The notes under the pieces: generated by a model
The model's input: the letters and a program-made list of their open reading frames with translations, nothing else
Told to the model about the DNA's origin: nothing
The model's database searches: none
Part shown: piece by piece, positions 1 to 64,000 of the stretch
Position numbering within the stretch: the stretch's first letter is position 1
Layout: the number at the start of each line of letters is the position of its first letter
Made by a program: the position numbers and the translations under genes
Assembly (NCBI RefSeq): GCF_040253635.1
Contig: NZ_JBEJGX010000003.1
Location: forward strand, 2,852,001 to 2,916,000
DNA length: 64,000 nt
Reading direction: 5' to 3'
Source of the DNA: Streptomyces sp. Edi2
GTDB taxonomy: Bacteria > Actinomycetota > Actinomycetes > Streptomycetales > Streptomycetaceae

Positions 1-35
1 CCCGCATCCTGGAGCGGGCGGCCGGGGAGGCATGA
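1..35 (+). CDS. C-terminal fragment of an upstream gene (partial)
   Basis: The third frame from base 3 reads RILERAAGEA and then TGA at 33-35. Nine of the ten sense codons end in G or C, as expected for the 3' end of a high-GC actinobacterial gene. Only ten residues are visible, so no family can be assigned. It is the only sign of a gene entering from the left edge. Confidence 0.4.
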   Translation, partial: RILERAAGEA

Positions 36-303
36 GGAGGCGGAGGCCCGGCGAGGGACAACCTCCGACCGGCCGGAATGCCTCCGCCCTCGCCGGAATA
101 CCCTCCGTCCCCGTCGGAATACCCTCCGTCCCCGCCGCGTTGTGGCCCGCAAGGGGCGTCCGCAACCCTTACGGGATGCGGCCGCCCCGGCCCTTAATGG
201 CCCGCGCGCCCCCAGCGCCTTCGTTCAGCCCAGCGCCCCGCGCCGCCTCAGTGGCCCGCGCCGCCGCCCCAGCGCCCCCGCCGCCCCAGTGGCTGCGCGC
301 CCC
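36..303. other. Intergenic spacer with short tandem repeat
   Basis: I see no convincing gene here. About three copies of a 21-bp unit (core GGAATACCCTCCGTCCCCG) lie between roughly 77 and 137. The rest, up to the 3' end of the metallo-hydrolase, is a C-rich tract with CAGCGCCC-like repeats. Confidence 0.4.
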
Positions 304-933
304 TCAGTGCCCCCGCTTGATCCACTCCTCCAGATGCGGGGCCTCCGCCCCGATCGTCGTCGGGTCGCCGTGTCCGGTACGGACCTGGGTCGCGGGCGGC
401 AGGGTCAGCAGCCGGTCCCGGATCGAGGCCACGATCGTCGGGAAGTCCGAGAAGGACCGGCCGGTGGCGCCGGGGCCGCCCTGGAAGAGGGTGTCGCCGG
501 TGAAAACGGTGCCCAGCTCGCGGGCGTAGAGGCAGACCGCGCCGGGCGCATGGCCCGGGGTGTGCAGCACGGTCAGATCCGTACCGGCGATGGTCAGCAC
601 CTGGCCGTCCGCCAGCTCCGCGTCCGGCGCGGTGTCCGCGTGGGTCATCTTCCACAACGGCAGGTCGGCGGGGTGCAGATGGATCCGGGCACCGGTGCGG
701 GAGGCCAGCGCCGGGGCCGCGTCGATGTGGTCGTCGTGCCCATGGGTGCAGACGATCGCCCGCAGCGTCCGGCCGCCGAGGGCTTCGAGGATGGCGTCGG
801 CGTCATGGGAGGCGTCGATGACGATCGCCTCGTCGTCGTCGCCGACGATCCAGACGTTGTTGTCGACGTCCCAGGTGCCGCCGTCGAGGGAGAAGGTTCC
901 GGAGGTGACCAGGTGGTCGATACGGGCCGCCAT
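304..933 (-). CDS. MBL-fold metallo-hydrolase (glyoxalase II-like)
   Basis: This is a 209-aa metallo-beta-lactamase-fold hydrolase. The metal-binding THGHDDH is at residues 63-69, TPGH at 125-128 and the TGDTLF strand at 145-150, with a late His in GHGD near 187. Its ATG overlaps the stop of the upstream formaldehyde dehydrogenase gene by one base (TGATG), so the two are translationally coupled. The pairing is common in actinobacteria. It suggests hydrolysis of a mycothiol thioester such as S-formylmycothiol, although the substrate cannot be read from sequence and a general glyoxalase II activity is the alternative. The length is normal for small single-domain members. Confidence 0.88.
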   Translation of the reverse strand: MAARIDHLVTSGTFSLDGGTWDVDNNVWIVGDDDEAIVIDASHDADAILEALGGRTLRAIVCTHGHDDHIDAAPALASRTGARIHLHPADLPLWKMTHADTAPDAELADGQVLTIAGTDLTVLHTPGHAPGAVCLYARELGTVFTGDTLFQGGPGATGRSFSDFPTIVASIRDRLLTLPPATQVRTGHGDPTTIGAEAPHLEEWIKRGH

Positions 934-2018
934 CAGAGCGTCACCACCGAACGCAGGACGTCGCCCGCGTGCATCCGCTCGAAGGCCTGCTCCACGTCCT
1001 CGATGCCGATGGTCTCCGTGACGAACGCCCCCAGGTCGATCCGGCCCTGCAGATGCAGGTCGATCAGCATCGGGAAGTCACGGGAGGGCAGGCAGTCGCC
1101 GTACCAGGAGGATTTGAGGGCGCCGCCGCGGCCGAAGACGTCCAGGAGGGGGAGTTCCAGGGTCATGTCCGGGGTGGGGACGCCGACCAGGACGACGGTG
1201 CCGGCCAGATCGCGGGCGTAGAACGCCTGCCGGTAGGTCTCGGGGCGGCCGACCGCGTCGATGACGACGTCCGCGCCGAAGCCGCCGGTCAGTTCGCGGA
1301 TCGCCTCGACGGGGTCGGCGGTACGGGAGTTGACCGTGTGGGTGGCGCCCATGGAGCGCGCGGTCTCCAGCTTGCGGTCGTCGATGTCCACCGCGACGAT
1401 CGTGACCGCACCGGCCAGCCGCGCGCCCACCACGGCCGCATCGCCGACGCCGCCGCAGCCGATGACCGCGACCGAGTCGCCGCGCCCGACGCCACCGGTG
1501 TTGATCGCGGCGCCGATGCCCGCCATCACCCCGCAGCCCAGCAGCCCGGCCGCCTCGGGCGCCACCCGGGGGTCGACCTTGGTGCACTGCCCGGCGGCGA
1601 CCAGCGTCTTGTCGGCGAAGGCGCCGATGCCCAGTGCCGGGGTCAGCTCCGTGCCGTCCTTGAGCGTCATCTTCTGGCGGGCGTTGTGGGTGTCGAAGCA
1701 GTACTGGGGGCGGCCCCGCAGACAGGCGCGGCACTGGCCGCACACCGCCCGCCAGTTGAGGACGACGAAGTCCCCCGGCGCCACATCGGTGACCCCGGCG
1801 CCGACCGACTCCACGACGCCGGCGGCCTCGTGCCCGAGCAGGAACGGGAAGTCGTCGTTGATGCCGCCCTGCTTGTAGTGCAGATCGGTGTGGCACACCC
1901 CGCACGTCTGAATCTTCACCACGGCCTCGCCGGGGCCCGGATCCGGCACCAGGATGGTCTCCAGCCGGACCGGTTCGTTCTTCCCCGGCGCAATCACGCC
2001 GCGCACTTCCTGTGCCAT
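933..2018 (-). CDS. mscR: S-(hydroxymethyl)mycothiol dehydrogenase (formaldehyde detoxification)
   Basis: Zinc-dependent medium-chain alcohol dehydrogenase of 361 aa. The catalytic zinc ligands start in CGVCHTDLH near residue 38. The structural zinc loop [15 protein letters not shown] lies near 95-110, and the Rossmann glycine motif GCGGVG is near 190. The sequence resembles NAD/mycothiol-dependent formaldehyde dehydrogenase, which oxidises the spontaneous formaldehyde-mycothiol adduct in the cytoplasm. I chose the ATG of MAQEV because GAAAGGGG sits about eight bases upstream; a six-codon N-terminal extension is open but less likely. The next gene downstream, a metallo-hydrolase, overlaps by one base and probably completes the pathway. 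Confidence 0.9.
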
Positions 2019-2348
2019 CGGGACAGCCCCTTTCAAAGATCACGTACGGGACCACTGTGGCGCGCCGCCACCGATCCGTGCCTCACCGTACGCGCGCCGG
2101 GCCACCGGGCACAGGACCACGGCCGGGTCCGTGATCTCCGGTCCGGGACCGCCGGGCGCACGCCCGCTCGTGGTGCCCGCGGGCGACCTACTCGCGTCTG
2201 CAGAGGGAGTGGGCGGCCAGGGAGCGTCATGGCTGTCAAGAGTCCGTACCCATGAGCCTTTGCCAAGGGTTGAATCTTCGCGCGTAGAGACCGACTTGAG
2301 GCTCTGTTAGACCTACGGGGTCCACTCATGTCTCCTGAGGAGTCGCGC
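2019..2348. other. Divergent intergenic region (mscR / HAD phosphatase)
   Basis: This spacer separates divergently transcribed genes and should hold both promoters. The stretch from about 2255 to 2330 is less GC-rich than its surroundings, and TTGAAT and TTAGAC hexamers occur in it. No -35/-10 pair with good spacing stands out. I see no RNA gene or repeat. Confidence 0.3.
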
Positions 2349-3182
2349 ATGCCCCGCCCCGCCCGTTTCCGCCCCGCCCTCACCCGGAGAGCCCGGCTCG
2401 GCGCCGCGACGGTCGCCGCCCTCGTCACCGGCACCGCGGTCTTCGGCATAGGCCAGGCCACCGCCGAACACTCCGTGCCGCGCACCGACAAAGAGATCCC
2501 CAACCTCACGCAGGTGCAGGACAAGATCAAGGCGTACTACGGCGACACGGTGACGGCGGACGGCGAGCACTACGCCTCCCCGCACAGCAACTACGCCCGC
2601 CAGGTCCGCGGCATCGAGGCCAAGGCCCGCGGCTACCTGTCCAAGGCCCTTGCGCAGCACGGCCGGACGGGCAAGCAGGGCAAGGAAGGCAAGCAGGCCA
2701 AGCCGGCCATCGTCCTCGACATGGACGACACGACCCTGCTCACCTACAACTACGAGCTCCAGGTCGGCTTCCACTACACCGAGGAGAGCCAGGACAAGTA
2801 CCTGGCCCACCACGACATGGACCCGGTCTTCGGCATGAACCGGCTCGTGAACTGGGCGCACGCCAAGGGCGCCGAGGTGTTCTTCCTGACCGGCCGCAAG
2901 GAGGCGCAGCGCGACTGGAGCGTGCGCAACCTCACGAACGTCGGCTACGACGTGCCCCTGGACAGCCGGCACGTCTACCTGAAGAACAAGGAGCACCCGC
3001 CGGCCTACCTGCCCTGCGGCGCCACCTGCACGACGGTCGAGTACAAGTCGGGCACCCGCAAGCACATCGAGTCTCTCGGCTACCGCCTCGTCGCCAACTT
3101 CGGGGACCAGTACAGCGATCTGAACGGCGGTGCCGGGGACCGGACGTTCAAGCTGCCGAACCCGATGTACTACCTGCCGTAG
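2349..3182 (+). CDS. Secreted HAD-superfamily acid phosphatase
   Basis: 277 aa. A twin-Arg-containing basic N-terminus, a hydrophobic stretch (residues 18-38) and a probable cleavage after ATA-type residues indicate export. The HAD nucleophile motif is DMDDTTLL at 124-131. A second conserved element, FLTGRKE, is near 187, and the acidic motif GDQYSDL is near 253. This is the class IIIB acid phosphatase layout found in many secreted Streptomyces phosphatases. The second ATG was chosen because TGAGGAG lies seven bases upstream; an ATG 21 bases earlier is in frame. It stands alone, facing rnz convergently across a shared terminator. The substrate is probably a phosphomonoester but is not determined. 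Confidence 0.85.
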   Translation: MPRPARFRPALTRRARLGAATVAALVTGTAVFGIGQATAEHSVPRTDKEIPNLTQVQDKIKAYYGDTVTADGEHYASPHSNYARQVRGIEAKARGYLSKALAQHGRTGKQGKEGKQAKPAIVLDMDDTTLLTYNYELQVGFHYTEESQDKYLAHHDMDPVFGMNRLVNWAHAKGAEVFFLTGRKEAQRDWSVRNLTNVGYDVPLDSRHVYLKNKEHPPAYLPCGATCTTVEYKSGTRKHIESLGYRLVANFGDQYSDLNGGAGDRTFKLPNPMYYLP

Positions 3183-3238
3183 GAGCGCGGCGCACGGCCG
3201 CGGAAGCACGGCGCGCACGCCCGGAGCGGCGCGGCACA

Positions 3239-3266
3239 CGCCCGGCGGACGGATCTCCGCCGGGCG
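3239..3266. terminator. Bidirectional terminator between HAD phosphatase and rnz
   Basis: A perfect 11-bp inverted repeat (CGCCCGGCGGA and its complement, six-base loop) lies between two convergent stop codons. There is no U-tract, which is usual for Streptomyces terminators. Confidence 0.75.
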
Positions 3267-3267
3267 T

Positions 3268-4173
3268 TCAGCGCCGCTTGGGCACCGGCACCCGCATCAG
3301 GTCCTTGGCGATGGTCAGCTCGCCCGTGAAGCCCGCCGCGCGGGCCTGCCGCTCGAACTCGGTGGGGTCGTCGTAGCGCTGCGAGAAATGCGTCAGCACG
3401 AGGTGCCGCACCCCCGCCGACGCCGCGACCTGCGCCGCCTGCCCGGCGGTCAGGTGCCCGTGGTCGGTGGCCAGCTGAACGTCCTCGTCCAGGAACGTCG
3501 ACTCGATGACCAGCATGTCCGCCCCCTCCGCGAGGGCATGGACGCCGTCGCAGAGGCGGGTGTCCATGACGAACGCGAAGCGCTGGCCGGGGCGCCGCTC
3601 GCTCACCTCGTCGAGGGTGACGCCGTTCAGCTCGCCGAGCCGCCGGAGGCGCCCGACGTCCGGTCCGGCGATGCCGTGCGCCGCCAGCCGCTCCGGCAGC
3701 ATCCGGCGCGCGTCCGGCTCGATGAGCCGGTAGCCGTACGACTCGACCGGGTGCGAGAGCTTGCGCGCCTCCAGGACGTACGCCGCCGAGCGCTCCAGCT
3801 CACCGTCGACGGCCACCGGCCGCTTCACCAGCCGGACCGTCTCCCGGTACGCGGTGGCATAGCGCAGCCGGTCGAAGAAGTGCTCGCCACTGGCCGGGTA
3901 GTGGGCGGTGACCGGGTGCGGCACCCGGTCGAGGTTGATCCGCTGGATCACCCCGGCCAGGCCGAGCGAGTGGTCGCCGTGGAAGTGCGTGATGCAGATC
4001 CGGTGGAGGTCGTGGGCGGCGACCCCGGCGCGCAGCATCTGCCGCTGGGTTCCCTCGCCGGGGTCGAAGAGCAGCCCCTGGCCGTCCCACCGCAGCAGGT
4101 AGCCATTGTGGTTGCGGTGCCGTGTGGGAACCTGGCTCGCGGTGCCGAGGACCACCAATTCACGTACGGACAC
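3268..4173 (-). CDS. rnz: Ribonuclease Z (tRNA 3' end processing)
   Basis: A 301-aa metallo-beta-lactamase nuclease that removes tRNA 3' trailers. The diagnostic HFHGDHSLG motif is near residues 63-71, after an N-terminal strand and the DPGEGTQRQ segment characteristic of RNase Z. Further metal ligands follow (MDTR near 186 and a late HFSQRY). The length fits the short bacterial form. It starts at GTG and lies six bases downstream of the HIT gene, implying cotranscription. The window's two tRNA-Ala genes lack an encoded CCA, so a trailer-cleaving nuclease is needed for them. Confidence 0.93.
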
Positions 4174-4179
4174 GGTGCG

Positions 4180-4548
4180 TTACCCGGGGGGCCACTGCAG
4201 GCCGCGGCCGCCGAGCACGTGCAGGTGGGCGTGGAAGACGGTCTGGCCCGCGCCGGCGCCGGTGTTGAAGACGACCCGGTAGCCCCGGTCCTCGACCTTG
4301 TCCTCGGCGGCGACCTCGCGGGACTCGCGCAGTATGTCGGCGATGACCTGCGGTTCGGCGGCGGCCAGGCTCGCGGCGTCCGGGTAGTGCACCTTGGGGA
4401 TCACCAGGACGTGCGTGGGCGCCTGGGGGTTGATGTCGCGGAACGCGACGGTGGTGTCGGTCTCCCGGACGATGGTCGCCGGAACCTCTCCCGCCACGAT
4501 CTTGCAGAACAGGCAGTCGGCCTGCGGTTCTCCCGCCACCGGTGGCAC
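4180..4548 (-). CDS. HIT-family nucleotide hydrolase
   Basis: 122 aa, the usual size of an Hint-type HIT protein. The N-terminal CLFCKIVAGEVPA contains the CxxC often found in bacterial HIT proteins. The C-terminal HAHLHVLGG carries the histidine triad and the nucleophilic histidine. Members hydrolyse AMP-N or AMP-S bonds of aminoacyl-adenylate-like substrates in the cytosol. It sits immediately upstream of rnz and 168 bp downstream of rsmE on the same strand. The physiological substrate is not predictable. Confidence 0.92.
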   Translation of the reverse strand: MPPVAGEPQADCLFCKIVAGEVPATIVRETDTTVAFRDINPQAPTHVLVIPKVHYPDAASLAAAEPQVIADILRESREVAAEDKVEDRGYRVVFNTGAGAGQTVFHAHLHVLGGRGLQWPPG

Positions 4549-4716
4549 CTCCCGGGTCGTGTGTCGTACGCACGGTGCGCACGGCCTCGGATGCTACCGG
4601 GCGGGCCGTATCCGGGCGTCCACCCCACCCCACGCCGCGCGGTCCCCGCCGCCCGGAACCGCACACCGCACGGGAGGGCTGGTCGCCCGGAGGTCCGGGG
4701 CGGCCGGTGTGACTCC

Positions 4717-5460
4717 CTAGCTCCAGCGCCCCGTGCGCCCCAGCAGCAGCGCCGTGGCCGCGGTGCCCGCCGTGGAGGTGCGCAGCACGGTCGTCCCCAG
4801 GCGGTAGGGCCCCGCGCCCGCCTCGGCGAAGAGGGCGAGCTCTTCCGGGGAGACACCGCCTTCCGGCCCGACGACGAGCACGATCCGGCCCTCGGCGGGG
4901 AGTTCGGCGGTGGCGAGCGGGGAGCTGCCCTCCTCGTGGAGGACGGCGGCGAAGTCGGCGTCGGCGAGCAGGGTGGCCACCTGCTTGGTCGTCAGCGGGT
5001 CCGCGACCTCGGGGAAGGTCAGCCGGCGCGACTGCTTGCCCGCCTCACGGGCCGTGGCACGCCATTTGCCCAGCGATTTGGCGGCCCGCTCGCCCTTCCA
5101 CTGGGTGACGCAACGCGCCGCCGCCCAGGGCACGATGCCGTCCACACCGGTCTCGGTCATCGTCTCGACGGCCAGCTCGCCGCGGTCGCCCTTGGGGAGC
5201 GCCTGGACGACGGTGATCGTGGGTTCCGGCGGCGCCTCGGTGCGCAGCTCCGCGACGGCGACGGTGAGCCGGTCCTTGCCCTCGACGGCGGCGACCGTGC
5301 CGTGCGCGCCCGCTCCGCGGCCGTCCGTCAGGACGACCTCCTCACCGGCCCGCAGCCGGCGCACCGACACCGCGTGCCGGCCCTCGGGACCGTCCAGGGT
5401 CAGCGTGCCGCCGGCCCGTACGTCCGCGAGCGAATCGACGAGGAACACCGGCGCGGTCAT
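4717..5460 (-). CDS. rsmE: 16S rRNA m3U1498 methyltransferase
   Basis: A 247-aa SPOUT-fold SAM methyltransferase. The N-terminal PUA-like domain has the conserved GRHAVSVRRLRAGEEV segment. The C-terminal knot carries VGPEGGVSPEELALF near 185-200 and the closing RLGTTVLRTSTAG signature of RsmE near 220. It methylates N3 of U1498 in the decoding region of 16S rRNA. Its ATG overlaps the stop of the preceding nitronate monooxygenase gene (ATGA), so translation is coupled. In many bacteria rsmE follows dnaJ closely; here the monooxygenase is inserted between them. Confidence 0.93.
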   Translation of the reverse strand: MTAPVFLVDSLADVRAGGTLTLDGPEGRHAVSVRRLRAGEEVVLTDGRGAGAHGTVAAVEGKDRLTVAVAELRTEAPPEPTITVVQALPKGDRGELAVETMTETGVDGIVPWAAARCVTQWKGERAAKSLGKWRATAREAGKQSRRLTFPEVADPLTTKQVATLLADADFAAVLHEEGSSPLATAELPAEGRIVLVVGPEGGVSPEELALFAEAGAGPYRLGTTVLRTSTAGTAATALLLGRTGRWS

Positions 5461-6551
5461 GCGGCGCCACCGGCGCCCGGGTGGCTCAACGCGGCGCGCG
5501 CCGCTTCCAGTTCACCCGCCAGTACTTCCACGAGCTGCCCGGCAGGCAGCTCCCGCGCCAGCCGGTGCCCCTGCCCCGCCCACAGGTTCATGCCCTGCGC
5601 GTCGCCCGCCTTGGCCGCGGCCTTGCGCACCGTGGAGGTGAGGTAGTGGACGGCGGGGTAGGCGGCCGGGGCGTACGGGCCGTGCTCGCGCAGGAAGCGG
5701 TTGACCAGTCCGCGGGCGGGCCGCCCGGAGAACGCCCGGGTCAACTCCGTATGCGTGAACAGCGGGTTGGTCAGCGCCTGCTTGTGCAGCGGGTTGGCGC
5801 CCGATTCGGGGGTGGCCAGGAAGGCGGTGCCCAGCTGCGCCATGCTCGCCCCGGCGGCCAGCACCGACGCGATCTGCGCCCCGCGCATCAGCCCGCCCGC
5901 GGCGATCACCGGGATCTGTACGGCCTCCCGGACCTGGCCGAGCAGCGCCAGCAGTCCCAGCCCCGCGCCGGTGCCGTCCGCATGCGGATCGTCCCGGTGG
6001 GTGCCCTGGTGGCCGCCGGCCTCCACGCCCTGCACGCACACCGCGTCGGCACCCGACCACTGGGCGGCCTGCGCCTCGGCGGCGGTGGTGACCGTGACAA
6101 TGGTGTACGTACCGACCGCGGCGAAGGAGTCGAGGACGGCACGCGAGGGGCAGCCGAAGGTGAAGGACACCACCGGCACCGGGTCGTCCCGCAGGATCGC
6201 GAGCTTGGCCTCGTAGCCGTCGTCGATGGGCCCGTCGATGTCACCGAGCTCGGTCTCGTACCAGGCGGCCTCGCCCGCGAGTTGCTCGCGGTAGACCTCG
6301 ACGACCGAGCCGTCGGCCAGCGAGGGCTGCGGCATGAAGAGGTTGACGCCGAAGGGCCGGTCGGTCAGCGACCGCAGCTGTTTGATCTCCTGGTACATGC
6401 CGTCGGCGGTTTTGTAGCCGGCGGCGAGGAAGCCGAGACCGCCGGCGCCGCAGACGGCGGCGGCCAGCTCGGGTCCGGAGCCGCCTCCCGCCATCGGGGC
6501 CTGCACGATCGGATGGCGGCAGAGATCGGTCAGTGCGGTGGGCATGCGCAC
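5457..6551 (-). CDS. Nitronate monooxygenase (FMN-dependent)
   Basis: 364 aa, TIM-barrel flavoprotein of the NPD/2-nitropropane dioxygenase family, which oxidises toxic alkyl nitronates to carbonyl compounds and nitrite. The N-terminal PIVQAPMAGG, the FGVNLF segment, the mid-protein CVQGVEAGGHQG and the FMN-phosphate-binding VIAAGGLMRG are all present. The catalytic His of the family fits the AGGHQG loop. Two in-frame ATGs (6551 and 6545) are possible starts. It lies between dnaJ and rsmE with a 4-bp overlap to rsmE, suggesting it belongs to the hrcA heat-shock transcript or a sub-operon of it. Confidence 0.88.
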   Translation of the reverse strand: MRMPTALTDLCRHPIVQAPMAGGGSGPELAAAVCGAGGLGFLAAGYKTADGMYQEIKQLRSLTDRPFGVNLFMPQPSLADGSVVEVYREQLAGEAAWYETELGDIDGPIDDGYEAKLAILRDDPVPVVSFTFGCPSRAVLDSFAAVGTYTIVTVTTAAEAQAAQWSGADAVCVQGVEAGGHQGTHRDDPHADGTGAGLGLLALLGQVREAVQIPVIAAGGLMRGAQIASVLAAGASMAQLGTAFLATPESGANPLHKQALTNPLFTHTELTRAFSGRPARGLVNRFLREHGPYAPAAYPAVHYLTSTVRKAAAKAGDAQGMNLWAGQGHRLARELPAGQLVEVLAGELEAARAALSHPGAGGAA

Positions 6552-6641
6552 ATCGTGTCACGCCCACCGCGCCGTTCTGAACCGGGGCCGAGGCCGCCGC
6601 GCCGCCCGGGGAACGGCTCCGGCCCCCGGGCTCACCTGCGG

Positions 6642-7778
6642 CTATCGCCCGTTGAACGCATCCTTCAGGCGCGAGAAGAGTCCCTGCTGCCCCGGCTGGA
6701 ACTGCCCCGTGGGCCGCTCCTCCCCGCGGAGCTTGGCCAGCCGCCGCAACAGGTCCTCCTGGTCGGCGTCGAGCTTGGACGGCGTCATCACCTCGACGTG
6801 GACGATGAGATCGCCCCGGCCGCCGCCCCGCAGATGGGTCACACCGCGCTGGTGCAGCGGAATCGACTGGCCGGACTGGGTACCGGGCCGGACATCGATC
6901 TCCTCCACCCCGTCCAGCGTCTCCAGCGGGCACTTCGTGCCCAGCGCCGCCGCCGTCATCGGGATGGTGACCGTGCAGTGCAGATCGTCGCCGCGCCGCT
7001 GGAAGACCGAGTGCGCCACCTCGTGGATCTCCACATAGAGATCACCGGCGGGGCCGCCGCCCGGACCGACCTCGCCCTCGCCCGCAAGCTGGATGCGGGT
7101 GCCGTTGTCGACACCGGCCGGGATCTTGACGGTGAGCGTGCGGCGCGAGCGGATCCGGCCGTCGCCGGCGCACTCGTGGCACGGCGTCGGCACGACCGTG
7201 CCGAAGCCCTGGCACTGCGGGCACGGCCTGGACGTCATGACCTGGCCGAGGAAGGACCGGGTGACCTGGGAGACCTCACCGCGGCCGCGGCACATGTCAC
7301 AGGTCTGCGCCGAGGTGCCGGGAGCCGCGCCCTCACCGCTGCAGGTCGTACAGACGACGGCGGTGTCGACCTGGATGTCCTTGGTGGTGCCGAAGGCGGC
7401 TTCGTTCAGCTCGATGTCGAGCCGGATCATGGCGTCCTGGCCACGGCGGGTGCGCGAGCGCGGTCCGCGCTGCGACGCGGTGCCGAAGAAGGCGTCCATG
7501 ATGTCGGAGAAGTTGCCGAAGCCCGCGCCGAAGCCGCCCGCGCCCTGGCCGCCGCCGGCCTGCGAGAGGGGGTCCCCGCCGAGGTCGTAGACCTGCTTCT
7601 TCTGCGGGTCCGACAGCACCTCGTAAGCGGCGTTGATCTCCTTGAACCGCTCCTGGGTCTTCGGATCCGGGTTCACGTCCGGGTGCAGCTCACGCGCCAG
7701 CCGGCGGAAGGCCTTCTTGATCTGGTCCTGCGAGGCGTCGCGTCCGATACCGAGGACCGAGTAGTAATCCGTGGCCAC
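6642..7778 (-). CDS. dnaJ: Chaperone DnaJ (DnaJ2)
   Basis: 378-aa type I J-protein. The J domain (1-70) contains the LHPDVNPD motif that activates DnaK. A Gly-rich linker (about 78-100) follows. Then come four zinc-binding CxxCxGxG repeats (CTTCSGEG, CDMCRGRG, CPQCQGFG, CHECAGDG, roughly 145-215) and the substrate-binding C-terminal domains. It starts at GTG, directly abutting the hrcA stop, with a GGAG ribosome-binding site inside the end of hrcA. In streptomycetes this second DnaJ is controlled with hrcA rather than by HspR, and the CIRCE element upstream of hrcA agrees. Confidence 0.95.
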   Translation of the reverse strand: MATDYYSVLGIGRDASQDQIKKAFRRLARELHPDVNPDPKTQERFKEINAAYEVLSDPQKKQVYDLGGDPLSQAGGGQGAGGFGAGFGNFSDIMDAFFGTASQRGPRSRTRRGQDAMIRLDIELNEAAFGTTKDIQVDTAVVCTTCSGEGAAPGTSAQTCDMCRGRGEVSQVTRSFLGQVMTSRPCPQCQGFGTVVPTPCHECAGDGRIRSRRTLTVKIPAGVDNGTRIQLAGEGEVGPGGGPAGDLYVEIHEVAHSVFQRRGDDLHCTVTIPMTAAALGTKCPLETLDGVEEIDVRPGTQSGQSIPLHQRGVTHLRGGGRGDLIVHVEVMTPSKLDADQEDLLRRLAKLRGEERPTGQFQPGQQGLFSRLKDAFNGR

Positions 7779-8795
7779 TTACGACTCCGCGAGGATTTGT
7801 CCGACGTAACGTGCCACTGCGCGTACCGCTCCCATCGTTCCGGGGTAGTCCATGCGGGTCGGTCCGACCACGCCGAGTTTGGCGACTGCCTCGTCGCCCG
7901 AACCGTAGCCGACCGTGACGACCGATGTGGACGCCAGGCCTTCATGGGCATTCTCATGCCCGATACGTACGGTCATGCCCGAGTCCTTGGCTTCCCCGAG
8001 CAGCTTGAGCATCACCACATGCTCCTCAAGGGCCTCCAGCACCGGCCGGATGGTCAAGGGGAAATCGTGTCCGAAGCGCGTGAGATTGGCGGTACCGCCG
8101 ATCATCAGCCGCTCTTCGGTCTCTTCCACCAGAGTTTCCAGCAACACCGACAGCACTGTCGAGACCGTGCCGCGGTCGTCCTGCTCGAAGGACTCCGGAA
8201 GATCCTGCACCAACTGCGGCACATCCGCGAACCGGCGACCGACGACCCGGCTGTTGAGCCGGGCCCGCAGATCCGCCAGGGAGGCTTCGCCGAACGGTGC
8301 CTGGCAGTCGATGAGCCGCTGCTCGACCCGGCCGGTGTCCGTGATCAGTACGAGCATCAGCCGGGCCGGGGCCAGGGCCAGCAGCTCGACATGCCGGACC
8401 GTGGACCGGGTCAGGGACGGATACTGCACGACGGCGACCTGCCGGGTCAGCTGCGCCAGCAGCCGGACCGTGCGGCCCACCACGTCGTCGAGGTCGACGG
8501 CGCCGTCCAGGAAGTTCTGGATCGCCCGCCGCTCCGGGCTGGACAGCGGCTTGACGCCGGCCAGCTTGTCGACGAACAGGCGGTAGCCCTTGTCGGTCGG
8601 GATCCGCCCGGCGCTGGTGTGCGGCTGGGCGATGAACCCCTCGTCCTCCAGGGCCGCCATGTCGTTGCGGATGGTGGCCGGGGAGACCCCGAGCCGGTGG
8701 CGTTCGGTGAGCGCCTTGGAGCCGACCGGCTCCTCCGTCCCGACGTAGTCCTGGACGATGGCGCGCAGCACCTCCAGCCTGCGTTCACTGAGCAT
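7779..8795 (-). CDS. hrcA: Heat-inducible transcription repressor HrcA
   Basis: 338 aa. An N-terminal winged helix (1-75, with [20 protein letters not shown] as the recognition region) is followed by a GAF-like dimerisation and inserted domain, as in HrcA. It binds CIRCE to repress groE operons and, judging by the operator in front of this gene, itself. The ATG of MLSERRLEV was chosen over an upstream in-frame start because GGAGGT lies about six bases before it and it matches the usual HrcA N-terminus. It is the first gene of an operon with dnaJ. Confidence 0.95.
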
Positions 8796-8836
8796 CCCGC
8801 GCACCTCCAGTCCGGCCGTCCGCCGCTTCGTCTTCC

Positions 8837-8863
8837 CTGGCACTCACACGGGCCGAGTGCCAG
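8837..8863 (-). promoter_or_regulatory. CIRCE operator (HrcA-binding site)
   Basis: A perfect 9-9-9 inverted repeat with arms CTGGCACTC and GAGTGCCAG around a nine-base spacer. It matches the CIRCE consensus (TTAGCACTC-N9-GAGTGCTAA) apart from compensated outer bases. It ends 41 bp upstream of the hrcA ATG, in position to autoregulate hrcA-dnaJ. Confidence 0.92.
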
Positions 8864-8989
8864 ACCTTGGGCCAGTGTACGGCCGGGTAGCACGGGTGCG
8901 GCAAGGGCGGGCGCGCGGAGTACCCGCCCGATGACCGGGATCGGCCGATCTGTCGGGCAACGCTATCGCGATGGCGCTAGCGTCTCGGT

Positions 8990-9724
8990 ATGCGTACTGC
9001 TTGGGAAGAGGCCGGTTGGGAACGACTCGGTGACGGCGTCGCCAGGCGCCGGATGCCGGGCTGGGACGAGACGATCGGGGTGATCGCGGGGAGCACCGGG
9101 GTCATGATCGTCGACACCGGCGCGACCCTGCGCGACGGCGCGGATCTGCGCCGGACGATCCGCGGTGTGCTGGGCCGGGAAGTGACGCATATCGCGCTCA
9201 CCCACCCCCACTTCGATCATGTGCTGGGCACGGCCGCCTTCGCGGGCGTCGAGGTGTTCGGCGCGGCCGGCCTGGGCGAGCTGCTGCGCCGGGGCAAGGA
9301 CGAGCTGCGGCACGACGCGATCCGGCAGGGCGTCGCGCGGGACGCCGCCGCGGAGGCCGCCGATCTGCTCGTCGCCCCGCACCACCATGTGCACGGCCAG
9401 CTGACCGTCGAGCTGGGCGACCGGCAGGTGCTGCTCGCCAACGTCGGCCCCGGGCACACCGCCCACGATCTGGCCGTCCTGGTACCGGGCCGGCGCGGGG
9501 AGCCGGAGATCGTCTTCTGCGGCGATCTGGTCGAGGAGTCCGGCGAGCCCCAGGCGGGCCCCGACGCGCTGCCCCAGCAGTGGCCCGGCGCGCTGGACCG
9601 GCTGCAGGCCCTCGGCGGCGAGGACGCACGGTACGTTCCCGGCCATGGCGCCGTGGTGGACGCCCGGTTCGTCCGTGCCCAACGCGACGCCCTGGCGGCC
9701 CGCTTCGGCGTCGCGCCTTCCTGA
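8990..9724 (+). CDS. MBL-fold metallo-hydrolase
   Basis: A 244-aa metallo-beta-lactamase-fold protein. The metal motif is THPHFDHVLG near residues 67-76, with GHTAHD near 155, CGDLVEE near 176 and a terminal PGHG near 222. No signal peptide is evident, so it is probably a cytosolic hydrolase of the glyoxalase II or quinoprotein relay type. An ATG follows a TA-rich start region (CTCGGT-ATG) with no strong ribosome-binding site, so a leaderless transcript is possible. It is divergent from hrcA and 32 bp upstream of the DUF3097 gene, probably cotranscribed with it. The substrate is unknown. Confidence 0.83.
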   Translation: MRTAWEEAGWERLGDGVARRRMPGWDETIGVIAGSTGVMIVDTGATLRDGADLRRTIRGVLGREVTHIALTHPHFDHVLGTAAFAGVEVFGAAGLGELLRRGKDELRHDAIRQGVARDAAAEAADLLVAPHHHVHGQLTVELGDRQVLLANVGPGHTAHDLAVLVPGRRGEPEIVFCGDLVEESGEPQAGPDALPQQWPGALDRLQALGGEDARYVPGHGAVVDARFVRAQRDALAARFGVAPS

Positions 9725-9756
9725 CCCCGCCCGCCGACCTCACGAGACAGGCCCCC

Positions 9757-10590
9757 ATGCACAGCAAGCACTACGGCCCCGACCTCACCCCACCGTGGAA
9801 GAAGCAGCGGCCCGCCCCCGAGGTGCCGGCCGAGCCCGATCTGGTCGTCGAAGAGGTCGCCTCGGGCTTCTGCGGCGCCGTGATCCGCTGCGAGAAGACG
9901 GCGCAGGGGCCGACGGTCACCCTGGAGGACCGCTTCGGCAAGCACCGGGTCTTTCCCATGGAGCCGCGCGGCTTCCTCCTGGAGGGGCGGGTGGTCACCC
10001 TCGTACGCCCCCAGGAGAGGCCGGCGGCCACCGCTCCGGCGCGTACGGCATCGGGATCACTCGCCGTGCCCGGCGCCCGCGCACGGGTCGCCCGCGCCGG
10101 GCGCATCTATGTGGAGGGCCGGCACGACGCCGAGCTGGTGGAGCGGGTGTGGGGCGACGACCTGCGCATCGAGGGGGTGGTCGTGGAGTACCTGGAGGGC
10201 ATCGACGACCTGCCCTCGATCGTCCGCGGCTTCGCCCCCGGACCGGACGCCCGTCTCGGCGTCCTCGTCGACCACCTCGTGCCCGGCTCCAAGGAGTCCC
10301 GTATCGCGGCCGGGGTGACCGGGGACCATGCACTGGTGGTCGGCCACCCGTACATCGACGTCTGGGAGGCGGTGAAGCCGTCCTCGGTCGGGATCGCGGC
10401 CTGGCCGTCCGTCCCGCACGGGCAGGACTGGAAGACGGGGGTGTGCCGGGCGCTGGGCTGGCCGGAGAACACGGGCGCCGCCTGGCAGCGGATCCTGTCC
10501 TGCGTGCGCTCCTACAAGGACCTGGAGCCGGCGCTGCTGGGGCGGGTGGAGGAACTGATCGACTTCGTCACGGCCGGCGGTGCGGCCTGA
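9757..10590 (+). CDS. DUF3097 family protein
   Basis: 277 aa. The N-terminus MHSKHYGPDLTPPWKK and the later VEGRHDAELVERVWGDDLR segment are typical of the actinobacterial DUF3097 family. The latter stretch resembles a Toprim-like acidic motif (E-G-x-x-D, then a downstream LVDH). I infer, but cannot show, a nucleic-acid-related role. The ATG is preceded by GAGACAGGC. It follows the metallo-hydrolase closely. Its last 23 bases overlap the 3' end of the convergent Uma2 gene, so the two transcripts are antisense to each other there. Confidence 0.82.
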   Translation: MHSKHYGPDLTPPWKKQRPAPEVPAEPDLVVEEVASGFCGAVIRCEKTAQGPTVTLEDRFGKHRVFPMEPRGFLLEGRVVTLVRPQERPAATAPARTASGSLAVPGARARVARAGRIYVEGRHDAELVERVWGDDLRIEGVVVEYLEGIDDLPSIVRGFAPGPDARLGVLVDHLVPGSKESRIAAGVTGDHALVVGHPYIDVWEAVKPSSVGIAAWPSVPHGQDWKTGVCRALGWPENTGAAWQRILSCVRSYKDLEPALLGRVEELIDFVTAGGAA

Positions 10591-11146
10591 CGTTGGGGAG
10601 GGTCCCGAATTCGGTGGTGTCGAGTACGACATCGAGCTGGTCCAACGGCACGGGATCGCCAAATTTATAGATCGACTGCGACCGGTAGTCGGCGTTCTCC
10701 CCCGTGCCAGTGGGGCCGGTGAGCAGGACGCAGTGTGCCACGAGGGGATCGATGATCAGGTAGAGCGGAAGTCTGCTCGCCGCGTAAATCGAACGCTTGA
10801 TGACATAGTCATGATCAACGCTGGTCTTGGAGACAACCTCGACAACCATCTTGATCACCTCGGGCGGCATCATGCGCCCGGAGTCCGGTCCGGTTCCGCG
10901 CTCCACCAGCACGAGATCCGGCTGAGGCTCGCTGGACTCTTGATGAAGCGCGACATCCTGGGTTTGCAGGCGTCGCCACTTCTTCCGCGGAAACTGGTCA
11001 AGGACAGCTTCCACGATGTCGTTATGGACCACGTCTGGCCCCGCCATCATCACGATGTTCCCCCGGAGGAGCTCGATCTTGACGCCCTCGGGAACCTCAA
11101 GGTTCTCGAAGAGCTCCGTCATCCGGCGTTCATCCACAGCGGTCAT
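10568..11146 (-). CDS. Uma2-family putative endonuclease (DUF820)
   Basis: 192 aa. The PD-(D/E)xK-type fold of Uma2 proteins is recognisable: a basic N-terminal helix, IVMMAGPDVVHN, then QPDLVLVER and VKMVVEVVSK-like strands bearing the acidic D...ExV catalytic pattern near residues 95-125. The family is abundant in Streptomyces, cyanobacteria and Deinococcus, and its biological role is unresolved. The ATG of MTAVDERR has GGAGG eight bases upstream; an ATG two codons earlier is also possible. Codon third positions are less GC-rich than in the neighbours, consistent with a laterally mobile family. Confidence 0.85.
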   Translation of the reverse strand: MTAVDERRMTELFENLEVPEGVKIELLRGNIVMMAGPDVVHNDIVEAVLDQFPRKKWRRLQTQDVALHQESSEPQPDLVLVERGTGPDSGRMMPPEVIKMVVEVVSKTSVDHDYVIKRSIYAASRLPLYLIIDPLVAHCVLLTGPTGTGENADYRSQSIYKFGDPVPLDQLDVVLDTTEFGTLPNVRPHRRP

Positions 11147-11169
11147 CTCCATGGCCTCCGTATCCCGTC

Positions 11170-11204
11170 GCCGTGTATACGGCACAGGCTAGGAGCAGCC
11201 TAGG
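11170..11204 (-). promoter_or_regulatory. Possible Uma2 promoter with two inverted repeats
   Basis: GCCGTGTATACGGC (11170-11183) is an interrupted palindrome over a TATA-like hexamer. It is followed by AGGCT/AGCCT arms spaced by six bases. It lies 24-58 bp before the chosen start. The assignment rests on position and symmetry only. Confidence 0.35.
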
Positions 11205-11255
11205 CGGGGCCGCGGGCCCCTCGCATTGGTTCACTCATTCGAGCACAGCAGCGAC

Positions 11256-12497
11256 TCAGTCCACCAGATCCCGCACCACCGCGTCCGCCAGCAGCCGTCC
11301 CCTCAGGGTCAGGACGGCGCGGCCCGCCTCGTACGGACCGGGTTCCAGGAGGCCGTCGGCCAGGGCGCGGGACGCCGCCCGCGCGCCCGCCGGGGCGAGG
11401 ATGTCCAGGGGGCAGCCGTCCGCGAGGCGCAGTTCCAGGAGGATGCGTTCGACCCTGCGGTCCTCGTCCGTCAGGAGTTCGCGACCGGCGCCCGGGGAGC
11501 GGCCTTCGGAGAGGGCCTGCGCGTAGGCGCCGGGGTGCTTGACGTTCCACCAGCGGACGCCGCCGACGTGGCTGTGGGCGCCGGGGCCCGCGCCCCACCA
11601 GTCGGCGCCGGTCCAGTACAGCTCGTTGTGGCGGCAGCGGGCCGCGTCGGTGGTGGCCCAGTTGGAGACCTCGTACCAGGTGAAACCGGCCGCGGCGAGG
11701 CGTTCGTCGGCAATGAGGTAGCGGTCGGCGTGCACGTCGTCGTCGGTCATCGGGACCTCGCCACGGCGGATCCGGCGGGCCAGCTGGGTGCCCTCCTCGA
11801 CGATCAGGGCGTAGGCGGAAACGTGGTCGGGGCCGGCCCCGATCGCGGCGTCCAGGGAGGCGCGCCAGTCGTCGTCGGTCTCGCCCGGGGTGCCGTAGAT
11901 CAGGTCGAGGTTGACGTGGTCGAAGCCGGCCGCGCGGGCCTCGGCGACACAGGCCTCGGGGCGGCCGGGGGTGTGCGTACGGTCGAGGATCTTCAGGACG
12001 TGCTGCCTGGCGCTCTGCATGCCGAAGGAGACCCGGTTGAAGCCGCCCGCGAGCAGCCCGTCGAGATAGCGCGGGTCGACGGACTCCGGATTGGCCTCGG
12101 TGGTGATCTCCGCGCCCGGCGCCAGGCCGAATTCCTCGCGGATCGCGGCCAGCATCCGGCCGAGATCCGCTGCGGGCAGCAGGGTCGGGGTGCCGCCGCC
12201 GACGAAGACCGTCTCGACGGGGCGCGGGTCGTCGCCCAGCACCTTGCGGGCCAGCCGGATCTCGTCCACGACGGTGTCGGCGTAGTTGTCGCGGGAGGCC
12301 AGGGCGCCGCCGGAGCCGCGCAGCTCGCTTGCGGTGTAGGTGTTGAAGTCGCAGTAGCCGCAGCGGGTCGCGCAGTACGGCACATGCAGATAGAAGGCCA
12401 GGGGCCGGCCGGCGGCGGCCGCCGGCGTATGACCGGGCAGCGCCCCGTCCTCGGGCATCGGCTCACCATCGGGCAGTGCGGAAGGCATGGGAACCAT
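11256..12497 (-). CDS. hemW: Radical SAM haem chaperone HemW
   Basis: 413 aa. The radical SAM cluster motif YCATRCGYCDF (CxxxCxxC) is near residues 38-48 after FYLHVP, with the SAM-binding GGGTP at about 95. The size and the absence of the extra N-terminal features of true coproporphyrinogen dehydrogenase fit HemW, which binds and delivers haem and is often misnamed HemN. The C-terminal winged region (LLTDEDRRVERILLELR) is present. In many bacteria hemW lies between lepA and hrcA, and here it sits in that interval, transcribed in the same direction as both. Confidence 0.92.
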   Translation of the reverse strand: MVPMPSALPDGEPMPEDGALPGHTPAAAAGRPLAFYLHVPYCATRCGYCDFNTYTASELRGSGGALASRDNYADTVVDEIRLARKVLGDDPRPVETVFVGGGTPTLLPAADLGRMLAAIREEFGLAPGAEITTEANPESVDPRYLDGLLAGGFNRVSFGMQSARQHVLKILDRTHTPGRPEACVAEARAAGFDHVNLDLIYGTPGETDDDWRASLDAAIGAGPDHVSAYALIVEEGTQLARRIRRGEVPMTDDDVHADRYLIADERLAAAGFTWYEVSNWATTDAARCRHNELYWTGADWWGAGPGAHSHVGGVRWWNVKHPGAYAQALSEGRSPGAGRELLTDEDRRVERILLELRLADGCPLDILAPAGARAASRALADGLLEPGPYEAGRAVLTLRGRLLADAVVRDLVD

Positions 12498-12540
12498 TGT
12501 CCGTCATGGCGGGGCGGTGCCGGTCCGGGTGCGGTGTGCC

Positions 12541-14718
12541 CTACGGCACCCCGGGCCCGGCCGCCTGGAGGACCAGCAGGGCCAGGTCGTCGTCGGGCGG
12601 GACCGGGCCGAAGGCGTGGACGGTGTTGCGGATGTGATCGGCGAGGGCGGTGGCGCCCAGGCCGGCACCCGCGGCGAGCGTGACGGCCAGACCGTCCTCG
12701 TCGTCGAAGAGCCGCCGCCCCGAGCGCCGCTCGGTCACCCCGTCGGTGACGCACAGAAGCGTTTCCCCCGGGCAGAGGTCGAACGATTCGCTGACGTACG
12801 CGGCGTCCTCCACCACCCCCAGCAGCATCTGCGGCGCCGCGACCACCCGGACCCCGCCGTCCGTGCCCAGCACCAGCGGCAGCGGGTGGCCGGCGCTGGC
12901 GAGGGTGCAGCGGGCGCCGCCGCCGGGGTACGGGACGATCTCGCCGTAGAGCAGGGACAGGAAGCGGGCCTGTTCGCCCTCCTCGCGGATCTCGACCGGC
13001 GCCTCGGCCCCGGCCCCGGCCGCCGCGACCGCCGCCGCGACCGCCGCGACCGAGTCCGCGGCCTCCCGTGCCATGGTCTTGTTGAGCCGGTCGAGCACCG
13101 CGGCCACCCCGAAGCCGTCCCGGGCCAGCAGCCGCAGCACCGGGCGGGCCAGCCCCGTCACCGCGGCCGCCTCGGGCCCGCTGCCGCAGACGTCGCCGAG
13201 GGCGAAGCACCAGCGGCCGTCCCCGGCGTCGAAGAGGTCCCAGAAGTCGCCGCCCGCCCAGGCCCCCTCCCGTGGTTCGTAAACCACCGCCGACTCCACG
13301 CCCGGCACCTGCGCCCGCCCCCGCGGCAGCAGACGGCGCTGCAGGACCTGGCTGATGCGCTCCTGACGGCTGTAGGCGCGGGCGGTGGCGACGGCGCGGG
13401 CGACCCGGCGTCCCAGGTCCTCGATCAGCCCGACCACCTCGTCGGGGAAGCGCAGCAGCCCGCCCCGCCCGAGCAGCAGGGTGCCGAGCCGGCGGCCTCC
13501 CGCGACCAGGGGGCAGGCGAGCGCGGCGCCGCCCGGCCCGTAGCCGCCCGGTTCGTACGGCCAGGGCCAGGGAACCGCGCCGGACGCACCGCTGGGCGAG
13601 CCGCCGGCCGGCAGCTCCGGCGGCTGCTTCTCCAGCGCCGTGCGCAGCGCGTCGATCCGGCTCTCGGAGGTGTGCCAGACGCGGGCGAGGCGCTGTTCCT
13701 CGGCGTCGGCCGCGAGGCCCCGGCCGGGGGCGCCGCTGTCGCCGTCATAGAGCCACACCGCGCACCATTCGGCGAGCCGCGGCACGATCAACTGGGCGGC
13801 GAGCGAGGCGACCTGATCGGCGTCGAGCTGACCGGAGAGCAGGTCGGAGGCTTCGGCGAGGAAGGAGAGGGCGCCGTTGTCGACCCCGCCGGCCTCGTGG
13901 TCGGGCGGGGCGGAGCGGCGCGGCGCCGGGGCCAGGAGCTCGGCGGCCCGCAGCCCGTGCTGCAGCAACTGGTCGTCGAAGGCGAGCTCCGGCTCGGGCC
14001 CGGCGCCGTCCCGGGCGCCGACGGGCAGCCGGAACCAGACGGTCTTCATGGCCCTGCGGTAGGTGATGCCCCAGGATTCGGCGACGGCGCTGATCAGCTG
14101 GAGGCCGTGGCCGCCGTTCTCGGAGGCGGCACTGTCCTCGTGGGCGCGGACCGGCTGGGCGGGGTGGTGGTCGGAGACCTCGATGACGAGGCCGGGGGCG
14201 GCGTCGGGGGCGGGGCCGGGTGCGCCGTCGAGTCCTGCGCCGGAGGCGTACGCGGGCGGCGCCGGGTACGGCTGCCCGCTCCGGGCCCCGCACGGCTCGC
14301 CGCTCCGGCCCTCCGGGTACTCCGCGCCCGCTTCCCGCTCCGGCTCCAGGCGGCAGCGCAGCTCGACGGTGGTGCCCGCGTGCACGACCGCGTTCGTCAC
14401 CAACTCGCTGACCAGCAGCACCGCTTCGTCCGCGAGCCGCCCGGTCAGGCTCTCCGCGCCCGCCAGCCCCTGGTCGGCCCAGTCCGCGAACGCGGCCCGG
14501 ACGAAGCGGCGGGCGACGGCAGCGGCCTGCGGATCACCGGGCAGGCTGGTCCACCGGGAACGGGCCACGGCCCCCTCGGCAGGCCCGGCCACCGTGCCGG
14601 CCCCGGCTGCGGGTCCCGTCGCAGGACCGGCCCCGGGTCCGCCACGGGACCCGCCCGCCCTCGCCATGCGCGTCGCCGTGACGCCGTCGTCCCGTGGAGA
14701 CGAAGTTGTCGTCCGCAT
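12541..14718 (-). CDS. SpoIIE-type PP2C phosphatase with anti-sigma-like kinase domain
   Basis: 725 aa with three modules. The first is an N-terminal RsbW/SpoIIAB-like HATPase (about 40-230), with the N-box SELVTNAVVHA and G-box GGHGLQLI. The second is a GAF-like middle (about 240-430). The third is a C-terminal SpoIIE/PP2C phosphatase (about 470-720), with GGDFWDLFDAG, FALGDVCGSG and CVTDGVTERR supplying the metal-binding Asp residues. Proteins of this design can both phosphorylate and dephosphorylate anti-anti-sigma factors, so the target is probably a stress or developmental sigma switch. I chose the ATG with GGGAG seven bases upstream; the frame is open for 102 further codons of repeat-bearing sequence. 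It is cytosolic, with no membrane segment. Confidence 0.88.
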   Translation of the reverse strand: MRTTTSSPRDDGVTATRMARAGGSRGGPGAGPATGPAAGAGTVAGPAEGAVARSRWTSLPGDPQAAAVARRFVRAAFADWADQGLAGAESLTGRLADEAVLLVSELVTNAVVHAGTTVELRCRLEPEREAGAEYPEGRSGEPCGARSGQPYPAPPAYASGAGLDGAPGPAPDAAPGLVIEVSDHHPAQPVRAHEDSAASENGGHGLQLISAVAESWGITYRRAMKTVWFRLPVGARDGAGPEPELAFDDQLLQHGLRAAELLAPAPRRSAPPDHEAGGVDNGALSFLAEASDLLSGQLDADQVASLAAQLIVPRLAEWCAVWLYDGDSGAPGRGLAADAEEQRLARVWHTSESRIDALRTALEKQPPELPAGGSPSGASGAVPWPWPYEPGGYGPGGAALACPLVAGGRRLGTLLLGRGGLLRFPDEVVGLIEDLGRRVARAVATARAYSRQERISQVLQRRLLPRGRAQVPGVESAVVYEPREGAWAGGDFWDLFDAGDGRWCFALGDVCGSGPEAAAVTGLARPVLRLLARDGFGVAAVLDRLNKTMAREAADSVAAVAAAVAAAGAGAEAPVEIREEGEQARFLSLLYGEIVPYPGGGARCTLASAGHPLPLVLGTDGGVRVVAAPQMLLGVVEDAAYVSESFDLCPGETLLCVTDGVTERRSGRRLFDDEDGLAVTLAAGAGLGATALADHIRNTVHAFGPVPPDDDLALLVLQAAGPGVP

Positions 14719-15100
14719 TGAGCAACTCCCGACCAGCTCCGCTGCAGCGCCGGATGCGCCAACGACAGAGTGACAGAACGAGCGCAGACATAAGCACGGA
14801 GTCACAGAAGTGGGTGGTCGCGGCGCCCAATTCGGCTGACGCGCCGAGGGAGTTGGCCGACGTCCGCCAAGCGGCCTCCGGGGGACTTGTACGGACAAGT
14901 CCGGCGAAATCCACGGTTCCCGCCGGCCGCCGCCTTCACCCGTACGGGTGCGGCGATACGGGACCCGCCAACCCGTACGAGCACGGCGATACGCGACGCG
15001 CGCACCCGAGGTGCCACGCCACACGGGGCGACGCGCCGGCCCCTATAAGCGCGGCGATACGGGACGCGCCGACCCGCCCCGTACCGCCGTGTCCTTGCGG
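14719..15100. other. Intergenic region upstream of the SpoIIE gene, with 33-bp repeats
   Basis: Between the acyl-CoA synthetase stop and the phosphatase start. The half next to the phosphatase (14719-14935) is of mixed composition and probably carries its promoter. The other half is a degenerate direct-repeat array, listed separately. No RNA gene or small coding frame is convincing. Confidence 0.4.
14950..15076. repeat. Degenerate 33/34-bp direct repeats
   Basis: Units with core CGGCGATACGGGACGCGCC start near 14950, 14983 and 15051. A decayed fourth unit near 15018 keeps the 33/34-bp period. The last ten bases (GCGC-ACCCG type) are also conserved. On the minus strand the period is 11 codons. 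Confidence 0.6.
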
Positions 15101-16987
<1,887 letters not shown>

Positions 16988-17414
16988 GGCGTCCTCCGGG
17001 GCCCGCTTCGATGCTGGTGACTCGCGAGTAACCTTTGAGCAGTGATCAGACTAGAGCGCGAGAAGCCGACGCGTAAGAGGCTACGGCCGACTGGTTAAGG
17101 AAGTGACCAGTGCGATGGGTGTACGTAGCACGCGCAACGCCCGACAGCGAGCCGCGCCGAGCGCCCGCATCGGGCGGCCCGGGGGCTCTGCGGCCCGCTG
17201 TGGACCGCCGCGGACCGTTCCGGCCATCAAGGACTGCTCCGGACCGGCCCGCTCCGGACCGACCGCCCCAGACCACCGCGGGTGGGATGGATCACACCTT
17301 CCGCACCCCGCCTGCAGGCCGGCCGGGCCGGATGACCTGCCCAACTTCCTGCCCAGTTGCCCGTCTGCCGCCGCGCTCCGCCTCTCCCCGCCTCCGGTGA
17401 GCGGGGAAAAACCG
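16988..17414. other. Intergenic region between fadD and lepA
   Basis: It holds the fadD promoter/operator near its left edge and the lepA terminator at its right edge. The middle (about 17110-17390) is GC-rich and has short open frames on both strands, but none has a ribosome-binding site or recognisable product. Confidence 0.4.
17016..17033 (-). promoter_or_regulatory. Palindromic candidate operator of fadD
   Basis: GGTGACTCGCGAGTAACC is an 18-bp inverted repeat with one mismatched pair. It ends 29 bp upstream of the fadD start codon. The size and symmetry fit a dimeric TetR/GntR repressor; the regulator is not in this window. Confidence 0.55.
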
Positions 17415-17453
17415 GCAGGGCGCCGGCTCCCTGTCCGGGGACCGGCGCCCTGC
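17415..17453. terminator. Terminator of lepA
   Basis: A perfect 12-bp inverted repeat GCAGGGCGCCGG / CCGGCGCCCTGC with a 15-base loop. It lies 21 bp past the lepA stop on the minus strand. Confidence 0.7.
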
Positions 17454-17474
17454 GGCCGTCACGGGCGGCGCGCG

Positions 17475-19349
17475 CTACTTCTTCGCCTTCGCATCCCCGT
17501 CGGAGTCCGAGGACAGCACCGCGATGAAGGCCTCCTGGGGGACCTCCACGCTGCCGACCATCTTCATCCGCTTCTTGCCTTCCTTCTGCTTCTCCAGCAG
17601 CTTCCGCTTACGGGAGATGTCACCGCCGTAGCACTTGGCGAGGACGTCCTTGCGGATGGCGCGGACCGTCTCACGGGCGATGACCCGGCTGCCGATGGCG
17701 GCCTGGATCGGCACCTCGAAGCTCTGCCGCGGAATCAGCTCCCGCAGCTTGGCGACCAGCCGCACGCCGTACGCGTACGCCTTGTCCTTGTGGCAGATCG
17801 CGGAGAACGCGTCGACCTTGTCGCCGTGCAGCAGGATGTCGACCTTGACCAGGTCGGCGATCTGCTCGCCGGTGGGCTCGTAGTCCAGCGAGGCATAGCC
17901 GCGGGTCTTGGACTTGAGCTGGTCGAAGAAGTCGAAGACGACCTCGGCGAGCGGGAGGGTGTAGCGGATCTCGACCCGGTCCTCGGAGAGGTAGTCCATG
18001 CCGAGCAGGTTGCCGCGGCGGTTCTGGCACAGCTCCATGATCGCGCCGATGAACTCGCTGGGTGCCAGGATCGTGGCCCGGACGACCGGCTCGTGCACGT
18101 TGTCGATCTTGCCCGTCGGGAACTCGCTCGGGTTGGTGACCTCGTGCTCGGTCCCGTCCTCCATGTCGACGCGGTAGACCACGTTCGGCGCGGTGGCGAT
18201 CAGATCGAGGCCGAACTCGCGCTCCAGGCGCTCGCGGACGACCTCCAGGTGCAGCAGGCCCAGGAAGCCGACACGGAAGCCGAAGCCCAGGGCCGCGGAG
18301 GTCTCGGGCTCGTAGACGAGCGCGGCGTCGTTGAGCTGCAGCTTGTCGAGGGCGTCGCGCAGCTCGGGGTAGTCGGAGCCGTCCAGCGGATACAGCCCCG
18401 AGAACACCATCGGCTTGGGGTCCTTGTAGCCGCCCAGGGGCTCCGTGGCTCCCTTGGTGAGCTGGGTGATCGTGTCACCCACCTTGGACTGCCGGACGTC
18501 CTTCACGCCGGTGATCAGGTAGCCCACCTCGCCGACGGACAGCCCGTCGGCCGCCTTCATCTCGGGCGAGTTCGTGCCGATCTCCAGCAGCTCGTGAGCG
18601 GCGCCGGTCGACATCATCCTGATGCGCTCGCGCTTGCTGAGCGTGCCGTCGACGACCTTCACGTAGGTCACGACACCGCGGTAGGCGTCGTAGACCGAGT
18701 CGAAGATCATCGCGCGGGCGGGGGCGTCCTTGACGCCGACCGGGGCAGGCACCTCGCGGACGACCTTGTTCAGCAGCTCGGCCACGCCGACGCCGGTCTT
18801 GGCGGAGACCCGCAGCACGTCCTCGGGCTCGCAGCCGACCAGATTGGCCAGCTCGGCGGCGAACTTCTCGGGCTGGGCGGCCGGCAGGTCGATCTTGTTG
18901 AGGACGGGGATGATCGTGAGCTCGTGCTCCATCGCCAGGTACAGGTTGGCGAGGGTCTGGGCCTCGATGCCCTGAGCGGCGTCGACGAGGAGGACGCAGC
19001 CCTCGCACGCGGCGAGCGAGCGCGAGACCTCGTAGGTGAAGTCGACGTGGCCCGGGGTGTCGATCATGTTGAGGATGTGGGTCGTCCCACTGCCCTCTTG
19101 GCCCTCGGTGGGGTCCCAGGGCAGCCGGACCGCCTGGGACTTGATCGTGATGCCACGCTCGCGCTCGATGTCCATGCGGTCGAGGTACTGCGCGCGCATC
19201 TGCCGCTGGTCGACGACACCGGTGATCTGGAGCATCCGGTCGGCGAGCGTCGACTTGCCGTGGTCGATGTGCGCGATGATGCAGAAGTTACGGAGGAGGG
19301 CCGGATCGGTACGGCTCGGCTCCGGCACGTTCGTAGGGGTCGCGGGCAC
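17475..19349 (-). CDS. lepA: Elongation factor 4 (ribosomal back-translocase LepA)
   Basis: 624 aa. GTPase motifs in order: G1 AHIDHGKST near residue 24, G2 in [12 protein letters not shown]3 DTPGH and G4 NKIDLP. EF-G-like domains II, III and V follow. The LepA-specific C-terminal domain ends with a Lys-rich tail ([18 protein letters not shown]). It acts on the ribosome during initiation and elongation under ionic stress. I chose GTG at 19349 ([12 protein letters not shown]), the N-terminus usual in streptomycetes; the ribosome-binding site is weak and a GTG seven codons downstream is possible. It is divergent from rpsT. Confidence 0.95.
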
Positions 19350-19664
19350 GCAGGGTCCATTCAGTGAACGCGGGTAGGCGGGACTCGGGTATATGACGTC
19401 TCCCCCATCGTCCCATGACCTAGGGGCTCGGTCCGGTTTGGGCGGGGCGGGGTGGGTCCGGGGGGGCTTCGGGCGGGGGGCTTCGGGGCGGACGGGTCGG
19501 GCAAGGCCGGGGCGTGGTCGGTCGAGGCCGGGTGGTGGTCGGCGGCGGCCGGGGGGGTGGTCGGCGTGGCTCGGGTCGGTGGGTTCGGTCCGGATTGGGC
19601 GGTGGGGCCGGTCCGGTCTGGGCGGTGGGTCCCGTCCGGCTCGGGCGAGTGGGTCCGGTCCGGT
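19350..19664. other. G-rich divergent spacer between lepA and rpsT
   Basis: From about 19435 the plus strand is a long run of G-clusters with several degenerate copies of CGGTCCGGTTTGGGCGG. No gene is supported. The lepA promoter must lie in the left part, and the rpsT promoter starts at the right boundary. Confidence 0.5.
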
Positions 19665-19694
19665 TTGGGTGGCCGTAGACCCTGCTGGTAGCCT
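19665..19694 (+). promoter_or_regulatory. rpsT: Probable rpsT promoter
   Basis: TTGGGT (19665-19670) and TAGCCT (19689-19694) are separated by 18 bases, a fair match to the principal HrdB-type promoter. The predicted leader to the rpsT start is about 68 nt. Confidence 0.5.
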
Positions 19695-19768
19695 GGTCCA
19701 CTGCGCTTCGTGCCCTCTCACGTACGAGGCGCTACTCGAAACTCCAACGAACCTGAAAAGGCTCTTTC

Positions 19769-20035
19769 GTGGCGAACATCAAGTCCCAGATGAAGCGGAT
19801 CAAGACCAACGAGAAGGCTCGTCAGCGCAACAAGGCTGTCAAGTCCACTCTGAAGACCGCGATCCGTCGCACCCGCGAGGCCGTGGAGGCCGGTGACCTG
19901 CAGAAGGCCACCACCGCCCAGGCCGCCGCTGCCAAGACGCTCGACAAGGCCGTCAGCAAGGGTGTCATCCACAAGAACGCTGCCGCCAACAAGAAGTCGG
20001 CGCTGGCCAAGAAGGTCGCGTCCCTCAAGGCCTGA
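19769..20035 (+). CDS. rpsT: 30S ribosomal protein S20
   Basis: 88 aa, highly basic (Lys/Arg-rich) and helical. It begins [20 protein letters not shown] and ends in Ala/Lys-rich helices that bind 16S rRNA, as in all S20 proteins. The start is GTG with AAAAGG about eight bases upstream. It is transcribed alone and divergently from lepA, the common actinobacterial arrangement, and is followed by a strong intrinsic terminator. Confidence 0.97.
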
Positions 20036-20045
20036 CCTTCCTCCC

Positions 20046-20084
20046 GGAGGAGATCATCGGCCGGTCCAGGTCTGATCCTCCTCC
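20046..20084 (+). other. Stem-loop in the rpsT 3' region
   Basis: GGAGGAGATCA pairs with TGATCCTCCTCC (one bulged base) around a 16-base loop, starting 11 bp after the rpsT stop. It could be a first, weak terminator or a 3'-end stability element. Confidence 0.45.
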
Positions 20085-20254
20085 ATCGCAGCATCCGTAG
20101 TACCCCTGTCGGCAGGGACCCAGCGGCCCCTCTCTCCGCTCCCTGACCGATGCACCACCGCGCCGCACACGGCCTGCGTTCGCCACGCGGGTGCGGCGCA
20201 CCCGGCTCACTCGGCGTAACCCGCCGACCAAGCCGCAACAGCTTGATACGAAGG

Positions 20255-20302
20255 CCTCGCCTCACCCCTTCCCCAGGGGTGAGGCGGGGTCTTCTTTCTT
20301 TT
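20255..20302 (+). terminator. Strong intrinsic terminator downstream of rpsT
   Basis: A 15-bp stem (CCTCGCCTCACCCCT with AGGGGTGAGGCGGGG, five-base loop) is followed by TCTTCTTTCTTTT. It is the most canonical rho-independent terminator in the window, 220 bp past rpsT. Confidence 0.85.
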
Positions 20303-20880
20303 GCCGGGGTGGGGTGGCGGGGGTTGGTGCCGGCGGTGGGGCTTCTCTGCCGGTGGGGGTCAGTGCTGAGGGTGGGGCGCTCTCTGCCGGTGGGACTTGG
20401 CGGGCAGGGGTTGCCGGGGCGGGGTTTCCCGGGGTGGGTTTTCCGGAGCGGGCTTCCCCGGGGTGGGTTTGCCGGGATGGAATTGCGTAGGGCGCTTGGT
20501 TCGGGGCATTCCCATCAGGCTGGGCTTCCATTCTGGAGTTCCCATGCGAGGTTCCTTTACGGGAATTCTTGTGGGGTTCTGTTGCGAAGAGGCGTGGACG
20601 ATGGACGGGAAATGTTTTGTGGTGTTCCATCGCCGGGGCTTCTGCTGTGGGGTCTTTACTGTTAGGCCATCGCTTGGGGCTTCTGCTGTGGGGCCATTGC
20701 TGCGGGGATATCGTTTTGGGGCACTTGAGGCACCAGCGCCTGGCCCGTGGCATGGGGGCGAAGGTGGCGTGAGCTTGCAGGTGGGGGCAGATGGGGCCGC
20801 ATTTCCGCCTGCTCACCATGGGGGAACTTGCGTGCCGCAGAGCCGGGTTCGCTTTCTGCGGGGTCCGCTACGCTGCCGCC
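20303..20880. other. Gene-free G-rich region
   Basis: The plus strand is dense in GGGG runs (20303-20500), then becomes unusually T-rich for this genome (20500-20720). The 18-mer GGGGCTTCTGCTGTGGGG occurs twice, near 20636 and 20676. Open frames exist on both strands but have poor third-position GC bias and no family resemblance, so I do not call a gene. Confidence 0.5.
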
Positions 20881-21804
20881 ATGTCTATTTCGGGGGACCA
20901 AAACAATCCGTACGCCCAACCACAGCCACAGCCACAGCCACAGCCGAACCCATACGGTCAGGTGCCCGCACCCCAGAATCCGGTGCCCACACAGCAGAAT
21001 CCCTACGCACAGCAGGCCATACCTCCGGGTCAAGCCGGCGGATACGGCTATCCGGCGCCTGGCGTACCCGCCCCGCCCCTGGGGCCACCCGCGGGGACAC
21101 CCGTCGCCGCACCCGGTGGCGCGGACCGTGGCACGTCCGGCTGGCTCTGGGCCGTCGGCGGCGTGGTCGCCGCGTCCACGATCTGGGCCTCGTTGTTGTT
21201 CGCCACCGGGGGCTTCTCCTCCGAGCCCAGCCCCGACCTCGCGGGCTACGCCTACACGAACGATCTGTGTGCGGACACCTCGATGACCCCCTTCGAGGAC
21301 GCCCACTACAAGACCAAGGCGAGCACCGGAACGGCCTCGAAGGACGCCAACCCGCAGCACAGCGGCGCCCAGCTGAAGTCCCTGGACACGATGACCTGCA
21401 ACGTCTCATTCGAGCAGGACGGCGCAACCACCTCCGCCTACTCCTCCACCTGGCTCTACAACACCGCCACGCTCCACAAGGAGACCGATCCGACGCAGGA
21501 GTTCGCCGACGGCTACCGCTCGTACGAGAAGCAGGACACCTCGATCAGCTACCAGGTCGAGGCCGTACCGGGAATCGGCGACGAGGCCTATCTGGTGACC
21601 CGCAAGGACGACGGCGGCACGAGCAGCAGCTCGTATGTGATCCTCGGCGTCCGGGACGGCTGGATGACGTACCAGTCGACGTGGTCGAGCTATGCGTCGA
21701 GCAGTGGCAGCGACAGCGCCAAGCAGCCGACGGCCACCGAGGTGGCCACGATGCTGAAGACCAGCGCGAGGGAAACACTCAGGCGGCTGCACACGGAGCG
21801 CTGA
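20881..21804 (+). CDS. Membrane-anchored protein with Pro/Gln-rich N-terminus (unknown function)
   Basis: 307 aa. The first 85 residues are cytoplasmic low-complexity sequence, including a (PQ)n run and NPYGQ/NPYAQ motifs. One membrane segment (about 88-110, GWLWAVGGVVAASTIWASLL) precedes an extracytoplasmic domain of about 195 residues. Two Cys residues, in NDLCADTS and TMTCNVSF, could pair. I recognise no catalytic motif. This is a common design for streptomycete surface proteins of unknown role. The ATG was chosen at the junction with the promoter-like spacer; the earlier in-frame sequence lacks the expected codon bias. It is convergent with holA. Confidence 0.7.
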   Translation: MSISGDQNNPYAQPQPQPQPQPNPYGQVPAPQNPVPTQQNPYAQQAIPPGQAGGYGYPAPGVPAPPLGPPAGTPVAAPGGADRGTSGWLWAVGGVVAASTIWASLLFATGGFSSEPSPDLAGYAYTNDLCADTSMTPFEDAHYKTKASTGTASKDANPQHSGAQLKSLDTMTCNVSFEQDGATTSAYSSTWLYNTATLHKETDPTQEFADGYRSYEKQDTSISYQVEAVPGIGDEAYLVTRKDDGGTSSSSYVILGVRDGWMTYQSTWSSYASSSGSDSAKQPTATEVATMLKTSARETLRRLHTER

Positions 21805-21966
21805 TCACGCCGGCCACCGTCTCGATGACGGCCTGCCTGCCCACAGCGCCGGCACCAGCGCGGGCGTCGGCAACGCCGCCGACGCCTGGGCCGACACCAG
21901 CGCCGACGCCGAAGCCGCCCGGTATCACGCTGCTGCACGCCCGCGCCGACAACAAGGAGCCGGGCG

Positions 21967-22950
21967 TCACCGCGAACGGGCCGCCCGGGCAATGGCCACG
22001 ACGGCCTTCTCCAGGGCGTACGCCGGGTCGTCCCCGCCGCCCTTCACCCCCGCGTCGGCCGCTGCCACCGCGCGCAGCGCCGTGGCCACGCCGTCCGCCG
22101 ACCAACCGCGTATCTGCTGCCGTACCCGGTCGATCTTCCAGGGCGGCATGCCCAGTTCGCGGGCGAGGTCGCCGGGGCGGGCGCCGCGCGGGGCGGAGGC
22201 CAGTTTGCCGATGGCGCGGACGCCCTGAGCGAGCGCGCTGGTGATCATGACGGGGGCGACGCCGGTGGCGAGGGACCAGCGCAGTGCCTCCAGTGCCTCG
22301 GCGGCCCGGCCCTCGACGGCACGGTCCGCGACGGTGAAGCTCGACGCCTCGGCCCGGCCCGTGTAGTAGCGCGCGACGACGGCCTCGTCGATGGTGCCCT
22401 CGACATCGGCGGCCAACTGCGAGCAGGCCGAGGCCAGCTCACGCAGATCGCTGCCGATCGCATCGACCAGCGACTGGCAGGCCTCGGGCGTCGCCGAACG
22501 CCCCGTCGCACGGAACTCACCCCGCACAAAGGCCAGCCGGTCGGCCGGCTTGGTCATCTTGGGGCAGGCCACTTCCCGCGCCCCGGCCTTGCGGGCGGCG
22601 TCCAGCAGACCCTTCCCCTTGGCGCCGCCGGCGTGCAGCAGCACCAGCGTGATCTCCTCGGCGGGCGAGCCGAGATACGCCTTGACGTCCTTGATGGTGT
22701 CCGCGGAAAGGTCCTGGGCGGCGCGCACCACGACGACCTTACGCTCGGCGAAGAGCGAGGGGCTGGTCAGCTCCGCCAGGGTGCCGGGCTGGAGCTGATC
22801 GGGAGTGAGGTCGCGCACATCGGTGTCCGCATCGGCCGCCCGGGCAGCCGCCACCACCTGCTGCACCGCGCGATCCAGCAGCAGGTCTTCCTGGCCCACC
22901 GCGATCGTGACGGGGGCGAGCGGGTCGTCTTGAGCTGTCTTCCTGGCCAT
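21967..22950 (-). CDS. holA: DNA polymerase III delta subunit
   Basis: 327 aa. Clamp-loader delta architecture: an AAA+-like N-terminal part (VGQEDLLLDRAVQ, then LTSPSLFAERKVVVVR near 70-85), a central region and an all-helical C-terminal domain ending AYALEKAVVAIARAARSR. It opens the beta clamp for loading at replication forks. The start is probably the ATG of MARKTAQ; an ATG four codons upstream is in frame. It lies between lepA/rpsT and comEC as in other streptomycetes. Its upstream spacer is occupied by minisatellite DNA, so the promoter is not obvious. Confidence 0.92.
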   Translation of the reverse strand: MARKTAQDDPLAPVTIAVGQEDLLLDRAVQQVVAAARAADADTDVRDLTPDQLQPGTLAELTSPSLFAERKVVVVRAAQDLSADTIKDVKAYLGSPAEEITLVLLHAGGAKGKGLLDAARKAGAREVACPKMTKPADRLAFVRGEFRATGRSATPEACQSLVDAIGSDLRELASACSQLAADVEGTIDEAVVARYYTGRAEASSFTVADRAVEGRAAEALEALRWSLATGVAPVMITSALAQGVRAIGKLASAPRGARPGDLARELGMPPWKIDRVRQQIRGWSADGVATALRAVAAADAGVKGGGDDPAYALEKAVVAIARAARSR

Positions 22951-23109
22951 CGCGTCCAGCATCCCACGCCCCACTGACACCCCGTCCCGGACGACTCGGA
23001 CACCCCGGCCCTGCCCCCGCTTTGGTGCCTCTGCCGGACCGCTCGACACCCCGGCCCTGACCGCTCGGCTCTGTTGCCGGTGCCGGTGCCGGTGGCGGAC
23101 GGCTCGACG

Positions 23110-23180
<71 letters not shown>

Positions 23181-23217
23181 CCGACTCTGCTCCGGTGCCC
23201 GTGCCGGAGCGGCTCAG

Positions 23218-23395
23218 TACCCCGGCGGTGACCGCTCTGGTGCCCCTGCCGGGCGGCTCCGCTCCGGTGCCGGTGCCGGTGCCGGACCCGCTCGGTGCCC
23301 CGGCGGTGACCGCTCTACTGCCCCTGCCGGGCGGCTCCGGTGCCCCTGACCGACTCTGCTCCGGTGCCCCTGTCGGGCTGCTCCGGCCCCTCCCT
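23218..23395. repeat. Duplicated 40-bp minisatellite blocks
   Basis: A block containing CCCCGGCGGTGACCGCTCT and then TGCCCCTGCCGGGCGGCTCC occurs near 23220 and again near 23298. GACCGACTCTGCTCCGGTGC occurs near 23178 and 23348. The copies are nearly identical, so the duplications are recent. Confidence 0.7.
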
Positions 23396-23431
23396 GACAG
23401 CGGCGTCATCGCCGTGTCGGACAATGGCCGG

Positions 23432-23698
23432 GTGAATGATGCTGCCCCACACCCACCGCACCTCCGGCACGTTCTGGTACTGCCCGACCGCGATGCCGCG
23501 GAAGAGGTGGCCGAGGCCCTGACCGAACGCTTCGGTGTCGCCGAGGAGCCCCAGCTCGTACGGGACGCCCTGGCCGGTGAGGACGACGCCGAGGACGCCC
23601 AGTGGCTGGTGGTGGTCGAAGACCCGGACGCCGCCCACGACCCGGCGCGGCTGCACGACCTCGCGGCGGAGTACGAGGGCTGGCGCGAGGCCGAATAA
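23432..23698 (+). CDS. Small acidic protein of unknown function
   Basis: 88 aa from GTG. The protein is strongly acidic and Ala/Glu/Asp-rich, with predicted alternation of strand and helix (RHVLVLPDRDAAEEVAEAL, then WLVVVEDPD), consistent with a small ferredoxin-like fold. No cysteine, membrane segment or signal peptide is present. Codon bias is typical of the genome from the GTG onward and breaks down upstream in the minisatellite, which fixes the start. I believe it is a conserved streptomycete protein next to holA, but I cannot name a family. Confidence 0.65.
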   Translation: MNDAAPHPPHLRHVLVLPDRDAAEEVAEALTERFGVAEEPQLVRDALAGEDDAEDAQWLVVVEDPDAAHDPARLHDLAAEYEGWREAE

Positions 23699-23767
23699 CG
23701 ACGGGGCCGCGGAGCCACGGGGGCCATGGGGGCTGCCGGGGCCGTGGGGGCCGCCGGGGCCGCGGGC

Positions 23768-24568
23768 CTAAGCGCCGCCGCCGGGCGCCCGCACCGCACC
23801 GACTCGGGGCTCCCGCTCCAGAACAATCCCGAAGCGCTCCCGGTAGGCGGCCAGGACCTCTCCCTCCCCCCCGTCCAGCTGACGCTCGTCCCGTGCACCA
23901 TCCGCCCCGGTGGTCACGAGCGTACGGCCGGAGAGCGTGACCCGGCCGGTCCCGGTCAGCCGTGAGCACACCAGGGACTGGGTGAAGTGCGACTTGGGCG
24001 AGGTCCGGTGCCACCAGCAGCCGGCCTCGAAGTCCGCATAGGCACGCGGGCGTTGTTCGAGGCGGTACTGCGGATCGCCGTCCCTCAGGACATCGAGGTC
24101 TCCCTCACTCGTCTCCTCGATCCGGAACACCCCGCCGGGATCGGCCTGCTCGGCACGGCTGTCCCAGCGCAGCGGAAAGTGGCTGTGCCTGCCGAAGCCG
24201 ACGTCCGCAAGCCACGGCCCGCTCGGCGTCTGTACACGCAGCGCGAGGTGGTCATACGGAATTCCGGGCCCGTCGGCGCCGAACACGCGGGCGGAGAGCA
24301 GTTCGACGTCATAGCCGAGCGCGCCCAGGAGCAGGGCGAAAGCACCGTTGAGCTCGTAACAGAAGCCGCCCCGGCGGGCGCGGACGATCTTGTCCAGCAG
24401 CGGCTGCTCCACGAGCACGATTTCCTCGCCGAGGTGGATGGAGAGATTTTCGAAGGGAACGGTGCGCAGATGGCTGAGGTGCAGCGCACGCAGCGCCTCG
24501 GCGTCCGGCGCCGCGGGGCGGGCGGCACCGATCCGGTCGAGGTAGGCGTCGGCGGCAGCGGTGTCCAT
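23768..24568 (-). CDS. Arylamine N-acetyltransferase
   Basis: 266 aa. The NAT catalytic triad is visible: Cys70 in RRGGFCYELN, His107 in PYDHLAL and Asp122 in ADVGFG. The N-terminal FENLSIHLGEEI motif is also diagnostic. The enzyme transfers acetyl from acetyl-CoA to arylamines or hydrazines; members in secondary-metabolite pathways form amides, but nothing here points to a cluster. The ATG has GAGGA ten bases upstream. It follows the MFS gene on the same strand at a distance of 270 bp. The size is normal. Confidence 0.93.
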   Translation of the reverse strand: MDTAAADAYLDRIGAARPAAPDAEALRALHLSHLRTVPFENLSIHLGEEIVLVEQPLLDKIVRARRGGFCYELNGAFALLLGALGYDVELLSARVFGADGPGIPYDHLALRVQTPSGPWLADVGFGRHSHFPLRWDSRAEQADPGGVFRIEETSEGDLDVLRDGDPQYRLEQRPRAYADFEAGCWWHRTSPKSHFTQSLVCSRLTGTGRVTLSGRTLVTTGADGARDERQLDGGEGEVLAAYRERFGIVLEREPRVGAVRAPGGGA

Positions 24569-24633
24569 CAGGGGTGCGTCCTCTCCGAAGCGGGCCGGCG
24601 GCGCCCTTCGAACCCGGCCGGCCCCACACAGCA

Positions 24634-24659
24634 GTGAAGGCCCCATTCGACGCCTTCAC
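24634..24659. promoter_or_regulatory. Inverted repeat upstream of the N-acetyltransferase gene
   Basis: GTGAAGGC and GCCTTCAC, perfect eight-base arms around a ten-base spacer, lie about 65 bp before the NAT start. It could be an operator or the terminator of the preceding MFS gene. The rest of the 270-bp spacer shows nothing clear. Confidence 0.35.
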
Positions 24660-24838
24660 CCCTCCTCATGATCTGGATCCTACGGATCCTGAGGCAGCAG
24701 CAATCGCGCCACGTACTCGCCTGCACTGCCTGCTCGGTCCATGGCCTTGTGCGCCACACAGCCCGCCGGCGGCCTCCGGCCCGCTGAGCTGCACGATGCC
24801 GTCGGCCCACGCGGCCGGTCGTCCAGGGTCACCGCCGC

Positions 24839-26155
24839 CTAAGTGGCTTCTCCACTGGGTTCGGGGAGGTGCACGGAGGGGCCGCGGTCCGGCCCGGGCG
24901 CAGACTCCTGGGGCGTGGTGGCTCCCGGAAGGCTGCGTATTCGGGGGACGGGTGAGGGCAGCAGCCAGAGAAGGCAGAGGGTGGCACCGGCGGTAGCGAT
25001 CCAGAGGGTGGGACGCAGGCCCAGCGCCGTGCCGAGCACACCACCGGCCATGGCACCGATGGGGCGGAAGCCGTAGTTCAGCGTGCGGGACGCACCGGCG
25101 ACGCGAGAGCGCAAGACGTCCGGTACCAGCGCCGCGAGCAGTGAGCCGGAGGAGATGTCGACGAGCATGACGCCGACGCTGGACAGGAATTCGGCGACGA
25201 AGAGCAGCGCGGCAACCAGCGAGGTGGCACCGTCGGCGAGCGGGACGAGCAGGAGCGGCACGGTGAACCCGGCGTAGCCGAGCAGAATGGCCGGGCCGAT
25301 ACCGATGGCGCGCACCACCCTGCCCGCGACCGCCGCGCCGATGAGACCGCCGATCGCGCCGATCCCCAGCACCGCCCCCAACAGTGCGGCTTCCAGGCCG
25401 AGTTCGGTGGTGGCGTAGAGCACGAAAAGGGTGTGGAACATGAGGTTGAAGAACTGCACCGTCCCCGAGGCGGCGAACATGGCGCGCAGGGTGGGGTGCC
25501 GCAACGCCCAGCGCACTCCCTCGGTGGCATACCCCTTGGCGGGCGGCGCGGGCGGTGGCTCGGTCGGCGCGATACGCGCCAGCAGCACGGCGGAGTACAG
25601 AAAGGTCAGCGCGTCGGCGAGCAGCACCAGGGGCACCGCGAGCAGCTGGACGAGCAGGCCGCCCGCGCCGGGCCCGCCGACAAAGGCCATCGCGCGACTG
25701 CCGTTGAGCAGGGAACTGCCCGCAATCAAGCGGCTCCTGGGAACGAGCGCGACGAAGAGAGTGACGTCGCAGATATCGAAGAGGACGGTGCACGCACCGA
25801 CGGCGAAGGCGACGGCATAGAGCTGGGCGAGAGTGAGCGCGCCCACGGCGTAGGCGACGGGCAGGGAGATGATCAGCAGCGCACGGAGCAGATCGGCAGC
25901 AATCATGATCCGGCGACGCCGGGCCCGCCGGTCGATCCAGGCCCCCGCGGGCAGACTCAGCAGCAGGGCGGGGAGCAGCTCCGCGGTCTTGAGCAGACCC
26001 ATTTCCGCGGCCCCGGCACCCAGAACGAGGACGGCGACGAGCGGGACGGCGAGCAGGGAGATCTGATCGCCGGCGAGGGAGACGGACTGAGCCGCCCAGT
26101 AGCGGCGGAACGCGCGCTCCCGTAAGAGGACGGGGACCCGGACCGCCTGACTCAT
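24839..26155 (-). CDS. MFS transporter (putative efflux protein)
   Basis: 438 aa with about twelve hydrophobic segments. The N-terminus RAFRRYWAAQSVSLAGDQIS and the loop GAWIDRRARRRRIMIAADLLRA carry the MFS motif A pattern. The layout resembles the enterobactin/macrolide exporter-like MFS_3 group. The ATG overlaps the stop of the arsR gene (ATGA), so the two are coupled and the regulator probably controls the pump. The substrate is unknown. Its reading frame is the same as that of comEC far upstream, and no stop codon separates them; I treat this gene as an independent product because it has its own coupled start. Confidence 0.88.
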   Translation of the reverse strand: MSQAVRVPVLLRERAFRRYWAAQSVSLAGDQISLLAVPLVAVLVLGAGAAEMGLLKTAELLPALLLSLPAGAWIDRRARRRRIMIAADLLRALLIISLPVAYAVGALTLAQLYAVAFAVGACTVLFDICDVTLFVALVPRSRLIAGSSLLNGSRAMAFVGGPGAGGLLVQLLAVPLVLLADALTFLYSAVLLARIAPTEPPPAPPAKGYATEGVRWALRHPTLRAMFAASGTVQFFNLMFHTLFVLYATTELGLEAALLGAVLGIGAIGGLIGAAVAGRVVRAIGIGPAILLGYAGFTVPLLLVPLADGATSLVAALLFVAEFLSSVGVMLVDISSGSLLAALVPDVLRSRVAGASRTLNYGFRPIGAMAGGVLGTALGLRPTLWIATAGATLCLLWLLPSPVPRIRSLPGATTPQESAPGPDRGPSVHLPEPSGEAT

Positions 26156-26862
26156 AAGGCCCCGCCGCCGTCCGCGCCGTCGTCCCCGGGACGGGACGCG
26201 CCGCCGCTCCGCGTCTCGATATGCCGGACGAACGCGACCTGAAGGAAGCTCACCAGCCGTGCATCGGCCGGCCGGGCCCCCGGGTCCTGCAACCGTGCCA
26301 CATAGGGGCTCAGCAGCTCCGTCACCCGCTCGCCGAGTTCGGTGAGTTCGTCGGCGGTGAGATAGAGCGAGACATCCCCGTACTGCTCGGCCTGCTGCCA
26401 TGCACGGGGCAGGGCGGCGCGCTGCTCCAGGGCGTGCGACATCTTGGTGAAGTAGTTCTCGGCAAGGGCGACGTTCAGGGCCGTGGAAGCCTCGGTGACC
26501 TCGGGGTCGTCGGAGTGCCCTGGCCAGCCGGTGAACTGTGCGGTCGCCCGCCATGGCTTCTCCCGCCCCCGACCGCCCTCGGCCTCCTCCACCAGGTCGT
26601 ACTTCGCGAGCATCCGCAGGTGGTACGAGCAGCTGGCGACGGACTGCCCCGTCAGCTCGGCCGCGCGGGTGGCGGTGAGCGGGCCTTCGCGGCGCAGCAA
26701 CCCGACCAGCTCCATGCGGGTGGGATGGGCATAGGCGCGCAGCGCACGCGGATCGGAGAGCTGTATGCAGTCGGCGAACGGATCGGACCGCGGCCGCAGT
26801 TCGCCGTCCGCGTCCGGCCGCACCGGCTCGGGCTGCTGGGATGGTTCCGACCTCGGAGACAT
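26152..26862 (-). CDS. ArsR-family transcriptional regulator
   Basis: 236 aa. Winged helix-turn-helix at about 35-110: ALRAYAHPTRMELVGLLRRE, then TATRAAELTGQSVASCSYHL as recognition helix, and a wing near EKPWRATAQF. The long C-terminal extension (110-236) is typical of the HTH_20 subgroup that lacks metal-binding Cys pairs, so the ligand is probably the substrate of the pump, not arsenic. The stop overlaps the MFS start by four bases. Two 12-bp palindromes directly before the ATG look like its own operators. Confidence 0.88.
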   Translation of the reverse strand: MSPRSEPSQQPEPVRPDADGELRPRSDPFADCIQLSDPRALRAYAHPTRMELVGLLRREGPLTATRAAELTGQSVASCSYHLRMLAKYDLVEEAEGGRGREKPWRATAQFTGWPGHSDDPEVTEASTALNVALAENYFTKMSHALEQRAALPRAWQQAEQYGDVSLYLTADELTELGERVTELLSPYVARLQDPGARPADARLVSFLQVAFVRHIETRSGGASRPGDDGADGGGAL

Positions 26863-26867
26863 GAAAT

Positions 26868-26893
26868 AAAGGTATCTTTAGAAAGGTTCCTTT
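26868..26893 (-). promoter_or_regulatory. Tandem palindromic operators of the arsR-MFS operon
   Basis: AAAGGTATCTTT (26868-26879) and the perfect palindrome AAAGGTTCCTTT (26882-26893) are spaced 14 bp centre to centre, starting five bases before the arsR ATG. A weaker third copy, AAGGATCC, follows at 26896-26903. This is the only A/T-rich stretch nearby. It fits an autorepressor site overlapping the transcription start. Confidence 0.7.
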
Positions 26894-26903
26894 ATAAGGA
26901 TCC

Positions 26904-27211
26904 GGTCGGTAACTGTGAGAGAAAAGGCGTAGGCGGAGGAGGATGCGGCGGCGTCCGATCCAGCGGTTGCCGACGGGGAGAGCACGAGGGCCGGTAGGTG
27001 AGCGACGGCGGTCGGGCCTGCGCATCACGGCTCGGTGGCCACCGGGCGGGTGGCCACCGGGTGGACGGCCGCCGGGCCGATAGCCACGGGACGGACGGCC
27101 ACCGGGTGCGCCGCCATCGGGTGGACGGCCGCCCACTGGACGTGCCGGGGCTCTCCGGGCCGTTACCGGGCGGGACCGGGTTCTCCGGCCGGGGACCGGG
27201 CCGGCCTTGGT
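26904..27211. other. Region between comEC core and the arsR promoter
   Basis: No separate gene. The comEC frame stays open through it, encoding a Pro/Gly/Arg-rich tail (PGGRPPGGHPPGG type). Most of it is a 15-bp tandem repeat. Stops in another minus-strand frame lie at 27163-27165 (TAA) and 27025-27027 (TGA). Confidence 0.5.
27030..27140. repeat. 15-bp tandem repeat at the comEC 3' end
   Basis: Six to seven degenerate copies of GGCCACCGGGTGGAC (variants GGCCGCCGGGCCGAT, AGCCACGGGACGGAC). The period is exactly five codons, so all frames keep their register. Confidence 0.7.
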
Positions 27212-29896
27212 TCGGTGGCCGTTGACCGTCGCCGAGAGCCTGGCCGTCGTGCCCAGGATCGCGATGGCTCCGTCGGTGTCCGTCCGCAGCACCCGGGCGC
27301 CCTGAGCGCGCAGCGCGGCAATGGTGCGGGGCCCCGGATGGCCGTACGGATTGCCGACACCGCAGGAGATCAGCGCCAGGCGCGGCGCCAGCCGATGCAT
27401 CAGCGGAGGGTCCTGATAGGCGGATCCGTGGTGCGCCACCTTCAGGACATCGACACCGCCCAGCTCCGGGTGGGCCGCCAGCAGTGCGCGCTGTGCAGGT
27501 GGTTCGAGGTCACCCAGCAGCAGGAGGGTCAGGCCGCCCGTACGGACGAGCAGGGTGACGCTGGCGTCGTTGGGGCCGTCGAGCTCGTCGGGACCGGCCG
27601 ATGGACCCGTGGGATCGGCGGGGCCGGTGGGGCTGGTGGGGTCGGTGGGGCCAGGGAGAGTGGGCGGGGCCGGCGGCCAGAGGACCTGCCAGGCGAGTGG
27701 GCCCAGGTGGCGCCGCTCCCCCGGTACGGCACGGATGACCGGCACCCGTGCCGCCGCTGCCACACGGTGTACGAACTCCGCCTGTCCCGGAGGGTCTTGC
27801 AGCGTCGTGGTCTCGATCGCGCCGACCGCACGACCGCGGAGCGCCCCCGGGAGCCCGTCCACATGGTCGGCGTGGAAGTGCGTCAGGACCAGGAGCGGGA
27901 TACGGCGGACGCCCAGGTCGGTGAGGCAGCGGTCGATGGCCTGGGGCTCGGGTCCGGTGTCCACGACCAGCGCCGTACCGTCCCCGGCTGCCAGCACCAG
28001 GCCGTCGCCCTGCCCCACGTCGCACACCACGGCCCGCCACCCCGGCGGCGGCCATCCGGTGAGGATGCGGGTGAACGGGGCGGGGCGGCACACCGCCAAG
28101 ATCATTGCCAGCACACACAGCACGCACAGCCAGGGACGGCGCAGCACCCTGCGGACGGCCGGCACCAGGGCCACCAGAGCAGCCGCCAGCACCAGCCCGC
28201 CACCCCAGCCGCCCGGCCAGTCGAACTCCGCCCCCGGCAGCGCCGCCCCCGTGCGGGCGACGCCGGCGACCCACTCAGCCGGCCAGCCCGCGCACCACGA
28301 CAGCGCCTGGGCGGCCGGCAACGCGACCGGGGCGGTGGCGAGGGCCGCGAAGCCCAGCACCGTCGCGGGGGCCACGGCCACTTCCGCCAGCAGATTGCAG
28401 GGCACCGCGACCAGGCCCACCCGGGCCGCCAGCACGGCGACCACCGGTGCACAGACCGCCTGGGCAGCGGCCGCGGCGGCGATCACCTCCGCGATCCGGG
28501 GCGGCACCCGGCGCCGTTGCAGCGCGGCACTCCAGCGTGGCGCGAGCAGCAGCAGCGCGCCGGTCGCCAGGACGGACAGCAGAAAGCCGTAACTACGGGC
28601 GAGCCAAGGGTCGTAGAGGAGCAGCAACAGGACCGCGGCGGCGAGGGCGGGGAGCAGCGAGCGACGGCGGCCGGTGCCGATGGCCAGCAGTGTGATCAAG
28701 CCGCAGGCGGCGGCCCGCAGCACGCTCGGGTCCGGGCGGCACACCACGACGAAGGCGAGGGACAGCGCACCGCCGATGACGGCCGTGCCGCGCAGTGACA
28801 GCCCCAGGCGTGGTGCCAGCCCTCGGCGCTCGGCGCGCGTCGCGAGATGGGGCGGCCCGATCAGCAGGGCGAGCACAATCGTCAGATTGCTGCCGGAGAC
28901 GGCCAGCAGATGCGTGAGGTCGGTGGCGCGGAAGGCGTCGTCGAGATCCGGCGGCACGCGTGAGGTGTCACCCACCACGAGGCCGGGCAGCAGGGCACGG
29001 GCATCGGGACGCAGCCCGTCGGTGGCCTCGCGCAGCCCGGCACGCAGGTGTCCTGCCAGCCGTTGCAGAGGAGACGGGGCGCCGACCTTGACCGGTGGCG
29101 CCTCTGCGGTGACCCGGAGCACGGCGGCAACCTGGTCGGCCGGCGAGAGCGGCGGCGCGGCGTGCGCCACCACCCGGATGCGTGTCGACGGCAGCAGTCC
29201 GCGCCACGCCGATGACAGGCTCTCGTGAGCCCCGGGGCCGTGCGCTTCGCCACCCCCTCCACGCTGCTGTACGACCACCAGCACCGGGGTGCGTACGGTG
29301 GTGACCTCACCGCCCGGCGCCCTGACCCCGACGGCATCGGCCGTGAACACCAGTACCGGGGGCGTCCGTTGGGAGCCTCGCACCTTGGGGCGGGTGAGTC
29401 GTGGATCACCACTCACTTCCAGCTCCGCCGTGAGCCCCGCGTAGTGCTCCGCCAAGGCCGGCAGCGGTCCGCGCCGCACATCCGACGCATGCAGGGCCGC
29501 GGCCGCGGCCCCCGCCGCAGCGCACAGCAGCACCGCGGCCAGGGCCACGAACGCCCCGGCGGACCAGCGGCGGGGAGAGCGCGGCCGGAGCGGCCCCAGC
29601 CCTCGCCGGGCAGCTCCCGTCTCAGGCCCGGCGCAGGGCCGCCCGTCTCCCTCCGCAGCACACTCCGCCCTGCGCCGGACCACAGCCATCCGCCACGCGG
29701 ACAGCGCGAGCGCCACGGCCGCCCCACAGGCCACCGCCACTCCCCCGGCGGGGGCGCCCAGGCCGATCACCGCCCCCGCCCAGGCAGCCAGCGCGGGCGC
29801 GACCAGCCGCAGATCGGCCGGGCCCTCCTGATGCGGGTCCGAGGCACCGTGCGACGACGACGCCGTGGCGTGCACGGGGGCGCGGAGACGGGTCAC
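27212..29896 (-). CDS. comEC: DNA internalisation competence protein ComEC/Rec2
   Basis: The recognisable core is about 895 aa. N-terminal DUF4131-like region with membrane segments (30-130), then the Competence domain with a cluster of hydrophobic helices (about 290-600). The C-terminal metallo-beta-lactamase-like domain has THFHADHVDGLPG near 655 and KVAHHGSAYQ near 800. It forms the channel for single-stranded DNA entry. GTG start overlapping the comEA stop by four bases. The normal C-terminus is near ARLSATVNGHR at 27212, where I end the feature. No in-frame stop follows: the frame continues open to 24839, through the arsR promoter and, out of register, through arsR, into the MFS frame. 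Confidence 0.85.
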
Positions 29897-31143
29897 GGCT
29901 GGACCAGGGAGCGCAGATCGGCGAAGCGGCGGTCACCGATACCGGTCACCTGACGGAGCTGGTCCACCGAGGTGAACCCGCCGTGCTGGGTACGGAATTC
30001 GACGATGTGCCGGGCCAGGACGGGCCCCACTCCGGGGAGCGAGTCGAGCTGCTGCTCGGTCGCCGTGCTGAGGCTGACCGGTCCGGCCGGACCGCCTCCG
30101 GCCCCCGGCGACCCGCTTCCCGGCCCGGATGCCCCCGGGCCGACGGGCCCGGCAGCGCCCCCGGTGCCCCCGGTGCCCCCGGCGGCCGCGGCGGCCCCGG
30201 GCGCGCCGACCACGATCTGTTCGCCGTCGGTCAGCAGTCGTGCCCGGTTCAGCCCGCCGGTGCTCGCTCCCCGCAGCACCCCGCCCGCGGCCTGCAGCGC
30301 ATCGATCACCCGCGACCCCTGCGGCATCCGGTGGATGCCCGGGTGCCGGACCTTGCCCGTGACATCGACGACCAGTTGCCGTCCCGCACCACCCGGCGGA
30401 CCGTGCGCCATCGCTGCGGCGGACGACGACGGCAGTGAGGGCGGATGCGGCGCGGGGCCGGACGCCGCGGGCCGTTCGGCCGCCGGGGCCCGCACCGGTT
30501 CGGGGCGGCCGGCCCAGAAGTGCTGTACGGCCAATCCCAGCGCCAGTACGAGCACCAGTACCAGGGCAGCGAGCATCTTCGGGTCGGCGCCGCACCGTAA
30601 CTGCACCCAGAGCGGCAGCCGTTCGCGTACGGCAAGCCACATCCGCTCCCGTCGGCGCGGCCCAGGCGGACCGCCCCCAGAAGGCGGCGGACCGTGCCCC
30701 GGAAGTGGCGGACCGCCCCCGGCCACCGCAGCCCCACCCCCGCCCGGCCCGGACCAGGCACCCGGCCCCGGCCCAGCACTCGCGTCCGCCCCTGCACCCG
30801 CACCCGCACCCGCACCCGCACCCGCACCCGCACCCGCACCACCGAAGATTGCCGCGACCCGGTCCCGTACCCGCTCGCGCTCCCACTCCCGCCGCTCCGA
30901 CGCACCGGACGGAGCCAGGGAACCTGCGGCAGTGAACGGGGGAACGGAGGGAGCCGCCCCCGAGGCCGAGGCCGAAGAGGCCAAGTCCGAGAACACCGCG
31001 CCCGAGGACGTCGAGCCCGAAGAGGCCGAAGGGCCGAAGGAGAAGGCCTGATACGGCCAGGCCGACGAAAACGACGGAACGGAAGCAGACGATGAAGCCG
31101 GAAGAACGGGGGAAGCCCCCCACGCAGATCGAAACGAGTTCAT
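29893..31143 (-). CDS. comEA: ComEA-like DNA-binding protein (SLBB + helix-hairpin-helix)
   Basis: 416 aa, long for ComEA. A low-complexity cytoplasmic N-terminus (1-150) includes a Gly-Ala run encoded by a hexamer repeat. One membrane segment follows (about 175-200, MLAALVLVLVLALGLAV). Then comes a Pro-rich linker, an SLBB domain (about 255-320, VVDVTGKVRHPGIHRMPQG) and a double helix-hairpin-helix DNA-binding domain (about 350-416, LDSLPGVGPVLARHIVEFR, then VTGIGDRRFADLR). It receives DNA at the outer face of the membrane and passes it to ComEC. ATG at 31143 chosen over an earlier TTG; the ribosome-binding site is weak. Stop and comEC start overlap. Confidence 0.88.
   Translation of the reverse strand: MNSFRSAWGASPVLPASSSASVPSFSSAWPYQAFSFGPSASSGSTSSGAVFSDLASSASASGAAPSVPPFTAAGSLAPSGASERREWERERVRDRVAAIFGGAGAGAGAGAGAGAGAGADASAGPGPGAWSGPGGGGAAVAGGGPPLPGHGPPPSGGGPPGPRRRERMWLAVRERLPLWVQLRCGADPKMLAALVLVLVLALGLAVQHFWAGRPEPVRAPAAERPAASGPAPHPPSLPSSSAAAMAHGPPGGAGRQLVVDVTGKVRHPGIHRMPQGSRVIDALQAAGGVLRGASTGGLNRARLLTDGEQIVVGAPGAAAAAGGTGGTGGAAGPVGPGASGPGSGSPGAGGGPAGPVSLSTATEQQLDSLPGVGPVLARHIVEFRTQHGGFTSVDQLRQVTGIGDRRFADLRSLVQP
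30794..30842. repeat. GCACCC hexanucleotide tandem repeat inside comEA
   Basis: Eight consecutive GCACCC units. On the coding strand they give an uninterrupted Gly-Ala dipeptide run in the cytoplasmic tail of ComEA. Unit gain or loss keeps the frame and changes tail length by two residues per unit. Confidence 0.85.
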
Positions 31144-31256
31144 ACCGATCGACGCTAAGCACGTCGCGCAGATCTCGCCGAGCTGCCGCAATTCCGGTGG
31201 ATGAAGGACGAGTTGTGGAAAACTCCGTCACCCACAGGAGGTCCCACCACTCCCCC

Positions 31257-32102
31257 TCACAGCGACGAAACCACGACCCCCAACAGCCCCGGACCCGTAT
31301 GCGCGCCGATCACCGCGCCCACCTCGCTCACCAGGAGCTCGTTGAGTCCCGGCACCCGCTCCCGGAGCCGCTGGGCCAGCGCATCCGCGCGCTCCGCGGC
31401 GTCGAGATGGTGCACTGCGATATCGACCTGCCCCTCGCCGGCCCGCTCCGCGGCGAGCTCCTCCAGCCGTGCGATCGCCTTGGACGCCGTACGGACCTTC
31501 TCCAGCAGCTCGATCCGCCCGTCGGCCAGTTGGAGGAGCGGTTTGACGGCGAGCGCGGAGCCGAGCAGCGCCTGGGCGGCACCGATACGGCCGCCGCGAC
31601 GCAGATAGTCGAGGGTGTCGACGTAGAAGTAAGCGGAGGTGGCGGCGGCACGCTTCTCGGCGGCGGCCACGGCTTCGTCGATGTCCCCGCCCGCCTCCGC
31701 CGTCTCCGCGGCGGCGAGAGCGCAGAAGCCGAGGGCCATCGCGACCATGCCGGTGTCCACGACGTGTACGGGCACCGGCGCCTCCTTGGCCGCCAGCACC
31801 GCCGCGTCGTACGTACCGGAGATCTCCGAGGACAGATGGAGTGAGACGATGCCGCTCGCACCGGCCGCCGCGACCTTGCGGTAGGTGTCGGCGAACATCG
31901 TGGGGGCGGGCCGGGAGGTCGTCACCGGACGGCGCTTCTGGAGTGCCTGGGCGACGGATCTCGCGGAGATCTCGGTGCCCTCTTCCAGGGCCTGGTCCCC
32001 CAGGACGACAGTCAGCGGAACGGCCGTGATGCGGTGACGCTCGACAGCCGTCCGCGGCAAGTAGGCCGTGGAATCGGTGACGATCGCGACATGGGGGGAC
32101 AT
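31257..32102 (-). CDS. DegV-family fatty-acid-binding protein
   Basis: 281 aa. The DegV signature VTDSTAYLP is at 7-15, followed by ITAVPLTVVLGDQ, TSRPAPTMF near 75 and ISGTYDAA near 105, the loops that hold the fatty-acid carboxylate. DegV/FakB proteins bind an acyl chain and present it to a fatty-acid kinase (FakA); no kinase gene is seen here. The ATG of MSPHVAIVTD was chosen over an upstream in-frame start because the family begins there. It lies just upstream of comEA, and a 113-bp gap suggests possible readthrough. Cytosolic. Confidence 0.93.
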   Translation of the reverse strand: MSPHVAIVTDSTAYLPRTAVERHRITAVPLTVVLGDQALEEGTEISARSVAQALQKRRPVTTSRPAPTMFADTYRKVAAAGASGIVSLHLSSEISGTYDAAVLAAKEAPVPVHVVDTGMVAMALGFCALAAAETAEAGGDIDEAVAAAEKRAAATSAYFYVDTLDYLRRGGRIGAAQALLGSALAVKPLLQLADGRIELLEKVRTASKAIARLEELAAERAGEGQVDIAVHHLDAAERADALAQRLRERVPGLNELLVSEVGAVIGAHTGPGLLGVVVSSL

Positions 32103-32342
32103 GACTGGGAGGTTATCCGGGGATCCGGACGCCGCACAGTGCGGGCCCCTCCCCAAGATCTTCCAGGTTTCCCCAAGGCTCTGCCAAGAGGGCGCCGGAG
32201 CATGCCGTCCCCGCCCTCGTCCCCATCCCCGTCCCGTCCTCGGATCCGCGATCCGCGCGGCACCGCTGACGTTCCGGGCTTTCTCTCCGTCTCCCCCGGG
32301 CCCCCCACAAACCCCCTCGCCTCGCTTCGCGTCTCCGACGTC

Positions 32343-33179
32343 TTATGGCCTCACCTGGCCGTGCCCTCCGTTGGTCGTGTCCTCCGTCCGTGGTGCCCGT
32401 GACGTCCGTGTCCGCGGTGCCTTCTCCCACGGGTAGGACGGCTGGGTGCGCGGGTCACGGGCGGTGAGCGCCTGCGGGCCCTCGGGGGCCTGGCCCGCGG
32501 AGCGGCCGTCCTCGGACGCCGAAGGCCGGCCCGTCCGGACGCCGGCGTCCGGGGCCCCGCCGTCGGTACGCGCCCGTGACGGCCCGTCCGCCGACGGGTG
32601 TACGGGCTCCTGCAGCGGGTCCGCGACATCCTCGACCCGGGTCCAGTGGCGCAGCGCCCCCGCCTCGACATCGATCTGGTCGCTCAGCGCCGCCAGATCG
32701 TCGTCCGCGAACTTGCGGGCGCGGTCCCGGGCGGCCCAGCGCAGCGACTCCGCGGAGTGCGTGATCCGTTCCAGGCGCTCCCTGAGCTCCGGGAGGCGCG
32801 TGGCGATGGTGGCCCGGTCGGGCTCGCGCTCGAGCCGCTTGAGTTCGTCGTCGAGCTCATGGCCATGGGCGCTCAGCCGCTCGAAGAGCCCGATCGCCTC
32901 GCTCAGGGAGGCATCGTCGGAGGATCCGCCGCGGAGCGCCTCCTGGGTGGCGCGCATGGACGTACGCAGCGAGAGCCGCAGCTGTGCGAGTTCGCCGACC
33001 ACACCGGGCTGGGCGAGCTGCCGGGCGCGGAGGCTGGTGTCCTCGACGGTTCTGCGGGCCTGGGCGACCGTGCGGTCGACGCCGCGCTTGGCCGCCGTCA
33101 CGGCCTTGACCGTGACGAACACGCCTGCCAGGACGAACAGCACGAAGAGCAGCCCGACGATGGCGACAGCAGCTTCCAT
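32343..33179 (-). CDS. Membrane-anchored coiled-coil protein (unknown function)
   Basis: 278 aa. A single N-terminal membrane segment (3-27, AAVAIVGLLFVLFVLAGVFV) is followed by about 160 residues of heptad-rich helix with many Arg/Glu/Leu residues (RLEREPDRATIATRLPELRE, LRERLERITHSAESL). The C-terminal tail of about 80 residues is disordered, charged and Thr/Arg/Pro-rich. There are no enzymatic motifs. The N-out or N-in anchor plus coiled coil suggests a scaffolding role, but this is inference. It sits between degV and leuS on the same strand with spacers of 240 and 365 bp. The ATG is well placed by the hydrophobic N-terminus. Confidence 0.78.
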   Translation of the reverse strand: MEAAVAIVGLLFVLFVLAGVFVTVKAVTAAKRGVDRTVAQARRTVEDTSLRARQLAQPGVVGELAQLRLSLRTSMRATQEALRGGSSDDASLSEAIGLFERLSAHGHELDDELKRLEREPDRATIATRLPELRERLERITHSAESLRWAARDRARKFADDDLAALSDQIDVEAGALRHWTRVEDVADPLQEPVHPSADGPSRARTDGGAPDAGVRTGRPSASEDGRSAGQAPEGPQALTARDPRTQPSYPWEKAPRTRTSRAPRTEDTTNGGHGQVRP

Positions 33180-33544
33180 GGGCGCTCCCCAGACGTGTCG
33201 GCGGCGCCGGATTTCCGCCCGCGCCCTTGTCTCTCCACGGTAAACGGCTCGGGCAGGCCGCGGGTTCCGAACGAACCCCCAACCTGCCCGTAGGGGAAAC
33301 CACCCATGGCGCCGGCGCGACGGCGCCGGCCGCAGCGACAGCCAAAGCCACAACCCACGCGACCAGAAGCCGGCCACCGGGTCGGCACCACACACAAGCC
33401 CCCGGCCGACCACCGCCCCCGCGCAGCCCCCACGGGCCGAGCCCACCGGCCGAAGCCCACCGGCCGCCGAAGCCCCCGGCCAGGCACCCGCAACCAGCCC
33501 CGGGCGCCCGGGACCAATCCAGGCCCCGGCCGCCCTCCCCCGGC
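33180..33544. other. Gene-free spacer downstream of leuS
   Basis: Extremely GC-rich. It contains three imperfect copies of GCCGAAGCCCACCGGCC (about 33436-33485) and a GGCGCC-based inverted repeat near 33306-33330 that may act as terminator. Nothing coding is convincing. Confidence 0.45.
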
Positions 33545-36448
33545 CTACGCCGGAACGATGTTCACCAGCTTCGGCGCCCGGACGATGACCTTCCGGATGC
33601 CCGCGCCGTTCAGCGCCGCGACCACGGCGGGCTCGGCCAGTGCGGTGGCCTCCAGGTCCGCATCGGAGATCGACGGGGAGACCTCCAGGCGGGCCTTGAC
33701 CTTGCCCTTGATCTGCACGACGCAGGTCACGGCCTCGTCGACGACATACGCCGGGTCGGCCACCGGGAAGTCCGCGTGCACCACGGTGTCCGTGTGGCCC
33801 AGCTTGCGCCACAGCTCCTCGGCGATGTGCGGGGCCAGCGGGGCGATCAGCAGCACCAGCCGCTCCGCGACCGTGCGCGGAATCGGGCCGCCCGCCTTGG
33901 TCAGGTGGTTGTTCAGCTCGGTCACCTTGGCGATGGCGGTGTTGAAGCGCAGGTTCGCCAGGTCCTGGCCGACCCCGTCGATCGCCTTGTGCAGGGCCCG
34001 CAGGGTGGCCTCGTCCGGCTCGGTGTCGACGACGGTGACCTCACCGGTCGCCTCGTCGACGACATTGCGCCACAGGCGCTGCAGCAGGCGGTACTGGCCG
34101 ACGACGGCCCGGGTGTCCCACGGCCGCGACACGTCCAGCGGTCCCATCGCCATCTCGTACAGGCGCAGGGTGTCCGCGCCGTACTCCGTGCAGATCTCGT
34201 CGGGGGTGACGGCGTTCTTCAGGGACTTGCCCATCTTGCCCAGGACGCGGCTGACCTTCTCGCCCTGGTAGTAGTAGCCGCCGTCGCGCTCCTCGACCTC
34301 GGCGGCCGGGACGGCGATGCCGCGGCTGTCCCGGTAGACGAAGGCCTGGATCATGCCCTGGTTGTACAGCTTGTGGAACGGCTCGGAGGACGAGACGTGT
34401 CCCAGGTCGTGCAGCACCTTGGACCAGAAGCGGGCGTACAGCAGGTGCAGCACGGCGTGCTCCGCGCCGCCCACGTACAGGTCGACGCCGCCGGCCGGCT
34501 GACCGTCGCGCGGGCCCATCCAGTACTGCTCGATGTCCGGGGCGACCAGCGCATCGGCGTTGCGGGGGTCCAGGTAGCGCATCTCGTACCAGCACGAACC
34601 CGCCCAGTTGGGCATGGTGTTGGTCTCGCGCCGGTAGCGCTTGATGCCGTTGCCGTCGCCCAGGTCCAGGTCGACATGGACCCAGTCCTCGTTACGGGAC
34701 AGCGGGGTCTCCGGCTGGGTGTCGGCGTCGTCCGCGTCGAAGGTGCGCGGGGAGTAGTCCTCGACCTCGGGCAGCTCCAGCGGCAGCATCGACTCGGGCA
34801 GCGCGTGTGCCACGCCGTCCTCGTCGTAGACGATCGGGAACGGCTCGCCCCAGTAGCGCTGCCGGCTGAACAGCCAGTCGCGCAGCCGGAAGTTGACGGT
34901 GCCCTCGCCGATGCCCTCGGCGGCCAGCCAGTCGGTGATCTTCGCCTTGGCCGCCGTCACGCCCAGACCGTCCAGCGAGATCGCCGCGCTCGACGAATTG
35001 ACGATCTTGGCGTCGTACGAGGCGAAGGCGTCGTCCCAGGCCGAGGGGTCGGTGCCACGGTCGTCCGACGGCTCGACCACACAGCGCATCGGCAGCTCGA
35101 AGGCGCGGGCGAAGGCGAAGTCACGGCTGTCGTGCGCCGGGACGGCCATGATCGCGCCGGTGCCGTAGCCCATCAGGACGTAGTCGGCGATGAAGACCGG
35201 GACCTGCTCGCCGCTGACCGGGTTGGTCGCGAAGGCGCCGGTGAAGACGCCGGTCTTGTCCTTGGCCTCGGCCTGCCGCTCGACGTCCGACTTGGAGGCG
35301 GCCTGCTTGCGGTAGGCGGAGACGGCGTCGGCCGGAGTGGCGTGGCCGCCGGTCCAGACGTCGTGGGTGCCCTCGGGCCAGGCGTCCGGAACGATCGACC
35401 CGGTGCCGGTGCCGGTGCCGTTGTCGGAGCCGGCGACCAGCGGGTGCTCGGGCGCCAGCACCATGTACGTCGCGCCGAACAGGGTGTCCTGGCGGGTGGT
35501 GAAGACGGTGATCTTGTCGTCACCCACGGGGAAGTCGACCCGGGCGCCCTCGGAGCGGCCGATCCAGTTGCGCTGCTGCAGCTTGATGGCCTCCGGCCAG
35601 TCCAGCGCGTCCAGGTCGTTCAGCAGCCGGTCGGCGTAGGCGGTGATGCGCATGTTCCACTGGCGCAGCTTGGCCTTGAAGACCGGGTAGTTGCCGCGCT
35701 CGGAGCGGCCGTCGGCGGTGACCTCCTCGTTGGCCAGCACCGTGCCCAGGCCGGGGCACCAGTTGACCGGCGCGTCCGAGGCGTACGCCAGGCGGTACTC
35801 GCCCAGGACGTTGGCCCGCTCGATGGGGCTCAGCCCGTCCCAGGGACGGCCGTCAGGGGTCTGCCGGGTACCGGCCTCGAACTGGGCGACCAGGGTGTCG
35901 ATCGGACGCGCCGCGTCCGCCTCCGGGTCGTACCAGGAGTTGAAGATCTGCAGGAAGATCCACTGGGTCCACTTGTAGTACGCCGGGTCGATCGTCTCGA
36001 CCGAGCGGCGCTGGTCGTGGCCCAGGCCCAGGCGGCGCAGCTGGCGCCGCATGTTCACGATGTTGGCCTCGGTGGAGACCCGCGGGTGGGTGCCGGTCTG
36101 CACCGCGTACTGCTCGGCGGGCAGGCCGAAGGCGTCGAAGCCCAGGGTGTGCAGGACGTTGTGGCCCGTCATGCGCTGGTGGCGGGCGTAGACGTCGGTG
36201 GCGATGAAGCCCAGGGGGTGGCCGACGTGCAGGCCGGCGCCCGACGGGTACGGGAACATGTCCATGATGAACTTCTTGGGGCGGGCCGCCACCGCGGCGT
36301 CGCCGGTCAGCTCCCCGGTGGGGTTCGGGGCCTCGTAGGTCCCGTCCGTCTCCCAGAAGTCCTGCCAGCGGGCCTCGATGTCGGCGGCCAGCGCTGCCGT
36401 ATAGCGGTGCGGTGCTGCCACCTCGGCAGCAGTGGTCGTCTCGCTCAT
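33545..36448 (-). CDS. leuS: Leucyl-tRNA synthetase
   Basis: 967-aa class Ia synthetase. The HIGH-type signature is HVGH at 74-77 within [16 protein letters not shown]. The editing (CP1) domain is in the middle with the [14 protein letters not shown] segment near 435-450. The KMSKS loop is the variant KMGKS, followed by LKN, near residue 730, and an anticodon-binding and C-terminal domain follow. It attaches leucine to tRNA-Leu. ATG chosen with GAGGAC just upstream; a TTG three codons earlier is possible. Expression is probably governed by the leader peptide and attenuator immediately upstream. Confidence 0.96.
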
Positions 36449-36512
36449 CGTCCTCAAAGCTCCATCGATCGTCTCTGCCTGCGGAAACGCGCCGGAATCC
36501 CCGGCACGCCGG

Positions 36513-36541
36513 AAACAAAAAGACCCCTCGCACAGGAGGGG
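36513..36541 (-). terminator. Attenuator terminator in the leuS leader
   Basis: On the minus strand CCCCTC and GAGGGG form a six-base stem with a six-base loop, followed by TCTTTTTGTTT. It lies 65 bp upstream of the leuS start and 45 bp after the stop of a leucine-rich leader peptide. This is the position of a transcription attenuator, not the end of a gene. Confidence 0.8.
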
Positions 36542-36555
36542 ACGCCGCGCCGATT

Positions 36556-36579
36556 CCGACGGCTTCTGTCATCCGTCGG
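36556..36579 (-). other. Leader stem-loop between leader peptide and attenuator
   Basis: CCGACGG and CCGTCGG pair perfectly around a ten-base loop. It starts seven bases after the leader-peptide stop, so a ribosome stalled at the Leu codons or parked at the stop would influence whether it forms. It may be the pause hairpin or part of the switch. Confidence 0.6.
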
Positions 36580-36585
36580 TACTGA

Positions 36586-36624
36586 TCAGCGCGGCCCGCT
36601 AAGCAGAAGGCGTACGGCACGCAT
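36586..36624 (-). CDS. leuS leader peptide (attenuation)
   Basis: A 12-codon frame MRAVRLLLSGPR with three consecutive leucine codons (CTT CTG CTT) and stop TGA. CTT is uncommon in this high-GC genome, where CTG and CTC dominate. That fits selection for ribosome stalling when charged tRNA-Leu is scarce. A TACCCT hexamer lies seven bases before the ATG, so the transcript may be leaderless. Stem-loops and a U-tracted terminator follow before leuS. The layout is that of classical amino-acid attenuation. The function is inferred from arrangement only. Confidence 0.75.
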   Translation of the reverse strand: MRAVRLLLSGPR

Positions 36625-36705
36625 GGCGTCAGGGTACCGCAGGGCGTACGAGGCCCGCGCTGAGGATTCCCCCAACACGGGCCCCGCCCCCCGTTACCCC
36701 GCGCT

Positions 36706-36743
36706 CCCGCCGCCGCCCCACCGGGGTCACGGACGGCGGCGGG
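36706..36743 (-). terminator. Probable terminator of the S53 protease gene
   Basis: A ten-base perfect inverted repeat, CCCGCCGCCG with CGGCGGCGGG, with an 18-base loop. It begins 22 bp past the protease stop on the minus strand and precedes the leuS leader. Confidence 0.5.
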
Positions 36744-36765
36744 CAGGCGGTGCCGCGCGCCCGTT

Positions 36766-38724
36766 TCAGGGGCGGTAGGAGCTCACATATCCGGCGCCCG
36801 GCGAGCCCACGCCCGTGACGTCGTCGTAGCCGACGCCCGCGTGCAGCGAGCTGTCCTTGCCCAGGCTGCGCAGCGAGGTCGTGGTGCCCTTGCTGCTGTC
36901 GACACCGTTGACGTAGTCGACGCGGACGACGGCGAGGTCACGGCCGGCGCCCAGCGGGTGGTCGGTGACGTCGTGGTAGGCGGCGGTGCCGTAGCGCTGG
37001 TAGATGGCAGGGTTGGCGAAGCCGATGGCGACGCCGTGCCGGGCCTGCTGCGCCAGCGCCTGGACGCCGGCGATCACCGGAGCGGCCAGCGAGGTGCCGC
37101 CGATGCGGTACTCGTCATAGCCGAGCTTTCCGTCCGGCAGGGTCTGGGTCTGGCCGACGAGGAAGCCGGTGTTGGGGTCGGCGACCGCGGCGATGTCCGG
37201 GACGGTGCGCATCGCGCCGCCGCCGTTCGCCTTCGCGAGCCCGTCCGGCACGACACCGCGCTGGTAGAAGGGCTGCTCCACGGTCTTGCTGGTGCCGCCG
37301 CCGGCGCCGCCGTTGAAGGCACCGGGGAATCCGGTCCAGTCGTTGCCGTCCTGGGAGAGCCCCGCCTTCAGGGTGCCCCAGCCGGTCTCCCACTGGTACG
37401 CGTCGTGCTTGCCGACGGCCAGGGAGGTGCCGCCGACCGCGGTCACCCAGGGGGAGTTCGCCGGGCTGTCGACCTGCTTGGTGCCCGTCTTGGCGACCTC
37501 GTCACCGTCGTCGCCGGAGGAGAAGTAGAAGCCGATGCCCTGCACCGCGCCCTGCTGGAAGAGCTGGTCGTAGGCGGCCGCCGAGTCCGGGGTCTCGTTC
37601 GCCTCCAGGTCGCCCCAGGAGTTGGAGACCATGTCGGCGAGGTGCCCGTCGACGACCTTGCCGAGCGAGTCGATCAGGTCGTCGTCCATGCAGGAGGCGC
37701 CGCCGACGTAGACGATGTCGGCGGCGGGGGCGACCGCGTGGACGGCCTCGACGTCGAGGGTCTCCTCGCCGTACCAGCCGGCCGCGCCGCACTCCTTGAT
37801 GTGGGTGTAGTCCGCGGGCAGCACCTGGGACAGCTGGCCGTGGCGGTAGCGGGGGTCCCCGTTGCGGCCGGCGTAGGTGTCCGCGTCCTTGGCGATGCTC
37901 GGCGAGGCGTAGGCGTCGGTGATCGCGACGGTGACGCCCTTGCCGGTCCACTTCTTCGCACCGTAGGCGGCGCGCAGCTGCTTGCCGGTGTAGCCCTTGA
38001 TCGCGTACGGGGCCTTGCCGCCGTAGGCGGACGGCAGCTTCTTGTTCGTCGTGGAGCCGTAGTACGAGGAGAACGGGCCGGAGTTGCGGAAGACGCCCTC
38101 CGGCGGCGGCAGTTCACTGGAGTGGTGCTTGGCCATCCGCGGCGCGTTGTCCAGGCCGGTGACCGTCAGCACCGCACCGGCCAGTGTGGCGGGCGCGGAG
38201 GCGGTGGTCGACGGGGCGTGGTACAGGTGGCCGCTCTTGCGGTAATTGTGCAGGTCGGTGGCGAAGGCGCGCTCGGCGGCGGCCGCGTCTCCCTTGACCG
38301 TCACATACCGGTTGCTGGTGCCGGTGACCGTCAGGCCGGACTTCTTCAGCCAGTCGGTCACCTTGGCTATCTGGTCGTGCGTGGCACCGTAACGGGCCCG
38401 CACCTGGCCGGGGCTCAGGTACTTCCCGTACGCGGCGGAGTGCGGGTCGGACACGGCCCTGGCGTAGTCCGCGAGCCCCTTGGCGTCGCGGCCCGCCAGG
38501 TAGACGCGGGCGGTGACGGCCGCAGAAGCGGAGGTGTCGCCCTGGTCGGCCTGCCGGGTGGCCCACAGGGGCTTGGTGCCCTGCAGTGCGTGCCGTCCGC
38601 CGTCGTGGCCCGCGGCGTCGGCGGCGGGTGCGCCGAGCGCGAGCGCACCGGCGACCAGCGGCAGCGTCGCTGCCCAGGCCAGACCGGCGCGGGCGCGCAG
38701 TGATCTGGTGCGGCTTGATCTCAT
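36766..38724 (-). CDS. Secreted S53 (sedolisin/kumamolisin) serine carboxyl protease
   Basis: 652 aa. A basic N-terminus and hydrophobic core (10-38) ending APAADA form a signal peptide. The pro-kumamolisin activation domain spans about 45-200. In the catalytic domain, GEETLDVEAVHAVAP carries the Glu-Asp pair, SSGDDGDEV the oxyanion region and GGTSLAAPVIAG the nucleophilic Ser. The calcium site DVTGVGSPGAGY closes the protein. Such proteases are active in acid and self-process after export. The start has GGGGG five bases upstream. Short palindromes in the upstream spacer may regulate it. Confidence 0.94.
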   Translation of the reverse strand: MRSSRTRSLRARAGLAWAATLPLVAGALALGAPAADAAGHDGGRHALQGTKPLWATRQADQGDTSASAAVTARVYLAGRDAKGLADYARAVSDPHSAAYGKYLSPGQVRARYGATHDQIAKVTDWLKKSGLTVTGTSNRYVTVKGDAAAAERAFATDLHNYRKSGHLYHAPSTTASAPATLAGAVLTVTGLDNAPRMAKHHSSELPPPEGVFRNSGPFSSYYGSTTNKKLPSAYGGKAPYAIKGYTGKQLRAAYGAKKWTGKGVTVAITDAYASPSIAKDADTYAGRNGDPRYRHGQLSQVLPADYTHIKECGAAGWYGEETLDVEAVHAVAPAADIVYVGGASCMDDDLIDSLGKVVDGHLADMVSNSWGDLEANETPDSAAAYDQLFQQGAVQGIGFYFSSGDDGDEVAKTGTKQVDSPANSPWVTAVGGTSLAVGKHDAYQWETGWGTLKAGLSQDGNDWTGFPGAFNGGAGGGTSKTVEQPFYQRGVVPDGLAKANGGGAMRTVPDIAAVADPNTGFLVGQTQTLPDGKLGYDEYRIGGTSLAAPVIAGVQALAQQARHGVAIGFANPAIYQRYGTAAYHDVTDHPLGAGRDLAVVRVDYVNGVDSSKGTTTSLRSLGKDSSLHAGVGYDDVTGVGSPGAGYVSSYRP

Positions 38725-39098
38725 GTAACCCCCTGCTGTGGCGATGCGGTGCGCTGCGGGGTGCCGCGCTGCGCCGGTGCGCAGGTGCGCGGCACCGCAC
38801 AAGCGGTGAATGCGTGGGATGTGACGTTCACGCGATGCGCCACTCTTTCGGTGAACCGTTCATGTCAGGGACATGCGATCACCAAGAAGAGACCAAGGAA
38901 TGGCAAGGACTGGCCACGAATGGGCAGGGAGCGAACATTCAACTCGCCATAACGGGCGCCTCGCTGACCGGATATCAGGGGAACCCGGGAGGAACCGCCG
39001 CCGGGGCGCCGGACGGCCAGAACACCCGGCCCGCGGACACATACGGCGAAGCGAGCACACACGAGGGAGCCGTCGCACACAACGGAGCGGGCGCACGC
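38725..39098. other. Spacer between S53 protease and tRNA-Ala, with small palindromes
   Basis: No gene is evident. It contains GTGACGTTCAC (38821-38831) and CATGTCAGGGACATG (38861-38875), both interrupted palindromes, within a stretch of lower GC than average (38810-38960). These could be regulator sites for the protease promoter. Confidence 0.4.
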
Positions 39099-39137
39099 AA
39101 CAGAGCGGGCCGTCCATATCGGACGACCCGCTCCGTT
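39099..39137 (-). terminator. Terminator of the first tRNA-Ala
   Basis: A 17-bp stem with two G-U pairs and a five-base loop starts six bases past the 3' end of the tRNA gene on the minus strand. It contains GAGCGGG paired with CCCGCTC. Confidence 0.75.
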
Positions 39138-39142
39138 CTCTG

Positions 39143-39215
39143 TGGAGCTAAGGAGAATTGAACTCCTGACCTCCTGCATGCCATGCAGGCGCTCTACCAA
39201 CTGAGCTATAGCCCC
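39143..39215 (-). tRNA. tRNA-Ala (anticodon GGC)
   Basis: A 73-nt cloverleaf: acceptor GGGGCTA/TAGCTCC with the G3-U70 pair that is the alanine identity element. The D-loop is AGCTCAGTTGGTAGAGC. The anticodon stem CCTGC/GCAGG encloses ATGGCAT, giving anticodon GGC. The T arm contains GTTCAAT. The 3' CCA is not encoded. It is identical to the copy at 41713-41785. Confidence 0.97.
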
Positions 39216-39391
39216 GTATTCTGTTGCCCGCCCGGCTCCCCGCTGCGGCATCGCCTACATTACACGGACCTCCCCGGCTTCTGCCAAATCGTTCTGCCCG
39301 GGGCCCCCGGCCGTTCTGCCCGGCTCCCTCGGCGCGACGCGCGGTACTGTCGGCACGCCGTGCCCGATTCGTCCTGGGGGAGCCGTACGCC

Positions 39392-40735
39392 GTGACCGCG
39401 CTGGAGCTGGAAGCGCCCACCGACCCCCGCGGCGCCCGCCCCGGCAGGGGCCTCGTCCGCCGGCACCCGACCCGCGCGGCGGCCCTCGCCTGCCTGGTCT
39501 CGTTCACGGCCTTCTGGATCGCGCAGCGCCTCGCCCACGTGACGATGCTCGACCTCATGGTCTACCGCGCCGAGGGTTTCACGGTCCGCAACGGCGGGTC
39601 CCTCTACGACATGGTGGCGACCTCGGCGCACCTGCCCAACACCTACCCGCCCTTCGCGGCGCTGCTGTTCACCCCGCTCACCCTCCTCGGCGTCCCCGCG
39701 ATGCGCACCCTCGCCACGGCCGGCAACCTCGTGCTGCTCCTCGCCGTCGTCCACCTCTCGCTGCGGCTGGCCGGCCGGCCCCGGTGCCTGCCCGGGCCGG
39801 CCGCGACGCTCGCGGTCTCGGCGCTGCTGGTGTGGTGCGAGCCGGTGTGGACGACGCTGCGCTACGGCCAGATCAACCTGCTGCTCGCCGCGCTCGTGCT
39901 GTGGGACCTGACCCGCAAGGACACGTACCGGCTCGCGGGTACCGGCATCGGCCTCGCGGCCGGCCTCAAGCTCACCCCTGCGCTGTTCGCCGTACTCCTC
40001 GCGCTGGCCGGCGCCGTCCGTGCCGGGCAGCTGCTCCGCTCCGGCGCGGGCGCGCGCGCCGCCTGGAACCCTTGGCTGCGGCAGGCCGTCGTCGCCACCG
40101 CCACGTTCCTGGCCACCGCCCTCCTCTCCGCGCTCGCGCTGCCGCGTGACGCGCACCGCTTCTGGACCGAGATCGTCTTCGCCGCCGACCGGGTCGGCGA
40201 GGTGGAGATCACCGCGAACCAGTCGCTGCGCGGCGCCCTCGCACGGCTGCTGCACACCCACGATCCGGGCCTCGCCTGGCTCGTGGCCGCCGGCCTGACC
40301 GCGGCCCTCGGCCTCGCTCTGGCGGCCGGGTCGCTGCTGCGCGGGCAGCGCGCCTGGGCGGCCGTCGCCTGCGCGGCGACCGCGCTCCTGGTCAGCCCGA
40401 TCTCCTGGTCCCACCACTGGGTGTGGTGCGTACCGATGCTGATCCTGCTCGGCTCCGAGGCGCTGCACCGGACCGGGACCGCCGCCCGGCGCCGGTGGGC
40501 GGTGGCCACCGCACTGGGCCTGCTCTTCTCCTCGTTCGCGCTGTGGTGGGTGCCGCACCGCTGGCACCACCACGAGGAACTGCACCAGAACGGCGTCCAG
40601 ATGTTGCTCTCCGACGTCTATCCGCTCGCCGGCCTTGCGCTGCTGGCGCTGACCGGGGCCCGGCTGTGGCGGCTCACCGGACGACCGGGGCGTGGCGGCT
40701 CACCCCGGAGGGTCGGCGCCGGCAGTGGTACGTGA
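39392..40735 (+). CDS. GT87-type polyprenol-phosphate mannosyltransferase (DUF2029)
   Basis: 447-aa integral membrane protein with ten or more hydrophobic helices. The early loop LDLMVYRAEGFTVRNGGSLYD carries the conserved Asp of GT-C/GT87 enzymes, and NTYPPFAALLFTP is the diagnostic segment that follows. ANQSLRGAL and SPISWSHHWVW are further family signatures. Homologues transfer alpha-1,2-mannose from polyprenyl-phosphate mannose to lipoglycans on the outer side of the membrane. GTG start with GGGGGAG about nine bases upstream. It is monocistronic, on the opposite strand to the flanking tRNA genes. Confidence 0.88.
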   Translation: MTALELEAPTDPRGARPGRGLVRRHPTRAAALACLVSFTAFWIAQRLAHVTMLDLMVYRAEGFTVRNGGSLYDMVATSAHLPNTYPPFAALLFTPLTLLGVPAMRTLATAGNLVLLLAVVHLSLRLAGRPRCLPGPAATLAVSALLVWCEPVWTTLRYGQINLLLAALVLWDLTRKDTYRLAGTGIGLAAGLKLTPALFAVLLALAGAVRAGQLLRSGAGARAAWNPWLRQAVVATATFLATALLSALALPRDAHRFWTEIVFAADRVGEVEITANQSLRGALARLLHTHDPGLAWLVAAGLTAALGLALAAGSLLRGQRAWAAVACAATALLVSPISWSHHWVWCVPMLILLGSEALHRTGTAARRRWAVATALGLLFSSFALWWVPHRWHHHEELHQNGVQMLLSDVYPLAGLALLALTGARLWRLTGRPGRGGSPRRVGAGSGT

Positions 40736-40873
40736 ACCGACCGCCCGCGCTACGGAGTTGCGCAGGGGCCTCTCGGCACTAAGCAGGGACCTCTCGGCAC
40801 CAAGGGGACCTTTCGGCTCCCCCGCCGGCGCACACATGCCGCCGTGTCGTCACCGCCGCCCGGCGGCCCCCGC

Positions 40874-41107
40874 TCAGGCCGTCGCGAACGAGTAGAAACG
40901 CTTCAGCGTGCAGTGCTCTTCCAGCAGCCGTCCGTAGATCGGCTCCCCGTCGAGCTCCCGGTAGGTCTCGATGGGGTCGCCCTTTATGACGAGGGCGCGG
41001 GCGCATTCCTCGCACCAGTACTGGTAGTCGGCGTTGACCGGTTCCATGTCGCGGACAATCGGCGTACCGCTGCCGCACCAGTCACATTTCCTGCTGTGGG
41101 CGCCCAT
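40874..41107 (-). CDS. Small zinc-ribbon-like protein (unknown function)
   Basis: 77 aa with two Cys pairs, CDWC near residues 8-11 and CEEC near 32-35, likely one zinc site. An LEEHCTLKRFYSF C-terminus follows. The product is conserved in character, cytosolic and lacks catalytic motifs. It lies three bases downstream of another small zinc-ribbon gene, so the two form an operon. A role as a nucleic-acid- or protein-binding adaptor is a guess. Confidence 0.72.
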   Translation of the reverse strand: MGAHSRKCDWCGSGTPIVRDMEPVNADYQYWCEECARALVIKGDPIETYRELDGEPIYGRLLEEHCTLKRFYSFATA

Positions 41108-41110
41108 CCA

Positions 41111-41359
41111 TCAGCTCCAACTGCGGCCGCAGGCCGTACAAACGAAGGAAATGTCCCCGTCGTCACCCAGCGCCTGCGCCACATGGGAGGAGTCGCAGGA
41201 GGGGCACCGCAGAGCGGAACCGTCCTCGCCGCCGACTGCGGGAAGGGGCTCGTCCACGGGGCAGGTGAAGCGGAGCGCATACTCCGGCAGCCAGTCATCA
41301 CCCTGCGCCGCGGCCACTTCGAGCAGGTCATTGACCTCCTCGAGGATGCTCGTGGGCAT
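41111..41359 (-). CDS. Small zinc-ribbon protein (unknown function)
   Basis: 82 aa. The N-terminal helix MPTSILEEVNDLLEVAAAQGDDW is followed by FTCPVDE and a C-terminal ribbon with CPSCDSSHV and CTACGRSWS, giving four Cys ligands. The ATG has an excellent GGAGGAGAG ribosome-binding site. It is the first gene of a two-gene operon with the 77-aa zinc protein and lies just downstream of a tRNA-Ala gene. I do not recognise a characterised family. Confidence 0.75.
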   Translation of the reverse strand: MPTSILEEVNDLLEVAAAQGDDWLPEYALRFTCPVDEPLPAVGGEDGSALRCPSCDSSHVAQALGDDGDISFVCTACGRSWS

Positions 41360-41674
41360 CGCGATCTCTCCTCCCCTGCCGGCGCCGTCCGATTCTGCCA
41401 CGGACGACGGACCGGGTCAGGTCCGCCTTCTGGCCATAGCGGCGAACTCCCTGCGGCCTGCCAACGGCGCTTTCGCCCGGTGGCGTTGGCGTACAGCCCC
41501 TGTGGCCGCCCTGCGCGGCATCACGGCCTCACGGGCAAGCCGTACTCCGCGGGCCCCGGCCAACGTCATACGGAGCCCTGCCCGCCCTGCCCGCGCGGCC
41601 CGGCTGCCCGGCCTCCCTGCGATCACGCACCACACAGAGATCACACACCACACGAAGATCCCGCAAAACGCAGA

Positions 41675-41702
41675 GATCCCGCCTCCGTCTGGAGGCGGGA
41701 TC
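41675..41702 (-). terminator. Terminator of the second tRNA-Ala
   Basis: A perfect 12-bp inverted repeat GATCCCGCCTCC/GGAGGCGGGATC with a four-base loop. It lies 10 bp past the 3' end of the tRNA gene on the minus strand. Confidence 0.85.
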
Positions 41703-41712
41703 TTCCGGGCTG

Positions 41713-41785
41713 TGGAGCTAAGGAGAATTGAACTCCTGACCTCCTGCATGCCATGCAGGCGCTCTACCAACTGAGCTATAGCCCC
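41713..41785 (-). tRNA. tRNA-Ala (anticodon GGC), second copy
   Basis: Same 73 nt as the copy at 39143-39215, including the G3-U70 pair and anticodon loop ATGGCAT; CCA is not encoded. The identity extends a few bases into the flanks (TGTGGAGC and GCCCCG). It follows the nadD-rsfS-histidine phosphatase run by 112 bp and may be read from that transcript or its own promoter. Confidence 0.97.
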
Positions 41786-41897
41786 GGGTCTTGTTCCGCT
41801 CCCCCGGGTTTCCCCCGGCGGCGCCGCGAACAAGAAGAACTTTAGCCTGCGACCTGCCCAGATGTGAAATCCGGTCGGCCGGGGGCGCCCGGCGGGC

Positions 41898-42551
41898 TCA
41901 GTCGTCGTCGCCGAGCACCGGCTCCGGCAGGGTGCCGGCGTTGTGCTCCAACAGGCGCCAGCCGCGTGCGCCCTCTCCCAGTACGGACCAGCAGCAGTTC
42001 GACAGACCGCCCAGGCCCTCCCAGTGGTGGGCCTCCAGGCCGAGCAGCCGCCCGATGGTGGTGCGGATCGTGCCGCCGTGGCTGACGACGACCAGGGTGC
42101 CGTCGTCGGGCAGCTTCTCGGCGTGGCCGAGCACCACGGGGGCGGCCCGGTCGGCGACCTCGGTCTCCAGTTCGCCGCCACCGCGCCGCACCGGCTCACC
42201 GCGCTTCCAGGCGGTGTACTGCTCGCGGTACTGCGCCAGGATCTCGTCGTGCGTCAGCCCCTGCCAGGAGCCCGCGTAGGTCTCCCGCAGAGCCGCGTCG
42301 TGCGTGACGTCGATGCGGGTGAGCGCGGCCAGCTCGCTCGCGGTCGCCGAGGCCCGCTGCAGGTCGGAGGCGATGATGGCGTCCGGCCCCAGGGCGGCGA
42401 GCAGGCGGGCGGCGCGGCGCGCCTGGCCGAGGCCCTCCTCGGTCAGCTCGATGTCCGTCGACCCCTGGAAGCGGCGCTCCAGGTTCCAGGCCGTCTGGCC
42501 GTGCCGCCAGAGGACGATGCGGCGGCCCCGGCCGCCCTTGGTGCCGTTCAG
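41898..42551 (-). CDS. Histidine phosphatase family protein (PGM-like)
   Basis: About 217 aa. The phosphohistidine motif RHGQTAWN is near residues 13-20, SDLQRASATA near 57, the second conserved Glu in LRETYAGSWQG near 82 and the late VVSHGGTIR His near 153. It is a cofactor-independent phosphatase or mutase of unknown substrate. The domain begins directly after the rsfS stop. The only start-like codon there is CTG, overlapping the rsfS stop (CTGA), because ATG, GTG and TTG are absent until a GTG 36 codons upstream inside rsfS. It is coupled to rsfS. Confidence 0.85.
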   Translation of the reverse strand: MNGTKGGRGRRIVLWRHGQTAWNLERRFQGSTDIELTEEGLGQARRAARLLAALGPDAIIASDLQRASATASELAALTRIDVTHDAALRETYAGSWQGLTHDEILAQYREQYTAWKRGEPVRRGGGELETEVADRAAPVVLGHAEKLPDDGTLVVVSHGGTIRTTIGRLLGLEAHHWEGLGGLSNCCWSVLGEGARGWRLLEHNAGTLPEPVLGDDD

Positions 42552-42982
42552 CGCAGCTCTCCGTCCTGCTCGCCCGCCGTGGCCTCGACGTGCTCGGCGG
42601 CCTTGCCGCGGGTGGCCTTGGCCTCCTCGGGGAGGTCGATCTCGGGGCAGTCCTTCCACAGGCGCTCGAGCGCGTAGAAGACACGCTCCTCGCTGTGCTG
42701 GACGTGCACCACGATGTCGACGTAGTCGAGCAGGACCCAGCGGGCCTCGCGGTCGCCCTCACGGCGGACCGGCTTGGCGCCGAGTTCCTTGTTGAGCCGT
42801 TCCTCGATCTCGTCGACGATCGACTTGACCTGGCGGTCGCTGGGCGCCGAGGCCAGCAGGAAGGCGTCGGTGATCGAGAGGACGTCGCTGACGTCGTACG
42901 CGATGATGTCGTGCGCGAGCTTGTCGGCCGCGGCCTGGGCGGCGGCGTTGATGAGCTCGAGGGAACGGTCCGTGGCGGTCAC
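42548..42982 (-). CDS. rsfS: Ribosomal silencing factor RsfS
   Basis: 144 aa. RsfS/Iojap domain: KLAHDIIAYDVSDVLSITDAF near 20-40, DRQVKSIVDEIEERL near 52-66, REGDREARWVLLDYVDIVVHV near 80-100 and EERVFYALERLWKDC near 105-120. It binds ribosomal protein L14 and blocks subunit joining when nutrients run out. GTG start. It is placed downstream of nadD and the LCP gene and overlaps the histidine phosphatase. The nadD-rsfS pairing is conserved through many bacteria. The C-terminal acidic tail is variable in the family. Confidence 0.95.
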   Translation of the reverse strand: MTATDRSLELINAAAQAAADKLAHDIIAYDVSDVLSITDAFLLASAPSDRQVKSIVDEIEERLNKELGAKPVRREGDREARWVLLDYVDIVVHVQHSEERVFYALERLWKDCPEIDLPEEAKATRGKAAEHVEATAGEQDGELR

Positions 42983-43198
42983 AAGCGGCTTTCCGGGTCG
43001 AGGGCAGCCTCTCCGGCCGGGCAGGGGCGGCTAGCTCACCGCTGAGTCGCGGCGCGCGCCGCAGTCCCCGTGGACGACCGGATCGGCGGTCAAGTACCCC
43101 TCAAGGGTCTCACGGACCATCGACACTCCCGACTGGGTTTTCGAACCAGTGGGTCGGTTCCGGTGTCCGGGCAGGTCAGAGCCGCTTTCGGGGAGGTG

Positions 43199-43228
43199 CG
43201 CCCCCGCCGGTGGAGACCGACGGGGGCG
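43199..43228 (-). terminator. Possible terminator after the LCP gene
   Basis: CGCCCCCG and CGGGGGCG form an eight-base stem with a 14-base loop, 19 bp past the LCP stop. The 264-bp spacer up to rsfS otherwise shows no feature. Confidence 0.45.
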
Positions 43229-43246
43229 GACGCATCGTGCCGGCCG

Positions 43247-45109
43247 TCAGCCCTTGTAGTCCTGTCCCAGCACCACCGTGATGTCGGCGTTCGAGGCGCC
43301 CTTGCCCTGCGTGACCACGCTCGCCGGCAGCCCCAAGGTCTTGGCGACCTCCGCGGCCCTGGCCTTCTGTGCGGCGTCCGCGTAGGTGATCCGGGACCTG
43401 GCGGCCGCGCCCGCGGTGCCCGCGTCGACGAAGCTGTAGCCGCCGTTGAGCAGCGCGACCTGCGCCTTGTTGGTGGCGGCCTTGTTGCCGGTGGCGTTGC
43501 GCACGGCGACCCGGGCGGTCGCGTCGGGGGCGGTCTTCTTGACCGTGCCGCCGAGCACGTCCTTGACCATGCCGGCCGCGGCGGCCTGGCTGAGCGTGCC
43601 GTTCGCCTGCACGGGCAGCAGCGTCGTGCGGTACGCGCCGGTCTTCGCCAGCTCCGCCCGCTGCGCCAGCGAGCTGCCCAGCTGGCCCTCGGTGAGCGGC
43701 GGGTCGAGCACCTGCAGCAGCGACTTCACGGTGGCCGTGGCGCCGTCGGCGTCGCTGGAGACCTTCTTCAAGGTCGCCTGCATGACCTGGCCGAACCGCT
43801 GCAGCTGCCGGGTCTGGGGCTCGCCGGGCGCCTGGTAGGTGGCGTAGGCGACGGCGGCCTGGCCGTTCAGGTCCTGGGCGCTGCCCTGCTTGACGACCGG
43901 GGAGGCGCCCTTCTTGGCGCCGGGCACGGTGGCGTCGGTGTCCAGCGTGATCCCGCCGACCGTCTCGACGAGGTTCTCCAGATACGGCGTGTCAAGCCGC
44001 CAGCTGGCCTTGAGGTCGGCGCCCAGGAGGCTGTTGAGGGAGTCCCGGGTCGGCTCGGTGCCGTCGTCCTTGACGGACTTGCCGAGCGTCGTGCTGCTGC
44101 CGTCGTCCTTCGGGACGACGAGGCTGTTGGGCAGGAGGACGGTGGTGCCCTTGTGGGTGGTCTCGTTGTCCGCCAGCAGCGCCGTGGAGCTGTTCCCGGA
44201 CTTGGTGTCCCGCAGATGGACGACGAGGACGTCGCGCTTCTGACCGGCGGCCGCGGCCGCCTGGCCGGTGCCGGGACCGGCCAGACCGGGCAGCTTGCCC
44301 GCCCACCACAGATAGCCGACGCCGCCGGCGACCAGCAGGGCCAGCACGACGGACAGCGCGACGATGCGGCTGCGGCCGCGCCGCTTGGCCTCCTCGCGCC
44401 GCTCGGTGCGGCTCTCGGTGAACTTCAGCCAGTCGATGACGTCCTCGGAGTCCTCGTCCGGCTCCTCGATGAAGGAGAACTGCTCGGTGCGGTACTCCGG
44501 GTCCTCGCCCGAGGGACCGGGCGCACCGGCCGCGCCCGGCTCCGCGCCGTCGTCCGCCGGGGCGCGGCGCCGCTCCGGCGGCCGCGGCGGCTGGTCCTGG
44601 CGCTGCGGAGCGGGCTCGTCGTAACGGGGCCCGTCGGCGTAGGAGGCCTGCTCGTACGGGGACTGCTGGGCCTGCTGGGGGATCCACTCCTGCTGGTGCG
44701 GCTGCTGCTGAGGAGGCTGTTGCCGAGGCGGCTGCTGGGGCTGGGCGTACGGGTCGTACTGCTGCGGATAGCCGGGCCGGTCCTGCACCTGCGGACGGCC
44801 GTACGCGTCGTAGCCGTACTCCGCCTGTCCCTGGTGCCCCTGATGCTCCTGGTATCCCTGGTGGCCCTGCGGGGTCTGGCTGCCGCCGCCCTGGTAGCCG
44901 CCGTAGGGGTCATAGCCCTCGTAGGCGGAGGGGGCGGTCTGCTGCCCGTAGGCGTCGTAGTGCTGCTCGTACGACGACTGAGCGGCTTCGCGGTACACCG
45001 GCTGCCCGTAGGCGTCGTAGGTGTAGCCCGTATGCCCCTGCTGCTCCTGGCCATAGGGGTCGTGGGCATACGGGTCCTGCGGCCCGTACGGATCCTGTCG
45101 GTCGCTCAC
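43247..45109 (-). CDS. LytR-CpsA-Psr (LCP)-like membrane protein with LytR_C domain
   Basis: 620 aa. The cytoplasmic N-terminus (1-220) is Tyr/Gln/Pro-rich with DPYG and DAYG repeats. One membrane segment (about 248-268) precedes a divergent LCP domain (about 290-470), with TKSGNSSTALLADNETTH and QTRQLQRFGQVMQATL matching the lipid-binding Arg motif. A C-terminal LytR_C domain (about 510-615, ARVAVRNATGN to DITVVLGQDYKG) follows. LCP proteins attach anionic polymers to peptidoglycan; several canonical catalytic residues are hard to find, so activity may be altered. GTG start, 24 bp after nadD. Confidence 0.87.
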   Translation of the reverse strand: MSDRQDPYGPQDPYAHDPYGQEQQGHTGYTYDAYGQPVYREAAQSSYEQHYDAYGQQTAPSAYEGYDPYGGYQGGGSQTPQGHQGYQEHQGHQGQAEYGYDAYGRPQVQDRPGYPQQYDPYAQPQQPPRQQPPQQQPHQQEWIPQQAQQSPYEQASYADGPRYDEPAPQRQDQPPRPPERRRAPADDGAEPGAAGAPGPSGEDPEYRTEQFSFIEEPDEDSEDVIDWLKFTESRTERREEAKRRGRSRIVALSVVLALLVAGGVGYLWWAGKLPGLAGPGTGQAAAAAGQKRDVLVVHLRDTKSGNSSTALLADNETTHKGTTVLLPNSLVVPKDDGSSTTLGKSVKDDGTEPTRDSLNSLLGADLKASWRLDTPYLENLVETVGGITLDTDATVPGAKKGASPVVKQGSAQDLNGQAAVAYATYQAPGEPQTRQLQRFGQVMQATLKKVSSDADGATATVKSLLQVLDPPLTEGQLGSSLAQRAELAKTGAYRTTLLPVQANGTLSQAAAAGMVKDVLGGTVKKTAPDATARVAVRNATGNKAATNKAQVALLNGGYSFVDAGTAGAAARSRITYADAAQKARAAEVAKTLGLPASVVTQGKGASNADITVVLGQDYKG

Positions 45110-45133
45110 CGGTGCCCCTTTCCGTCAGCCCCG

Positions 45134-45745
45134 TCAGCGGTCGTTGCGGTACAGCTGTTTTTTGTCGATGTAGCGCACCACACCGTCCGGCACCAGGTAC
45201 CAGACCGGATCCCCCTGGGCGACGCGCGTCCGGCAGTCGGTCGAGGAGATGGACAGCGCCGGCACCTCGACCAGGGACACCGCCCCCGCGGGCAGCCCGG
45301 GGTCCGCGAGGACATGGCCGGGCCTGGTCACCCCGATGAAGTGGGCGAGCGACACCAGTTCCGCGGCATCGTGCCAGGTCAGGATCTGGCTGAGCGCATC
45401 GGCGCCGGTGATGAAGAACAGATCCGCGTCACGGTGCTCGGTCCGCAGGTCACGCAGCGTGTCTATGGTGTACGTCTTGCCGCCGCGGTCGATGTCGATG
45501 CGGCTGACGGAGAACTGCGGATTCGACGCGGTCGCGATGACCGTCATCAGATACCGGTCCTCGGCCGGGGACACCTTCTTGTGGCTCTTCTGCCACGGCT
45601 GTCCCGTCGGCACGAAGATGACCTCGTCGAGGTGGAACTGGCTGGCCACCTCGCTGGCGGCGACCAGGTGTCCGTGATGGATCGGGTCGAACGTGCCGCC
45701 CATCACTCCGAGTCGCCGCTTCACGGGCCCTGTGTGCTCTCCCAT
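45134..45745 (-). CDS. nadD: Nicotinate-nucleotide adenylyltransferase
   Basis: 203 aa nucleotidyltransferase of NAD synthesis that converts nicotinate mononucleotide and ATP to deamido-NAD. The N-terminal [16 protein letters not shown] contains the (H/T)xGH motif, and [21 protein letters not shown] near 163-183 is the C-terminal ISSTxIR motif, here with Asp-Cys in place of the usual variable pair. ATG start. The operon order nadD, LCP, rsfS, histidine phosphatase is standard for streptomycetes. Confidence 0.96.
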
Positions 45746-45796
45746 GCGTGCAGACCCTACTGGGCTGTGCGCGATGCCGGAGGCCGGGTGCCGGGC

Positions 45797-45958
45797 TCAG
45801 CGGTCCCGGTTGAAACGGGTGGTGATCCAGAGCAGGAGGAGCAGGACAAACAGGGCGCCGCCGCCGGTCACGAAGGGGCTGAGGCTGGCGTGACCGCCCT
45901 CGTGTCCGGCGTCGGCGGCGAGGGAAACCAGGGACTGTGCGGTGGTGTGCAGGCTCAT
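45797..45958 (-). CDS. Small membrane protein (53 aa)
   Basis: A protein of 53 residues. It has one membrane segment near the C-terminus (GGGALFVLLLLLWITTRF) with a basic end NRDR, preceded by a His/Gly/Ala-rich N-terminal half. The topology is N-outside with a positive C-terminal stop. The ATG is internal to a longer open frame but fits the codon bias. It lies 51 bp upstream of nadD. No family is recognised. Such small membrane proteins are commonly conserved at this locus, which I recall but cannot check. Confidence 0.6.
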   Translation of the reverse strand: MSLHTTAQSLVSLAADAGHEGGHASLSPFVTGGGALFVLLLLLWITTRFNRDR

Positions 45959-46076
45959 CGTCAGCAGGACCAATCCGGGCTGGGGTCGGGCAGAGACTTC
46001 CACCACATCGTAAGCGCCGCCTCACCGCGGGCTCACGGCGACTCCGCCCGGAGGCGTCCTGGCCGTGCGCGGGAGG

Positions 46077-46226
46077 TCAGTCCTGGCCGTAGCCGCGCAG
46101 CAGGAACCAGGCGAGCAGGCCGGCGCCCACGAAGCCGACGACGATCACGGTGCGCAGGATCCATCCGGGTCCGCCGTCCCTGGCGGTCTCCTGGGCTGCG
46201 GCGAGCAGCACGCTCGGATACGGCAT
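46077..46226 (-). CDS. Very small membrane protein (49 aa)
   Basis: The frame reads MPYPSVLLAAAQETARDGG, then a hydrophobic helix WILRTVIVVGFVGAGLLAWF and a short basic end LLRGYGQD, stop TGA. Codon third positions are almost all G or C, as in real genes. Composition and topology resemble the 53-aa neighbour 118 bp downstream. It is a likely overlooked gene. The function is unknown. Confidence 0.6.
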   Translation of the reverse strand: MPYPSVLLAAAQETARDGGPGWILRTVIVVGFVGAGLLAWFLLRGYGQD

Positions 46227-46379
46227 GACGGTGCGCTCCCTCGGGTACGGCCCGTGCGGTCATCTGTACGGGCCCGTGCGGTCATTGGTGCGATCGCCAG
46301 CGTACGCCCGAGCATCCATTCTCCTGTCGGTGGCGTCCTCTACTGTGAAACACACGCAGTCGAACAGGGGGAGGCCCCA

Positions 46380-47471
46380 ATGACGGAGAGCCCAGGCGGC
46401 AGCGCGAACGTTCCGAGCCGGGACCGGCGGCGATTCCCCGGAATCTCGTCGCGGTCGTACGAGCACCCGGCGGACCGCTCGGCGCTGGTGGCGCTGCGCA
46501 AGCTGAGCGGGTTCGACACCGTCTTCAAGACGCTCAGCGGCCTGTTGCCGGAGCGCAGCCTGCGGCTGCTGTTCCTGTCGGACTCGGTGCGGGTGGGCGA
46601 GCAGCAGTTCGCGCACCTCAACGACATGCTGCGCGACGCCTGCTACATCCTGGACCTGGAGAAGGTCCCGCCGATGTACGTCAATCAGGACCCGCAGCCC
46701 AATGCCATGTGCATCGGTCTGGACGAGCCGATCATCGTGGTGACGACCGGTCTGGTCGAGCTGCTGGACGAGGAGGAGATGCGGGCGGTCATCGGCCACG
46801 AGGTCGGGCATGCGCTGTCCGGGCACGCCGTCTACCGCACGATTCTGCTGTTCCTGACGAACCTGGCCATGAAGGTCGCCTGGATCCCGCTGGGCAACGT
46901 CGCGATCATGGCGATCGTGACCGCACTGCGCGAGTGGTTCCGCAAGTCGGAACTGTCCGCCGACCGCGCCGGGCTGCTGGTCGGCCAGGATCTGCAGGCC
47001 TCGATGCGCGGACTGATGAAGCTGGCCGGCGGCAATCATCTGCACGAGATGAACGTCGACGCCTTCCTCAAGCAGGCGGACGAGTACGAGGCGGGCGGCG
47101 ATCTGCGCGACTCCGTGCTGAAGATCCTCAACCTGCTGCCGCGCAGCCACCCGTTCACGACCGTACGGGCGGCCGAGCTGAAGAAGTGGGCGGAGAGCCG
47201 CGACTACCAGCGGATCATGGACGGCCACTACCCGCGCCGGGACGAGGACAAGGACACCTCGGTCTCCGACTCGTTCCGGGACTCCGCGGCCCACTACGCC
47301 GACTCGGTGCGCAACAGCAAGGACCCGCTGATGGGCCTGGTGCGCGACATCGCGGGCGGTGCGGGCGATCTGGGCGGCAAGCTGCGCGACACGGTCTTCC
47401 GTGGCGGCGGCCGCCACGACGGCCAGGGCGGCAGCAACGGCTCCGGTGGGGACGACCGCCCGGCCTCCTAA
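46380..47471 (+). CDS. M48 family metallopeptidase
   Basis: 363 aa. The zinc motif HEVGHALSGH begins at residue 140 after VIG, with a hydrophobic segment right after it (LLFLTNLAMKVAWIPLGNVAIMAIV) and the third ligand in SELSADRAGLL near 198. The N-terminal part resembles the Ste24/HtpX-like YggG group. The C-terminal 70 residues are Gly/Asp-rich and disordered. It is probably membrane-associated and involved in envelope protein quality control. ATG with GGGGGAGG six bases upstream. Its stop overlaps the stop of the convergent gene by four bases (CTAA). Confidence 0.9.
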   Translation: MTESPGGSANVPSRDRRRFPGISSRSYEHPADRSALVALRKLSGFDTVFKTLSGLLPERSLRLLFLSDSVRVGEQQFAHLNDMLRDACYILDLEKVPPMYVNQDPQPNAMCIGLDEPIIVVTTGLVELLDEEEMRAVIGHEVGHALSGHAVYRTILLFLTNLAMKVAWIPLGNVAIMAIVTALREWFRKSELSADRAGLLVGQDLQASMRGLMKLAGGNHLHEMNVDAFLKQADEYEAGGDLRDSVLKILNLLPRSHPFTTVRAAELKKWAESRDYQRIMDGHYPRRDEDKDTSVSDSFRDSAAHYADSVRNSKDPLMGLVRDIAGGAGDLGGKLRDTVFRGGGRHDGQGGSNGSGGDDRPAS

Positions 47472-48592
47472 CGCAGCGGATGGCGCGGCTTCGGCTGGGC
47501 GGCGGGCGCCAGCTCACCGCAGAGCGAGGGGTTGGCCCGGTCCCTGGCGTAGGGGTCGGTGCCCCGGGGCCGGTCCTGGCCGGCGTGCTGTCCCGCGAAC
47601 AGCGGGCGCAGCGCGTCGGCAGGCCGCGAGGAGCAGGCCAGCGGCCCGGCCTGCAGGCCGCTCTGCACGACCTCCAGGCGGTGGTCGTTGAGGTTCTCCC
47701 GGCTCAGCCGGAAGTGCACCTCACGCCGGACGGTGACCAGCGAGGCGGCGCCCGGAGTGGGCTTGCCGACGCCCTGGCCCGGGGTGTTGGCCGGCGCGCC
47801 GGGGGCGGGCCGGACGGCGTAGACGAAGGTGTAGTCGGCGGTGACGTCGAGCGCGTCCGGGCTCAACTCCGACGCGGCAAGCGTGCCGTTGACCCGTACG
47901 TTCCGGTCGGCGAGCCGGGTCTGCCGGGGGTCGAAGCGGATCAGCCACCCGGTCGCCGCGTCGTGGCCGTTGTCGTCGGATCGCGCCAGGCTGCGGTCGA
48001 ACTGGTCGAGTTGGCCGGTGTCGAGCAGCAGCCGTACGGGCCGTACGGATCCGCCGGTGAGGGTGGCCGGGTCCAGCGAGGACCGGACGAGGTAGTCCTT
48101 CGCCACGGTCAGGGCGGCGACGATCTGGCCGTCGGAGAAGTGCTCGGTCCGGGTGACGGGGGGCAGATTGACGCCCGCGGCGCCGATCCGGTAATTGGCC
48201 GCGGGGCTGTGGGCGAAGAGGTCTCCCGGCGCCGCTCCGGGTACCGCCCCGGCCGGCGCGAGCGGCACCACCGCGGACCGCAGCGGCTGCGCCCGGACCG
48301 TCTCCGGGGTTTTGTACGGATGGCGTACGCCCATGTAGACGGCGGTGCCGAAGGCGAGGACGATCAGCAGCACCAGCAGGACGGCCTGCCGTGAGCCGCC
48401 CAGCCGCATCCAGGCGTGCCGGGTCTTGACGGCCGGCGAATGGTGCTCGCCCAGCCGCTCGTCCGCGGAGAATTCCTGCAGTCGCGCAGCCCGCACAAAC
48501 GATTCGTCGAAGACGACGGATCGGTATTCGTCCTCACCGCCTCCCGGGGCGCCGTTGGGCGTCCCTTCGGGAGGGTCCCCAGGCCCGGTCAT
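47468..48592 (-). CDS. Membrane-anchored protein with SVVFDESFVRAA motif
   Basis: 374 aa. The cytoplasmic N-terminus (1-65) contains EYRSVVFDESFVRAARLQEF near 22-41. One membrane segment (about 68-88, QAVLLVLLIVLAFGTAVYMG) is followed by an extracytoplasmic domain of about 285 residues with mixed strand/helix and no catalytic motif. Two Cys near the C-terminus could pair. The same N-terminal motif occurs in the 220-aa protein encoded just upstream, which makes these partial paralogues or partners for the same cytoplasmic factor. I recall membrane proteins at this locus being discussed in spore-envelope work; I cannot verify this. Confidence 0.75.
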   Translation of the reverse strand: MTGPGDPPEGTPNGAPGGGEDEYRSVVFDESFVRAARLQEFSADERLGEHHSPAVKTRHAWMRLGGSRQAVLLVLLIVLAFGTAVYMGVRHPYKTPETVRAQPLRSAVVPLAPAGAVPGAAPGDLFAHSPAANYRIGAAGVNLPPVTRTEHFSDGQIVAALTVAKDYLVRSSLDPATLTGGSVRPVRLLLDTGQLDQFDRSLARSDDNGHDAATGWLIRFDPRQTRLADRNVRVNGTLAASELSPDALDVTADYTFVYAVRPAPGAPANTPGQGVGKPTPGAASLVTVRREVHFRLSRENLNDHRLEVVQSGLQAGPLACSSRPADALRPLFAGQHAGQDRPRGTDPYARDRANPSLCGELAPAAQPKPRHPLR

Positions 48593-48700
48593 ACAACAAG
48601 AGTAGGTCGGCCGGGGCGAAGGTAAACGCCGGGGCGGCGGGCAACTTCACCGGACGATTCCGTTTCGAAAACGCGTTTTGCGGGCACGGCGCACACCGCG

Positions 48701-49363
48701 TCAGTGCGGCCTGGGCACCGCCGGGAACGACGGGCGCAGGGGCTCGGCCGACGGCAGCGACGGCAGGCCGGGGCCAGCCGTGCGGACGCTGTCCACGACG
48801 CCCGTGGCGGGGGCGTCCACGCCGCTGGACGTGGGCACCGGTGCCGGGCTCTGGGTCCGTCCCGAGGAGCCGCGGTAAACGGCGCTGAAGGCCAGCGCGA
48901 CCAGCCCGATGCCCATCACCACGGCCAGCACCCAGGCGACGGGGCGGTGCCAGCGGGTACTGCTGCGGTAGGGGCGCAGCGCGCCGCCGTAGGGGCCGTA
49001 CGGGCCGTAGGGCGGGTAGTCGCCGAACTCACTGTCGTCGTCGTACTCGGCGTAGTCGGTGTACCCGTCGAAGTCGTCGCTCCCCCGGACGCGGCGGTGG
49101 CGGCGCAGGCCGGTCTCGTCCGGGTCGTCGCCCTCGGGGCCGAAGCCGGGTCCGGAGCGGGCCGCCTCGGCCTCCGCGCGCGCCTCGGCGGCGGCGAGCA
49201 TCCGCTCGACCGCCGAGGGTTCATGAATCTGCGCCGACCGGACGAATTCCTCGTCGAAGACCACGGAGGCGAATTCTTCGTCCGCTTTTCCGTGGCTCCC
49301 GTGGTGGTGCTCGTCGGGCTCTTCACCGTCCGGGAACGGCTTGCCCCCCACGTCGTCCGGCAC
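48701..49363 (-). CDS. Membrane-anchored protein with SVVFDEEFVRSA motif
   Basis: 220 aa. The N-terminal EFASVVFDEEFVRSAQIHEPSAVER region (about 30-54) is shared with the neighbouring 374-aa protein. It is followed by an Ala/Glu-rich helix, an Asp/Tyr-rich stretch with YGPYGPYG repeats, a membrane segment (about 143-165) and a short Pro/Ser-rich outside tail. GTG start assumed. It lies between proA (62 bp) and the 374-aa gene (108 bp), so the three are probably cotranscribed. No enzymatic features are present. Confidence 0.75.
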   Translation of the reverse strand: MPDDVGGKPFPDGEEPDEHHHGSHGKADEEFASVVFDEEFVRSAQIHEPSAVERMLAAAEARAEAEAARSGPGFGPEGDDPDETGLRRHRRVRGSDDFDGYTDYAEYDDDSEFGDYPPYGPYGPYGGALRPYRSSTRWHRPVAWVLAVVMGIGLVALAFSAVYRGSSGRTQSPAPVPTSSGVDAPATGVVDSVRTAGPGLPSLPSAEPLRPSFPAVPRPH

Positions 49364-49425
49364 CCGTCCAGGTTAGCCCCGGGCGCTCATTTTGGGCAGG
49401 GAGAACGGGGAATCCGGGGGACGCT

Positions 49426-50694
49426 TCAGCGGGTGTGGCCGTCTCCCGTCAGGATGTACTTGGTGGAGGTCAGCTCGGGCAGTCCCATCGGGCCCCGGGC
49501 GTGCAGCTTCTGCGTCGAGATGCCGATCTCCGCGCCGAAGCCGAACTGGCCGCCGTCGGTGAAGCGGGTCGAGGCGTTGACCGCGACGGTGGTGGAATCC
49601 ACCACCTGGGTGAAGCGGCGGGCGGCGGCCTGTGACGTGGTGACGATCGCCTCGGTGTGACCGGAGGTCCAGCGCCGGATGTGGGCCACCGCGGCGTCCA
49701 GGTCGGGGACCACGGCGGCCGCGATGTCGTACGAGAGGTACTCCGTCGCCCAGTCCTCGTCGGTGGCGGGGGCGACCAGCCCGGGGCCGGCCTGCTGCCA
49801 GGCGGCGTCGCCGTGCACGATCACGCCGGCCTGGGTCAGCGCCTCCAGGGCCCGCGGCAGGAACTTCTCGGCGATCCCGGCGTGCACCAGCACCGTCTCG
49901 GCGGCGTTGCAGACGCTGGGCCGCTGGGTCTTGGAATTGACCAGGATGTCGAGGGCCATGTCGAGGTCGGCGGCCTCGTCGACGTAGACGTGGCAGTTGC
50001 CGGTGCCGGTCTCGATCACCGGGACCGTGGACTCCTCGACGACCGTACGGATCAGGGACGCGCCGCCGCGCGGGATCAGCACATCGACCAGGCCGCGGGC
50101 GCGCATCAGCTCGCGCACCGAGTCGCGGCTCTCGCCGGGCACCAGCTGCACCGCGTCGGCGGGCAGCCCGGTGCTCTGTACGGCGTCGCGCAGCACGTCC
50201 ACCAGGGCGCTGTTGGAGGCGTACGCGGAGGACGAGCCGCGCAGCAGCACCGCGTTGCCGGACTTCAGGCACAGGGCCGCGGCGTCCACCGTCACATTGG
50301 GCCGGGCCTCGTAGATGATGCCGATCACCCCGAGCGGGACCCGGACCTGCCGCAGGTCGAGGCCGTTGGGCAGGGTAGAGCCGCGCACCACCTCGCCCAC
50401 CGGGTCGGGCAGCGCCACGACCTGGCGGACGTCCGCGGCGATGGCCGCGATCCGCTCGGGGGTGAGGGTGAGCCGGTCCACGATCGATTCGGCGGTGCCG
50501 GCCGCCCGTGCCTTGGCGATGTCCTCGGCGTTGGCAGCGACGATCGCGTCGGTCCGCTCCACCAGGGCGTCGGCGATGGCGAGCAGCGCTGCGTCACGGG
50601 CCGTACGCGGCTGCGGCGCCAGGACGGCGGCGGCCTCCCGCGCGCGGCGGGCGGTCTCGAGGACGGGCGAGGTGTGCGATGCGCTGCTGGTCAT
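49426..50694 (-). CDS. proA: Gamma-glutamyl phosphate reductase
   Basis: 422-aa NADPH-dependent reductase of the aldehyde dehydrogenase superfamily, forming glutamate-5-semialdehyde in proline synthesis. [11 protein letters not shown] (catalytic Cys near 257) is preceded by [25 protein letters not shown] near 210-225 and [21 protein letters not shown] near 390-410 are ProA signatures. ATG start. In the same orientation as proB, separated from it by a 164-aa gene, as usual in streptomycetes. Confidence 0.96.
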
Positions 50695-50766
50695 GGCGGC
50701 AGCCTAACGGGGCGGCGGGCCGCGGCCACGCCGTATCTCACAGCGCGGGACGCGGACGACCGCGGG

Positions 50767-51261
50767 TCAGAAGGGGTGGACGCCGACCGGTGAGGCAGGG
50801 GGCGGACCGTAACCCTCCGCTACCCGCTGGTGGTAGGTCTCGCGGTCGATGACCTCCAGGCCGACAATCTCCCACGGCGGCAGCTTGGCCGTCGAGCGGT
50901 GCTCGCCCCACAGCCGCAGCGCGACCGCCGCGGCGTCGTGCAGGTCCCGCGCCTCCTCCCAGTAGCGGATCTCGGCGTGGTCGTTGGCGTAGCGGCTGGT
51001 CAGCAGGAAGGGATGGTCGTGGGCGAGCTGTTCCAGGGCGCGGCGGACCTCCTTCAGCGGGGCCTCGGCGCCCGAGACGCTGAGGGTGATGTGCCACAGC
51101 CGGGACGTCTCGCGCTGCACGGCGTCCGGTCCGCGCTGTGCCGCCCCGTCCCGCCGGGCGCCCCGCTCGTCCGGCCGGCCGGTGTCCTCGCCGGTTCCGA
51201 CGCTGGTCAGCGTGCGCTCCGCCGTCCCTCGGGGCAGCGTCTCTGGGCGCCCTCGTCTCAC
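50767..51261 (-). CDS. Conserved protein of unknown function between proA and proB
   Basis: 164 aa. The N-terminal 45 residues are charged and variable. The compact domain after RLWHITLSVSGAEAPLKEV (about 50-164) alternates strands and helices (ALEQLAHDHPFLLTSRYANDHAEIRYWEEARDL is its centre), a ferredoxin-like pattern. It ends YGPPPASPVGVHPF. The GTG start was chosen because AGGAGG lies seven bases upstream. A later GTG would give 117 aa, and a far longer open frame upstream overlaps proB and lacks coding bias. Its position suggests cotranscription with the proline genes. Confidence 0.75.
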   Translation of the reverse strand: MRRGRPETLPRGTAERTLTSVGTGEDTGRPDERGARRDGAAQRGPDAVQRETSRLWHITLSVSGAEAPLKEVRRALEQLAHDHPFLLTSRYANDHAEIRYWEEARDLHDAAAVALRLWGEHRSTAKLPPWEIVGLEVIDRETYHQRVAEGYGPPPASPVGVHPF

Positions 51262-51496
51262 CGGCGGCCTCCTGTGATGCGAATCGCTCCGCCCTCGGGG
51301 GTGCGGAGCCTCGTACGTCGGCGGGTGCGCTCGCGCGCTGCGGGTGCCGCCCCCCACGGCGTCCCCGCAACAAAGTTGACCAGCCCGCGGCCCGTCGCGG
51401 GGGCGTTTTCCCCAAGGTCTCCACGGAAAGGCCGGTCTCCGCACCGCGTGGTGGGAGGGGTTCACGGAGCGTGACGACGTCGGCCGGAGGGCGGCC

Positions 51497-52621
51497 TCAG
51501 GGGTGGAGCAGCACCAGATCGTCGCGGTGCACGACCTCCCGCTCATAGGCGGGGCCCAGCTCGCGGGCGAGATCGCGGGTCGAACGGCCCATCAAACGGG
51601 GGATTTCCCTCGCATCGAAATTGACTAGCCCGCGCGCGACCGCGCGGCCCCCGGCGTCCCGCAGCTCGACCGGGTCACCGGCGGAGAACTCACCGTCGAC
51701 CGAGGCGATGCCGGCCGGCAGCAGCGAGGAGCGCCGTTCGACGACGGCCCGTACGGCGCCGTCGTCCAGGACGAGGGCGCCGCGCGGCGTCGAGGCGTGC
51801 GCGAGCCACAGCAGCCGGTCGGCGGAGCGGCGGCCGGTGCGCAGGAAGTGGGTGCCGGTCGAGCCGCCGGCCAGCGCGTCCGCGGCGTGCACGGCGGAGG
51901 TCAGGACGACCGGGATGCCGGCCGCGGCCGCGATCCGGGCCGCCTCGACCTTGGTGACCATGCCGCCGGTGCCGACCCCGGCCTTGCCCGCGCTGCCGAT
52001 GGAGACGCCCTCCAGGTCCTCGGGGCCACTGACCTCCGCTATCCGGGAGGTACCGGGGGCGGACGGGTCGCCGTCGTAGAGGCCGTCCACGTCCGAGAGC
52101 AGGATCAGCAGGTCGGCGCGGACGAGGTGGGCGACCAGGGCCGCCAGCCGGTCGTTGTCGCCGAACCGGATCTCGTCGGTGGCGACGGTGTCGTTCTCGT
52201 TGACGATCGGTACGGCGCCCATGGCCAGCAGCTGGTCGAGGGTCCGGTAGGCGTTGCGGTAGTGGGCCCGTCGGCTGGTGTCGTCGGAGGTCAGCAGGAC
52301 CTGGCCGACCCGGCGGCCGTAGCGGGCGAAGGACGCGGTGTAGCGGGCGACCAGCAGGCCCTGGCCGACGCTGGCGGCGGCCTGCTGCCGGGCCAGGTCG
52401 CGGGGCCGCTTGGCCAGCCCCAGGGGCGCCAGCCCGGCCGCGATCGCTCCGGAGGAGACCAGCACGATCTCCTTGTCCTGGTGCTTGGCCAGCACATCCA
52501 CCAGCGCGTCCACACGGTCCGCGTCCAGCCCCCCGGCGGCCGTGGTCAGCGAGGACGAGCCGACCTTCACCACGATCCGGCGAGCGTCCTTCACGTCCTG
52601 CCTTGCGCCTGCCACCTGCAT
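51497..52621 (-). CDS. proB: Glutamate 5-kinase
   Basis: 374 aa. The amino-acid kinase domain (1-260) has IVVKVGSSSLT near 16-26, VSSGAIAAGL near 57, QQAAASVGQGLL near 82, FGDNDRLAALVAHLV near 145 and GTGGMVTKVEAARIA near 215. The C-terminal PUA domain (about 280-374) has GAVRAVVERRSSLLPAGI and IPRLMGRSTRDL. It phosphorylates glutamate at the first step of proline synthesis and is normally feedback-inhibited by proline. ATG of MQVAGARQ chosen; the upstream open frame is low-complexity. Confidence 0.96.
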   Translation of the reverse strand: MQVAGARQDVKDARRIVVKVGSSSLTTAAGGLDADRVDALVDVLAKHQDKEIVLVSSGAIAAGLAPLGLAKRPRDLARQQAAASVGQGLLVARYTASFARYGRRVGQVLLTSDDTSRRAHYRNAYRTLDQLLAMGAVPIVNENDTVATDEIRFGDNDRLAALVAHLVRADLLILLSDVDGLYDGDPSAPGTSRIAEVSGPEDLEGVSIGSAGKAGVGTGGMVTKVEAARIAAAAGIPVVLTSAVHAADALAGGSTGTHFLRTGRRSADRLLWLAHASTPRGALVLDDGAVRAVVERRSSLLPAGIASVDGEFSAGDPVELRDAGGRAVARGLVNFDAREIPRLMGRSTRDLARELGPAYEREVVHRDDLVLLHP

Positions 52622-53061
52622 ACCCCTGTGCTCGCCGATCCCACCGCCGTACGGGGGATTACTGCCGACCCGCACCACGGCCCTACGGGCGCAATCTACG
52701 GCAGGGCGGACCCCGGGCGCTTCGTGATATTGCCTGGCGGACGCCCTGCGGGAGGGGACCGGCCGGCCGGGGCGCCCGGCGGAGGGCGCAGAATAGGGGC
52801 CGAAATGCCGGGCCTTGCTTCCGTGCCTTTCCCCGCCCGCGCGGTTTTCCTTAAGAGGGAAGCCGAGGCCAAGAGGTTGCGTTCGATTGGTCCGCTTTCG
52901 CGGTGATGAGAGCCACAGCAGATTGTCACCAAGGCCAACAAGGTCATACGGTCGGGTGTCCATCGGTCCCGTTTCGCCGCTCCGGCGGTGTCGCAGCGCG
53001 GGACCCGGCCGCCCCCCTCGGCCTCCCCTTTGACCTTTCGTGCTGCCAGGAGCCCTCCCCC
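52622..53061. other. Divergent promoter region between proB and the glycerophosphotransferase gene
   Basis: Contains both promoters. The stretch 52840-52960 is lower in GC and includes hexamers such as TTGCGT and TTGTCA on the plus strand; TAATCC and TAGATT occur on the minus strand near proB. No well-spaced -35/-10 pair, RNA gene or repeat is convincing. Confidence 0.4.
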
Positions 53062-55149
53062 GTGCCTTCCGCCGGAATCGCCCCCCGCCGAGCCGTACAG
53101 CTCGCGGCACTCTTCGCGATGATGGTCGCGTTCACCGCCCAATTGGTCGGTGCACTGCTGCCCGTCATCCCGCTGTTCATCGCCGCATCCGTGGTCAACC
53201 TGGGTCTCGACCTGGTCCTCCAGCACAAGCAGCCCGGCCTGCTCGCGGTGCTCGGCCGGATCCGGTTCGATGTCACGGTGCGCCAGTTGCTGCGCGACAT
53301 GCTGATACTGGTCGGCCTGCTGCACATCGACGGCATCAACCCGCTCGAGGAGCAGGCGCCGCTCACCATCACGCTGCTCCTCTTCTACGGCACCCACTTC
53401 GTGTGCCAGGCGGTCGCGGTGCTGGTCCGCAGGACCCGCAGCCTGCCGTTCGTGACCCGCAACATCGACGCGAGCGCGCTGCGGCTGTGCGACGCCCCGC
53501 CGCGCATCCTCTCCCGCCAGACGGGCCGGCGGCTGCTGCGTTTCTCCGTGCCCACCACGGTCGGCATGATGCTCACCTCGATCACCACCGACGCGTACTG
53601 GGGCGGCATCGGCCTGGCCGTCTCCCTGACCCTGTCCGCCGGCGGCACCCTCTACCTGGGCACCTGGCTGCTGCCCAAGAAGCGGGTGGCCAGCGAGAAG
53701 CAGGCCCTGGCGTGGCTGGACAACTGGCTGGCCGAGTACCGGCCGACGGTCGGCATGTACTTCTCCGGCGGCTCCTCCTCCGCCTACCAGGCCAACATGT
53801 GGCTGAGCACCCTGGCCTCCCTGGACGGCAACCCGATCATCGTGCTCCGTGAGCGCTTCATGGTGCAGAAGATCGAGGCCACGGACGTGCCGATCGTCTG
53901 CATCCCCAAGGTCGCCAACCTGATGCGTCTGGAGCACTCCACGCTCAAGGTCCTGCTGCACCCGGCGAACTCCGGCAAGACCTCGCAGATCCTGCGCATC
54001 CCCTCCATCAAGCACGCCTTCACCAACCACGGCGAGAGCGACAAGCTGTCCTCCTGCAACCCGTACGCCAAGGCGTACGACGAGGTGTGGGTGGCGGGCC
54101 CGGCGGCCCGTGACCGCTACCAGCTCGCCGACATCGGCGTCGAGGACAAGGACGTCATCGAGGTCGGCCGCCCCCAGCTGGCCCCGATCCAGCCGTACAC
54201 GGGCGCCCCGGCCGGCCGGATGACCACCGTGCTGTACGCCCCGACCTGGGAGGGCTGGGACGGCAACCCGGGCAACACCTCGGTGATCCTGGCGGGCGAG
54301 AACATCGTCCGCGAACTGCTCGCCGACGAGAACGTGCAGCTGCTGTACAAGCCGCACCCGATGACCGGTTCCGTGGACCCGCGCGCGGGCGCCGCCAACA
54401 CCCGCATCCAGGCGATGATCACGGAGGCGAACACCCGGCGCAGCGGGGAGCGGCCCGGCCCGGAGGCCGCCGCCGAGCTGGCCCGCCGCGCCGAGGAGCT
54501 CAATGCGCTGACCACCTCCGCGTTCCGCAAGAGCGCGGACGAGCTGGAGCGGATGGGGCTGCAGGGCACCCCCGAGGAGGGCCGCGCCGCCGCCGTCGAA
54601 GCGGCCGTCACCGCCTGGGAGGCGGCGTACTGGAACTCCTTCCCCCGGTGGGAGCACCGCGTCATCACCACCGCCCGCCCCGGCATCTTCAGCTGCTTCA
54701 ACCAGGCCGATGTGCTGATCAGCGATGTCTCCAGCGTGGTCTCCGACTACCTGAGCAGCGAGAAGCCGTACGCGGTCGCCAACACGTCGGGGATGAGCGA
54801 GGACGACTTCCGGGCGAACTTCCCGACGGTGCGGGCCGCGACGATCCTCACGCCCGGGGCGCAGGAGGTGGCGGGCCTCCTCGACGCGGTCCGCAACCCG
54901 GAGCAGGACACCCTGGCCGCCGAGCGGGCCGAGCTCAAGGAGCACCTGCTGGGCCCGTCGGACCCGCCGTCGTCGGTCCGCTTCAACCAGGCGGCGCTGG
55001 AGCTGGCCGCGAAGGCCGACGAGCGGCGCATCCGGATGGAGAACCGGCTGTCCGGTATCCCCGGGCAGCGCTCGCAGGAGGACATGGACGCCTCCGAGGC
55101 GGCCGGGCACGAGGCCAGCGGCGCCTCGGACACCACGGCCGCCGTCTAG
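53062..55149 (+). CDS. CDP-glycerol glycerophosphotransferase-like membrane protein
   Basis: 695 aa. The N-terminal third holds five or six membrane segments (10-50, 80-120, 170-210). The C-terminal glycosyltransferase-like domain has MYFSGGSSSAYQANMW near 235-250, HAFTNHGESDKLSS near 318, VLYAPTWEGWDGN near 390, LLYKPHPMTGS near 428 and DVLISDVSSVVSDYLSSEKP near 550-570. These are the His- and Asp/Ser-containing motifs of TagB/TagF-type enzymes. It probably makes or extends a glycerol-phosphate-containing wall polymer. GTG start with CCAGGAG eight bases upstream. Confidence 0.85.
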   Translation: MPSAGIAPRRAVQLAALFAMMVAFTAQLVGALLPVIPLFIAASVVNLGLDLVLQHKQPGLLAVLGRIRFDVTVRQLLRDMLILVGLLHIDGINPLEEQAPLTITLLLFYGTHFVCQAVAVLVRRTRSLPFVTRNIDASALRLCDAPPRILSRQTGRRLLRFSVPTTVGMMLTSITTDAYWGGIGLAVSLTLSAGGTLYLGTWLLPKKRVASEKQALAWLDNWLAEYRPTVGMYFSGGSSSAYQANMWLSTLASLDGNPIIVLRERFMVQKIEATDVPIVCIPKVANLMRLEHSTLKVLLHPANSGKTSQILRIPSIKHAFTNHGESDKLSSCNPYAKAYDEVWVAGPAARDRYQLADIGVEDKDVIEVGRPQLAPIQPYTGAPAGRMTTVLYAPTWEGWDGNPGNTSVILAGENIVRELLADENVQLLYKPHPMTGSVDPRAGAANTRIQAMITEANTRRSGERPGPEAAAELARRAEELNALTTSAFRKSADELERMGLQGTPEEGRAAAVEAAVTAWEAAYWNSFPRWEHRVITTARPGIFSCFNQADVLISDVSSVVSDYLSSEKPYAVANTSGMSEDDFRANFPTVRAATILTPGAQEVAGLLDAVRNPEQDTLAAERAELKEHLLGPSDPPSSVRFNQAALELAAKADERRIRMENRLSGIPGQRSQEDMDASEAAGHEASGASDTTAAV

Positions 55150-55200
55150 GCCGCAGCGGGCCGCTCACGGCTTCAGCCGCGGCGCACGGCAACGGACAAC

Positions 55201-55241
55201 GGGGAAGGCCCCCGGGAGGAGATCTCCCGGGGGCCTTCCCC
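55201..55241. terminator. Bidirectional terminator between the glycerophosphotransferase gene and obg
   Basis: A perfect 18-bp stem (GGGGAAGGCCCCCGGGAG and complement) with loop GAGAT, located between convergent genes. It is followed by GTTTGC on the plus strand. Confidence 0.88.
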
Positions 55242-55295
55242 GTTTGCTGCGGCGGCGGTGCCAGGGCGGTCCGCCCGGCGGACCGCCCCTCGGCC

Positions 55296-56732
55296 TCAGA
55301 AGGGCTTGAAGCCCTCGTACTCCTGGTCGGCCTCGTCCCGTGCCAGGTCCCGGTCCCTGCGGCGCTGCGCGGCCGGCCGGGGCGCCTCCATACGGTGGTC
55401 CTCGCCACGACGGCCCAGCATCTCCGCGCCGGCGGCCATCATCGGCTCCCAGTCGAAGACGACCGCATTGTCCTCGGGACCGATGGCGATGCCGTCGCCC
55501 GCGTGCGCGCCCGCCTTGCGCAGTGCGTCCTCGACGCCGAGACGGTTGAGGCGGTCGGCGAGGTAGCCGACGGCCTCGTCGTTGTTGAAGTCGGTCTGCC
55601 GGATCCAGCGCTCGGGCTTCTCGCCGCGCACGCGGAAGAAGTTCTCGCCCTCTTCCGTGACCGTGAAGCCGGTGTCGTCGACGGCCTGGGGCCGGATGAC
55701 GATACGGGTGGCTTCCTGGACGGGCTTGGCGGCGCGGGCCTGGGAGACCACGTCGGCGAGCGCGAAGGACAGCTCCTTCAGGCCCATATGGGCGACCGCG
55801 GAGACCTCGAACACGCGGTAGCCGCGCTCCTCCAGGTCGGGGCGGATCATCTCGGCGAGGTCCTTGCCGTCCGGGACGTCGATCTTGTTGAGGACGACCA
55901 TCCGGGGCCGGTTGTCCAGGCCGCCGTACTGCTTCAGCTCCTCCTCGATGATGTCGAGGTCGGAGACCGGGTCGCGGTCGGACTCCAGGGTCGCGGTGTC
56001 CAGGACGTGCACCAGCACCTCGCAGCGCTCGACGTGCCGCAGGAACTCCAGGCCCAGGCCCTTGCCCTGGCTCGCGCCGGGGATCAGGCCGGGGACGTCC
56101 GCGATGGTGTAGACGGTCGAACCGGCCGTCACCACACCGAGGTTGGGCACCAGGGTGGTGAAGGGGTAGTCGGCGATCTTGGGCTTGGCGGCGGAGAGCA
56201 CCGAGATCAGCGAGGACTTGCCGGCGCTCGGGTAGCCGACCAGTGCGACGTCCGCGACGGTCTTGAGCTCCAGCACGATGTCCCGGGCCTCGCCGGGCAC
56301 GCCGAGCAGCGCGAAACCGGGGGCCTTGCGGCGGGCGGAAGCCAGCGCGGCATTGCCGAGACCGCCACGGCCGCCCTGGCCGGCGACGAAGGTGGTGCCC
56401 TGGCCGACGAGGTCGGCGAGCACATTGCCCTCGCGGTCCAGGACGACGGTGCCGTCGGGGACCGGCAGGACCAGGTCCTCGCCGTTCTTGCCGGAGCGGT
56501 TGTCGCCCGCGCCCGGCTGGCCGTTGGTGGCCTTGCGGTGCGGGTGGTGGTGGTATTCGAGAAGGGTGGTGACGTCCTGGTCGACGACCAGGATCACATC
56601 GCCGCCGCGGCCGCCGTTGCCGCCGTCCGGGCCGCCCAGCGGCTTGAACTTCTCCCGCATCACGGAGGCCACGCCGTGGCCTCCGTTACCCGCGGCGACG
56701 TGCAGCTCGACGCGGTCCACGAAGGTGGTCAT
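55296..56732 (-). CDS. obg: GTPase Obg/CgtA
   Basis: 478 aa. The Gly-rich Obg fold (1-158) has [10 protein letters not shown] and [14 protein letters not shown]. The G domain has G1 [11 protein letters not shown] near 168, G3 DVPGLI near 215 and G4 NKIDVPDG near 285. The C-terminal OCT domain (about 360-430) is followed by an Arg/Asp-rich tail. It assists 50S assembly and couples GTP level to growth; in streptomycetes Obg is linked to aerial mycelium formation. ATG start. Third gene of rplU-rpmA-obg, 177 bp after rpmA. Confidence 0.97.
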
Positions 56733-56821
56733 GGTGGGGGTGCCTCCAGATAACTACGGGTATGTCGCTGTACTGCGCGCACGTCTTCGCCCTGCGCGCA
56801 TGTCTCTGTACTAACACGCAA

Positions 56822-56866
56822 GGGCGGACCGGCCTTCCCGCTCGCGCGGGAGAAGGCGGTCCGCCC
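56822..56866 (-). terminator. Stem-loop between rpmA and obg
   Basis: GGGCGGACCG with CGGTCCGCCC, extended by CCTTCCCGC with GCGGGAGAAGG (small bulges), gives a stem of nearly 20 bp with a short loop, 44 bp after the rpmA stop. It may terminate part of the ribosomal-protein transcription or mark processing before obg. Confidence 0.7.
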
Positions 56867-56909
56867 CTGAGTGATGCTGATGCTGAGCTATCGCCCGGTC
56901 AGGCCGTGA

Positions 56910-57167
56910 TTACTCGGCGACCGGAACGATGTTCACGACCTTGCGGCCACGGTGGGTGCCGAACTGCACCGCACCGGAAGCCAGGGCGAACAGGGTGTCG
57001 TCGCCGCCGCGGCCGACGCCCGTGCCCGGGTGGAAGTGGGTGCCACGCTGGCGGACCAGGATCTCACCGGCGAGGACGGCCTGACCGCCGAAGCGCTTCA
57101 CGCCGAGCCGCTGAGCATTGGAATCGCGACCGTTCCGAGTGGACGATGCGCCCTTCTTATGTGCCAT
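56910..57167 (-). CDS. rpmA: 50S ribosomal protein L27
   Basis: 85 aa. It begins [20 protein letters not shown] and contains [20 protein letters not shown] and RGTHFHPG, the L27 signatures. The N-terminal tail reaches the peptidyl transferase centre. There is no N-terminal cleavage extension as in Firmicutes. Located 14 bp after rplU and followed by obg. Confidence 0.98.
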
Positions 57168-57181
57168 GTCTCCTCAGTCCC

Positions 57182-57502
57182 TTACTTCGCCGGAGCGTCG
57201 ATGCCGGTGATCTTCAGCGCCGTGTGGAGCTGGCGGTGGCCGATCCGCTTCTTGTAACCGGTCTTGTTCTTGTACTTCTGGATCCGGATCTTGTCGCCCT
57301 TGTGGTGGTCGACGACCTCGCCCTGGACCTTCACGCCGGCCAGGACCCACGGGTCGCTGGTGACCGAGTCGCCGTCGACAACCAGCAGCGTGGAGAGCTC
57401 GACGGTGTCGCCGACCTTGCTGGTGGAAATGCGGTCAACCTCGATGACGTCGCCAACAGCAACCTTCTGCTGGCGTCCGCCGGTGCGCACGATCGCGTAC
57501 AC
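57182..57502 (-). CDS. rplU: 50S ribosomal protein L21
   Basis: 106 aa. [20 protein letters not shown] at the N-terminus and the C-terminal [19 protein letters not shown], with [10 protein letters not shown] before it, are L21 signatures; it binds 23S rRNA. The start is GTG (MYAIV) with GAGAGTT upstream. First gene of the rplU-rpmA-obg operon, read from a clear promoter about 155 bp upstream. Confidence 0.98.
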
Positions 57503-57632
57503 GCGGAACTCTCTTTCGCTAGGAACGGATCCTCTGATGCCAGCCGCTCACACGGGCTCGGGATGGGGCCCGTGGAATCCGAGTGGACGAGCGGCCTCCC
57601 TCGGCGGACCGAGAGGTGTTTGCTCAGGGGTT

Positions 57633-57649
57633 CGGTGTCACAGACACCG
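57633..57649 (-). other. Small hairpin at the start of the rplU leader
   Basis: CGGTGTC and GACACCG pair around a three-base loop, within the first bases of the predicted rplU transcript. It may protect the 5' end. No ribosomal-protein binding mimic was recognised in the leader of about 148 nt. Confidence 0.4.
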
Positions 57650-57656
57650 ACGGTCA

Positions 57657-57685
57657 AGATTACGGGGCCTTGACCAGGGGGTCAA
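57657..57685 (-). promoter_or_regulatory. rplU: Promoter of rplU-rpmA-obg
   Basis: On the minus strand TTGACC (57685-57680) and TAATCT (57662-57657) are separated by exactly 17 bases, a very good match to the HrdB/sigma-70 consensus. It begins five bases after the terminator hairpin of rne. Predicted start near 57650. Confidence 0.75.
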
Positions 57686-57690
57686 ACCGG

Positions 57691-57714
57691 CCCCGGACCA
57701 CTGACGGTCCGGGG
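57691..57714 (-). terminator. Terminator of rne
   Basis: Perfect nine-base arms CCCCGGACC / GGTCCGGGG with a six-base loop, 23 bp past the rne stop and immediately upstream of the rplU promoter. It insulates the two transcription units. Confidence 0.8.
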
Positions 57715-57736
57715 CACGGCTCTGCTGCGAAGCGGC

Positions 57737-60700
57737 TTACGCCACGCCCTCCGCCTGCGCCGCCGAGGGCTGCTCGGCGGCAGCGGTCTTCTTGGCCGCC
57801 GCCTTCTTGGTCGTGGCCTTCTTGGCGGTGGTCTTCTTCGCCGCGGCCTTCTTGGCGGTGGTGGCGGTGGTCTTCTTCGCCGCCGTCTTCTTGGCCGTGG
57901 TCTTCTTCGCCGCGGCCTTCTTGGTGGTGGCCTTCTTGGCCGCGGTCTTCTTCGCGGTCTTCTTGGCCGCCGGCTCCGCCTCCGGCGCGGCGCCCTCGGC
58001 GGGCTCCGCGGCCTCGGCCGGCTCCGGCTCGCCGGCCGGCTCGGCCGACGGGGCCGGCTCGGCGGGCACCACGATCTCGGTGGCCTCCGCGGCGGCCTTG
58101 GGGGCGCCCGCGGGAGCGGACACCTTCCGGGTCGCCCGGCGGCGCGGACGGGCCGGTGCGGGCTCCGCGGCCGGCGCCTCGGCGACCGGCTCAGGGGCCT
58201 TCTCCGGCTCCGGGGCCTGCTCCGGCTCGGCGGGCACCACGATCGCGGTGGCCTCCGCGGCGGCCTTGGGGGCGCCCGCGGGAGCGGACACCTTCCGGCT
58301 CGCCCGGCGGCGGCCACGGCCGCGTCCGGCGGCCGCCTCGGCCTCGGCCGGGCTGCCGAACCATTCGTCGGTCCCCTCCACCGCGGGCTGCAGCTCGGCC
58401 TCCGTCACCGGGGCGGGCTCCAGCTCGGGCTCGCCGCCGTCCGGCGTCGGCTCGGCGGCCTCGGCCTCGTGGACGTGCGGCTCGGGCTGGCCGCCCTTGC
58501 CCTTCTTCTTGCGCTTGCCACCGCCGCCGGCCACCGCCGGCTGGTCCATGTGGACGATGACGCCGCGGCCGTTGCAGTGCACACACGACTCGGAGAAGGA
58601 CTCCAGCAGGCCCTGGCCGACCCGCTTACGGGTCATCTGGACCAGGCCGAGCGAGGTGACCTCGGCGACCTGGTGCTTCGTCCGGTCCCGGCCCAGGCAC
58701 TCCAGCATCCGCCGCAGCACCAGGTCCCGGTTGGACTCCAGCACCATGTCGATGAAGTCGATGACGACGATGCCGCCGAGGTCGCGCAGCCGCAGCTGAC
58801 GCACGATCTCCTCGGCCGCCTCCAGGTTGTTCCTGGTGACGGTCTCCTCGAGATTGCCGCCCTGACCGGTGAACTTCCCGGTGTTGACGTCGATCACGAT
58901 CATCGCTTCGGTCTTGTCGATCACCAGCGAACCACCGCTGGGCAGCCAGACCTTGCGGTCCAGCGCCTTCATCAGCTGCTCGTCGATGCGGTACGTCGCG
59001 AAGACGTCGACGTCCGAAGTCCACTTCTGCAGCCGGTCGGTGAGGTCCGGGGCGACGTGCGCGACATAGCCGTGGATGGTCTGCCACGCGTCGTCACCGC
59101 TGACGATGACCTTGGAGAAGTCCTCGTTGAAGATGTCGCGGACCACCCGGACGGTCATGTCCGGCTCGCCGTAGAGGAGCGACGGGGAGCTCGTGGAAGC
59201 GGCCTTCGCCTTCTTCTGGATCTCTTCCCACTGCGCCTGCAGCCGCTGGACGTCGCGCGCCAGCTCGTCCTCGCTCGCGCCCTCGGCGGCGGTGCGGACG
59301 ATGACGCCCGCGTCCTCGGGGACGATCTTCTTGAGGATCTGCTTCAGCCGCGCCCGCTCGGTGTCGGGGAGCTTGCGGCTGATACCGGTCATCGAGCCCT
59401 CGGGCACGTAGACCAGGTAGCGGCCCGGGAGCGAGACCTGGCTGGTGAGCCGGGCGCCCTTGTGGCCGATCGGGTCCTTGGTGACCTGCACCAGCACGGA
59501 CTGGCCGGACTTCAGCGCGGTCTCGATGCGGCGCGGGCCGTTGGCCATGCCCAGCGCCTCGAAGTTGACCTCACCGGCGTACAGCACGGCGTTGCGGCCC
59601 TTGCCGATGTCGACGAAGGCAGCCTCCATCGACGGCAGGACGTTCTGCACCTTGCCGAGGTAGACGTTGCCGACGTACGAGGTCGCCTGCTCCTTGTTGA
59701 CGAAGTGCTCGACGAGCACGTTGTCCTCGAGGACGCCGATCTGGGTGCGCTCGCCGCTCTGGCGGACGACCATCACCCGCTCGACGGCCTCGCGGCGGGC
59801 CAGGAACTCCGCCTCGGTGATGATCGGCACCCGGCGGCGGCCCTGCTCGCGGCCCTCACGGCGGCGCTGCTTCTTGGCCTCCAGGCGCGTCGATCCCTTG
59901 ATCGACTGCACCTCGTCGGCGCTGGTGCTCTCGTCCTTCTTGCGGGGCTCGCGGACCTTGACGACCGTGCGCTCCGGGTCGTCGGGGCCGCCGGTCCCGT
60001 CCTCACCGGCGTCACCGGTGCGACGGCGGCGGCGACGGCGACGGCGGCTGCTGCTGGAGCCGCCACCGGGCTGCTCCTCGGCTTCCTCCTCCGCCTCGGG
60101 CTGCTCGTCGGCCTCCTCGGGCTCGGCCCGGTCGCTCTCGCGCTCCTCGGCGCCGCGGCCCTCGGCGGGCTGCTCCTCGGCACCCTCGGCGGACTCACCG
60201 CGACGGCGGCGACGGCCACCACGGCGGCGGCGGCGCGAGGGGCGGCCGTCGGCCTCGTCCTCGCCGTGGCCGCTCTCGGCCTCCTCGGGCTCCGGTTCGG
60301 CCGCTGCTTCGGCTTCTTCGGCCGCCGGCTCCTCGGCGGGGGCGGCGGACACCTGCTCGGGCTCGGCCGGGGCGCCACGGCGGCGACGGCGGCGCGCACC
60401 GGCGGCGGGCTGCTCCTCCACGGCCGGCTCGGCCGCGGGCTCCTCCTGGCGGGCCGCGGCAGCGGCGGCGGCCGCGGTCTCCGGCGTCTGGAACATCGGC
60501 TCGGTGAAGACCGGCGCCTGGAAGACGGCCGTCGGCGGCCGCTGCGCCCGGCGGCGGCCGCGCTGCGGCGCCTCCTGCGCGGGCTCCTCCTCGGCGCGGG
60601 GCGCCTCGGCGGCGGGCTCGGCGGCACGCTCACCACGGCGGCGTGCGCGGCGGCGGGGGGCCTCGGCGGTCTCGGCCTGAGCGGTTTCGGTCTTGGCGGT

Positions 60701-61666
60701 CTCGACCTCGGTGGTCTCGGCCTCGGTGGCTTCAGCCTGTGCGGGTTCGGCCTGGGCGGCCGCGGCCTGCTCGGCTTCCGCTTCCGCGGGCTGTCCGGCG
60801 GCCTGCGGGGCACCGGCGGGGGCGGTGGCCTTACGGGTGGCGCGGCGGCGGGAACGGGCCGGCTTGGCGTCCTCGGCGGCGGCCGGGGCCTCCTCGGCGG
60901 TCTCGGTCCGGGCGGCCGGCGCAGCGGTCCCGGTCCCGGCGGCGGGCGCGGCGCTCTCGGCGGCGGCCTCGTCGGCGTCGCCCACCTGCGGGGCACCGGC
61001 CGGAGCGGTGACCTTGCGGGTCGCCCGGCGGCGGGTACGGCGCGGTGCGGCGTCCTCGGTCTCCTCGGCGGCGGCCGGGGCAGCCGGGGCGGGCTGCGCG
61101 GCGGGGGCCGGCTCTTCGGCGGCGGCCGGAGTGGCGGGCGCGGGCTCTTCGGCGGCCGGCGCCTGGCCGGCCTCGTGCTGCGGGGCTCCGGCCGGGGCGG
61201 TCACCTTGCGGGTCGCCCGGCGGCGGCCGCGGCGCGGCGCGGCGTCCTCGGTCTGCGGGGCCTCGGCAGGTGCCTCGGCGGGCGACCCGGCGGCGGCCGC
61301 AGGCGTCTCGGCGGCGGGTTCGGCGGGGGCCCCGTCCGGCTCGCCACCGGCCGGCTGCGGGGCTCCGGCGGGGGCGGTGGCCTTACGGGTGGCGCGGCGG
61401 CGGGAACGGGCCGGCTTGGCCTCGTCCCCGGTGGTCACCGCGGAGGCGGCGGCCTCGTCGTCGAGGGCCGCGGCCTCGGGAGCGGCGGTGGCCTCGGTGC
61501 TGACCACCTCGGCTCCGGCGGCGCCATCGGCCACCGGAGGACCGGCCGGCCGGGAGGCCGCACGGCGCCGGCGGCGCGGCGGCAGCGTGTCGCTGGGTGA
61601 GTGGTTGTCGTCGGCACCACGGTCCTGGGACTGCGTGGCGCGGGTGGGCTCAATGGGCTCGAGCAT
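57737..61666 (-). CDS. rne: Ribonuclease E/G with long repeat-bearing N- and C-terminal arms
   Basis: 1309 aa, against about 500 for minimal RNase G. The conserved core spans about 610-1030. The S1 domain is at GERTQIGVLEDNVLVEHF. Then GHKGARLTSQVSLPGRYLVY and the DNase I-like domain with IDVNTGKFTGQ near 923 and VVIDFIDMV near 967 carry the two catalytic Asp. The zinc-link CVHCNGRG is near 1026. The N-terminal arm (1-600) is Ala/Glu/Pro-rich with four RRRATRK-APAGAP motifs. The C-terminal arm has two more and ends in a Lys-Thr-Ala histone-like tail. It is the main mRNA decay and rRNA processing nuclease. ATG with GGGAGAA nine bases upstream. Confidence 0.93.
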   Translation of the reverse strand: MLEPIEPTRATQSQDRGADDNHSPSDTLPPRRRRRAASRPAGPPVADGAAGAEVVSTEATAAPEAAALDDEAAASAVTTGDEAKPARSRRRATRKATAPAGAPQPAGGEPDGAPAEPAAETPAAAAGSPAEAPAEAPQTEDAAPRRGRRRATRKVTAPAGAPQHEAGQAPAAEEPAPATPAAAEEPAPAAQPAPAAPAAAEETEDAAPRRTRRRATRKVTAPAGAPQVGDADEAAAESAAPAAGTGTAAPAARTETAEEAPAAAEDAKPARSRRRATRKATAPAGAPQAAGQPAEAEAEQAAAAQAEPAQAEATEAETTEVETAKTETAQAETAEAPRRRARRRGERAAEPAAEAPRAEEEPAQEAPQRGRRRAQRPPTAVFQAPVFTEPMFQTPETAAAAAAAARQEEPAAEPAVEEQPAAGARRRRRRGAPAEPEQVSAAPAEEPAAEEAEAAAEPEPEEAESGHGEDEADGRPSRRRRRGGRRRRRGESAEGAEEQPAEGRGAEERESDRAEPEEADEQPEAEEEAEEQPGGGSSSSRRRRRRRRRTGDAGEDGTGGPDDPERTVVKVREPRKKDESTSADEVQSIKGSTRLEAKKQRRREGREQGRRRVPIITEAEFLARREAVERVMVVRQSGERTQIGVLEDNVLVEHFVNKEQATSYVGNVYLGKVQNVLPSMEAAFVDIGKGRNAVLYAGEVNFEALGMANGPRRIETALKSGQSVLVQVTKDPIGHKGARLTSQVSLPGRYLVYVPEGSMTGISRKLPDTERARLKQILKKIVPEDAGVIVRTAAEGASEDELARDVQRLQAQWEEIQKKAKAASTSSPSLLYGEPDMTVRVVRDIFNEDFSKVIVSGDDAWQTIHGYVAHVAPDLTDRLQKWTSDVDVFATYRIDEQLMKALDRKVWLPSGGSLVIDKTEAMIVIDVNTGKFTGQGGNLEETVTRNNLEAAEEIVRQLRLRDLGGIVVIDFIDMVLESNRDLVLRRMLECLGRDRTKHQVAEVTSLGLVQMTRKRVGQGLLESFSESCVHCNGRGVIVHMDQPAVAGGGGKRKKKGKGGQPEPHVHEAEAAEPTPDGGEPELEPAPVTEAELQPAVEGTDEWFGSPAEAEAAAGRGRGRRRASRKVSAPAGAPKAAAEATAIVVPAEPEQAPEPEKAPEPVAEAPAAEPAPARPRRRATRKVSAPAGAPKAAAEATEIVVPAEPAPSAEPAGEPEPAEAAEPAEGAAPEAEPAAKKTAKKTAAKKATTKKAAAKKTTAKKTAAKKTTATTAKKAAAKKTTAKKATTKKAAAKKTAAAEQPSAAQAEGVA
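57785..57970 (-). repeat. Lys-Ala-Thr tandem repeat coding region (RNase E tail)
   Basis: Degenerate copies of a 12-15-bp unit around GGCCTTCTTGGCC encode AKKTTAKK/AAKKATTKK repeats, like the C-terminal domain of linker histone-like proteins. Confidence 0.75.
58054..58144 (-). repeat. 91-bp direct repeat in rne, copy 1
   Basis: Matches 58222-58312 over 91 bp with two mismatches (58077 T/G, 58131 G/C), 168 bp apart. It encodes the RRRATRKVSAPAGAP motif and the linker after it. Confidence 0.85.
58222..58312 (-). repeat. 91-bp direct repeat in rne, copy 2
   Basis: Second copy of the 168-bp-spaced duplication, encoding RRRASRKVSAPAGAP. The offset equals 56 codons, so gain or loss of a unit keeps the frame. 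Confidence 0.85.
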
Positions 61667-61886
61667 GCGGGCGGTTCTCCCGTCACGCTCCCGGGCGCCG
61701 CGCCTGATTCCGGCCGCGGTCCGCGTGATGAGCGCGGTCCCGCTGTCCGGGGCGTGGGCGCCGCACGGGAGCTGTCGTCTCGCTCGCCGGTCCCCGTAGG
61801 GCAGGGACCGGCGAAAGTCTCCTGGTCAGTGCGCCTGCCGGACCGGGGTGGCTCCCTGGCTGATCGGCGACGCGACGACGGCGGTC

Positions 61887-62687
61887 CTACGCAGTACCGT
61901 CCCCGGCTGCCGGGGATGCCCCGCTCGTCACCTTCGCGGCACTCAGCCCGGCGGCCGTGGATGGGGCGGCCGTGGCAGCGTCGCGGTCGGGCGCAAGCGG
62001 GTCGGTCACCGCGCCGGTCTCCTCATCGAGCAGCCCCTGCGCCAGCCTGGTCACCGCTGCGGGGACCGGCGGCGCCAGGTCGGCCGTAGCTCGGAGGCCG
62101 GACAGGACGTCGTCGGGTCGAACGGCAGGTGTCAGATGCCGAACAACCAGCCGCAGTATCGCACAGGCTTTGCCGTCAGGCCTATCGCCGGCGTGACCGG
62201 CGGCCTCCAGACGCGTCACCGCGGCCCGCGCGTCAAAGGTCCGCATGCCGTTTTTCGTCCGCCGCTCGACCAGCACCTCGTCCGCGGCGAGGAACGCCCC
62301 GACCGCGCGCTCGGCCTCCTGCGCCTCGACCCCGTCGAGCCGGAGCTCCCACACCGAGGCCTGCAGCCGGTCGGCCAGGCCGCTGGTGCGGGCCTCGACC
62401 GCGTCGGTCACATCGAGCCCGTCCGGCAGGGACGCGTCGAGCAGGGTGCGCAGCGCGTCCGGATCGCGGTGCTCGGTGAGCTGGATCTCCAGATATTCGG
62501 CCTCGCTGCCCGTACCGGTGGGGGCGGCATTGGCGTACGACACCTTGGGGTGCGGGGTGAAGCCCGCCGAATAGGCCATGGGGACCTCGGCGCGGCGCAG
62601 CGCCCGCTCGAAAGCGCGCTGGAAGTCGCGGTGGCTGGTGAACCGGAGGCGGCCGCGCTTGGTGTAGCGCAGTCGGATGCGCTGCAC
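61887..62687 (-). CDS. TIGR03936 / DUF2344 radical-SAM-associated protein
   Basis: 266 aa. The family signature is at the N-terminus: QRIRLRYTKRGRLRFTSHRD, FERALRRAEVPMAYSAGFTPHPKVSYA. The protein has no Cys cluster and is normally a partner or a split domain of a B12-binding radical SAM protein (TIGR03960). Its reaction is unknown, but the consistent proximity to rne points to RNA or ribosome modification. GTG start. The C-terminal 45 residues are Ala/Thr-rich and variable. The expected radical SAM partner is not seen within the 1.3 kb left in the window. Confidence 0.88.
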   Translation of the reverse strand: MQRIRLRYTKRGRLRFTSHRDFQRAFERALRRAEVPMAYSAGFTPHPKVSYANAAPTGTGSEAEYLEIQLTEHRDPDALRTLLDASLPDGLDVTDAVEARTSGLADRLQASVWELRLDGVEAQEAERAVGAFLAADEVLVERRTKNGMRTFDARAAVTRLEAAGHAGDRPDGKACAILRLVVRHLTPAVRPDDVLSGLRATADLAPPVPAAVTRLAQGLLDEETGAVTDPLAPDRDAATAAPSTAAGLSAAKVTSGASPAAGDGTA

Positions 62688-62735
62688 CGCCGGTGCGGGC
62701 GGCGGGCCTTCGGGCTGTCGCTTGCCCAGTGTCGT

Positions 62736-63884
62736 TCAGTCCTTCGTGAGTGCGGTCGTACTGCTACCTAGAGTACGTGTGCCGGGGGCTCCCGGTTCCC
62801 GCCGGGGCTCGGCAGCGGCAGCCGGCTGAGGCTCCGCGGGGGCGCCGAACAGTGCCCGCCGGATCTCCCTGCGGGTCTGCCGCACGGTCGCGCGGGCGGT
62901 GCGCAGCGCCTGGCGGACCGGCCGCCAGATGCCGTCCCTGATGCCGTGCCCGAGCGGGGTGAGCACGGTGCGGTACACCCACCGCACCGGTTCGACGAGG
63001 ACCCACCGCAGGACGGCGGCGAGGAAGCGGCCGACGGCCCGGGAGACGATCCCGGCGGCCCGCCAGCAGTGCCCGAACGCCGACCCGACCTCACGCACCA
63101 CCACCGTCACCACGGCGGCCAGCAGCCGCCCGGCGGGTACCAGCACATACCGCCACAGGGTGACCAGCGGAACGACCACGAGCCACCGCACGAGGGTGGC
63201 GAGCGCGGTGCCGAGGCCGCGCACCAGCCAGGCGAGGCCCCGTCCGGCCGGTGTCAGCACCTGGGCGTACAGCCACCGGGCGGGGACCACGACGAGCCAA
63301 CGGACCAGCCACGCCAGGACCGCGCCGATCCCCCGGCCGACGGGCGTCAGCACATACCGCCACAGGGTCGCCCACGGCCACACGAACAACGCACGGCCCA
63401 GCCACAGCAGGGCCGCGCCCAGTCCGCGCAGCAGCCAGGCAATGCCGTGCCCCACCGGCGTCAGCACGTGGGCGTACAGCCACTGCACGGGGAGCACGAG
63501 CAGATGCCGCACCAGCCACGCCACCGCCCTGCCGGTCCCCCGGCCGGCCGGGGCGAGGACGGCGCGCCACAGCCACCCGAGCGGGGCGACGACCAGCGTG
63601 CGCCAGGCCCACCCGAGCGGGAACACGACGAGGGTGCGCCAGGCCCATGCCACAGGGACGACCACGAGGGTGCGCCACAGCCGGGCGAGGCCGCGGCCGA
63701 GGGGGCGCAGCACGCTCCGGTCGACGGCCCGTCCAGCGGCGGTCAGCGCATCCCACACCAGGCGCACCGGCACCACGAGCACCAGCACCACGATCCGTAC
63801 CGGAATACGGACCACTTGGGTCACACAGCCCTCGCCCGGCTCATAACGGGCCGGCACCCGCCGGTCGTTGTCCGTGGGCTCCAT
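62736..63884 (-). CDS. Trp/Arg-rich repeat membrane-associated protein (unknown function)
   Basis: 382 aa. Apart from the first 20 and last 50 residues, the chain is about eight degenerate repeats. Each starts LVVxPLxWLW or LVVxPxRWLY and runs to RxVLTPxGRGxxWLVR, 12 to 38 residues each. The segments are hydrophobic with regular Trp and Arg, so they may be membrane-embedded or amphipathic helices lying on the membrane. The C-terminus (ATVRQTRREIRRALFG) is strongly basic. ATG with GGGGAGG nine bases upstream. It lies 48 bp upstream of the DUF2344 gene, probably in the same operon. No homologous enzyme is known to me. Confidence 0.75.
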   Translation of the reverse strand: MEPTDNDRRVPARYEPGEGCVTQVVRIPVRIVVLVLVVPVRLVWDALTAAGRAVDRSVLRPLGRGLARLWRTLVVVPVAWAWRTLVVFPLGWAWRTLVVAPLGWLWRAVLAPAGRGTGRAVAWLVRHLLVLPVQWLYAHVLTPVGHGIAWLLRGLGAALLWLGRALFVWPWATLWRYVLTPVGRGIGAVLAWLVRWLVVVPARWLYAQVLTPAGRGLAWLVRGLGTALATLVRWLVVVPLVTLWRYVLVPAGRLLAAVVTVVVREVGSAFGHCWRAAGIVSRAVGRFLAAVLRWVLVEPVRWVYRTVLTPLGHGIRDGIWRPVRQALRTARATVRQTRREIRRALFGAPAEPQPAAAAEPRREPGAPGTRTLGSSTTALTKD

Positions 63885-63936
63885 CCGGCCCCTCCCCCTT
63901 GTTCTTCCGTCGCCGCGCCGCGTGTCCCGCGGCCCC

Positions 63937-64000
63937 TCAGGGGTGCCGGTGCGGCTGCTGTCCGCCGGCGGGTGCGGCCGCGTGGATCCAGTAGCGCAGC
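63937..64000 (-). CDS. C-terminal fragment of a further gene (partial)
   Basis: The minus-strand frame reads LRYWIHAAAPAGGQQPHRHP and then TGA at 63939-63937. Eighteen of twenty codons end in G or C. It lies 52 bp upstream of the Trp/Arg repeat gene on the same strand. Only 20 residues are visible, so the family is unknown. Confidence 0.45.
   Translation of the reverse strand, partial: LRYWIHAAAPAGGQQPHRHP

What the first reader, a model, noticed from the sequence alone, without database searches (positions are those of the whole stretch)
36449..36640. Leucine leader peptide and attenuator in front of leuS
The minus strand holds, in order: a short frame MRAVRLLLSGPR with three adjacent Leu codons (two of them CTT, uncommon in this GC-rich genome), its TGA, a perfect 7-bp hairpin (36556-36579), a terminator with stem CCCCTC/GAGGGG and a U-rich run, then leuS. 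This is the order of classical attenuation, but for a tRNA synthetase instead of a biosynthetic operon. Streptomycetes generally use T-boxes for other synthetase genes, so leader-peptide control of leuS is notable. A TACCCT hexamer seven bases before the leader ATG suggests a leaderless leader peptide.
Basis: partly seen in the sequence, partly recalled or inferred. Interest (0 to 1): 0.72.

Follow-up and report, generated by a model that had tools for sequence, protein, structure and literature searches.

The report
Leucine-codon attenuator before leuS
[quoted passage not shown] this switch was already published for Streptomyces, but it is far more widespread and seems built a little differently from the textbook version.

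Summary
It is not new: leuS attenuators were predicted in two Streptomyces in 2005, and RNA-seq of S. lividans (2021) reports a leaderless leuL2, MRAVRLLLSEPR. The reported 7-bp hairpin is a variable insert in its loop. The region matches in 148 of 150 genomes of the genus (own genome counted); in 23 family labels of the class I confirmed the element in front of leuS. Stem A shows many compensatory changes. In 188 leaders the last Leu codon (CTT in 178) ends 5 nt before stem A, and a ribosome at the stop would cover at least half of its 5' arm in 181. Stem A abuts the terminator and in 174 shares no base with it, so I propose antitermination by abutment, unlike the textbook overlap. A sister leader with Ile codons precedes citramalate synthase, also in this genome. 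No regulation was measured here.

The parts
36631..36636 (-). -10 box TACCCT of the leader promoter; 6 nt to the ATG, so transcription probably starts at the ATG (leaderless)
   Evidence: TANNNT 6-7 nt upstream in 187 of 188 leaders; S. lividans leuL2 reported leaderless from RNA-seq
36586..36624 (-). leader ORF MRAVRLLLSGPR with stop TGA at 36588-36586
   Evidence: same kind of frame in relatives
36601..36609 (-). Leu codons CTT CTG CTT; the last ends 5 nt before stem A
   Evidence: third codon CTT in 178 of 188, spacing 5 nt in 188 of 188
36585..36595 (-). stem A, 5' arm GCCGCGCUGAU, contains the leader stop codon
   Evidence: compensatory changes in relatives
36544..36554 (-). stem A, 3' arm AUCGGCGCGGC, ends 2 nt before the terminator stem
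36524..36541 (-). terminator hairpin CCCCUC-CUGUGC-GAGGGG
   Evidence: compensatory changes in relatives
36513..36523 (-). U-rich tract TCTTTTTGTTT
33545..36448 (-). leuS, leucyl-tRNA synthetase (967 aa plus stop), with a GAGGA ribosome binding site at 36455-36451

Best explanation
Ribosome-mediated transcription attenuation of leuS. Transcription starts at the leader ATG, and a ribosome begins the 12-codon frame on a leaderless message. With leucine plentiful it runs to the stop codon, which lies in the 5' arm of stem A; it masks that arm, stem A cannot form, the terminator forms and transcription ends near 36513. When charged tRNA-Leu is short the ribosome halts on the Leu codons (above all the first), just upstream of stem A; stem A forms before the terminator is made and acts as antiterminator, so leuS is transcribed. 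Because stem A touches the base of the terminator without sharing bases, I infer that it works by abutment: two abutting helices cannot both be completed at the RNA exit of the polymerase, or they compete for the 0-2 linker bases. Shown by sequence: all parts, their conservation, covariation and spacing. Reported for S. lividans: the leaderless start. Inferred: translation, stalling, masking, antitermination and the leucine response.
For: Leu codons end exactly 5 nt before stem A in 188 of 188 leaders; with an assumed footprint (15 nt before to 11 nt after the first base of the A site) a ribosome at the first Leu codon covers none of the 5' arm in 188 of 188, and one at the stop covers at least half in 181, less in 7, none in 1 of these 7. 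The stop lies at -2 to +25 from the start of the stem. Stem A and terminator: 97.6% of cells paired, 14 of 17 pairs with changes on both sides, 150 such cells against a mean of 25.7 in shuffles; slid controls 43.0-53.9% paired. In 16 leaders with TAG at the stem's edge the 5' arm takes 10 forms, yet each still has 9-14 pairs. Linker from stem A to terminator is -1 to 2 nt in 184 of 188 while the loop of stem A runs from 3 to 53 nt. The same design with Ile codons precedes citramalate synthase. Published parallels: ilvB1 of M. tuberculosis, where a ribosome at the stop is proposed to mask the antiterminator and a reporter with the codons changed stays low (PMC13236596, passages); ilvBNC of C. 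glutamicum, whose adjacent antiterminator and terminator share only a trinucleotide (PMC11857589, passages).
Against: No expression data were examined. Stem A and terminator can coexist: RNAfold forms both together, so thermodynamics alone gives no switch. PMC1262725 reports that substituting candidate regulatory codons in the ilvB leader of S. coelicolor had no effect, and the ilvB leader of this genome has the same layout. A ribosome at the third Leu codon, the most constrained one, would mask on average 37% of the arm, so stalling there would weaken the proposed antiterminator. In 7 of 188 leaders the ribosome at the stop would mask less than half of the arm. Spacing figures are partly selected by model R1, whose training set includes the window sequence.
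Confidence: 0.6

Rival explanations
1. Textbook three-stem attenuator: stem A is the protector (pause or anti-antiterminator) hairpin, and a third hairpin, using the 3' arm of stem A and the 5' arm of the terminator, is the true antiterminator when a ribosome stalled on the third Leu codon masks stem A.
For: The third Leu codon is the most constrained one (CTT in 178 of 188) and a ribosome there masks part of stem A. PMC1262725 calls the leuS attenuators classical, with an antiterminator hairpin (passages; figure not seen). C. glutamicum ilvBNC is described with an anti-antiterminator (PMC11857589, passages).
Against: With the 5' arm of stem A masked and the terminator 3' arm not yet made, the terminator 5' arm is paired with mean probability above 0.5 in only 28 of 188 leaders, median 0.26. 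A candidate pairing of the stem A 3' arm with the terminator loop is not kept in relatives (read by eye).
Confidence: 0.2
2. The terminator only sets a basal leuS level and the Leu codons do not control it; promoter strength, Rho or RNA decay sets expression.
For: In S. coelicolor the codons of the ilvB leader could be changed without effect, as told in PMC1262725. Stem A and terminator are compatible structures.
Against: Leu codons at a fixed distance in leaders as different as LLLT-stop and LLLSGPR, and Ile codons instead in front of citramalate synthase, are hard to explain without codon sensing.
Confidence: 0.15
3. The conserved leader peptide itself acts, as an arrest peptide, rather than the codons and the RNA.
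For: The end LLLxxPR or LLLxxPC recurs widely.
Against: The R/C choice follows the pairing partner (C-G or U-A pair); 17 of 188 leaders stop before the last codons and 14 read further.
Confidence: 0.03

Closest known systems
Candidate leuS attenuators of Streptomyces coelicolor and S. avermitilis (Seliverstov et al. 2005, PMC1262725; abstract and passages seen)
   Same: Same gene and genus; leader ORF with Leu codons, antiterminator and terminator. I take the window element to be its ortholog.
   Different: They reported two species; which hairpin they call the antiterminator is in a figure I could not see. Spread beyond Streptomyces and the covariation test are added here.
leuL2 of Streptomyces lividans TK24 (PMC8079986; passages seen)
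   Same: MRAVRLLLSEPR against MRAVRLLLSGPR here; leaderless; hairpin and run of U before leuS.
   Different: RNA-seq support there; no test of a leucine response in the passages I saw.
ilvBNC attenuator of Corynebacterium glutamicum (PMC11857589; passages seen)
   Same: Leader with branched-chain codons; antiterminator and terminator hairpins adjacent at their bases.
   Different: There they overlap at a GCC trinucleotide; here no shared base in 174 of 188 leaders, 1-3 in 14.
ilvB1 attenuator of Mycobacterium tuberculosis (PMC13236596; passages seen)
   Same: Ribosome at the stop codon is proposed to mask the antiterminator; stalling on the codons lets it form.
   Different: Other gene and codons (LVVI).
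trp and pheST attenuators of enterobacteria (recalled, except that pheST is named in PMC1262725)
   Same: Codon sensing by a leading ribosome; synthetase control in pheST.
   Different: There antiterminator and terminator share sequence (recalled).

Membership tests
Ribosome-mediated leader-peptide attenuator | short frame with codons of the regulated amino acid | tested here: met
   three Leu codons; of the three places 3 are Leu in 167 of 188 leaders, 2 in 19, 1 in 2. Translation itself not tested.
Ribosome-mediated leader-peptide attenuator | intrinsic terminator between leader and gene | tested here: met
   helix 2 has changes on both sides in 7 of 7 pairs. The U-tract is poor in several Pseudonocardiales loci.
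Ribosome-mediated leader-peptide attenuator | a hairpin whose formation depends on ribosome position (masked at the stop, free when stalled) | tested here: met
   geometry only, with an assumed footprint; 181 of 188
Ribosome-mediated leader-peptide attenuator | read-through rises on starvation for the amino acid | not testable with these tools
   needs RNA-seq or reporters
Textbook three-stem (trp-type) attenuator | antiterminator shares sequence with the terminator stem | tested here: not met
   stem A and terminator share 0 nt in 174 of 188 and 1-3 nt in 14 after full extension; no conserved third hairpin (28 of 188)
T-box | match to the T-box covariance model | tested here: not met
   in the whole window only two tRNAs reached gathering score; at 36400-36760 with E up to 5 two chance-level hits, neither a T-box
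LEU element of leuA | pseudoknot with Leu codons paired to the gene's Shine-Dalgarno box | not tested
   definition from PMC1262725; the layout here differs, a terminator lies between

The most novel reading that the evidence does not exclude
Attenuators for leuS, and for citramalate synthase and ilvB, across Actinomycetes form one class that switches without shared bases: a ribosome-gated hairpin placed flush against the terminator acts as antiterminator by abutment (steric or linker competition at the polymerase exit), and one such module has been fitted to Leu, Ile and mixed branched-chain codons.
Probability: 0.35. Interest if true: 0.62.

Novelty: already known. Interest (0 to 1): 0.38.

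Why it matters
The leuS leader as such only confirms a published prediction. What would matter is the wider pattern: a leaderless, leucine-sensing switch kept over many actinomycete families, with a rigid layout and a hairpin that touches but mostly does not overlap the terminator. If shown to work, it would mean that antitermination needs no shared sequence, and would give a simple rule (codons, 5 nt, hairpin with stop, flush terminator) for finding other amino-acid switches in GC-rich genomes, such as the citramalate synthase leader found here.

Tried and rejected
Looked for a conserved antiterminator overlapping the terminator: (a) 3' arm of stem A with the terminator loop (e.g. CGCG with UGCG), rejected because Micromonospora loci L048 and L050 and loci with other loops lose it (by eye); (b) Leu codons with the GAGGGG arm, rejected: pyrimidine-rich codons pair easily with a G-rich arm by chance, and the logic would be the reverse of induction; (c) folding with stem A masked, 28 of 188.

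Considered translational control in Occultella (hairpin near an ATG, L066), rejected because by arithmetic that ATG is out of frame with leuS.

Earlier geometry counts had some misplaced frames or duplicates; one search replaces them. Its 197 rows are 100 of alignment A2, 67 of A3 and 30 of the genus search; the 30 loci L111-L140 were not used. Dropped: 3 citramalate synthase rows, 4 exact duplicates, L193 (no terminator by the script's rule) and L073 (Leu codon not at the expected place, though the parts are there). Near-identical relatives were kept. The start codon was picked as the nearest one with a TANNNT 3-10 nt before it.

Ascertainment: 97 of the 100 A2 rows were found with model R1, which already encodes the spacing, so fixed distances are partly selected; the -10 box and the downstream gene are not in the model. 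The window sequence is in R1's training set, so its own hit is by construction. 186 of 394 genomes with an R1 hit is an upper figure for leuS, since of 20 further hits fetched from family label f17 19 lie before citramalate synthase.

Full report
What is there. On the minus strand, TACCCT (36636-36631) is followed after 6 nt by ATG 36624, the frame MRAVRLLLSGPR with TGA at 36588-36586, a hairpin region, the terminator CCCCTC-CTGTGC-GAGGGG (36541-36524) with TCTTTTTGTTT to 36513, and leuS from ATG 36448. The downstream protein is leucine--tRNA ligase (TIGR00396, 884.9 bits). Of 200 shuffles 2 fold at least as well as the leader. No Rfam family matches here at gathering score (a lax search gave two chance-level hits).

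It is published. PMC1262725 (abstract and passages seen) predicted classical attenuators before leuS in S. coelicolor and S. avermitilis. PMC8079986 (passages seen) reports leuL2 of S. lividans, MRAVRLLLSEPR, transcribed leaderless and followed by a hairpin and a stretch of U. Three searches of the held library listed no other paper that I could see to describe a leuS attenuator: the three others with both leuS and leader peptide that I looked into mention a cited author's name or gene neighbourhood only (passages), and the rest I saw only as listings. That library lacks most subscription papers, so a report elsewhere is not excluded.

How widespread. The 216-bp region matches in 148 of 150 genomes of the genus, the own genome among them. 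Covariance model R1 (20 sequences; 19 of these are from the same 80 loci) matches 67 of the 80: 47 of 47 Streptomyces and close kin (among them Streptantibioticus, Kitasatospora and two titled only Actinobacteria bacterium), 11 of 11 Micromonosporaceae, 6 of 6 Pseudonocardiales, 2 of 2 Geodermatophilus, and Occultella; it misses 13 (4 Nocardia, Actinotalea, Actinomyces, Boudabousia, Arcanobacterium, Schaalia and four MAGs) (groups assigned by me from the record titles). In the class, 186 of 394 genomes have a hit. I fetched 100 loci (97 hits and 3 divergent genus matches) and got 30 more: in 125 of 130 leuS lies downstream on the same strand, 3 precede citramalate synthase, and L117 and L215 end with their contigs. 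By my count, hits fall in 30 family labels; leuS is confirmed in 23 of them.

Stem A is selected as RNA. On 100 aligned loci (97 leuS-type, 3 citramalate synthase) 97.6% of cells are paired, 14 of 17 pairs have changes on both sides, and sliding the partners drops pairing to 43.0-53.9%. The rows were aligned to the model, which favours its structure. The last leader codon changes from CGC (Arg) to TGC (Cys) together with its partner from G to A. In 16 leaders with TAG at the edge of the stem, bases no longer coding take 10 forms in the 5' arm and still make 9-14 pairs, for example GCCGCGUCG with CGACGCGGC in L207, where the loop is 3 nt. In the genus the inner hairpin is present in 69 of 71 distinct loops, so it is usual there, but it is not part of the shared design.

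Geometry. From 197 rows, 188 distinct leuS leaders were analysed (drops are listed under tried and rejected). The third Leu codon is CTT in 178, CTC in 9, CTG in 1, and always ends 5 nt before stem A. Assuming that a ribosome covers 15 nt before to 11 nt after the first base of the A site, one at the first Leu codon covers none of the stem A 5' arm in 188 of 188, one at the third covers 37% on average, and one at the stop covers half or more in 181 and less in 7. Stem A ends -1 to 2 nt before the terminator stem in 184, though its loop runs from 3 to 53 nt. After extending both stems fully they share no base in 174 and 1-3 in 14. TANNNT stands 6-7 nt before ATG (145) or GTG (42) in 187, against a mean of 6.3 nt from -10 box to transcription start in S. 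lividans; in L148 the contig ends there. These distances are partly selected by the model; the -10 box is not.

Mechanism. The layout fits a leading ribosome that frees stem A when it halts on the first Leu codons and masks it at the stop. Since stem A and terminator share no bases in most leaders, and no third hairpin is conserved (terminator 5' arm paired otherwise in 28 of 188), I propose that stem A itself is the antiterminator and acts by abutting the terminator. The closest precedent is C. glutamicum ilvBNC, with adjacent hairpins that share a trinucleotide (PMC11857589, passages); the ribosome logic matches M. tuberculosis ilvB1 (PMC13236596, passages). Against it: both hairpins fit together in folding, and PMC1262725 tells that codon changes in the S. 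coelicolor ilvB leader had no effect.

Sister leaders. In family label f17, R1 hits 60 of 61 genomes; of 20 further hits fetched there, 19 lie in stretches with citramalate synthase and 1 with leuS. The first three such loci have TIGR00977 as best family, 264-279 bits, under the cut-off of 450 because only 210-217 residues were given. Their leaders read for example MFYGLLIIGRRAG or VPSQVIIIARRAG: Ile codons in place of Leu, a stem with the stop beside or in it, and a terminator next to it; the box before the start is CAGACT or CACACT in most of those where the script saw one. A model of these, R2, matches 136 of 246 class genomes, and all 30 loci returned hold citramalate synthase; some other R2 hits coincide with leuS leaders, so 136 is not a count of citramalate synthase leaders. 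In the window's own genome citramalate synthase has VLSFAMIIGSRRAGPQ and ilvB has MRTRILVLGKRVG, each followed by a stem next to a terminator (read by eye); in the citramalate synthase stem I count one mismatch. In the held library no paper held citramalate synthase, leader peptide, attenuation and Actinobacteria together, and none of the 10 shown of 31 with three of these held the first.

Verdict. The leader is a published element; the added value is its range, the compensatory evidence for stem A, the fixed layout and the isoleucine sister.

Noticed in passing
L297 (own genome, G000:C3:6443150-6443294): Leader VLSFAMIIGSRRAGPQ with two Ile codons, a CACACT box, a long stem and a terminator next to it before citramalate synthase: an apparent isoleucine attenuator.
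   Followed up: partly
L291 (own genome, upstream of ilvB at G000:C3:6413692): ilvB leader MRTRILVLGKRVG has the same layout: stem AGCGCGUCGG/CCGACGCGCU directly followed by a CCCCUCG/CGGGGGG terminator (read by eye).
   Followed up: partly
just downstream of the U-tract in related loci (rows): A recurring motif such as UUUUCAUGUCCGG or UUUUGUGCCCGG follows the U-tract in many loci; no partner found and not quantified.
   Followed up: no
36524-36541 and relatives: The terminator loop CUGYGY is nearly constant between the Streptomyces and Micromonosporaceae loci, which struck me as unusual for a terminator loop; no role found.
   Followed up: partly
window 39143-39215 and 41713-41785, minus: Two tRNA genes with equal Rfam scores (70 bits) about 2.5 kb apart.
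   Followed up: no
L189 and L190 (genome G350): One genome has two strong hits of the leader model on different contigs, both with leuS downstream: two leuS copies or a mixed assembly.
   Followed up: no
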